From Flavobacteriales bacterium (GTDB taxonomy: Bacteria; Bacteroidota; Bacteroidia; Flavobacteriales_D; Crocinitomicaceae), in the NCBI GenBank assembly GCA_009926125.1, contig RFPM01000008.1, positions 1 through 37,393 of the forward strand: 37,393 nucleotides of DNA. Reading direction: 5' to 3'. A program made the translations under genes and the position numbers. Below the pieces are notes generated by a model that was not told the DNA's origin, searched no databases, and saw nothing but the letters and a program-made list of their open reading frames with translations. Below are positions 1 to 37,393 of this stretch, in pieces (the first letter of the stretch is position 1; every line of letters begins with the position of its first letter).

Positions 1-252
1 TTAGACTACGGAACTATTGTTGAATCAATCAAAAAAACAAACCGCTGTGTGGTATTGGAAGAATCTTGGCCCTTGGCATCTATTTCATCCGAAATTGCTT
101 ATCATGTTCAACGGTATGCTTTTGATTATTTAGATGCACCAGTAATGCGTGTAACTCAATCTGACACGCCTTTTGCGTTTTCTCCAAGCTTAATTGATGA
201 AGCACTTCCAAACGTAAAACGTCTTATTGAGGCCATCAAGAAAACACTCTAA
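1..252 (+). CDS. pdhB: Pyruvate dehydrogenase E1 component, beta subunit (C-terminal 83 residues, 5' truncated)
   Basis: The reading frame is open from the first base of the window and ends with TAA at 250-252, so only the C-terminus is present. The segments VVLEESWPLASISSEIA and FDYLDAPVMRVTQSDTPFAF match the C-terminal transketolase domain of E1 beta subunits. The E-E-x-W stretch followed by the D-A-P-V-x-R-V block is typical of the family. The beta subunit works with E1 alpha in thiamine-diphosphate-dependent decarboxylation of pyruvate in the cytoplasmic pyruvate dehydrogenase complex. A branched-chain 2-oxoacid dehydrogenase beta subunit is the main alternative, because the tails are alike. 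The gene is followed at once by a rho-independent terminator, which separates it from the ribosomal cluster. Confidence 0.82.
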   Translation, partial: LDYGTIVESIKKTNRCVVLEESWPLASISSEIAYHVQRYAFDYLDAPVMRVTQSDTPFAFSPSLIDEALPNVKRLIEAIKKTL

Positions 253-276
253 AAAACTTGAATTATTTTATCCTAC

Positions 277-305
277 AAGCTCCTTTTGGAGCTTTTTTTA
301 TTTTG
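277..305 (+). terminator. Rho-independent terminator after pdhB
   Basis: A perfect 7-bp stem (AAGCTCC at 277-283, GGAGCTT at 288-294) closes a TTTT loop and runs into a T-rich tract to about 305. It lies 25 bases past the pdhB stop and before the rpsL promoter, so it probably ends the upstream transcript. Confidence 0.88.
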
Positions 306-373
306 GAAACTATCTGAAAAACAATTACTAAGACTTTTTTCAACAAAAAACTCGTTTTTTTTTCAATTCATAG

Positions 374-403
374 TTGCGTAGTAAATTAAAAAAGGTATCT
401 TTG
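374..403 (+). promoter_or_regulatory. Bacteroidota-type promoter of the str/S10/spc/alpha cluster
   Basis: TTG at 374-376 and TATCTTTG at 396-403 are separated by 19 bases. This fits the known Bacteroidota primary sigma-factor pattern (TTG at -33, TAnnTTTG at -7). Transcription would start near 409-411, giving a leader of roughly 48 bases before rpsL. It is the only promoter I see in the window with both boxes well placed, as suits a very strongly transcribed operon. Confidence 0.85.
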
Positions 404-407
404 CACC

Positions 408-426
408 CCTCAAAGTACGTTTGAGG
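408..426 (+). promoter_or_regulatory. 5'-terminal hairpin in the rpsL leader
   Basis: CCTCAAA (408-414) and TTTGAGG (420-426) form a perfect 7-bp stem around a 5-base loop. It begins at, or within a base or two of, the start site expected from the promoter, so the mRNA would carry a stem-loop at its very 5' end. No T-run follows, so it is not a terminator. Protection of the mRNA end or a ribosomal-protein binding site is inference. Confidence 0.5.
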
Positions 427-457
427 ATTAATTATTTATTTAAATTAAGAGTATTTT

Positions 458-835
458 ATGCCAACTATTCAACAATTAGTTCGCAAAGGAAGAACTGCGG
501 TAGTGAAGAAAAGTAAATCTGCTGCGCTTGATTCATGTCCACAACGTAAAGGTGTTTGTGTTCGTGTATACACGACTACACCAAAAAAGCCAAACTCGGC
601 AATGCGTAAAGTGGCGCGTGTTCGTTTAACGAACGGGAAAGAAGTCAACGCATACATTGGTGGTGAAGGCCACAATCTTCAAGAACACTCCCTAGTACTT
701 GTTCGCGGAGGAAGAGTAAAAGATCTTCCAGGAGTACGTTATCACATTGTTCGCGGTGCTGAAGATACAGCAGGTGTACAAGGAAGAAGTCAAAGAAGAT
801 CAAAGTATGGAACGAAACGTCCCAAGCAGAAATAA
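458..835 (+). CDS. rpsL: 30S ribosomal protein S12 (uS12)
   Basis: At 125 residues this is a full-length uS12. It lies at the decoding centre of the small subunit and controls tRNA-selection accuracy. The diagnostic block [18 protein letters not shown] starts near residue 40 and carries the two lysines (43 and 44) of the streptomycin-resistance region. The second conserved loop, [13 protein letters not shown] (residues 84-96), includes Asp89, the residue methylthiolated by RimO in other bacteria. Neither loop shows a resistance-type substitution that I recognise. The ATG at 458 is the natural start because the family motif [12 protein letters not shown] begins there. It is the first gene of the supercluster, directly downstream of the strong promoter. 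Confidence 0.98.
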
Positions 836-852
836 TTAATAAGCATTAGAAA

Positions 853-1323
853 ATGAGAAGAAGAAAAGCCAAAAAAATTGCGATTCTGCCAGATCCGAAA
901 TTTAACGATGTGGTAGTAACAAAATTTGTAAATAACTTAATGCTATCAGGTAAAAAAAGTATAGCATTTAGAATATTCTATGATGCAATAGAATTAATCA
1001 ATAAAAAAATTGAAGATCAAGAGGGTATTGATGTTTGGAAAAAAGCATTGGAAAATATTACGCCAATTGTCGAAGTAAAAAGTCGTCGTGTTGGTGGTGC
1101 AACATTTCAAATTCCTACACCTGTTCGTGATGAGAGAAAAGCTTCATTAGCTATGAAATGGTTAATTGGTTATTCACGAAAAAGAAACGAAAAAACAATG
1201 TCACAACGTTTAGCTTCTGAAATCATTGCTGCTTCAAAAGAAGAGGGAGCTGCATACAAAAAGAAAGAAGATACAACACGTATGGCTGAAGCAAATAAAG
1301 CGTTTTCACATTTTAGATTTTAA
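853..1323 (+). CDS. rpsG: 30S ribosomal protein S7 (uS7)
   Basis: At 156 residues this is a full-length uS7, which nucleates assembly of the 30S head by binding the 3' domain of 16S rRNA and lines the E-site. Typical blocks are the N-terminal MRRRKAKK, ILPDPKFNDVVVTKFVNNLM near residue 11, and the central VEVKSRRVGGATFQIP followed by PVRDERKASLAMKWL. The gene starts 17 bases after rpsL and ends 3 bases before fusA, so the three are surely co-transcribed. In enterobacteria S7 represses its own operon by binding the mRNA. I see no large structure between rpsL and rpsG here that would serve that role, as the gap is too short. Confidence 0.97.
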   Translation: MRRRKAKKIAILPDPKFNDVVVTKFVNNLMLSGKKSIAFRIFYDAIELINKKIEDQEGIDVWKKALENITPIVEVKSRRVGGATFQIPTPVRDERKASLAMKWLIGYSRKRNEKTMSQRLASEIIAASKEEGAAYKKKEDTTRMAEANKAFSHFRF

Positions 1324-1326
1324 GTA

Positions 1327-3432
1327 ATGGCAAGAGACCTTAAATATACACGTAACATTGGAATTGCTGCTCATATCGATGCAGGGAAAACGACTACTAC
1401 AGAACGTATTTTGTTCTACGGTGGTGTTAGTCACAAAATTGGAGAAGTTCATGACGGTGCTGCAACTATGGATTGGATGGAGCAAGAGCAAGAAAGAGGA
1501 ATTACAATTACTTCTGCTGCTACAACTTTAAATTGGAAATATAGAAATGAACTTTATCACGTTAACATTATTGACACTCCTGGACACGTTGACTTTACAG
1601 TTGAGGTAAACCGTTCTCTTCGTGTTCTTGATGGACTAGTATTCCTATTTTCTGCTGTTGATGGTGTAGAGCCTCAATCTGAAACAAATTGGAGACTAGC
1701 TAATAACTATAATGTTCCTCGTATTGGTTTTGTCAACAAAATGGATCGTCAAGGAGCAGACTTTTTAAAAGTATGTAAGCAAGTTAAAACAATGCTTGGA
1801 AGTCATGCACTTCCATTACAAATAAACATTGGTTCTGAAGATAATTTTCAAGGGGTTGTAGATCTTATTAACTTCAAAGGAATTACTTGGAATGAAGAAG
1901 ATTTAGGAATGACATTTCAAGAAATTGAAATCCCAGCAGATGTTATTGAAGAGGCAAGACAATTAAGAAGTGAATTATTAGAAGCTGTTGCTGAATTTGA
2001 TGAGTCTTTAATGGAGAAATTCTTTGAAGATGAAAATTCTTTAACAGAACGAGAAATTTTAAATGCTTTGAGAGCTGCTACAATATCTGGAAAAGTTGTT
2101 CCAATGATGTGTGGTTCTGCATTTAAGAACAAAGGAGTACAGGCAATGCTTGACATGGTAATGGAAATTCTTCCGTCTCCTATGGATATCGAAGGAATTG
2201 TTGGTATTAACCCAAAAAATGACCAAGAAGTATTAAGAAAACCATCATTTGATGAGCCTTTTGCTGGATTAGCATTCAAAATTGCAACCGATCCTTTTGT
2301 TGGTCGTCTTTGTTTTGTTCGTGCTTATTCAGGTAAATTAGCTGCAGGTTCTTATGTATTAAACACAAGATCTGGAGATAAAGAACGGATTTCTCGTATT
2401 TTTCAAATGCATGCTAATAAGCAAAACCAAATTAACGAACTTGGAGCTGGAGATATTGGTGCAGTAGTTGGATTTAAAGATATCAAAACTGGAGATACTT
2501 TGTGTGCAGAAAATGCACCTATTATTCTTGAATCAATGGTATTCCCTGAGCCAGTTATTGGATTAGCAATAGAGCCAAAAACTCAAGCAGATACAGATAG
2601 ATTATCTATTGGATTATCTAAGCTTTCTGAAGAAGATCCTACATTCCGTGTAAATACAGATGAAGAGACAGGTCAAACTATCATTTCTGGAATGGGTGAA
2701 CTTCATCTTGAAATTATTATTGACCGATTAAAAAGAGAATTTAGAGTTGAAGTTAATCAAGGTGATCCTCAAGTTGCTTACAGAGAAAATATATCAGGTA
2801 AAACTGATCACCGTGAAGTATTTAAAAAACAAACAGGTGGTCGAGGTAAATTTGCTGATATATTGGTTAAAATTTCCCCTCAAGATAATCCTGAAAAAAT
2901 TGGATTGGAATTCATTAACAGCATAAAAGGAGGTAATATTCCTCGTGAATTTATTCCTTCTGTTGAAAAAGGATTTAAAGATTCCATGAAAAATGGTGTT
3001 TTAGCTGGATTCCCAGTTGAAGCAATGAAAGTAGAATTAATTGATGGTTCATTCCACGCAGTCGATTCAGATTCATTGTCCTTTGAATTATGTGCTAAAA
3101 TGGCTTATAGAAATTCTATGAAGTTATGTAGCCCAGTTCTTTTGGAACCAATTATGAAACTTGAAGTTGTTACACCAGAAGAAAATATGGGTGATGTTGT
3201 TGGTGACTTAAACAGAAGACGCGGAATGATGCGTGGTATGGATGATAGAGCTGGCGCAAAAGTTTTAAAAGCAGACGTTCCTTTATCAGAAATGTTTGGT
3301 TATGTAACTCAATTACGAACGGTTACTTCAGGTAGAGCAAGCTATTCAATGGAATTTTCTCACTATGCAGATGCTCCTAAAAATATTGCTGAAGATGTAA
3401 TTTCAAAAGCAAACGGTAAAGTTTCAGCATAA
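1327..3432 (+). CDS. fusA: Elongation factor G
   Basis: This 701-residue GTPase drives ribosomal translocation and, with ribosome recycling factor, subunit splitting. All G-domain motifs are intact: G1 AHIDAGKT (residues 15-22), G2 RGIT (57-60), G3 DTPGH (83-87, with the catalytic His87) and G4 NKMD (137-140). Domains II to V follow over the expected length, including [14 protein letters not shown] in domain III and the GGRGKF-containing domain IV. The G motifs argue that this is the canonical EF-G and not a hydrolysis-defective paralogue such as Bacteroides EF-G2. It lies between rpsG and rpsJ, with no tuf gene after it, so EF-Tu must be encoded elsewhere. Confidence 0.98.
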
Positions 3433-3446
3433 TAAACTAAAAGAAA

Positions 3447-3752
3447 ATGAGTCAAAAAATTAGAATAAAATTAAAATCATACGATCACAACCTTTTGGAT
3501 AAATCGGCTGAGAAAATCGTAAAAACAGTAAAGTCTACTGGCGCAATTGTAAGCGGTCCAATTCCTCTTCCAACGCACAAAAGAATTTATACTGTATTGC
3601 GTTCTCCGCACGTAATGAAAAAAGCGCGAGAGCAATTTGAATTGTGTGCCTACAAAAGATTGCTAGACATTTATAGCAGTTCTTCTAAAACAGTAGATGC
3701 ATTGATGAAATTAGAGCTTCCAAGTGGAGTGGATGTTGAAATTAAAGTGTAA
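3447..3752 (+). CDS. rpsJ: 30S ribosomal protein S10 (uS10)
   Basis: At 101 residues this is full length. S10 is a head protein of the 30S subunit and, as NusE in other bacteria, also part of the NusB antitermination complex. The conserved [20 protein letters not shown] block (residues 37-56) forms the extended loop that reaches into the 30S head. The following KKAREQFE is also typical. It follows fusA after 14 bases, so str and S10 genes form one run. I see no long S10 leader of the kind used for L4 autoregulation in E. coli. Confidence 0.97.
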
Positions 3753-3771
3753 ATAAATTAATAACTAGAAT

Positions 3772-4386
3772 ATGCCAGGAATTATTGGTCGAAAAGTCGG
3801 AATGACTAGCATCTACAGTGCCGAGGGTAAATCATTACCATGCACAGTGATAGAAGCAGGTCCTTGTGTTGTAACTCAGGTTAAGACACAAGACAGAGAT
3901 GGTTACGAGGCCGTTCAATTGGGATTTGGAGAAAAGAAAGAAAAGAATACTCCAAATGCAATGAAAGGTCACTTTAAAAATGCCAGTACAACACCTAAAG
4001 CAAAATTGGTGGAGTTCAAAGGTTTTGATAACGTAACGATTGGTGATAAAATTGATGTAGCTATCTTCGCTGAAGGTGACTTCGTAGATGTTGTAGGTAC
4101 TACAAAAGGAAAAGGTTTTCAAGGTGTTGTGAGACGACACGGATTTGCTGGAGTTGGTCAAGCGACACACGGTCAGCACAATCGTCTTCGTGCTCCAGGA
4201 TCTATTGGTGCTTGTTCTTACCCTGCACGTGTATTCAAAGGAATGCGAATGGGTGGACAAATGGGTAACAAAAATAGAATGGCCTCAAACCTACAAATAT
4301 TAAAAGTAATTGCTGAAAAGAATATCCTTATCGTGAAAGGTTCAGTTCCAGGAGCAAATGGTTCAACTTTAACAATTAGAAGGTAA
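3772..4386 (+). CDS. rplC: 50S ribosomal protein L3 (uL3)
   Basis: A full-length uL3 of 204 residues, an early assembly protein whose long loop approaches the peptidyl-transferase centre. The start [15 protein letters not shown] and the loop containing [17 protein letters not shown] and then [18 protein letters not shown] and [11 protein letters not shown] are unmistakable. Gln in the GGQMGN segment is the residue methylated by PrmB in proteobacteria. The stop codon TAA at 4384-4386 overlaps the ATG of rplD by one base (TAATG), which suggests translational coupling. Confidence 0.97.
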
Positions 4387-5012
4387 TGAAAGCAAAAATA
4401 TACGACGCAACAGGAACAGTTACAGCTAAATCTGTAACACTTTCAGACGAAATTTTTGGTATCGAACCAAATAACCATGCTATTTACTTAGATGTTAAAC
4501 AACACTTAGCGAATAAACGTCAAGGGACACACAAGTCTAAAGAACGAGCAGAAATTGCTGGATCTACAAGAAAAATAAAAAAACAAAAAGGAACAGGTGG
4601 AGCTCGTGCTGGTAGTGTAAAATCAGGAACACGTGTTGGTGGTGGAAGAATTTTTGGGCCACGTCCTAGAAATTACCACTTCAAATTAAACATTAAGCTT
4701 AAAAGATTAGCTCGTAAGTCTGCATTTGCCTTTAAAGCAAAAAATGACGCTATTCTTGTTATGCAGGATATCAATTTTGCAGAAGCTAAAACAAAAGATT
4801 TCAAGACATTAATTACTTCATTGAAATTAGACGATCAAAAAGTACTTTTTATTCTTGATGAAAATACAGATAATGTTTACTTGGCATCACGAAACCTTAA
4901 GAAAGTAAAAGTCGTAACAGCAGACTCATTTAATACCTATGATTTGTTGAATGCCAAAAAAATTATTTTAGCTGAAGGTGCAGTTAAAAAAATAGAAATG
5001 ATACTTAATTAA
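4386..5012 (+). CDS. rplD: 50S ribosomal protein L4 (uL4)
   Basis: A 208-residue uL4. The globular domain is interrupted by the long basic loop (about residues 43-98) that reaches into the nascent-peptide tunnel. The loop holds KKQKGTGGARAGSVKSGTRV and then GGGRIFGPRPRNY, the region linked to macrolide resistance in other species. It starts inside the rplC stop (TAATG) and ends 5 bases before rplW. In E. coli L4 autoregulates the S10 operon through a leader. No equivalent leader is visible here because rpsJ directly follows fusA. Confidence 0.96.
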   Translation: MKAKIYDATGTVTAKSVTLSDEIFGIEPNNHAIYLDVKQHLANKRQGTHKSKERAEIAGSTRKIKKQKGTGGARAGSVKSGTRVGGGRIFGPRPRNYHFKLNIKLKRLARKSAFAFKAKNDAILVMQDINFAEAKTKDFKTLITSLKLDDQKVLFILDENTDNVYLASRNLKKVKVVTADSFNTYDLLNAKKIILAEGAVKKIEMILN

Positions 5013-5017
5013 TCATC

Positions 5018-5314
5018 ATGCAGACAATTATAAGAAAACCTGTCATTACTGAGAAAGCTACCATGTGTAGTGAATCACTAAATCGCTTCACATTTGAAGT
5101 TGACAAAAAAGCAAATAAGTTAGAAATTAAGAAAGCCGTTGAGAAAATGTATGGTATCACAGTTGTTGATGTTCGCACAATGAATTATGGTGGTGGTGCT
5201 TCTTCTGCAAAATACACAAACAAAGGTGTTATTGAGCAAAAAAGTAAACAATGGAAAAAAGCGATAGTTTCTGTTGCAGATGGTCAAACTATAGATTTAT
5301 TTAATAATTATTAA
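5018..5314 (+). CDS. rplW: 50S ribosomal protein L23 (uL23)
   Basis: At 98 residues this is a typical uL23, one of the proteins ringing the exit of the peptide tunnel and the docking site for trigger factor and signal recognition particle. The signature I-I-x-x-P-V-I-T-E-K-A is at residues 4-14 (IIRKPVITEKA), and FEVDKKANKLEIKKAVEKMY follows. It is packed between rplD and rplB with gaps of 5 and 9 bases. Confidence 0.96.
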   Translation: MQTIIRKPVITEKATMCSESLNRFTFEVDKKANKLEIKKAVEKMYGITVVDVRTMNYGGGASSAKYTNKGVIEQKSKQWKKAIVSVADGQTIDLFNNY

Positions 5315-5323
5315 GAAAAGGCA

Positions 5324-6148
5324 ATGAGTCTAAAGAAATTTAAACCAACAACTCCAGGGCAACGTCACAAAGTGGCATTGGAATTTAAGGGGATAACAGC
5401 ATCGACTCCTGAAAAGAGTTTGGTGTCGAGCATGAAGAAATCCGGTGGTCGAAATAATGATGGTCGAATGACAATGCGATACATTGGTGGTGGCCACAAA
5501 CAAAAATACCGTATCATCGATTTCAAACGCGATAAGTTTGATATTCCTGCTACTGTTAAAACAATTGAGTATGACCCAAATCGTACTGCTAATATTGCTT
5601 TATTATTTTATGCTGACGGAGAAAAAAGATACATCATTGCTCCAAATGGAATGAAAGTTGGAGATCAAATCTTATCAGGAAAAACTGCAACGCCAAATAT
5701 TGGTAACGCAATGTATTTATCTGATATTCCTCTTGGTACTGTAATCCATAACATAGAATTGAAGCCTGGTAAAGGTGGTTCAATTGCAAGAGGAGCTGGA
5801 ACGTATGCGCAACTCAATGCACGTGATGGTAAATATGCAATTGTAAAGATGCCTTCAGGTGAAACTAGAATGATTTTAGTTACATGTATCGCAACTATTG
5901 GATCGGTTTCAAATTCAGAGCACAATTTAGCTGTTTCTGGTAAAGCTGGTCGTTCAAGATGGTTAGGGCGCAGACCAAGAGTAAGAGGTGTTGTGATGAA
6001 TCCTGTTGATCACCCAATGGGTGGTGGTGAAGGAAGAAATTCAGGAGGTCACCCAAGATCAAGAAATGGAATACCTGCAAAAGGATTTAAAACAAGATCT
6101 AAAAGCAAATATTCAGATAAGTTAATTATTGAAAGAAGAAAAAAATAG
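5324..6148 (+). CDS. rplB: 50S ribosomal protein L2 (uL2)
   Basis: A full-length uL2 of 274 residues, needed for subunit association and peptidyl-transferase activity. The N-terminal [11 protein letters not shown], the central [19 protein letters not shown] and the C-terminal [19 protein letters not shown] are present. The histidine of HPMGGGEG (about residue 230, equivalent to E. coli His229) is conserved. The gene starts 9 bases after rplW and stops 3 bases before rpsS. Confidence 0.98.
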
Positions 6149-6151
6149 GAT

Positions 6152-6430
6152 ATGAGTCGTTCACTAAAAAAACCGCCTTTTGTTCATTATAAATTGATGA
6201 AAAGAGTTGATGATGCACAAGTTGCGAAGAGTAAAGCAGTAATTAAAACATGGTCGCGCGCATCTACTATTACGCCTGAGTTTGTAGGTTTAACATTTGC
6301 TGTACATAATGGAAATAAATTTATTCCTGTTTTTGCAACTGAAAATATGGTTGGTCACAAACTTGGTGAATTCTCTCCAACGAGAAACTTCCGAGGACAT
6401 GGAGGAAACAAAAAAGATAAAAAACGATAG
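6152..6430 (+). CDS. rpsS: 30S ribosomal protein S19 (uS19)
   Basis: At 92 residues this is a typical uS19, which pairs with S13 in the 30S head near the A-site. It begins [19 protein letters not shown] and contains the paired blocks [19 protein letters not shown] and [18 protein letters not shown]. It is separated from rplB by 3 bases and from rplV by 13. Confidence 0.97.
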
Positions 6431-6443
6431 AAATTAGATACTC

Positions 6444-6839
6444 ATGGGAGCAAGAAAAAGGCTAAGAGCTGAAAGTATTAAGGAAAATAAAAAATCAATT
6501 GCGTTTGCAAAGTTGAATAATTCAAATATTTCACCACGTAAAATGAGATTGGTTGCAGATTTAATTAGAGGAATGGAAGTGAATAAAGCTTTAAATATTC
6601 TTCATTTTAATGGAAAAATTGCTTCGGTTAGCTTAGGTAAGTTGTTACGTTCTGCAATCTCTAATTGGGAGCAGAAAAATGAAGGAGCAGATATAACTCA
6701 AGAAAATTTAGTTGTTCGATCTATCGAAGTTGGTGGTGGAGCAATGTTAAAGAGAATACAACCTGCACCTCAAGGTAGAGCGCACAGAATTAGAAAAAGA
6801 TCAAACCATGTTACCATCGTAGTTGATGGAACTAAATAA
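6444..6839 (+). CDS. rplV: 50S ribosomal protein L22 (uL22)
   Basis: A 131-residue uL22 lining the peptide exit tunnel. The core starts around residue 22 with [19 protein letters not shown], and the tunnel hairpin and C-terminal strand are seen in [20 protein letters not shown]. The first 20 residues ([18 protein letters not shown]) are a basic extension absent from the shorter enterobacterial protein but common in Bacteroidota. The ATG at 6444 is accepted because it lies 13 bases after rpsS and no later methionine lies ahead of the core. Confidence 0.96.
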
Positions 6840-6849
6840 GTAGTAAGAA

Positions 6850-7584
6850 ATGGGACAAAAAACAAATCCAATAGGAAATAGATTAGGCTACATTCACGGA
6901 TGGGAATCTAATTGGTATGGTGGAAATGATTACAAAGACAAAATTGTTGAGGATGATCAAATTCGTAAGTACTTAAATGCTCGTTTAACTAAAGCAAGTA
7001 TTTCCAAAATAATTATTGAAAGAACTTTAAAACTAGTTACTGTTACTATCAATACAGCACGACCAGGAGTTATAATTGGTAAAGGTGGTCAAGAAGTTGA
7101 TAAACTTAAAGAAGAATTAAAAAAATTAACGAAGAAAGAAATTCAAATTAATATTTTCGAAGTTAAACGTCCGGAACTTGATTCTCGCTTAGTAGCAGAT
7201 GGCGTTGCAAGACAACTTGAAGCTCGTATTTCATTCCGAAGAGCAATTAAAATGGCAATTGCAAGTACAATGAGAATGGGAGCTGAAGGAATAAAAATAA
7301 AAATATCTGGTCGACTAAACGGCGCTGAAATGGCACGTTCAGAAATGTACAAGGATGGAAGAACTCCACTTCATACATTTAGAGCTGATATTGACTATGC
7401 TTTAGCAGAAGCACATACAACGTATGGCCGACTTGGTATCAAAGTTTGGATTTGTAGAGGTGAGGTTTACGGAAAAAGAGATTTGTCTCCAAACGTAGGA
7501 GTTTCAACTGCTGCAAACAATAACAATAGCAATTTTGCGAATGATCGAAAGCCTAATGCAGGTAAGAGAAGAGAGAGAAAATAA
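6850..7584 (+). CDS. rpsC: 30S ribosomal protein S3 (uS3)
   Basis: A 244-residue uS3, which forms part of the mRNA entry channel and its helicase activity. The start [14 protein letters not shown] is diagnostic. The type-2 KH domain carries its GxxG loop as GKGG at residues 77-80, and the C-terminal domain includes [14 protein letters not shown]. The last 24 residues are a low-complexity Asn- and then Arg/Lys-rich tail ([10 protein letters not shown] and on), which is poorly conserved in the family. Confidence 0.97.
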
Positions 7585-7610
7585 ATTAAGAAAGATATAA
7601 ATTAAGAGTA

Positions 7611-8036
7611 ATGTTACAACCTAAAAGAACAAAATTTAGAAGAGTACAGAAAGGAAGGAGCCGTGGATTATCACACAGAGGTTCAACAATTTCTTTTGGT
7701 TCATTCGCTCTTAAGTGTTTGGAGCCTGGATGGATTACTTCACGACAAATTGAAGCATCACGTATCGCAGTTACAAGACACATGAAACGTGAAGGAAAAG
7801 TGTGGATTCGTATTTTTCCAGACAAACCAGTTACATCTAAGCCTGCTGAAGTACGAATGGGAAAAGGTAAAGGAGCTCCAAGTCATTGGGTTGCTGTTAT
7901 CAAACCTGGACGTATAATGTTTGAAGCTGATGGAGTTTCTTACGAAGTTGCTAAGGAAGCATTGCGATTAGCAGCACAAAAATTACCAGTTAAATGCAAA
8001 TTCGTTGTTCGCAATGATTATGTTTTACCAGTTTAA
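7611..8036 (+). CDS. rplP: 50S ribosomal protein L16 (uL16)
   Basis: A 141-residue uL16, a late-assembling protein at the A-site that helps position aminoacyl-tRNA. It begins [19 protein letters not shown] and carries [20 protein letters not shown], then the strongly conserved [20 protein letters not shown] and [13 protein letters not shown]. The gap after rpsC is 26 bases, one of the longer ones in the S10 section, with no visible structure. Confidence 0.97.
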
Positions 8037-8045
8037 AAAAGAAAA

Positions 8046-8240
8046 ATGAAACAAGTAGAGATTTTAAAGCTAACAAACGAAGATTTAAAAAGTCGCTTAA
8101 GTGATTTTCAAAATCAGTACGTAAACTTAAAATTAACGCATAAAATGGCTCCAATTGAGAATCCATTGAGAATAACAAGTATGCGTAAAGTTATAGCTAG
8201 ACTAAATACAGAATTAACAAAACGTTCGAATCAAGCTTAA
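8046..8240 (+). CDS. rpmC: 50S ribosomal protein L29 (uL29)
   Basis: At 64 residues this is a full-length uL29, a small helical-hairpin protein at the tunnel exit beside L23. The first helix starts with MKQVEILKLTNEDLKSRLSD. The second carries PLRITSMRKVIARLNTELTK, matching the family's N-P-x-R-I-R-x-x-R-K-x-I-A-R pattern. Position between rplP and rpsQ supports the call. Confidence 0.95.
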   Translation: MKQVEILKLTNEDLKSRLSDFQNQYVNLKLTHKMAPIENPLRITSMRKVIARLNTELTKRSNQA

Positions 8241-8261
8241 TGCTTGAAAAAATAAGCCTAA

Positions 8262-8519
8262 ATGGAAACACGTAATTTAAGAAAAGAAAAAGTTGGGGTC
8301 GTAATGAGTGACAAAATGGAAAAATCCATTGTTGTTTCTGTTGAGCGAAAAGTAAAACACCCGAAATATGGGAAATTCGTAAAGAAAACTACCAAGTTTA
8401 TTGCTCATGATGAGAAAAATGATTGTAACATTGGTGACACTGTTAAAATCATGGAAACACGTCCCTTGAGTAAAACTAAGAATTGGAGATTAGTAGAAAT
8501 TGTCGAAAGAGCTAAATAA
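8262..8519 (+). CDS. rpsQ: 30S ribosomal protein S17 (uS17)
   Basis: An 85-residue OB-fold protein that binds 16S rRNA early in assembly. It carries [20 protein letters not shown], then [20 protein letters not shown], and [20 protein letters not shown] near the C-terminus, all typical. It starts 21 bases after rpmC and ends 9 bases before rplN. Confidence 0.97.
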
Positions 8520-8528
8520 AAAGGAGAA

Positions 8529-8897
8529 ATGATACAAACAGAATCCAGACTTTCAGTCGCAGACAATTCAGGTGCCAAAGAGGTGTTGTGTATTCGCGTA
8601 TTAGGCGGAACAAGGCGACGATATGCTTCAGTTGGTGACAAGATTGTGGTTACAGTAAAAAGTGCTATGCCGAATGGTGGAGTAAAGAAAGGTACAGTAG
8701 CAAAAGCTGTTGTTGTCCGCACTAGAAAAGAAGTTCGTAGAGCAGATGGTTCTTATATCCGTTTTGATGATAACGCATGTGTTATCCTTAATCAGACTGA
8801 TGAAATGAGAGGAACGCGTATTTTTGGACCTGTAGCCAGAGAATTAAGAGAGAATAACTACATGAAAATTGTTTCATTAGCACCTGAGGTGTTATAA
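8529..8897 (+). CDS. rplN: 50S ribosomal protein L14 (uL14)
   Basis: A 122-residue uL14, which sits at the subunit interface and is the binding site for the silencing factor RsfS. It begins [20 protein letters not shown] and contains [19 protein letters not shown] and [14 protein letters not shown], the classic family signatures. It opens the spc section with no separate promoter visible, so it probably belongs to the same long transcript. Confidence 0.97.
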
Positions 8898-8907
8898 TTA
8901 AATAGAG

Positions 8908-9228
8908 ATGCAGAAAAAGTTACATGTTAAAATTGGTGATATTGTTCGAATAATGAGCGGTGAATCAAAAGGTCAAGAAGGAAAAATACTTTCTATTGAC
9001 CGTAACAAAATGAGAGCAATTGTTTCAGGGGCAAATATGATCAAGCGCCATACGAAGCCAAGTGCAGCAAATCCACAAGGTGGAATTGAAGATAAAGAAG
9101 GTACAATTCATTTATCAAACCTTATGGTTTTAGTAAATGGAGTTGCTACCCGTACTGGCAGAAAAGAAAATGATAAAGGTAAATTAGTACGTTATGCAAA
9201 AAAATCAGGGGAGGTGATTAAATCATGA
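8908..9228 (+). CDS. rplX: 50S ribosomal protein L24 (uL24)
   Basis: A 106-residue uL24, an assembly initiator at the tunnel exit. The N-terminal KOW motif reads [20 protein letters not shown] and is followed by the conserved [18 protein letters not shown]. Its TGA stop (9226-9228) overlaps the ATG of rplE (9225) by four bases (ATGA), a sign of translational coupling. Confidence 0.97.
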
Positions 9229-9776
9229 GTTACAAGCCAAGATTAAAAGAAAGATACAAGGGAGAAATTATTCAGGCCTTGAGAGATCAATTTGGATACA
9301 AATCTGTGATGCAAGTTCCAAGGTTACAGAAAATTGTTTTGAGCCAAGGTATTGGTGATGCAGTTGCTGATAAGAAAATTATTGAAAATGCAGCAGCTGA
9401 TTTATCTCGTATTGCTGGTCAAAAAGCAATTACTACTTTATCCAAAAAAGATATTTCAAATTTCAAATTAAGAAAAGGAATGCCGATTGGGACAAAAGTA
9501 ACTCTAAGAGGAGATAGAATGTATGATTTTCTAGATCGATTACTTGCAGTTGCTCTTCCAAGAACACGTGACTTCAGAGGAATCAATCCAAAAGGATTTG
9601 ATGGTAGAGGTAACTTCAATTTAGGAGTTAAAGAGCACATTATCTTTCCTGAAATAGACATAGATAAAGTAAATCGAATATTAGGAATGGATATAAGCTT
9701 TGTAACTTCAGCTGAAAGTGATGAAGAAGCAAAAGCACTATTAGATGCATTCGGTTTTCCATTTATAAAAAAATAG
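9225..9776 (+). CDS. rplE: 50S ribosomal protein L5 (uL5)
   Basis: A 183-residue uL5, which binds 5S rRNA in the central protuberance and contacts S13 across the subunit bridge. Typical stretches are [58 protein letters not shown] and [20 protein letters not shown]. The start overlaps the rplX stop by four bases. Confidence 0.97.
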
Positions 9777-9783
9777 ATAAAAA

Positions 9784-10098
9784 ATGGCTAAAGAATCAAT
9801 GAAAGCGCGAGAGCGCAAAAGAGAAAGATTAGTAGAACGCTTTGCTAAGAAAAGAGAAGCGCTTACTAAAATACTTAAATCCACAGATAACTCTGAAGAA
9901 ATTCAGACAGCTAAATGGGATGCAATGATGAGTTTACAGAAACTTCCTGCAAATTCTTCGAAAGTAAGAAAACATAACAGATGTGGACTTACAGGTCGAC
10001 CTCGTGGATACATGAGACAATTTGGAATTTCGAGAGTAACGTTTAGAGAGATGGCACTTGCTGGAAAAATCCCAGGAGTGAAAAAAGGTAGTTGGTAA
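9784..10098 (+). CDS. rpsN: 30S ribosomal protein S14 (uS14), zinc-free form
   Basis: At 104 residues this is the long form of uS14 found in the 30S head. The C-terminal block has a single cysteine in [18 protein letters not shown], so the CxxC pairs of the zinc-binding short form are missing, and it ends [22 protein letters not shown] as expected. The N-terminus [20 protein letters not shown] is strongly basic. It begins 7 bases after rplE. Confidence 0.96.
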
Positions 10099-10116
10099 TA
10101 TTGAAACAGTAATAAA

Positions 10117-10515
10117 ATGAACACAGATCCAATAGCAGATTTTTTAACCCGAATCAGAAATGCAAGCGCAGCTGGTTTGAAGATGGTAGAGATACCTGGT
10201 TCAAATATTAAAAGAGCAATGACTCAGATTTTATTTGATCAAGGATATATTCTTAACTATAAATTTGAAGAAGATAATAAACAAGGTACGATTAAAGTTG
10301 CACTGAAATACAACCAATCTACCCGAGTGCCTGCAATAACTAAATTGCAAAGAGCATCTCGCCCAGGTTTAAGAAAATACAGTGCCTCCGACGAAATGCC
10401 TCGTGTATTAAATGGACTTGGTATTGCAATTGTTTCAACTTCAAAAGGTGTTATTACAAATAAAGAGGCACGTAAACAAAATATTGGTGGCGAAGTACTT
10501 TGCTACATTTATTAA
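10117..10515 (+). CDS. rpsH: 30S ribosomal protein S8 (uS8)
   Basis: A 132-residue uS8, a primary binder of the central 16S domain and, in E. coli, the repressor of the spc operon through an rplE mRNA site. It starts NTDPIADFLTRIRNA and ends with STSKGVITNKEARKQNIGGE and VLCYIY, both diagnostic. Whether S8 represses this operon cannot be judged by eye. Confidence 0.97.
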   Translation: MNTDPIADFLTRIRNASAAGLKMVEIPGSNIKRAMTQILFDQGYILNYKFEEDNKQGTIKVALKYNQSTRVPAITKLQRASRPGLRKYSASDEMPRVLNGLGIAIVSTSKGVITNKEARKQNIGGEVLCYIY

Positions 10516-10527
10516 AATAAGAAAGAA

Positions 10528-11082
10528 ATGTCAAGAATAGGTAAAGCTCCGATAACAATTCCAAATGGCGTAGAAGTTACGGTCAATGGGACATCTGTTA
10601 CGGTAAAAGGAAAAAAAGGTGAACTGCATCAACAAATTGATGAATGTGTAACAATGACTATTGATGAAAACACAATAACTTTTGTTAGAAAAACAGATTC
10701 ACCAAATGATCGTTCTAAACATGGACTATATAGATCGCTTGTTCAGAATATGATTACAGGTGTTTCTGAAGGTTTCAAGAAAGAAATGGAAGTAATTGGT
10801 GTTGGATATCGTGCAACAGCAGTTGGTCAACAATTAGAATTAGCACTTGGTTTTTCTCATGCTATTATTCTATCAGTTCCTTCTGATGTTAAAATAGAAA
10901 CTGTAACTGAAAAAGGAAAGGCACCACTTGTAACACTTCAATCACATGATAAACAATTACTAGGTCAGGTGGCTGCGAAAATTCGCTCATTGAGAAAACC
11001 AGAACCATACAAAGGAAAAGGAATTCGATTCTTAGGTGAAGAAATTAGAAGAAAAGCTGGAAAATCAGCAAGTAAAAAATAA
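10528..11082 (+). CDS. rplF: 50S ribosomal protein L6 (uL6)
   Basis: A 184-residue uL6 made of two similar domains, located near the factor-binding site. It opens MSRIGKAPITIPNGVEVTVN and ends with the signature RKPEPYKGKGIRFLGEEIRR followed by a Lys/Ser tail. Middle motif: HGLYRSLVQNMITGVSEGF. Twelve bases separate it from rpsH. Confidence 0.97.
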   Translation: MSRIGKAPITIPNGVEVTVNGTSVTVKGKKGELHQQIDECVTMTIDENTITFVRKTDSPNDRSKHGLYRSLVQNMITGVSEGFKKEMEVIGVGYRATAVGQQLELALGFSHAIILSVPSDVKIETVTEKGKAPLVTLQSHDKQLLGQVAAKIRSLRKPEPYKGKGIRFLGEEIRRKAGKSASKK

Positions 11083-11096
11083 TTATTAAGTAGATT

Positions 11097-11450
11097 ATGG
11101 CACTAAATAAAGTATTAAGAAGAGCTAAAATAAAGCGAAGAATTCGAAAGAAAGTAACGGGTACTTCCTTAATTCCAAGATTGTCTGTTTACAGAAGCAA
11201 TAAGCAAATTTATGCGCAATTGATTGATGATGCAACAGGTAAAACATTGGCTTCAGCAGGTTCTTTTAAGCAAAAAGAAGCGCAAAACGTAAATAAAATT
11301 ACGCAAGCGACAATGATTGGTAAAGAAATTGCTGAAAAAGCGCAAGAAGTAGGCATCAAAACAATAGTTTTTGATCGTAACGGTTACTTATACCATGGAA
11401 GAGTAAAATCTTTGGCTGATTCAGCACGTGAAGGAGGACTTAAATTTTAA
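11097..11450 (+). CDS. rplR: 50S ribosomal protein L18 (uL18)
   Basis: A 117-residue uL18, the 5S rRNA-binding protein of the central protuberance. It has the family order of a basic N-terminus ([17 protein letters not shown]), [19 protein letters not shown], and the C-terminal [20 protein letters not shown] ending in REGGLKF. It ends 4 bases before the rpsE start chosen here. Confidence 0.97.
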
Positions 11451-11454
11451 GAAA

Positions 11455-11973
11455 ATGGCAGAACAAGCAATGAACAGAGTGAAAGCAGTAGACATTGAGT
11501 TAAAAGATAAACTCGTTTCTGTAAATAGGGTTACTAAAGTTACTAAAGGAGGAAGAACATTTAGTTTTTCAGCAATTATTGTTGTTGGAGACGAAAATGG
11601 AATTGTAGGGCACGGACTTGGTAAAGCAAAAGAAATAACTGAAGCAATCGCAAAAGGAATTGATGATGCTAAGAAAAATCTTATTAAGGTTCCAATACTT
11701 AGAGGTACAGTTCCTCATACTCAAAAAGGGAAATTTGGAGGTGCTCAAGTATTATTGAAGCCAGCGACTCCAGGTACTGGTGTTATTGCAGGTGGTGCAA
11801 TGCGTGCAGTATTAGAAAGTGTTGGTGTCCATAATGTATTGGCAAAATCGCAAGGTTCTTCTAACCCTCACAATGTAGTTAAAGCAACAATTGATGCTCT
11901 TTCCAAAATGCGAGATGCTATTGCAGTTGCAAAACAAAGAGGTATTTCAATGGATAAAGTATTCAACGGTTAA
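11455..11973 (+). CDS. rpsE: 30S ribosomal protein S5 (uS5)
   Basis: A 172-residue uS5, part of the mRNA entry channel and important for accuracy. The double-stranded-RNA-binding domain includes [20 protein letters not shown] and [17 protein letters not shown], and the C-terminal domain includes [20 protein letters not shown] longer frame opens at a GTG (11428) inside rplR. I reject it because the ATG at 11455 follows the rplR stop directly and gives the normal family N-terminus. Confidence 0.97.
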
Positions 11974-11983
11974 AATAAATAGA

Positions 11984-12160
11984 ATGGAAACCATAAAAAT
12001 AAAACAAGTACGTAGCGCTATAAAAAGACCGGCTGATCAGAAAGCAACAATAAAGGCTTTAGGTTTCAGACGCTTAAATCATATCGTTCAAAAAGAGGTT
12101 ACTCCTCAAATACTTGGAATGATTAATAAGGTGAAGCACCTAATAATAGTAGTAGACTAA
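11984..12160 (+). CDS. rpmD: 50S ribosomal protein L30 (uL30)
   Basis: A 58-residue uL30, the normal short bacterial length. The ATG at 11984 gives METIKIKQVRSAIKRPADQK followed by ALGFRRLNHIVQKE and a C-terminal GMINKVKHLIIVVD, which fits the K-x-x-S-x-I-x-R and LGLR-x-x-x patterns. The frame stays open upstream inside rpsE, but those 31 residues have no family resemblance and overlap S5, so the internal ATG is taken. It starts 10 bases after rpsE. Confidence 0.95.
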   Translation: METIKIKQVRSAIKRPADQKATIKALGFRRLNHIVQKEVTPQILGMINKVKHLIIVVD

Positions 12161-12179
12161 AAATTCAAATAAGAATAAA

Positions 12180-12626
12180 ATGGATTTACATAATCTTACA
12201 CCTGCACAAGGTTCAGTAAAAAAAGAAAAAAGAATTGCTAGAGGACAAGGATCTGGCCACGGTGGTACTTCAACAAGAGGTCACAAAGGAGCTAAGTCGC
12301 GTTCTGGATATTCAACTAAAATCGGTTTTGAAGGTGGACAAATGCCATTACAACGCCGTGTTCCTAAATTTGGCTTCAAAAATATCAATAGAGTTGAATA
12401 CAAAGCTATTAATCTTGATATTATAGAATATTTAGCTACAACTAAAGGAATAACAGAAATTACAATTGAAACTTTTCGTTCTAATGGCTTATTATCAAAC
12501 AATCAACTTGTTAAGGTATTAGGAAGAGGGACACTAAATTCTAAAGTAACAATTAGCGCACATGGGTTTTCTGCAGCTGCAATAACTGCAATCGAAGCTC
12601 AAGGTGGTATATGTTCAAAAATCTAA
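12180..12626 (+). CDS. rplO: 50S ribosomal protein L15 (uL15)
   Basis: A 148-residue uL15. The long basic N-terminal arm that threads through 23S rRNA reads RIARGQGSGHGGTSTRGHKG, and then FEGGQMPLQRRVPKFGF. The globular C-terminal domain ends with GFSAAAITAIEAQGGICSKI. Its stop codon lies only one base before a second -7 promoter box that seems to serve secY. Confidence 0.97.
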   Translation: MDLHNLTPAQGSVKKEKRIARGQGSGHGGTSTRGHKGAKSRSGYSTKIGFEGGQMPLQRRVPKFGFKNINRVEYKAINLDIIEYLATTKGITEITIETFRSNGLLSNNQLVKVLGRGTLNSKVTISAHGFSAAAITAIEAQGGICSKI

Positions 12627-12627
12627 C

Positions 12628-12641
12628 TACCTTTGCACCCC
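12628..12641 (+). promoter_or_regulatory. Probable internal promoter (-7 box) for secY and the alpha genes
   Basis: TACCTTTG at 12628-12635 fits the Bacteroidota -7 consensus. It continues GCACCCC, so an 11-base string (CTTTGCACCCC) is shared with the main promoter at 399-409. No TTG sits at the ideal -33 spacing. Transcription would start only a few bases before the secY ATG at 12647, giving a nearly leaderless mRNA. Confidence 0.6.
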
Positions 12642-12646
12642 ACTAA

Positions 12647-13984
12647 ATGAAAAGACTAATACAAAACATACGGAATATTTGGAAAGTAGAAGAATTAAGA
12701 AAAAGAATTCTTCTTACTTTAGGATTGATTCTTGCTTACAGAATTGGTTCTTTCATTATTATTCCAGGTGTTAATTATGCTGCTTTAACTACAAAAGCAA
12801 GCGATCAGAATGCACTCGAAACTTTATTGTCATTGTTTTCTGGTGGTGGATTTACAAATGCATCAATTATGGCGCTTGGAATCATGCCTTACATTAGTGC
12901 ATCGATTATCATGCAACTTCTTTCAATGGCTGTTCCAGCAGTTCAAAAAATGCAAAATGAAGGAGAATCAGGAAGGAAGCAGATTAATAATTATACAAGG
13001 ATATTAACGATAATTATTTGTGCCTTACAAGCCCCTAGCTATTTATCGCTTTATGTTGCACAAAAAGGAGCAATGCCAGTGGATGCATCAACTTTTTGGT
13101 GGACACAGACAATTTTGATACTAGTTGCCGGATCGATGTTTGCAGTTTGGTTAGGTGAGCGGATTACAGAAAAAGGTATTGGAAATGGTATTTCATTGCT
13201 AATTACAGTTGGAATCTTGTCACGCCTTCCTGGAGCATTTTTTGCGGAATTTGGTAAATCAATGGAAGCAGGTAATTTGATAAAATTAGTAATTGAAGTT
13301 GTAGCATTTATGCTAGTTGTTTTAGTTACCATACTAATTGTTCAAGGAGTTAGAAGAATTCCTTTAAACACAGCAAAAAGAATTGTTGGAAACAAAAGTG
13401 TAGACGACAAAAGCGCTAGAAGTTATTTGCCAATTAAAGTTAATGCAAGTGGTGTGATGCCAATAATCTTTGCACAGGCTATAATGACTATTCCTGTAAT
13501 GATTTTTGCTAGTTCTTCTGATCAGAGTGGTTTCTTGCAAAGAACCTTAGGCGATGTATACGGATTGAGCTACAATATATTATTGTGTGTATTAATTATA
13601 GTATTCACCTATTTTTATACAGCCATTATGATTAATCCAAGTAAAATTGCGGATGACTTGAAAAAAAGTGGTGGATTTATTCCTGGAGTTCGCCCCGGAG
13701 AAGAAACTGCTGAACATGTAGATACTGTCGTTTCAAGAATTACGTTCCCAGGTTCATTATTTCTTGCACTAATTGCTGTACTACCTGCAATTGCAAAATT
13801 AGCTGGAATTAATGATGGGTTTGCAATGTTTTTTGGAGGCACTTCTATATTAATTATGGTTGGTGTTGTTCTAGATACACTGCAGCAAATAGAAACATAC
13901 CAATTAAATCGTCACATGGACAGTTTAATGGAAGGAACACGAGTGAGAGGAAGAAGAGAACCAAACGAATTATCCGGATTTTAA
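12647..13984 (+). CDS. secY: Protein translocase subunit SecY
   Basis: A 445-residue membrane protein with about ten hydrophobic segments, the channel of the Sec translocon. The first segment begins [20 protein letters not shown]. The plug and TM2 region includes [20 protein letters not shown]. The cytoplasmic loop before TM7 reads [16 protein letters not shown], then [20 protein letters not shown]. The C-terminal [20 protein letters not shown] is typical. SecY is usually followed by adk and map in other phyla. Here infA comes 2 bases later. Confidence 0.98.
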
Positions 13985-13986
13985 AA

Positions 13987-14205
13987 ATGGCTAAACAGGC
14001 ATCAATAGAACAAGATGGGGTTATACTAGAAGCTTTGCCAAATGCAATGTTTCGAGTAGAACTAGAAAACGGACATGTTCTAACTGCTCACATATCAGGT
14101 AAAATGAGAATGTTTTACATAAAAATATTACCAGGAGATCGAGTTAAATTAGAACTTTCTCCTTATGATTTAACAAAAGGAAGAATATCTTTTAGATATA
14201 AATAG
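13987..14205 (+). CDS. infA: Translation initiation factor IF-1
   Basis: A 72-residue OB-fold factor that binds the 30S A-site during initiation. The sequence [40 protein letters not shown] and [14 protein letters not shown] follow the E. coli protein almost position by position. It starts 2 bases after secY and ends 15 bases before rpmJ. Confidence 0.98.
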
Positions 14206-14220
14206 TTTAATAAGAAAGAA

Positions 14221-14337
14221 ATGAAAGTAAGAGCATCAGTAAAAAAAAGATCAGTGGATTGCAAAATCGTTAAGCGTAAAGGAAGAGTTTACGTAATTAA
14301 CAAAAAGAATCCAAAATTAAAACAACGTCAAGGTTAA
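14221..14337 (+). CDS. rpmJ: 50S ribosomal protein L36 (bL36), zinc-free form
   Basis: A 38-residue gene running from ATG 14221 to TAA 14335-14337. Its translation is [20 protein letters not shown] followed by [18 protein letters not shown], a clear bL36. The zinc ribbon of the usual protein (Cys11, Cys14, Cys27, His32) is reduced to Cys14 alone, with Ser11, Asn27 and Lys32 in place of the others, so metal binding should be lost. Zinc-free L36 of this kind is usual in Flavobacteriia. It sits in its expected place between infA and rpsM. Confidence 0.95.
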
Positions 14338-14347
14338 TTAAAAAAAT

Positions 14348-14722
14348 ATGGCACGTATCGCAGGTATAGATTTACCAAAAAATAAAAGAGGAGTAATAGG
14401 TTTAACCTACATATTTGGGATTGGAAGAAGTACTTCTAAAAAAATCCTTAATACAAATGGTATTGATGAAAGTATTAAAGTTCAAGAATGGAACGATGAT
14501 CAATTATCAGCAATCAGAAACTCTGTTAATGAATTTAAAACTGAAGGTCAACTTCGCTCTGAAGTTCAATTAAATATTAAAAGATTAATGGATATTGGCT
14601 GTACAAGAGGAATTCGCCATAGATCTGGACTTCCATTAAGAGGTCAACGAACAAAAAATAACTCACGCACAAGAAAAGGTAGGAGAAAAACAGTTGCTAA
14701 CAAGAAAAAAGCAACTAAATAA
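14348..14722 (+). CDS. rpsM: 30S ribosomal protein S13 (uS13)
   Basis: A 124-residue uS13 of the 30S head, contacting the P-site tRNA with its basic tail. It begins [20 protein letters not shown] and has the helix-hairpin-helix stretch [14 protein letters not shown]. The C-terminus carries [20 protein letters not shown] and a Lys/Arg-rich end. It opens the alpha section, 10 bases after rpmJ. Confidence 0.97.
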
Positions 14723-14733
14723 TAAATAGTATT

Positions 14734-15120
14734 ATGGCAAAAGCAAATCAAAAAAAGAAAAAAAACGTAAAGATTGATGCTGCTGGTGAAGCGCACATTC
14801 AAGCGAGTTTTAACAACATCATTATTTCACTTACAAATAATAGTGGTCAAGTTATTTCATGGTCTTCAGCTGGAAAAATGGGGTTTAAAGGTTCTAAAAA
14901 GAATACACCTTATGCAGCTCAAATAGCTGCTGAAGATGCAGCAAAAGAAGCACATGATTTTGGACTTAGAAGGGTAAAAGTTTATGTGAAAGGACCAGGA
15001 GCTGGAAGAGAATCTGCTATACGTTCATTGAATAATACGGGAATTGAAGTAACAGAAATAATAGATGTTACACCGCTTCCACACAACGGATGTCGCCCAC
15101 CAAAAAGAAGAAGAGTTTAA
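14734..15120 (+). CDS. rpsK: 30S ribosomal protein S11 (uS11)
   Basis: A 128-residue uS11 of the 30S platform, near the E-site and Shine-Dalgarno helix. The core has [20 protein letters not shown] and [20 protein letters not shown]. The C-terminus has [20 protein letters not shown] and [16 protein letters not shown], all diagnostic. A 71-base gap with a strong hairpin follows before rpsD. Confidence 0.97.
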
Positions 15121-15134
15121 CAATAAATAACCTA

Positions 15135-15175
15135 GGGACAAAATCATCGAAGGAATGCCTTAATTCATGATTCCC
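15135..15175 (+). promoter_or_regulatory. Structured leader hairpin upstream of rpsD
   Basis: This 41-base element folds into one long hairpin with nested helices: GGGA (15135-15138) with TCCC (15172-15175), ATCAT (15143-15147) with ATGAT (15167-15171), and AAGG (15150-15153) with CCTT (15158-15161) around an AATG tetraloop. An alternative pairing of GGAAT (15152-15156) with ATTCC (15170-15174) would exclude the others. No T-run follows, so it is not a simple terminator. S4 autoregulates its own mRNA in several bacteria, and a similar role is inferred here. Confidence 0.5.
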
Positions 15176-15191
15176 GACTAAAAACAAAAAT

Positions 15192-15800
15192 ATGGCAAGA
15201 TATACAGGTCCAAAGACCAAAATTGCTCGAAGATTTCGAGATCCTATCTTTGGTGCTGACAAAGCACTTGATAGAAGAAACTATGGCCCAGGTCAACATG
15301 GTCCTTCCAAAAAAAGAGGAGGAAAACAATCAGAATATGCAATTCAATTGGGTGAAAAGCAAAAAGCTAAATATACTTATGGAATTTTAGAGCGTCAATT
15401 CTCTAATATGTTTGAAAAAGCTTCAGCCATGAAAGGTATTACTGGTGAAAACTTATTACAGTTGTGTGAAGCACGTGTAGACAATACCGTATTTCGTCTT
15501 GGAATAGCTCCAACTCGAAGTGGTGCAAGACAATTGGTTTCTCACCGTCACATTACTATAAATGGTGATGTAGTTAATATTCCTTCTTACACATTACGCC
15601 CTGGTGACGTAGTTGGAGTTAGGGAAAAATCAAAATCCTTGGAAGCAATTGCAAATTCTTTGAGTTCAAATACTAAGAAATATGATTGGTTGGATTGGGA
15701 CAATTCTGCTATGGCAGGAAAATTATTGAATTTACCATCAAGGGAAATGATCCCTGAAAACATTAAGGAACAATTAATCGTCGAACTATACTCTAAATAA
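15192..15800 (+). CDS. rpsD: 30S ribosomal protein S4 (uS4), zinc-free form
   Basis: A 202-residue uS4, a primary 16S rRNA binder that nucleates assembly of the 5' domain. It begins [20 protein letters not shown] and has [20 protein letters not shown]. The S4 RNA-binding domain covers about residues 92-155 ([20 protein letters not shown] and [20 protein letters not shown]). The N-terminal cysteine knuckle of the zinc form is absent. The gap upstream is the longest within the alpha genes and contains a structured element, so rpsD may be separately controlled. Confidence 0.97.
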
Positions 15801-15810
15801 AAAAAACAAA

Positions 15811-16803
15811 ATGGCAATATTGGATTTTCAAAAACCAGATAAGGTAATCATGATTAACTCCGATGAGTTCAACGGAGAATTTGAATTTCGTCCACTTGAA
15901 CCTGGATACGGTATCACAGTTGGTAACTCTTTAAGAAGAATTTTACTTTCCTCCTTGGAGGGATTTGCAATTGCTTCGATAAAAATACAAGGTGTAGATC
16001 ACGAGTTCTCAACATTGAAAGGTGTTGTAGAAGATGTAACTGAAATCGTATTAAATTTAAAACAAGTGCGTTTCAAAAGACAGATTGAAGGAACTGACTC
16101 AGAAACTGTATTTATAACTGTTGGTGGTCAAACTAAATTAACAGCTGGTGATATTGGAAAACATACAAGTGCATTTCAAGTTTTAAATCCAGATTTAGTG
16201 ATTTGCAACATGGAATCTTCAGTTAAGATAGAAATTGAATTAACAATAGTTAAAGGTCGTGGATATGTTCCTGCAGAGGAGAATAAATCATCAAACGCTG
16301 CTTTTGGAACAATTTTTATCGATTCTATTTTTACACCAATTGTAAATGTTCAATATACAGTTGAAAACTTTCGAGTTGAGCAAAAAACTGATTACGAAAA
16401 ATTAATTTTTAACATCAAGACTGACGGTTCTGTTCATCCTAAAGAAGCGCTAAAAGATGCAGCAAAGATTCTTATTCATCACTTTATGCTGTTCTCTGAT
16501 GAGCGTATTACATTGGATAGCGAAATTAAAGCTGAAACTGAGGAATTTGACGAAACATCACTGCACATGCGTCAATTGCTTAAGACAAAATTAGTAGATA
16601 TGGATTTATCTGTTAGGGCTTTAAATTGTTTGAAAGCTGCTGATGTAGAAACATTAGGAGATCTTGTTTCAATAGCAAAATCTGATTTACTGAAGTTTAG
16701 AAATTTTGGAAAGAAATCTTTAACAGAATTGGAAGACCTAGTTGACAACAAAAATTTGGTATTCGGAATGAATGTCGCAAAATATAAATTAGACAAAGAT
16801 TAA
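15811..16803 (+). CDS. rpoA: RNA polymerase alpha subunit
   Basis: A 330-residue alpha subunit. The N-terminal assembly domain contains [20 protein letters not shown] and [20 protein letters not shown], which hold the dimer interface and beta-contacting region. The C-terminal domain has [20 protein letters not shown] and [19 protein letters not shown], the two helix-hairpin-helix elements that bind DNA and activators. The arginine of SVRALNCLK corresponds to E. coli Arg265. The gene lies between rpsD and rplQ, as in most bacteria. Confidence 0.98.
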
Positions 16804-16813
16804 GATTTAAATC

Positions 16814-17572
16814 ATGAGACACGGTAATAAAGTAAACCACTTAGGAAGAAAAACAGGACATTTAAAAGCAATGCTTTCTAATATGGCTTGTTCTCTTTTG
16901 GAACATAAAAGAATCACCACAACATTGGCGAAAGCTAAATCACTTCGTGTTTTTGTCGAGCCAATCTTGACGAAATCAAAAAATGATACAACGCATTCAA
17001 GACGTTTGGTTTTTTCTCATCTGCAAAACAAGGAAGTTGTAACTGAATTATTCAGAGACATCGCTCTTAAAATTGCAACTCGAAATGGAGGATATACACG
17101 AATAATTCGTACAGGCTTTCGTTTAGGAGATAATGCTGAAATGTGTATAATCGAACTTGTTGACTACAACGATATCTATACAAACGAAAAAGCTAAGAAA
17201 ACAACACGTCGATCTAGAAGAGGTGGTGGAGCAACAACTCCTTCTGTTTCTGGTGAAACAGATGTTGAAGATGTAGTTTCGGATGAAGTAATTGCTGAAG
17301 ATACAGTTGTTCAAGACGCAATCGTTGAAGATGTAGTTTCTGAAGAAGTAGGTGTTGAAGAGACAGTTGTTGAAGAGACAGTTGTTGAAGAAGTAGTAGC
17401 TGAAGATACTGTTACTGAAGATGTAGTTTCTGAAGAAGTAGTTGTTGAAGAGACAGTTGTTGAAGAAGTAGTAGCTGAAGAAGCAGTTTCTGAAGAACCA
17501 GTTGATGAAGAAACAACCCCTGAAACACCAACTGAAGATTCAACTGAAGAAGAAAAGAAAGAGGAAAACTAA
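16814..17572 (+). CDS. rplQ: 50S ribosomal protein L17 (bL17) with a long acidic repeat tail
   Basis: Residues 1-118 are an ordinary bL17 ([20 protein letters not shown] at the start, [20 protein letters not shown] near its end), a protein that sits near the peptide-tunnel exit. The total of 252 residues is about twice the family core. A basic linker with [14 protein letters not shown] (126-139) is followed from residue 151 to 235 by 17 uninterrupted five-residue units of the form x-E-[E/D]-x-[V/I], such as [10 protein letters not shown] and VEETV. The last 17 residues are also Glu-rich. Residues 148-252 contain about 44 acidic residues and only two lysines. Tails on L17 are known in Bacteroidota, but this regular repeat is unusual to me. 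It is the last gene of the supercluster, followed by a terminator. Confidence 0.95.
17264..17518 (+). repeat. 15-bp coding minisatellite in rplQ (17 units)
   Basis: Seventeen in-phase 15-bp units encode five-residue repeats without any indel. A higher-order copy is also visible: the stretch beginning GAAGATGTAGTTTCTGAAGA at about 17327 recurs at about 17417, with the second block lacking one 15-bp unit. Near-identity at DNA level suggests recent expansion by slippage or unequal recombination. Confidence 0.88.
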
Positions 17573-17593
17573 CATATTTTATAAATTGTTAAT

Positions 17594-17624
17594 AAAAAGG
17601 TGGTGTTATAACTGCCTTTTTTTG
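17594..17624 (+). terminator. Rho-independent terminator after rplQ
   Basis: AAAAAGG (17594-17600) and CCTTTTT (17615-17621) form a 7-bp stem around a 14-base loop, running into a T-tract. It lies 22 bases after the rplQ stop and should end the ribosomal-protein transcript. Confidence 0.75.
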
Positions 17625-17655
17625 TTTCTAGTAATTTTAATTGAATCATAGTTCC

Positions 17656-17663
17656 TAATTTTG
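17656..17663 (+). promoter_or_regulatory. -7 promoter box for carA
   Basis: TAATTTTG matches TAnnTTTG and lies 13 bases before the carA ATG and downstream of the rplQ terminator. No TTG is found at the -33 spacing, so strength is uncertain. The leader would be only about 6 bases long. Confidence 0.5.
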
Positions 17664-17676
17664 ACGAAAATTCTAA

Positions 17677-20069
<2,393 letters not shown>

Positions 20070-20073
20070 AATT

Positions 20074-20523
20074 ATGGCTGGATTTAATCTTAGAGTTTAT
20101 GGGCTGGTAATTAATGAGCAACAGGAGATTCTCCTTTCTGACGAAAGACGAAGTGGTATTTCTTTTACAAAATTCCCTGGAGGTGGTGTCAATGAAAATG
20201 AGGGAATACTAGACGCGCTTCACCGTGAATTTCGAGAAGAACTTGGTAGTGATATTTTGTCCTCCTCTTTTTTTTATTTCAATGACTTTTATCAAAACTC
20301 CGCATTTAGAAAGGAAGATTCATTAGTAGTATTTTACTATTTGGTTAAAATAAAGTCTGATTTTCAATTACCAAAGGGAGATGATCTTCCTTTAGGATCA
20401 AACGACCCAAATGATTTTGAGCGCTTTCGTTGGGTTCCTCTAAAAGGATTTGTGGAGGAACTATTAACTTTCCCATTGGATCGAGAGGCGATGAAAAAAC
20501 TTATTGCTTTTCATCATCAGTAA
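20074..20523 (+). CDS. Nudix hydrolase of unknown substrate
   Basis: A 149-residue protein with a complete Nudix box at residues 37-59 (G37, E43, R51-E52, E55-E56, G58; GGVNENEGILDALHREFREE). Such enzymes hydrolyse a nucleoside diphosphate linked to another group, using magnesium bound by the glutamates. The phrase FTKFPGGGVNENEG is more like sugar-nucleotide or ADP-ribose hydrolases than MutT, but the substrate cannot be told from sequence. The start is 4 bases after eno, so it is likely transcribed with it. It converges on the downstream alkB gene, and no clear terminator lies in the 54-base gap. Confidence 0.85.
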   Translation: MAGFNLRVYGLVINEQQEILLSDERRSGISFTKFPGGGVNENEGILDALHREFREELGSDILSSSFFYFNDFYQNSAFRKEDSLVVFYYLVKIKSDFQLPKGDDLPLGSNDPNDFERFRWVPLKGFVEELLTFPLDREAMKKLIAFHHQ

Positions 20524-20577
20524 ACTATTTTTTACTTAATTTAAGCTACTTACTTCAATAAAAATTGAGCTGTTTAT

Positions 20578-21612
20578 CTATTGCAAGGCCTTGTTTACAT
20601 GTTTATTCATAACCATAAAAAATATGGGCGGAATGAAAGACAAGAGCATCATACCAGGATATCCTGTGGGCATAACCGGAGACTCTTCAGAGGTTTCCAT
20701 TAATTGATATGGTCGATCTGCTTTAAAATGATGATCTGAATGCCGACTGAGTTCAAAAAGCACAACTCTTCCGATTACGTGGTTGGAATTCCATGAATGT
20801 TTCCTTTTAACAGTTTCATAGTTTCCATTTTCTCTTTTTTGGCGATATAATCCATAATGTTCAATGTAGTTTACTGTTTCCAATAAGAGTATTCCAATCA
20901 TCGCTGCGAAAAGAAAGTAAATTAAAACGGCTAATCCGAAGTAGGCAAAAATTGACCCTAGAAATATTGAATGAAGAATAGAATATTGAAGCATTTTATT
21001 TTCGTAACTAAACAAGTGCTTTTTCATTATTTTCATCCGGGAAAATTCAATTTTCCACGCTTGGAAATAGCTGCCAATTTGTGAGCGAAACCAGAAAACA
21101 TAAAGCCATTCGTTTCTTCGGGCAGTTGCAGGATCGCTCTTTGTTCCTACGTTCGTGTGGTGCCCTCTATTGTGATAGGGCAGAAAATGATTTTCTAAGG
21201 AACTTAACAAGAGCAATTCGCCAATAAAACGTTCAAAACGATTCGAGCGATGTCCGAGTTCGTGACCAATATTAATGCCTAAAACGCCACACATAAGTCC
21301 CATGGATGAAATTCGTCCGATCAAATCACTAGTTGTTTGCGCCTCTTGTATATGAAACAAAAAATATACTAAAAACCCAAATTGAATTGGTAACATAAGA
21401 TAAAGCAGCACCGAATAAAAGGAATCTTTTTTAGCAAGTGCATTTTCTTGTTCAGATAAATTTTGACTGTCTACTCTCAAGATAAGTTCAAAAAAAGGAA
21501 TGACTCCAAATAAATAAAGTGCAGGAAGAAAGGTAAGAATACCCGTACTTTGAAAACTAATCCAAACACAAAGGGGTAATGATAAAACACTGAGGTACTT
21601 TAGCTTTCTCAA
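20578..21612 (-). CDS. alkB: AlkB-type alkane 1-monooxygenase
   Basis: A 344-residue membrane protein with about six hydrophobic helices and the histidine boxes of the di-iron AlkB family: HELGH (residues 117-121), HNRGHH (147-152), NYIEHYG (248-254) and RHSDHH (290-295). AlkB oxidises the terminal carbon of alkanes using rubredoxin-supplied electrons. No rubredoxin or reductase is adjacent. The residue before HNRGHH is Tyr, where characterised enzymes usually have Glu. The best start is a TTG at 21612, because no in-frame ATG precedes the first helix and a stop codon lies eight codons upstream. A related membrane hydroxylase acting on fatty acids or another lipid is possible. Confidence 0.85.
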   Translation of the reverse strand: MRKLKYLSVLSLPLCVWISFQSTGILTFLPALYLFGVIPFFELILRVDSQNLSEQENALAKKDSFYSVLLYLMLPIQFGFLVYFLFHIQEAQTTSDLIGRISSMGLMCGVLGINIGHELGHRSNRFERFIGELLLLSSLENHFLPYHNRGHHTNVGTKSDPATARRNEWLYVFWFRSQIGSYFQAWKIEFSRMKIMKKHLFSYENKMLQYSILHSIFLGSIFAYFGLAVLIYFLFAAMIGILLLETVNYIEHYGLYRQKRENGNYETVKRKHSWNSNHVIGRVVLFELSRHSDHHFKADRPYQLMETSEESPVMPTGYPGMMLLSFIPPIFFMVMNKHVNKALQ

Positions 21613-21683
21613 ATCAGAAAAGTTAATTATTTTTTAAATATAAACTGATTTAATTTCTTTCAGGCAGGTAACTAATTACTAAT

Positions 21684-22574
21684 TTATTTTAAAAAATTAG
21701 GTGAAATAATTAAATCTTTTGTTCCATGTGTCCAGGTATAAAATCCTTCTCCAGACTTAATGCCTTTTTTTCCAGCAGTTACCATATTTACCAACAAAGG
21801 ACATGGAGCATATTTTGGATTTCCAAAACCCTCATGTAAAACACGAAGAATCGCTAGGCAAACATCTAAACCAATAAAATCTGCTAATTGCAAAGGTCCC
21901 ATTGGATGTGCCATTCCTAATTTCATAACAGTATCAATTTCCTCAACACCTGCAACACCCTCATACAAAGTATAGATTGCCTCATTAATCATCGGCATTA
22001 AAATTCGATTGGCCACAAATCCTGGATAATCATTTACCTCAACAGGAACTTTATCTAATTTTTTAGAAATTTCCATAATTAAATTAGTCACTTCATCTGA
22101 AGTAGAATAACCGCGAATAATTTCAATTAATTTCATTACAGGAACTGGATTCATAAAGTGCATTCCAATTACCTTATCTGGACGATTAGTTACAGCAGCT
22201 ATTTTTGTAATAGAAATTGAGGATGTATTCGTCGCTAAAATTACATTTTCGCCTGTTGCAGCATCTAACTCTTTAAATATTTGAAGTTTCAAATCAATAT
22301 TTTCTGTTGCTGCTTCAACAACTAAATCTACTCCTTTAACACCTTCAACAAGTGAGGTAAATGATGTTAGATTTGATAAAGTATTCTGTTTTTCAGACTC
22401 CGTAATGGCTTCTTTTGCAAGTTGGCGATCAAGATTTTTGCCAATAGTAGCTATTGCTTTGTCTAATGAAGCTTGAGAGACATCAATTAAATTCACGCGA
22501 TAGCCAAATTGCGCAAAAACATGTGCAATTCCATTTCCCATTGTTCCAGCACCAATAACAGCGATATTTTTCAT
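21684..22574 (-). CDS. 3-hydroxybutyryl-CoA dehydrogenase
   Basis: A 296-residue NAD(P)-dependent dehydrogenase that oxidises 3-hydroxyacyl-CoA or reduces acetoacetyl-CoA. The N-terminal Rossmann fold carries GAGTMG (residues 8-13) and Asp31 at the end of the second strand. The catalytic pair His139 (GMHFMNPVPVMKLIE) and Glu151 is present. The C-terminal dimerisation domain has VNDYPGFVANRILMPMINEA and GMAHPMGPLQLADFIGLDV. It sits upstream of alkB on the same strand with a 71-base gap. Joint action in fatty-acid or hydrocarbon oxidation is possible but only inferred. The same protein type serves butyrate, polyhydroxybutyrate and phenylacetate pathways (hbd, paaH). Confidence 0.92.
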   Translation of the reverse strand: MKNIAVIGAGTMGNGIAHVFAQFGYRVNLIDVSQASLDKAIATIGKNLDRQLAKEAITESEKQNTLSNLTSFTSLVEGVKGVDLVVEAATENIDLKLQIFKELDAATGENVILATNTSSISITKIAAVTNRPDKVIGMHFMNPVPVMKLIEIIRGYSTSDEVTNLIMEISKKLDKVPVEVNDYPGFVANRILMPMINEAIYTLYEGVAGVEEIDTVMKLGMAHPMGPLQLADFIGLDVCLAILRVLHEGFGNPKYAPCPLLVNMVTAGKKGIKSGEGFYTWTHGTKDLIISPNFLK

Positions 22575-22592
22575 AATATAAATTTTGAATTA

Positions 22593-22600
22593 CAAATATA
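22593..22600 (-). promoter_or_regulatory. -7 promoter box for the 3-hydroxybutyryl-CoA dehydrogenase gene
   Basis: On the minus strand the bases read TATATTTG, a match to TAnnTTTG, 18 bases before the ATG at 22574. A well-spaced -33 TTG is not seen. It is paired with a plus-strand box 67 bases away in the same divergent intergenic region. Confidence 0.5.
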
Positions 22601-22666
22601 AGCAGTAGAATGAATCGATAAGAGATAAGGTTTAAATTATTATGAAATAATGATTTTCGAAATGTT

Positions 22667-22674
22667 TACCTTTG
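22667..22674 (+). promoter_or_regulatory. -7 promoter box for the polysaccharide locus
   Basis: TACCTTTG fits the -7 consensus and lies 44 bases before the flippase start at 22719. It would open transcription of the polysaccharide genes. The -33 element is not recognisable. Confidence 0.5.
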
Positions 22675-22718
22675 TTACTTATTAAACCATACCTAAATTC
22701 AGGAAAACTCATATTTGG

Positions 22719-23984
22719 ATGACTTTAAGTAATCAAGTTTATAATCGAAATTTCTTGACTATGTTATCTGGTAATACAATTAGCCAAATAATCCCTTTCA
22801 TTCTTGCTCCAATTCTTGCTCGGCTTTTTTCTCCTGAAGAATTTGCTGTATTAGCGAATTTTATGGCTATTGTTGGTGTTCTCGGTATTATTTCGACAGG
22901 AAGATTAGAAATGGCGATTGCGATTCCAAAAGACCATAAAAAAGCCCAGGAAATCGTGTTCACTGGATTTATAATTACTTTATGCCTTGGACTTATTAGT
23001 ATTTTAATTCCTCTTTTTGCATATCAAATTGGAGAGATGTACAATGATGAACAATTACCTATTTTTTTATGGATGGTTCCGTTCGCAGTAATTAGTTATG
23101 GGCTATTAGGTCTATGTAGCAATTGGAATTTACGTCAAGAGCGCTTTCAACAACTTAGCATTGGAAAAATTTCACAATCAATTATCAATAATTGTCTAGC
23201 TGCATTTTTAGGATATATCGCTTGGGGAATATATGGCTTAGTAATCGCTTGGTTACTCTCACAGTATATAAATATTATTATTCTCTTAATTGGCGTTAAT
23301 AGAAAAGTAAAATATAAAGATTTTGGAATATCTACCATGAAAACTATCTTAAGAGATTATAAGGATTTTCCACTCATTAATTCATTGCATGCCTTTTCTG
23401 ATATATTTATTACTCAGTTTTTACTTTATTGGATAATTTCTACTTATTTCGGATTATTAGAATTAGGATGGTTTGCAATGATGACAAAATACGTAAAAGC
23501 ACCAATTGTTTTGATTTCAAGTTCTGTTTCCCAACTCTTTTATGTAGAAACAAGTAAAGCAATAAATCAAGGTGTTTCCTTTATTCCTATTGTGAAAAAA
23601 ACCGTGCGAACCTCTATCCTATTTGCAATACCATTCACCATAATTTTACTTGCTTTTGGCCCACTTATTTTTAGATGGTATCTAGGAGAAGAATGGCTAC
23701 AAGCAGGATTATATGCACAAGGTCTCGCGCCCATGTTTTTTTTATACTTTATTCTCTCTCCAATTTCAGGATTGCCAATTTTACTAGGCAAACAAGAGAA
23801 AGCATTTTTATTTAGTTTAATTGGTTATTCACTTACGATTATGGCAATGTTTGTAGGGATTTCACTTAAATTTTCTTTTCATAATACCTTATTGTTATAT
23901 GGTGGAGTATTCGCGTTGTTCTACTTAGCGACACTGATATGGTATTTTACTTTGATAAAAAAAAGCAATGAGAGTCTTAATTAA
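22719..23984 (+). CDS. Wzx-like polysaccharide flippase
   Basis: A 421-residue integral membrane protein with about twelve hydrophobic helices and almost no soluble domain. The N-terminal pattern NFLTMLSGNTISQIIPFILA, then LARLFSPEEFAVLANFMAIV, is typical of the MOP/Wzx family that flips lipid-linked oligosaccharides across the inner membrane. The neighbours are glycosyltransferases, an O-antigen-ligase-type protein and an initiating phosphoglycosyl transferase, which fits export of undecaprenyl-linked sugar. Its last 17 bases overlap the start of the next gene, suggesting coupled translation. Confidence 0.88.
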   Translation: MTLSNQVYNRNFLTMLSGNTISQIIPFILAPILARLFSPEEFAVLANFMAIVGVLGIISTGRLEMAIAIPKDHKKAQEIVFTGFIITLCLGLISILIPLFAYQIGEMYNDEQLPIFLWMVPFAVISYGLLGLCSNWNLRQERFQQLSIGKISQSIINNCLAAFLGYIAWGIYGLVIAWLLSQYINIIILLIGVNRKVKYKDFGISTMKTILRDYKDFPLINSLHAFSDIFITQFLLYWIISTYFGLLELGWFAMMTKYVKAPIVLISSSVSQLFYVETSKAINQGVSFIPIVKKTVRTSILFAIPFTIILLAFGPLIFRWYLGEEWLQAGLYAQGLAPMFFLYFILSPISGLPILLGKQEKAFLFSLIGYSLTIMAMFVGISLKFSFHNTLLLYGGVFALFYLATLIWYFTLIKKSNESLN

Positions 23985-24879
23985 TGGATTACCCTTATTT
24001 GCAAAAAGATTGGCTAATGAACTTCAAAAGTATGATCCTCAGTCAAGCTATATTTTCTTAGATACTTATAATTCCAAGTGGGCTCAATTACTATTTTTTA
24101 TTTACCTACCATTTTCAGATTGTGTGATTTCAATGAATGGAGTTACTGATAATAGCGGTAGTTTAAACTTGGTTTTAAAATGGAAGAAAAAAATGATTCT
24201 TCAATGGATGGGGACTGATATTTTATTAGCATTAGATCGCTTTCAGAAAAATACAATAGAACGAAAGTACATTGATTACGCAACTAATTTTGTGGATGCT
24301 CCTTGGATGATGGAAGAGTTAAAAAGCGCGAATATAAATGCTGAAAAACTTCATTTTAAATTCGTTGAAATGAACACAATCATTGAAAAGTATTCTTCTA
24401 TTTCTGTTATCAGTTATGTCGCACAGAACCGGCAGGATTTTTATGGGATGGATGAAATTATTCAATTAGCAATAGTGTTTCCTGAAATAGAATTCTCATT
24501 ATATGGCTTGGAAAAAGCAGAAAAACCTATAACTGAAAACATAAAATTATATGGGTGGGTGTCTCCAAAAGTATTTCAAGAAAAATTAATGCAAACACCA
24601 ATTTTTTTGCGTCTCACTAAACACGATGGCTTTTCATTGGCAGTATTAGAAGCGTTGAGTTTTGGTGCAGAAGTAATTACTAGTTTTAAATCAGATTTTG
24701 GTCATAGCGCTATAACTTTTGACGATGTGCCAAAAGCGATGTTACAAGCCATTAAAGAAGTTGAAAACCGGCATTTTAAACCTAATTTGGCACTTGTTGA
24801 AAAACTACAAATCGAATTTAAAAAAGAAAAAATATTATCTAATTACGTAAAAAAACTAAAAGAAATTGTCAGTAAATAA
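23968..24879 (+). CDS. Glycosyltransferase, GT-B fold (GT4-like)
   Basis: A 303-residue protein. The C-terminal half has the GT4-type pattern: IEFSLYGLEK and IKLYGWVSPKVFQEKLMQ, then IFLRLTKHDGFSLAVLEALS followed by FGAEVIT, where the acidic D-G-F-S and E-A-L-S-F-G positions bind the donor nucleotide. The N-terminal acceptor domain is short, with a WMGTDILLAL stretch. It lacks signal or membrane segments and probably acts on the inner face of the cytoplasmic membrane. It overlaps the flippase by 17 bases and the next glycosyltransferase by 14. The sugar and linkage are unknown. Confidence 0.72.
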   Translation: MRVLINGLPLFAKRLANELQKYDPQSSYIFLDTYNSKWAQLLFFIYLPFSDCVISMNGVTDNSGSLNLVLKWKKKMILQWMGTDILLALDRFQKNTIERKYIDYATNFVDAPWMMEELKSANINAEKLHFKFVEMNTIIEKYSSISVISYVAQNRQDFYGMDEIIQLAIVFPEIEFSLYGLEKAEKPITENIKLYGWVSPKVFQEKLMQTPIFLRLTKHDGFSLAVLEALSFGAEVITSFKSDFGHSAITFDDVPKAMLQAIKEVENRHFKPNLALVEKLQIEFKKEKILSNYVKKLKEIVSK

Positions 24880-26089
24880 ACGAATAGCACTTATTACAAC
24901 TTGGTATCCACCAATTACTGGCGTTGCAGTTGGGCGTATGAATTCATTTGCCAATTACCTTTCGGAAGATTTTGAAGTGGAGGTATTCTGCTTGGGAAAT
25001 ACTGAAGAATCAATAACTAAATCTGAAAAATTAAGCATACATTATTTAAGAACTAATAAATTATATCAACATTTAAAAAGTAATCAGAGAGATTCAAAAA
25101 TCATTCATAATTGTAAAACTCTTTTTAGAATATTATTGAGTAAAGTAATTAATAACCCCTTAAAAAATTGGGAAATCGCTACTTTGTCAAAATTACAATC
25201 TGTTCATGAAAAGAAGTCCTTTGATTTAATTATTAGTTCATTTTCCCCTGAAGATGCACATCTTGTAGCAATTAATTTTAAAAAATTATTTCCTTCTGTT
25301 CCATGGATTGCAGATATGAGAGATGAAATGGCAACAAATCCATATCTAGATCTACGCACAAAAAATAGATTGCTTAACATTGAAAAAGAAATCAATGAGT
25401 ATGCAAATGGACTGACAACAGTAAGCGAACCAATTTTATTGAACTTTCAAAAATCAATGCCAAAAATCTCCATTTTTGAGGAAATTAGAAATGGCTTTGA
25501 TCATTCACTTTTATTTGAACAGGATGAAAAGAAAAAAGATAATGTTCTTAAGTTTGGTTATTTTGGAAGTTTTTATGGTTTACGGAAACCTGATATATTT
25601 TTTTTAACAGTAGAAAATTTTCAAAGTGACAATCCTGAATTTATCTTTGAAATACATATTTATGGTGCGCACAATAATTACGAAATTCCCTATTCCTTGA
25701 AAGACAAAGTTTTTAAACATCTCGGATTAAACTACTTAAAAGCAATTGAAGAGATGAATAAAATGGATATAAATTTATTGTTTCATCCCAGAAGTATTCG
25801 TAAAGGTGTTTTTTCCGGAAAAATATTTGACTATATCTCTGCGAAAAAGCCAATTTTTGCGCTAGTTGATAAAGACGATGTAGCAGCAAAATTAATACAT
25901 GATTTAAAGTGTGGTTATGTTGCTGAATTTGATGATTTAACAGAAATAAAAGAAAAATTAGACGAAATAATTACTGATTTTAAAAGCCAAACTTTAAGGA
26001 TTGCAGAAGCAGATGATATTAAAAAACTCCATCGTCAAAATTCAGTTTTAAGATTAACAAAAATGATACATAAAATTATTTCCAAATGA
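24866..26089 (+). CDS. Glycosyltransferase, GT-B fold (GT4-like), TTG start
   Basis: A 407-residue protein beginning after a TTG at 24866, inside the end of the previous gene. No ATG lies before the conserved N-terminal strand RIALITTWYPPITGVAVGRM, so TTG is the best start. This strand and PPxTGVAVGR resemble the glycosyltransferase 4-like acceptor domain. The C-terminal half has LKFGYFGSFYGLRKP and LLFHPRSIRKGVFSGKIFDY, then ISAKKPIFALV, matching GT4 donor-binding segments. It ends with an ATGA overlap on the next gene. Donor and acceptor sugars cannot be named. Confidence 0.72.
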   Translation: MSVNKRIALITTWYPPITGVAVGRMNSFANYLSEDFEVEVFCLGNTEESITKSEKLSIHYLRTNKLYQHLKSNQRDSKIIHNCKTLFRILLSKVINNPLKNWEIATLSKLQSVHEKKSFDLIISSFSPEDAHLVAINFKKLFPSVPWIADMRDEMATNPYLDLRTKNRLLNIEKEINEYANGLTTVSEPILLNFQKSMPKISIFEEIRNGFDHSLLFEQDEKKKDNVLKFGYFGSFYGLRKPDIFFLTVENFQSDNPEFIFEIHIYGAHNNYEIPYSLKDKVFKHLGLNYLKAIEEMNKMDINLLFHPRSIRKGVFSGKIFDYISAKKPIFALVDKDDVAAKLIHDLKCGYVAEFDDLTEIKEKLDEIITDFKSQTLRIAEADDIKKLHRQNSVLRLTKMIHKIISK

Positions 26090-27126
26090 AAATACTAATA
26101 GTTGGATCTAAATCTGTTCATGTTTCTTCTTTTATTGAAAATTTATTTTTGAAAGGGCAAAGTATTTCTTTGCTTTCCGAGGAAATTTGTGCTTTCCCAA
26201 CTATTGAATCAGAGAAAAATATATCTTTCAGATCTTTGAACCCATTTACTGTAATTCGAAATTATTTTAAGTTAAAAAAATATCTGGGAGAATTAAATCC
26301 TTCACTTATTCACATACATCAATTAAATCGCTTAGCCTATTTTGCCTCAAGAGCAGCAAATAAATTAAATATCCCCTTAATATCAACAGCTTGGGGAAGT
26401 GATGTACTTTTGATTCCTAAGCAAAATAAATTTTTCAAGTATTTAGTGACACAAATATTAAAGAATTCTGCAATTATCACGGCTGATTCACAAGACATGA
26501 TGGAAGCCATGAAAGCATTACATCCACAAGGAAATTATAAGCTTTTACAATACGGAATTGACACAATTCAAGCGCTTGAGAAAGAAAAAATCGTTTATTC
26601 CAATCGTTTGCACGAACCGCTTTACAGAATCGAAAAAGTGATCGAATATTTCAAGGAATTTTCAGCTCAAAATCCAGATTGGAAATTAGTAATTGCTGGC
26701 ACAGGTTCGCAAACAGAACTATTAGAAACACTAGTAAAAAATAGCGAAATAACAGAAAAAATAAGCTTTGTCGGTTGGCAAAAGAAACCTGAAAACAGCG
26801 CTTGGTATGCCAAATCAAGTATTTACATTTCAATCCCATCAAGCGATGGCACATCCGTAAGTGTTTTAGAGGCGATGTCTGCAGGATGTTTACCTATTTT
26901 ATCTGATATAGCTGTTTCTTATGAATGGATTGTAAATAACGAAAATGGGATAATTGAAGGTCAGAATACAAATCCTTTTACTTCAGTATTATTATTAGAT
27001 GACAAAATTGCCACTCAAAAAAATAAACTATTAGTCCAAACAAAAGCATCAAGAAGTGCTTGTACTGAAAGGTTTATAGAATTATACACCGTATCAATTA
27101 ACTATGACAGAAAAAGGATTTATTAA
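26086..27126 (+). CDS. Glycosyltransferase, GT4 family
   Basis: A 346-residue GT-B enzyme that starts with a 4-base overlap (ATGA) on the preceding gene. The N-terminal domain contains LIHIHQLNRLAYFASRAANK and LISTAWGSDVLLIP. The donor domain has WKLVIAGTGSQTELLE, ISFVGWQKKPENSAWYAKSS and IPSSDGTSVSVLEAMSAGCL, in which the S-D-G and E-A-M-S-A-G positions are the usual nucleotide-sugar contacts. The end is followed by a non-coding stretch that contains a decayed copy of the same kind of C-terminus, which suggests local duplication or deletion. Confidence 0.82.
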   Translation: MKILIVGSKSVHVSSFIENLFLKGQSISLLSEEICAFPTIESEKNISFRSLNPFTVIRNYFKLKKYLGELNPSLIHIHQLNRLAYFASRAANKLNIPLISTAWGSDVLLIPKQNKFFKYLVTQILKNSAIITADSQDMMEAMKALHPQGNYKLLQYGIDTIQALEKEKIVYSNRLHEPLYRIEKVIEYFKEFSAQNPDWKLVIAGTGSQTELLETLVKNSEITEKISFVGWQKKPENSAWYAKSSIYISIPSSDGTSVSVLEAMSAGCLPILSDIAVSYEWIVNNENGIIEGQNTNPFTSVLLLDDKIATQKNKLLVQTKASRSACTERFIELYTVSINYDRKRIY

Positions 27127-27147
27127 TTTATTTGAAAAAACCTTAGG

Positions 27148-27391
27148 GGTTCCTTTAGATTTGTTTTACTCGAAGTAATGCCTGTAGTCTATATTCCTGT
27201 TTTAGTAGAATTACCCGTTTCCCACGAATGGATTATTTCATAAAAATAGAAATACCGAAAAATAAATCGTAATAAATCCTCTGTTAATAACACTTGAAAT
27301 TATCAAAGTAATAAGTACAAAACTAAATTCAGACCTCATCCATGAAAAAACTACAAGAAATAGTAGTCTGAAAGAGTATGTTAGCCATTAG
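27148..27391 (+). pseudogene. Decayed remnant of a glycosyltransferase C-terminus
   Basis: The 360 bases between the two flanking genes (27127-27486) hold no intact gene. In one frame, 27148-27240 translates to a stretch with VLLEVMPVVYIPVLVELP and then VSHEWI. This aligns without a gap to residues EAMSAGCLPILSDIAVSYEW of the preceding glycosyltransferase (about 9 of 21 identical). After a stop, a second frame from 27269 to 27391 reads NPLLITLEIIKVISTKLNS and on to KEYVSH, resembling the last 40 residues of such enzymes. The two parts are in different frames. This looks like the 3' third of a former GT4 gene after loss of the rest. Nothing recognisable lies in 27392-27486 except the approach to the next gene. 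Confidence 0.6.
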
Positions 27392-27486
27392 CAAATTAGG
27401 AATTCTAATAATATACTTTTCAATTAGCAACCATTAGATTCTAAATTCTCCCTAACTTCGATTTGCAAAAATTACATAAAACCTAA

Positions 27487-28737
27487 ATGGCCAATTTAAA
27501 AACTAAATTTTATTCTTTTCATGCCATAGATGTTGCAATTCTAATCAATGCCATAGGATTAAATTTTATAAAATTTGTGCCAATTGGGTTAATTATATTA
27601 GTACTTGCTTGGTTGTACGAATCATTTATTGCAAAAACGATAAACCTAGACTACAAGACTAAGTCTTTAAAAAAATCGCTAATAATTCTCACTATTCCTT
27701 TTACTTTAGCGCTTTTAGGCTTGATGCATACTTCAAATTTATCAAAAGGATTTGAGGATTTATCTCGCCTTTTGCCTTTTTTAGTTTTTCCGGTATTACT
27801 ATTGAGTTTACCACATGATCGAAAAAATAAGCTCCTTACAACAGTACTTATTGGATTTACTTTCGGACTATTTATCCGTTTTGGACTTGACTTCTATAAA
27901 TCTTCAATTGACTACACTTATGATTACAAAATTCAAAATTTTTTCTACACATACTTAGATTCCGACACAAATATTATATCAATCATAACACTTTTTTCTG
28001 TCCTTTATTTATTAGATTACTTGCTTTCAAAAAATGAAATTTCAAGCAGAAAAAATGTTCTAATTCACTTAATTGTTCTATTCTTAAGCTTCTGTATTTT
28101 ACTATTACAAAGTAGGCTTGTGATTTTATTTTTCTTTGTCTCCTTGGGAATTATTTTTATTATTTATTGGAAAAACAAACAGAAATGGAGCATCTTCATA
28201 ACAGGTATTTTTTGTGGTTTATTGATGCTCATACCAGTTTTTAAAGGTAGATTTCAAGTTGTTGTCACCGAAAGTAAAAAGCTGAACACTACTGACACAA
28301 ATATTGTTTCAGATTCCGTTCCCATTGAAAGTTTGCCTTGTATGTCATCCGAAGAATTACGATTTAATTCACTGAAATCGAGTTGGAAAATCTTTCTTCA
28401 ACATCAAATCATAGGTGTTGGAACTGGAGATTGGCGCGATGAACTCTTAAAAGAATACATAGATTCAAATTTGCAGTGTAACGCTCATGAGCAAACAGCT
28501 CCACACAATCAATACTTGCGAACCCTTTTGAAATATGGTATCCTTGGTTTCTTAATTTACTTATATTATATTTTTCAATTATTCCATTTTTCACGTTCCA
28601 AAAAGCTATTCGGACAAATTCCATTTTTATTGACATTGATTTTTTGCGGTTTAGGTTATGATTTGTTAGACGTTGGTTCTTCAGCGCCATTTTTTGCATT
28701 TTTTTCCACTTGGTTGTTTATTGACGAAAAGGAATGA
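27487..28737 (+). CDS. O-antigen polymerase/ligase family protein (Wzy/WaaL type)
   Basis: A 416-residue membrane protein with about ten to eleven hydrophobic helices. The large periplasmic loop (about residues 257-345) carries the family signature: LKSSWKIFLQHQIIGVGTGD, then PHNQYLRTLLKYGILGFLIY. The P-H-N-Q-Y-L pattern and following Y-G-I-L-G-F are characteristic of WaaL ligases and Wzy polymerases, which join undecaprenyl-linked sugars to lipid A core or to each other. Which of the two it is cannot be settled from sequence. Four cysteines or histidines in the loop (residues LQCNAHEQ and LPCMSSEE) are notable. It ends with an ATGA overlap on the next gene. Confidence 0.85.
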   Translation: MANLKTKFYSFHAIDVAILINAIGLNFIKFVPIGLIILVLAWLYESFIAKTINLDYKTKSLKKSLIILTIPFTLALLGLMHTSNLSKGFEDLSRLLPFLVFPVLLLSLPHDRKNKLLTTVLIGFTFGLFIRFGLDFYKSSIDYTYDYKIQNFFYTYLDSDTNIISIITLFSVLYLLDYLLSKNEISSRKNVLIHLIVLFLSFCILLLQSRLVILFFFVSLGIIFIIYWKNKQKWSIFITGIFCGLLMLIPVFKGRFQVVVTESKKLNTTDTNIVSDSVPIESLPCMSSEELRFNSLKSSWKIFLQHQIIGVGTGDWRDELLKEYIDSNLQCNAHEQTAPHNQYLRTLLKYGILGFLIYLYYIFQLFHFSRSKKLFGQIPFLLTLIFCGLGYDLLDVGSSAPFFAFFSTWLFIDEKE

Positions 28738-29948
28738 AATTATTAATTCTTACTCAGTACTACCCCCCAGAAATTGGAGCTCCGCAAAATCGCTTGCATG
28801 AGTTAGCTGTTCGATTGAAAGCTGCTGGAATGGAAATTGACGTACTTACCGCCTTGCCGAATTATCCGAGAATGGAAATTATGAATGGCTACGAAAATCG
28901 GAAAAATAGGTATGAGGAAATAGACGGTATTCCTGTTCATAGATCGTGGATTTATGTCACAAAATCTAAAGGTATTTTTTCTAGATTGTTGATCTATTTC
29001 AGCTTCGTTTGGTCAAGTTATTGGAAGGGGCGAAAAATGAAAAAGTATGATTATTTGTTAGTAGAAAGTCCACCTCTTTTTTTAGCTTATTCTGCGCTTC
29101 GTTTGGCGAAAAAATTGAATGCAAAATTGATTTTTAATGTTTCTGATTTATGGCCTGAATCTGCTGAAAAATTGGGAATTGTCACCAATAAAATCGCTCT
29201 AAATTTAGCGTATAAACTGGAAGCCAAATGCTATAGACAAGCGTTTTTAATTACAGGTCAAACACAAGGAATAGTGGATGATATTTGCTCTCGTTTTCCA
29301 GATAAAAAAGTCTATTGGCTACCAAATGGTGTTGATGTTACATTTTATAATCCATCTCAAATTCAACCAGGAAATTTCAGAGAGAGAAATAGTTTTAGCG
29401 AAGAAGAAATTCTTTTTTTCTACGGAGGAATTATTGGTCACGCACAAGGTTTTGAAGTGATTTTAAATGCTGCCAATTTACTTCGAGAAAACTCGAAAAT
29501 TCAATTTATTCTTCAAGGTTCAGGGCCTGAAAAAGAGATGTTATTGGAATTAAAAAAGACTTTGAAACTGAATAATGTTCATTTTTTGGAACCAGTCAGC
29601 AAAAAAGAAATGCCATCGATTTTGAAATCCATTGATGTCGCTTTGGTTCCTCTAAAAAATCTACCCTTATTTAAAGGAGCCATACCTTCCAAAGTTTTTG
29701 AATCTCTTGCAATGGAGGTTCCATTGCTTCTTGGTGTTGACGGTGAAGCAAGAAATCACTTTATCGAAAAAGGGAAAGCGGGTTTATTTTTCCAACCTGA
29801 AAATGCCGACGAGCTAGCCAAACAAGCTCTATTTCTAGCTGTAAATTTAGGTGAAAGACTTGAAATGGGTAAAAATGCAAGACGGTATGTTACTGAAAAT
29901 TTTGATCGAGAGAAAATTGCGAATGATTTTATGAGACAATTAGAATGA
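28734..29948 (+). CDS. WbuB-like glycosyltransferase (GT4)
   Basis: A 404-residue GT4 enzyme resembling WbuB, which adds N-acetyl-L-fucosamine in some O-antigens. The start MKLLILTQYYPPEIGAPQNR, then ALPNYPRMEIMNGYENRKNR, and the segment IFNVSDLWPESAEKLGI are the group signatures. The donor domain has LFFYGGIIGHAQGFEVILNA and ALVPLKNLPLFKGAIPSKVF, then ESLAMEVPLLLGVDGEA, where the catalytic E of the E-x7-E motif lies. It overlaps the preceding polymerase or ligase gene by four bases. The donor specificity is inferred only from resemblance, and no UDP-FucNAc synthesis genes are in the window. Confidence 0.85.
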   Translation: MKLLILTQYYPPEIGAPQNRLHELAVRLKAAGMEIDVLTALPNYPRMEIMNGYENRKNRYEEIDGIPVHRSWIYVTKSKGIFSRLLIYFSFVWSSYWKGRKMKKYDYLLVESPPLFLAYSALRLAKKLNAKLIFNVSDLWPESAEKLGIVTNKIALNLAYKLEAKCYRQAFLITGQTQGIVDDICSRFPDKKVYWLPNGVDVTFYNPSQIQPGNFRERNSFSEEEILFFYGGIIGHAQGFEVILNAANLLRENSKIQFILQGSGPEKEMLLELKKTLKLNNVHFLEPVSKKEMPSILKSIDVALVPLKNLPLFKGAIPSKVFESLAMEVPLLLGVDGEARNHFIEKGKAGLFFQPENADELAKQALFLAVNLGERLEMGKNARRYVTENFDREKIANDFMRQLE

Positions 29949-29986
29949 GTTTTTGCTTTCAAAGGATACTATTTATTGAAAATCAT

Positions 29987-29994
29987 TACTTTTG
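29987..29994 (+). promoter_or_regulatory. Possible -7 promoter box before the aminotransferase gene
   Basis: TACTTTTG fits TAnnTTTG and lies 3 bases before the ATG at 29998, in a 49-base gap after the glycosyltransferase. The mRNA would be leaderless or nearly so. A chance match cannot be excluded, because the -33 element is absent. Confidence 0.35.
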
Positions 29995-29997
29995 ACC

Positions 29998-31206
29998 ATG
30001 ATTCCTTTTTCACCACCTCGAATTGATCAGAAAGTTATTGATGAAGTATGTGCAGCTTTAAAAAGTGGATGGATCACAACTGGCCCTAGAACGAAATTAT
30101 TTGAAAAGAAAATTACAGAATACTGTGGCTGCAAAACAACAGTAGCAGTTAATTCCTGGACAATGGGAGTTCAAGTTCTTTTAAATTGGTGGGGTATCAA
30201 AGAAGGTGACGAGGTTATTTTACCAGCTTATACCTATTGCGCAAGTGCCAACGTCATTATTCATGCGGGAGCAAAACCAGTAATGGTTGATATCAACAAG
30301 GAAGATTTCAATATTTCTATTGCCGCAATAAGAAAAGCAATAAGTCCAAGAACAAAAGCAATTATGGCCGTTGATTTAGGTGGTTTTCCCTGTGATTACA
30401 ATGAAATAAATGCTTTGGTAAACGAAAAAGAAATAAAAGAACAATTTAACCCAAATTCAGCTTTACAAAACCAACTCGGACGTATTTTAATAATTAGTGA
30501 TGCTGCACACAGCTTTGGAGCTGAGATGGATGGAAAACGATCCGGATCTTTGACAGATATTTCTGCCTTTTCCTTTCATGCTGTCAAAAATTTAACAACA
30601 GCGGAAGGTGGCGCACTTTGTTTTAATCTTTCTGAAGAATTTAATCACGAAGAAATTTATACGAAATTTTGTACGATGATCTTGCACGGGCAGAATAAAG
30701 ATGCGCTACAAAAAACACAAAAAGGAAATTGGCGCTATGATGTGGGAGAACCTGGATTCAAATGCAATATGACCGACTTACAGGCAGCAATAGGTTTGGT
30801 AGAATTAGAAAGATATCAAGAAAATTTAGATAGAAGAAAAAGGATTTTTGAATTATATGATACTGCCTTTAAAGAGGAAAATTGGGCTCTTATTCCACTG
30901 CACACAACAAATGAAAAGATTACAAGCTACCACTTATACCAATTAAGAATTAGTGGAATTACTGAAAATCTACGCGATAAAATAATGCAAGAAATTTTTA
31001 ATCAGGATGTTTCAGTAAATGTTCATTTTTTACCCTTACCAACATTAACCGCCTACAAAAATTCTGGCTTTAACATTAATGATTATCCGGAAACTTGGAA
31101 TAAGTACCAAAATGAAATTTCACTTCCTGTCTATTTTGATTTAACTGATGAACAGGTTAAAACCGTTATCAAAGCTGTAGTTTCTTCAGTTGAGAAACAT
31201 ATTTAA
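29998..31206 (+). CDS. DegT/DnrJ/EryC1-family sugar aminotransferase
   Basis: A 402-residue PLP enzyme that transaminates a nucleotide-linked keto sugar. The start MIPFSPPRIDQKVIDEVCAA is typical, and the ATG at 29998 is preferred over a TTG two codons upstream that lies within the promoter-like box. Asp168 in SDAAHSFGAE and the Schiff-base lysine Lys197 in FSFHAVKNLTTAEGG are present. GDEVILPAYTYCASANVIIH is the family's substrate-binding stretch. The locus therefore likely builds a polymer containing an amino sugar, but the preceding dehydratase or epimerase genes are not in the window. Confidence 0.92.
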   Translation: MIPFSPPRIDQKVIDEVCAALKSGWITTGPRTKLFEKKITEYCGCKTTVAVNSWTMGVQVLLNWWGIKEGDEVILPAYTYCASANVIIHAGAKPVMVDINKEDFNISIAAIRKAISPRTKAIMAVDLGGFPCDYNEINALVNEKEIKEQFNPNSALQNQLGRILIISDAAHSFGAEMDGKRSGSLTDISAFSFHAVKNLTTAEGGALCFNLSEEFNHEEIYTKFCTMILHGQNKDALQKTQKGNWRYDVGEPGFKCNMTDLQAAIGLVELERYQENLDRRKRIFELYDTAFKEENWALIPLHTTNEKITSYHLYQLRISGITENLRDKIMQEIFNQDVSVNVHFLPLPTLTAYKNSGFNINDYPETWNKYQNEISLPVYFDLTDEQVKTVIKAVVSSVEKHI

Positions 31207-31214
31207 TAAGCTAC

Positions 31215-31805
31215 ATGAAAAGAATTTTTGATGTTCTTTTTTCCTTAATTGTTATCCTTTGTTTTTTTCCGCTTGGATTAATTATCTCTATCTTGATTAA
31301 ATTATCTTCCTCTGGCGGAATATTTTACAGTCAAATTCGAATTGGAAAAAATGCTAAGCCCTTTAAAATCTATAAATTTAGATCTATGAAAATAGATTCC
31401 GATCATTCTCAAAAATTAACAATTGGAATGAAAGATCCGCGCATAACAAGTATTGGCTTTTTTATTCGCAAATATAAATTAGATGAATTTCCACAATTTA
31501 TAAATGTTTTAATCGGAAATATGAGCATTGTTGGTCCGAGACCAGAAGTGAAAGAATATGTTGACCGATACTCCGATGAACAAAGAAAAATCCTTACCCT
31601 GAAGCCAGGAATTACAGATTATGCATCTATAGAATATTTTAAAGAGAATGAACTTTTAGCTGCTTCTTCAGATCCTGAAAAAACATACATTGAAGAAATT
31701 ATGCCTGCAAAATTAAAGCTGAATGAAAAATACTTAGAGAATCAAAGTCTAGCTCATGACATCCGAATTATTTGGAAAACTATTAAAAAAGTTCTTAAAA
31801 ATTAA
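31215..31805 (+). CDS. Monotopic phosphoglycosyl transferase (PglC/bacterial sugar transferase)
   Basis: A 196-residue initiating enzyme that moves a phospho-sugar from a UDP-sugar to undecaprenyl phosphate. It is a minimal PglC-type protein: a membrane re-entrant helix (about residues 5-30), then YSQIRIGKNAKPFKIYKFRS (39-58), the catalytic Asp90-Glu91 in KYKLDEFPQFINVL, and GPRPEV (107-112). There is no N-terminal four-helix domain as in WcaJ or WbaP. It is the last gene of the polysaccharide locus, 8 bases after the aminotransferase, so the donor may be an amino or acetamido sugar made with that enzyme. Confidence 0.93.
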   Translation: MKRIFDVLFSLIVILCFFPLGLIISILIKLSSSGGIFYSQIRIGKNAKPFKIYKFRSMKIDSDHSQKLTIGMKDPRITSIGFFIRKYKLDEFPQFINVLIGNMSIVGPRPEVKEYVDRYSDEQRKILTLKPGITDYASIEYFKENELLAASSDPEKTYIEEIMPAKLKLNEKYLENQSLAHDIRIIWKTIKKVLKN

Positions 31806-31875
31806 TTTGTTTCTTGTTGGATTAACCCAACTTATTCACTAACTTAATGTAGATAATGTTTAAATTATTCTATTT

Positions 31876-33287
31876 ATGTTAGTCAAAACCTACTCCAGTA
31901 CAGTGTTTGGAATAAATGCCACCACAATTACAATCGAAGTAAATTTAGAAATCGGTATTAACTTTTATTTGGTAGGCCTTCCGGATAATGCAGTAAAAGA
32001 AAGTCAGCAACGTATAAAAGCTGCATTTAAAAATAATAATCTCAAATTTCCAGGTAGAGAAATTACCGTAAATATGGCCCCAGCTGATATTCGCAAAGAA
32101 GGTTCTGTTTTTGATCTTCCAATTGCCATCGGGATTTTAGCGGTGAGTGAACAAGTAAAATTAGATTTACTTAGCAAGTATATTTTAATTGGGGAACTCT
32201 CACTTGATGGGTCTATTCAATCCACAAGAGGTATTTTGGCTATTGCGCTGCAAGCAAAAGAAGAGGGATTTAAAGGAATCATTGTTCCTAAAGCAAATGC
32301 ACTGGAGGCTGCTGTTGTAAATAACTTAGAGGTATTTGGTGCTGAAAATTTATCAGAAGTTATAAAATTTTTAAATCAAGAAAAAGGAGGAATGCAACAA
32401 ACAATTGTTGATGTAGAAAAGCAATTTGGACAATTAATTGAGGACTTTGAGCTTGATTTTAGAGATGTAAAAGGACAAATGAACATTAAAAGAGCCTTTG
32501 AAATTGCAGCTTCTGGTGGTCACAATGTTATTTTAATTGGCCCACCCGGCTCAGGAAAATCAATGCTAGCAAAACGATTAGGAAGTATTTTGCCACCCAT
32601 GAGTTTAGATGAAGCACTAGAGACAACAAAAATTCACAGTGTAGCGGGTAAAGTCAAAGGACAAGTTGGAATTATTTCTCAACGGCCATTTAGAAAACCA
32701 CATCACACTATTTCAGATATTGGATTAATCGGCGGCGGGTCTTATCCACAACCTGGAGAGATCTCCTTAGCTCACAATGGCGTTCTTTTTTTAGATGAAT
32801 TACCAGAATACAAAAGAACGGTGTTAGAAGTCATGCGGCAACCACTAGAAGATCGAACAGTTAATATTTCTCGAGCAAAATTCTCAATCGACTATCCCGC
32901 TAGTTTTATGTTAGTTGCAGCAATGCTATTTCATTTAATGAATTAGCAAATTCTAAACCCAGCGAAGGAAGTAAAGAAATAAGAGAGCGTGTTGGCGCGG
33001 CAAGAACAATTCAGAAAAACAGGTATTTATTACGAAATGGTATTCACTGCAATGCGCAAATGTCAATGAAGGAGTTCGAAATATATTGTAAAATTGATGA
33101 AGCAGGAAGTCACTTATTAAAAACTGCAATGGATAAAATGGGGCTTTCTGCTCGAGCCTATGATCGAATATTAAAAGTTGCTCGGACAATAGCCGATTTA
33201 GAGTCTGCAGAAAAAATTGAAGCTTCGCATATTGCTGAGGCAATTCAATATAGAAGTTTAGATCGGACTAATTGGGCATTGAATTGA
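31876..33287 (+). pseudogene. comM: comM (yifB) Mg-chelatase-like AAA+ protein, broken by an internal deletion and frameshift
   Basis: The first frame (31876-32946, 356 codons) is a good ComM/YifB N-terminus and AAA+ core: Lon-protease-like domain to about residue 170, Walker A GPPGSGKS (222-229) and Walker B VLFLDELP (303-310). It reads [11 protein letters not shown] to codon 350 and then a short wrong tail, LFHLMN, and stops. The downstream frame from 32925 to 33287 encodes the true C-terminus, with [20 protein letters not shown], then IDEAG, GLSARAYDRILKVARTIADL and EAIQYRSLDR. Together they give about 470 residues against some 510 in the family. The missing part is the conserved NPCPCG-to-GPLLDRID segment with sensor and arginine-finger residues. 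So a deletion of a non-multiple-of-three length removed roughly 40-odd codons. ComM assists branch migration of incoming DNA in natural transformation. Confidence 0.85.
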
Positions 33288-33376
33288 AATATAGAAATCT
33301 CTTCTGTCAAAATAAAAAAGCCATGAATAGTTTTGTTCTCAACAATCTGATGCAGTATTTATTTAAAAGAAATTAG

Positions 33377-33384
33377 TATATTTG
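33377..33384 (+). promoter_or_regulatory. -7 promoter box of the tRNA-His gene
   Basis: TATATTTG matches TAnnTTTG and lies 12 bases before the first tRNA nucleotide. No TTG is found at the ideal -33 spacing. The following GTGCC resembles the GCACCCC tail of the rpsL and secY boxes only loosely. Confidence 0.6.
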
Positions 33385-33396
33385 TGCCACTAAAAT

Positions 33397-33471
33397 GGAG
33401 GTTGTAGCTCAGTTGGTTAGAGCGTCGGTTTGTGGTACCGAAGGTCGCGGGTTCGAGACCCGTCTCCCTCC
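33397..33471 (+). tRNA. tRNA-His (anticodon GTG)
   Basis: A complete cloverleaf: D stem GCTC/GAGC, anticodon stem TCGGT/ACCGA with loop TTGTGGT and anticodon GTG at 33432-33434, and T stem GCGGG/CCCGT with loop TTCGAGA. The extra G at -1 (33397) pairs with C73 (33471), the known identity mark of histidine tRNA. The acceptor stem has two mismatches in the middle: U5 against C68 and U6 against U67. The CCA end is not encoded. Confidence 0.92.
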
Positions 33472-33478
33472 CATTTTA

Positions 33479-33510
33479 AAAAGGCTGATTAAATTCGGCC
33501 TTTTTTATTT
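33479..33510. terminator. Rho-independent terminator, apparently bidirectional
   Basis: A 10-bp stem (AAAAGGCTGA at 33479-33488 with TCGGCCTTTT at 33495-33504, one T-G pair) has a 6-base loop. It is flanked by T-runs on the plus strand and on the complement, so it can end the tRNA transcript from the left and the minus-strand gene ending at 33532 from the right. Confidence 0.85.
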
Positions 33511-33531
33511 CTGTAAGTTATTCGAAAAAGA

Positions 33532-34671
33532 TTAATTAGTATCCCAATCAAAACGCTTTTTCTGATACGGAAAGACATCTAAAAGTTCTCCTGAATAATA
33601 AAATTCAAAAGCAACAGCACCAAAGGTATATTGACTTTCTCCAACTTGATAATTTGATCCTCCTACACTCGGGTTTTTCTTTGGCTTTGATTTACTATAG
33701 CCTAAGTTAAAAAGTGATGCTAAAATTTCAGGTCGATTGTCCAATGGAAAACCGGCGCGTTCCCATTGCATTTTTATTTGTTTAACAAAAAGTGCAGCAT
33801 ATAAATAGGAATAATAATGGTCATTGAATTGAACGAGGCGTCTTAATCGAACACTCATTGTATCATTTATCGAATTAATATAGCTTTGCGTGCTGTCATA
33901 ATCCAACAAATGTTCATATTTCTTTCCTAAATAATATTCGCTCTTGGGGTCTTTAAGATATCGTTCAATATTCATAGCTGTATGTTCTTTTATACCTGTT
34001 ACACCGTAAGAAAGATTATTTTCCAATACCAATGATTGCAGCGGACTTATGTATTTTTTAAACGACTCACGTCTTGAATTAAACAAACGAATTTGTTCGC
34101 CGGCCAGACAAGAAACTATTAATCTGCCTTCAACTCCTGTTATTTTTGCAACAGAATCAATACATTTTTTATCTTTTTGAACAGCAATTCTAAATGCTTT
34201 CCATTCCCCTACATTCATCCAATCAAATACACTCAAACCTGTTGTTTTTCGTTTTTTTAATTTACTATTTCGCATCTCTTGAAGTGCATTTCGGTATTCT
34301 TGATTAGATTTCATTTTTAAATCTACAGCATCAAGCATTTGAAGTGTTAATTTTTCATCTTGATTTCTAGCCCAAGCATCCAAAATATATTTTGCATTTA
34401 AAGGATAAAATTCATTTAACACAATAATACGATTTAGAGCCTCATAACGGTATTTTTGCATTGAAATACTGTCAATTCTGAAGGACTGATTGTATTTATC
34501 ATGCATGTTTTGAAAATAGCGATTATTGGAATCAATCATGCCACTATCTTTTGTCCATTCAAATTTCATTGCAAAATATGTTACAGTCAAGAAAAAGCCA
34601 TAAATAGAAAAAGCATACAATAAAATAGTATAAGGAATTCTAAACCATTTATTTTTAAAAAACTTAAGCAT
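33532..34671 (-). CDS. Membrane-anchored protein with a possible lytic-transglycosylase-like domain, function unknown
   Basis: A 379-residue protein with one N-terminal membrane helix (about residues 11-33), so the rest probably faces the periplasm. I do not recognise it as a named family. The middle resembles a lysozyme-like fold: IVSCLAGEQIRLF with Glu192 in a place that could be catalytic, then SYGVTGIKEHTAMNIERYL (221-239), which recalls the G-L-M-Q-x-x-P-x-T-A block of soluble lytic transglycosylases. Later parts have EILASLFNLGYSKSKPKKNP and then GGSNYQVGESQYTFGAVAFE. The residues 68-141 region is helical and charged. Peptidoglycan turnover is a guess. It ends on the shared terminator. 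Confidence 0.75.
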   Translation of the reverse strand: MLKFFKNKWFRIPYTILLYAFSIYGFFLTVTYFAMKFEWTKDSGMIDSNNRYFQNMHDKYNQSFRIDSISMQKYRYEALNRIIVLNEFYPLNAKYILDAWARNQDEKLTLQMLDAVDLKMKSNQEYRNALQEMRNSKLKKRKTTGLSVFDWMNVGEWKAFRIAVQKDKKCIDSVAKITGVEGRLIVSCLAGEQIRLFNSRRESFKKYISPLQSLVLENNLSYGVTGIKEHTAMNIERYLKDPKSEYYLGKKYEHLLDYDSTQSYINSINDTMSVRLRRLVQFNDHYYSYLYAALFVKQIKMQWERAGFPLDNRPEILASLFNLGYSKSKPKKNPSVGGSNYQVGESQYTFGAVAFEFYYSGELLDVFPYQKKRFDWDTN

Positions 34672-34702
34672 AAGCGATAGAAAAATTTTAATTCATGATT
34701 AT

Positions 34703-35179
34703 TTATTGGAAAGTACCGAAGCCAAAAGGCAATAAATTTTGGACAGAATCTATGCACATAGTTCTATTATCTTGATTTACAAGAATAATACGAATAGGTT
34801 TATTTTGACGGTTTTCAGATTCAAGCATCACCTGTCGGCAAGCGCCGCAGGGAGAAAGTAGCTGACTTATAGGCATTAAATCTCCTTTGGCAACAATACA
34901 AATCAAATCAACTGCTATTCCAGGAAATTGCGCGCCAGCATGAAATAACGCTACTCTTTCTGCACAAAGTCCAGACGGATAAGCGATATTTTCTTGATTA
35001 TTTCCTTGAATTATCTGACCGTCTTCTAAAAGAAGTGCTGCACCAACTTTAAACTTGCTATAGGGAGCATATGCCTTTTTCATCGCTTCAAAAGCTTTGT
35101 TAACTACAGATATATCTACTGTCTGAAGACTTTCCCAATTTGGATAAAGTTGAAATTTAAAACTGTATTCTTTTTGCAC
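34703..35179 (-). CDS. cdd: Cytidine deaminase
   Basis: A 158-residue zinc enzyme that turns cytidine and deoxycytidine into uridines in pyrimidine salvage. The zinc ligands Cys72 (with catalytic Glu74, CAERVA), Cys111 and Cys114 (SPCGACRQV) are intact, and AYAPYSKFKVGAALL and GNNQENIAYPSG are typical. The start is a GTG at 35179, because the codon immediately before it is TAG and the next ATG would cut into the conserved helix. The first 25 residues are a Bacteroidota-type extension. The adjacent gene upstream is yggS, 52 bases away. Confidence 0.96.
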   Translation of the reverse strand: MQKEYSFKFQLYPNWESLQTVDISVVNKAFEAMKKAYAPYSKFKVGAALLLEDGQIIQGNNQENIAYPSGLCAERVALFHAGAQFPGIAVDLICIVAKGDLMPISQLLSPCGACRQVMLESENRQNKPIRIILVNQDNRTMCIDSVQNLLPFGFGTFQ

Positions 35180-35231
35180 CTAAAGCTATACGCAAAAGGA
35201 ATTCTTTTGTTCCGAAAAATCTAAAATTAAA

Positions 35232-35885
35232 CTAAGAAAACAGAGAACTCCCAATTCGCACCATTGTGCTCCCTTCTTCAATAGCAAGTTGAAAATCACC
35301 ACTCATACCCATTGAAATTTCTTTAAAAGATGTTTGGTCAGAGAAATAGTTGTGTTTTATTTCACTAAATATAGCCTGCAAAGCTTTGAATTCATTTCTA
35401 ATTTGATTTGTGTCATCTACAAAAGATGCCATTCCCATTACGCCTATAATTTTAATATTTTGTAATCCTGAATAACTCTCAGAGGATAATAATAGCTTCG
35501 CCTCCTCCCTACTCAATCCAAACTTTGTTTCTTCATCTGCAATATGAAATTGTAAAAGACAAGCTATAACTCTGTTGTGTTTTAATGCTTGTTTATTTAT
35601 TTCTTGAAGTAATTTCAAACTATCTACAGCATGAATCAAATGAACAAATTCAGCAATGTATTTTACTTTGTTGGTTTGTAAATGTCCAATTAAATGCCAT
35701 TGAATATCTTTTGGAAGTTCACTGGCTTTTTCGCTCAACTCTTGCACTTTATTTTCTCCAAAATGCCTCTGCCCTAAATTATATGCTTCTAAAATTAGTT
35801 CCTTTGGTTTAGTCTTAGAAACAGCAACTAGGCAAACATTTTCTGGAATTTGAGACCTAATAATTTTAAAATTTTCAGAAATCAT
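35232..35885 (-). CDS. yggS: YggS-family pyridoxal-phosphate homeostasis protein
   Basis: A 217-residue single-domain PLP-binding protein that buffers PLP and affects amino-acid metabolism. It has no known enzyme activity. The PLP lysine is Lys24 in LVAVSKTKPKELI. Family segments GENKVQELSEKA, WHLIGHLQTNKVKY and MGMSGDFQLAIEEGSTMVRI are present. A longer frame begins at 35936, but the ATG at 35885 is chosen because it overlaps the stop of the upstream gene as ATGA and gives the usual N-terminus. Confidence 0.95.
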   Translation of the reverse strand: MISENFKIIRSQIPENVCLVAVSKTKPKELILEAYNLGQRHFGENKVQELSEKASELPKDIQWHLIGHLQTNKVKYIAEFVHLIHAVDSLKLLQEINKQALKHNRVIACLLQFHIADEETKFGLSREEAKLLLSSESYSGLQNIKIIGVMGMASFVDDTNQIRNEFKALQAIFSEIKHNYFSDQTSFKEISMGMSGDFQLAIEEGSTMVRIGSSLFS

Positions 35886-37114
35886 TCGTCGATAGAATAA
35901 ATCGTCAAGCCGCTTCTTAATTTCGGTACAAGCCAAGTAGATTTTGGAGGCATATTTAAACCTTCATCAGCAACTTTGTTGACTTGTTCAATTGTTAGAG
36001 GAAAGAGTAAAAATGCAAGAGCACATTTTCCTGAAGCTAATTTATCTTCAATGTCTTTTAAAGGAATATTTCCAGGACTAAACTCAATGTTATCATTATT
36101 TTTTAAATCTTTTATTCCCAGAATTGGTGCTAAAATAAAGTCGCTTAAAATTGCTGAATCAATTGAATTCACACTATTTTTTTTATCAATTAAATGAGGA
36201 AATAATTCAAAAGAAAAATAGTCTCTATCAAAGCAAACTGTAAATTGGTGCTCTTTAATTGGTTTACGAATTTCTTTTAATGGTGTTATAGTTCCAATAT
36301 TTTTTAAGGCGGATAAAAAAGTTTCTTTTGTATGTGATTTTAAATCTTTAATCAATCGATTGTACTCTAGTACTTTTAAGCTTTTTTCGGGGACTAAATA
36401 AGAAAGGAAATACGCGCATTTTGAAGTTTCAAGACCCTTTTGTTTTCTTTCTTTATACAAGCGAGCTGATGATGCTGTTCTGTGATGACCATCTGCAATA
36501 TATGTAGCTTCAATAGACAAAAATGCTTTTTGAATCGCCACAGTATCTTCAAGTGAGAGAATCCATAATTCGTGCTTTATTCGATCTGTGGTCGTAAACT
36601 CATATTCAGGACGAGCAAGAATCGCACTACTTAATAATTCATCAATTTCAGTTGTTCCGGCATAAGAAAGTAAAACTGGCTCAGCATTAAATCCTACTAA
36701 ATCCAGATAATTTGTAAACATCGTTTCTCTTTCCGATAAGGTCTCTTCGTGTTTTTTAATTTTTCCAGTGTTATACTCTTCAATACTTGATCCTGCAATA
36801 ACTCCAGTAAAAACTCGCTCTTCTGTTGTTTGCCGATAAATATAAATACGTGGACTTTCATCTTTTATTAAAATCCCATCATTTAAAAAGTCAGCATAGC
36901 CCTTTTTTACAAGCTCAAATCGTTCTGTAGAATTAGCCTTTGTTTGAATGGTTTTTCCAAATTCAGGATTTATAATATGTAAAAATGTAAAAGGATTAGA
37001 CTCTAATTTTGCTTCTAAAACATTCTTTTTATAGGAGTAATATGGACGAGTAGCAACTAGATGAACTTTATCACGAACTGGTCTTATCGCTGAAAAAGGT
37101 GAAATATCTGCCAT
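35882..37114 (-). CDS. DUF1015 family protein
   Basis: A 410-residue protein of the conserved DUF1015 family, often found near serine biosynthesis genes. It begins MADISPFSAIRPVRDKVHLV. KHEETLSERE (121-130) and the DGHHR motif at residues 208-212 (YIADGHHRTASSARLYKER) are family marks. DGHHR recalls the motif of ParB/SerK-like folds, so a nucleotide- or phosphate-binding role is possible, but this is inference. It overlaps yggS by four bases (ATGA) and starts 3 bases after a TonB-dependent receptor gene. No serA or serC is in the window, though these may lie to the right. Confidence 0.88.
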   Translation of the reverse strand: MADISPFSAIRPVRDKVHLVATRPYYSYKKNVLEAKLESNPFTFLHIINPEFGKTIQTKANSTERFELVKKGYADFLNDGILIKDESPRIYIYRQTTEERVFTGVIAGSSIEEYNTGKIKKHEETLSERETMFTNYLDLVGFNAEPVLLSYAGTTEIDELLSSAILARPEYEFTTTDRIKHELWILSLEDTVAIQKAFLSIEATYIADGHHRTASSARLYKERKQKGLETSKCAYFLSYLVPEKSLKVLEYNRLIKDLKSHTKETFLSALKNIGTITPLKEIRKPIKEHQFTVCFDRDYFSFELFPHLIDKKNSVNSIDSAILSDFILAPILGIKDLKNNDNIEFSPGNIPLKDIEDKLASGKCALAFLLFPLTIEQVNKVADEGLNMPPKSTWLVPKLRSGLTIYSIDE

Positions 37115-37117
37115 AAA

Positions 37118-37393
37118 TTAAAATTTATAACTCAATCCAAAGCTAGGTAATAAAGGAAATTGATAAATTTCTTTTCCGGAAACACGATTTACGTAGAAGA
37201 TATTATTACGGTTATAAACATTTGTAACACTAGCGATGACCTCAATTACATTTTTATTTTTTAAATTAAATTGCTTTTTAAATGTGATATCTAAGCGATG
37301 ATAATAAGGCAATCTTTGACTATTAAAATCTCCTAAAATTGTCGAAACAGTTGATGGATTTGTCTGATTTGGATTTGTAGTAACTCCATTTCC
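37118..37393 (-). CDS. TonB-dependent receptor, C-terminal fragment (runs off the right edge)
   Basis: The minus-strand frame is open from the window edge to a TAA at 37118-37120, giving 91 residues. RLPYYHRLDITFKKQF and VIEVIASVTNVYNRNNIFYV, then PLLPSFGLSYKF, are the last beta strands of a TonB-dependent outer-membrane receptor. The final Phe is the usual recognition end for the BAM complex. The substrate is unknown. The spacing of 3 bases to DUF1015 suggests co-transcription, or simply a compact genome. Confidence 0.8.
   Translation of the reverse strand, partial: GNGVTTNPNQTNPSTVSTILGDFNSQRLPYYHRLDITFKKQFNLKNKNVIEVIASVTNVYNRNNIFYVNRVSGKEIYQFPLLPSFGLSYKF

Follow-up and report, generated by a model that had tools for sequence, protein, structure and literature searches.

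In the stretch of DNA analysed here, called the window (37,393 nucleotides), carA and eno come after ribosomal protein genes, rpoA and rplQ; the names of genes other than rplQ are presumptive, assigned from their sequences. rplQ, which encodes ribosomal protein bL17, lies between rpoA (15811-16803) and carA (17677-18780), and is laid out as follows.

16814..17572, + strand: rplQ, bL17 of 252 aa (PF01196 and TIGR00059 profile matches)
16814..17167, + strand: conserved bL17 core, residues 1-118 (family profiles, alignment, moderate pLDDT)
17168..17227, + strand: linker, residues 119-138 (alignment of genus members)
17228..17263, + strand: lead-in without repeat, residues 139-150 (identical across the three closest genomes)
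17264..17518, + strand: array of 17 acidic pentads, residues 151-235, each encoded by an in-frame unit of 15 bp (repeat analysis)
17324..17413, + strand: 90-bp block of six units, with a VEETV unit exactly duplicated (block comparison)
17414..17488, + strand: 75-bp block, equal to the 90-bp block minus the extra unit, at 69/75 bases (block comparison)
17519..17569, + strand: C-terminal end after the array (nearly identical across the three closest genomes)

By its profile matches, the core is that of an ordinary bL17. The product scores 124 bits against PF01196 (cut-off 27; E 3.9e-36) and 129 bits against TIGR00059 (cut-off 70), and falls short of NF051448, the model for L17 with the sunset domain variant, with 138 bits against a cut-off of 280 and a match to residues 5-163 only. 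In the linker, KKTTRRSRR (residues 128-136) is invariant in 16 of 16 aligned genus members; the alignment of core and linker was confined to loci in forward orientation, which supplied 16 of the genus's 41 complete bL17 sequences. The bL17 chain of PDB 7jil, whose organism we take to be Flavobacterium johnsoniae, is alike in core and linker, and has 163 aa versus the 252 here.

What follows the linker and lead-in is a minisatellite-like array of units that run head to tail and in frame. Tandem Repeats Finder places arrays of periods 15, 30 and 45 inside 17246-17512, the acidic residues of the tail have an autocorrelation at lag five that lies 8.5 SD above that of shuffled tails (z = 8.5), and a listing of the units confirms that the gene, its coordinates, the 17-unit five-residue repeat and its acidity are as the original prediction described them. 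Some details of that prediction need adjustment. The motif given there, x-E-[E/D]-x-[V/I], strictly fits 13 of the 17 units, the exceptions being SDEVI, VQDAI, SEEVG and DEETT. The figure of about 44 acidic side chains is correct for residues 139-252; there are 46 in residues 119-252, and the pentads themselves hold 34, with no lysine or arginine. The near-identical 90- and 75-bp blocks are present, and are really one block with and without the exactly duplicated VEETV unit, the match of 69/75 bases being reached once that unit is left out. One block seen both with and without an exact extra unit directly records the duplication or loss of a unit.

The tail is probably disordered, as far as a structural model, which is compatible with disorder and is no proof of it, can indicate: in an AlphaFold2 prediction from 16 sequences (mean pLDDT 53) the core has moderate scores, and residues 137-252 are almost all below 50, without helix or strand. 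A search of PDB sequences with the acidic repeat, weakened by low-complexity bias, returned no ribosomal chain and a single unrelated match (0.0014, without an aligned stretch). Matches of the tails to Pfam HC2 and to NCBIfam histone-like models lie below cut-off and look compositional.

Is such a tail peculiar to bL17? When the window's genome (G000, a draft of 1.5 Mb in 157 contigs, 81% complete) was searched with the whole of bL17, acidic repeat C-tails were also found on bS16 (283 aa) and uS2 (332 aa), both encoded outside the window, and tails of like kind on these two proteins recur across the genus. bS16 and uS2 are small-subunit proteins, and their positions on the ribosome are taken from general knowledge. 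The bS16 chain of PDB 7jil, with 188 aa, has a short acidic end with EEVAEAAEEAPAAEE. The genus set consists of 49 genomes, G000-G048; of these, 45 yielded bL17, in 41 cases complete, and tails were read complete and free of N in 37 genomes for bS16 and 41 for uS2. The uS2 tail is itself varied. That of G000 is acidic and then basic at its end, and those of L234, L232, L233, L229, L231 and L225 (G018, G017, G026, G025, G032 and G030) are Lys-rich, with PAAKKATAKK-like sequence. In G034 (L256) the uS2 tail contains an assembly gap, a stretch of N, which gives an artificial open frame of 596 aa that continues into EF-Ts.

A mixed five- and six-residue acidic query, run against 61 genus genomes, matched 111 times, in 42 of the genomes, and 109 of the 111 matches fall in the same three genes (71 in bS16, 25 in bL17, 13 in uS2). 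Position alone places 104 in the tails of these genes, one of which (G008 bS16) starts two bases beyond the set limit; five more are contig-end pieces that stop immediately ahead of carA or rimM, being the remainder of bL17 or bS16. The last two, G013:C7 and G028:C71, with E of 0.2 and 0.3 and 35-38% identity, look like chance. With a query of six-residue acidic units, 26 matches were obtained in five of eight genomes; the same-strand ones lie in bL17, bS16 or uS2, counting a contig-end piece identified as the last part of bS16 ahead of rimM, and the others are antisense to these genes. In 19 genomes the mixed query had no match, and the tails of some of these had been read directly, so the search misses tails and the confinement to three genes is true only for what it can see.

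How fast do the arrays change? The closest genomes are the trio G000, G039 and G047, whose bL17 core DNA is 98.3-98.6% identical. In pairwise alignment their bL17 tails differ by gaps of 5, of 5+5+5 and of 10 residues, and their bS16 tails by gaps of 5, 20 and 15 residues, so that copy number differs in 3/3 trio pairs for each protein, read from draft assemblies. The bL17 tail of L145 reads the same as that of G039. The copy-number variation that had been suggested for strains is thus found between species, where the closest relatives differ by whole pentads and tail lengths range widely in the genus; the comparison of rplQ 3' ends proposed with it shows differing unit numbers, and the opposite outcome of equal length without repeat dynamics was not seen in the trio. 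Base differences point the same way. For bL17 the trio has a fourfold divergence of 0.033-0.05 in the core versus a tail difference of 0.058-0.137; for bS16 the tail difference is 0.088-0.13 versus 0.051-0.068 at fourfold sites; and for uS2, in the one pair available, it is 0.188 versus 0.095, with irregular gaps of 2, 27, 12 and 6. This rate contrast is only indicative, because the fourfold sites are few (59-84) and the alignment of repeats is uncertain. The whole-unit gaps are, at the level of sequence comparison, the stronger sign of turnover.

Of course most of the relatives are drafts, and arrays break assemblies, so that unit counts in the broken genomes may be wrong. In G010, G011, G012, G018, G021, G027 and G037 the bS16 gene runs off its contig in or near the tail, and in G008 and G034 it reads into N; contig ends cut bL17 in G001, G018, G033 and G036. 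Collapse of the trio arrays is less likely, if still possible, because each is contained within a contig and the units are not exact copies of one another. Copying among the three genes was considered too. Gene conversion between bL17 and bS16 is unsupported, 4-mer profiles from one genome being scarcely more alike than those from different genomes (218 of 2000 permutations match or exceed what was observed), as is copying between bL17 and uS2 (1209 of 2000 reach the observed likeness). The bS16 and uS2 profiles are more alike within a genome (13 of 2000 permutations, kinship ignored), and copying between these two may occur.

The unit length is itself labile. Across the genus, the bL17 tail after the RRG motif has 14-153 residues (median 83; median acidic fraction 0.35), and the bS16 tail after residue 150 has 38-133 (median 92). 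With a residue self-identity of at least 0.4 counted as periodic, 22 of the 40 bL17 tails of at least 40 residues have a period, namely nine residues in nine tails, five in four (the window's included), twelve in three, ten in two (including G047), and fifteen (G039), six, eight and eighteen in one each; 18 of the 40 have no clear period. Periodic tails number 32/36 for bS16, mostly with six (12) or eleven (10) and with fifteen in G000, G039 and G047, and 13/27 for uS2, mostly with six (11). Periods of six, nine and eleven are thus commoner in the genus than five. Judged by acidic residues alone, the best lag in the range 2-9 is five in 13/40 bL17, 21/37 bS16 and 4/29 uS2 tails. Since unit lengths vary in this way, a period of five is but one version of a broader pattern. 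Tail lengths correlate positively across species, kinship ignored, for bL17 with bS16 (rho 0.49, n=33), for bL17 with uS2 (rho 0.42, n=37) and for bS16 with uS2 (rho 0.32, n=33, P 0.07); the idea that a long bL17 tail compensates for a short bS16 tail is unsupported by these positive correlations.

Against this turnover, the acidic character is retained. In the trio, the bL17 positions with Glu at both -5 and +5 hold 60 E, 14 D and 2 Q of 76. At the in-register Glu positions of the periodic genus tails, bL17 has 361 E, 18 D, 5 A, 3 V and 3 S of 401, with two each of Q, P, N, K and L and one T making up the remainder; bS16 has 661 E, 16 D, 1 K and 11 others of 689; and uS2 has 165 E and 4 A of 169, without K. 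Asp thus outnumbers Lys by 34 to 3 in bL17 and bS16 together. From GAA, Lys is reached by a transition and Asp by a transversion, so the excess of Asp suggests selection against loss of charge; the units are copies of each other and a neutral control is lacking, so these counts are given without a P value. uS2 was tried as such a control. At fixed ±5 positions K is found at 0/366 in bL17, 2/516 in bS16 and 7/105 in uS2, with Fisher 2e-5 for the contrast between uS2 and bL17. Most uS2 tails are however out of register at five, and in register the control also fails, with 0 K/169 in uS2 against 2 K/401 in bL17.

Composition away from the tail ends agrees for two of the proteins. The mid-tails contain 8 K, 0 R and 929 D+E in 2618 residues for bL17, and 1 K, 1 R and 821 D+E in 2367 for bS16; for uS2 they contain 185 K, 22 R and 433 D+E in 1841. 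By comparison, the Lys content of rpoA, carA and eno is 7-9%. Where the units are five residues long, protein-level variation is on the whole lower at the two acidic codons than at the others. Within the trio arrays pN/pS is 1.29, 3.18 and 0.95 for bL17 and 0.43, 0.46 and 0.51 for bS16, and over arrays with at least six five-residue units it is 0.61 (six bL17) and 0.39 (five bS16). The frame is also kept. A tail of at least 55 residues is present in 40 of 41 complete genus bL17 genes, where the median fourfold divergence from the window's genome is 0.55, and the 41 tails contain 1088 Glu codons, each one base change from a stop. The single loss is in G019 (L032/L154), where a TGA ends bL17 at residue 152, just before an intact in-frame array; the same short protein is in record L154. 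This may be a natural truncation, an assembly error or recoding, and unless it is one of the latter two, the tail may be dispensable.

How much of this has been seen before? A 2019 survey of low-complexity regions (LCRs) in ribosomal proteins (PMC6821194) described, in its available text, C-terminal LCRs with more than 100 orthologues each for S2, S16 and L25 and at least 20 for L17, often Ala/Glu rich and placed on the ribosome surface; it argued that such tails must matter and, in that text, left their function open. The tails here are likewise C-terminal and Glu-rich, on bS16, uS2 and bL17, and presumably lie at the surface; we judged the bL17 tail low-complexity by its repeat and period, not by the survey's LCR program. 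They differ from the tails in the survey's available text in that the window's is built of tandem five-residue units, which use Val/Thr where those tails use mainly Ala. An Ala+Glu content above 70%, which that text gives as typical of the S16 class and not compulsory, is not reached, the 85 residues of the pentads having 26 Glu and 5 Ala. The kind of tail is therefore already known, which qualifies the original prediction's remark that the five-residue period was unfamiliar. Two things are added, relative to the survey's available text: tails of closely related species differ in length by whole units, and the conservation of their charge has been examined. In the literature searched we met neither of these nor a five-residue tandem in L17, and the main text of PMC9976891 makes no mention of bL17, bS16 or uS2.

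A parallel exists in TolA, an envelope protein. The tolA gene of E. coli likewise carries an in-frame coding repeat whose number varies (PMC3477136, available text); there the variation is at strain level, and here it concerns ribosomal proteins and is seen at species level only.

What might the tails be for? We give slightly better than an even chance to the following account: the bL17 tail is long, probably disordered and acidic, one of three on both subunits (bL17, bS16, uS2), in which slippage rewrites the units and selection keeps the charge, with a shielding role. Units would be gained and lost in whole 15-bp steps, as from replication slippage or unequal recombination, and composition would be held meanwhile through an open frame that is kept, replacement of Glu by Asp far more often than by Lys, and a scarcity of basic residues in the bL17 and bS16 mid-tails. 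Selection would then act on bulk negative charge and flexibility, not on precise sequence or unit length, and the tails might form an entropic, polyanionic shield that makes the ribosome less prone to adhere non-specifically to nucleic acid and cationic proteins; what is shielded may alternatively be the free basic ribosomal protein before assembly. As far as comparison of genomes goes, unit turnover, retained frame and retained acidity in bL17 and bS16 are established. The account is weakened by the uS2 tails, which are not uniformly acidic (207 K+R versus 433 D+E in mid-tails, and strongly basic in one part of the genus), and by a pN/pS that is not below 1 in two of the three trio bL17 arrays.

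One might think instead that the tails have no job at all, exposed C-termini simply tolerating low-complexity sequence made by slippage, with only gross harm such as basic or hydrophobic tails being purged. The fast turnover of units, the variation at positions other than the acidic ones, the differences in motif and unit length between species, and the truncated gene of G019 would all be expected from such a by-product. Yet a single tail has been lost despite the divergence at fourfold sites and the many Glu codons at risk, the query matches are concentrated in three ribosomal protein genes and are not spread over C-termini at large, and Asp is far above Lys at in-register Glu positions; we regard a pure by-product as unlikely, if a serious contender. 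The original prediction raised a third view, an arm at the tunnel exit, with nascent chains, trigger factor or the translocon as the targets on which the tail of bL17 would act. E. coli bL17 has 127 aa and no such tail; a 127-aa chain is listed among the PDB chains, without an organism. Since the same kind of tail is borne by the small-subunit proteins bS16 and uS2, in this genome and across the genus, an exit-site role does not explain those and loses its special support, and nothing here ties the tail to the exit. Placement does favour it for bL17, as the E. coli protein is situated at the vestibule of the exit and touches trigger factor, yet the contacts described in the available text fall in the folded part, at about residues 51-61 and 80-83 (PMC12752688). 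We consider an exit-site arm for bL17 quite improbable. The invariant basic linker, with the acidic array soon after it and acidity kept without fixed sequence, would also suit a built-in assembly chaperone, the tail folding back on the linker and keeping free bL17 soluble until it meets 23S rRNA; a comparable arginine-rich linker is absent from the bS16 and uS2 rows read, and this is, to our minds, the least probable of the accounts.

To return to the shielding account, the bL17 tail looks like a fast-changing, charge-conserved appendage of the ribosome, and not something special to L17. Ribosomal proteins are treated as slow and fixed, and here parts of three of them appear, in small samples, to be rewritten faster than the fourfold sites of their own cores; despite this apparent rewriting the bL17 and bS16 tails stay acidic. 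A more speculative extension, which we think rather doubtful, is that the three tails evolve as a single trait. They would make up a polyanionic coat of the ribosome, restricted to bL17, bS16 and uS2, and slippage of units, with selection for charge acting on it, would adjust the size of this coat from lineage to lineage. Were it true, the surface charge of the ribosome could adapt quickly as the core stays fixed. A genus with varied unit number, length and motif, and one apparent truncation, offers a natural variant series for testing tail function.

Beyond the genus, bL17 was found in 242 of 247 phylum-wide genomes, with open frames of 153-270 residues among the matches listed, and 130 further loci, some in genomes already counted, have C-tails that vary greatly in length and make-up, many acidic and some Lys-rich. 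A lag-5 z above 3 is found in 0/22 order-level bL17 tails outside the genus, and in the wider set a few pass it, such as L174 (3.1), L175 (3.5) and L209 (3.3). Elsewhere in the phylum, open frames of 285-467 residues around bS16, at least as long as the frame of 285 here, occur in L396 (G120), G105, G117, G131, G123 and G109. In some Bacteroidota a helix-hairpin-helix domain is fused to bL17 after a linker (LTKIEGIGPKIAE...), as at L166:1501-2313 (PF14520, E 6.5e-9), and L104, L291 and L323 have, by eye, a like fusion. This fused domain bears a likeness, at scores under the cut-off, to the C-terminal portion of NCBIfam models for some L21, S2, NuoE and phasin proteins.
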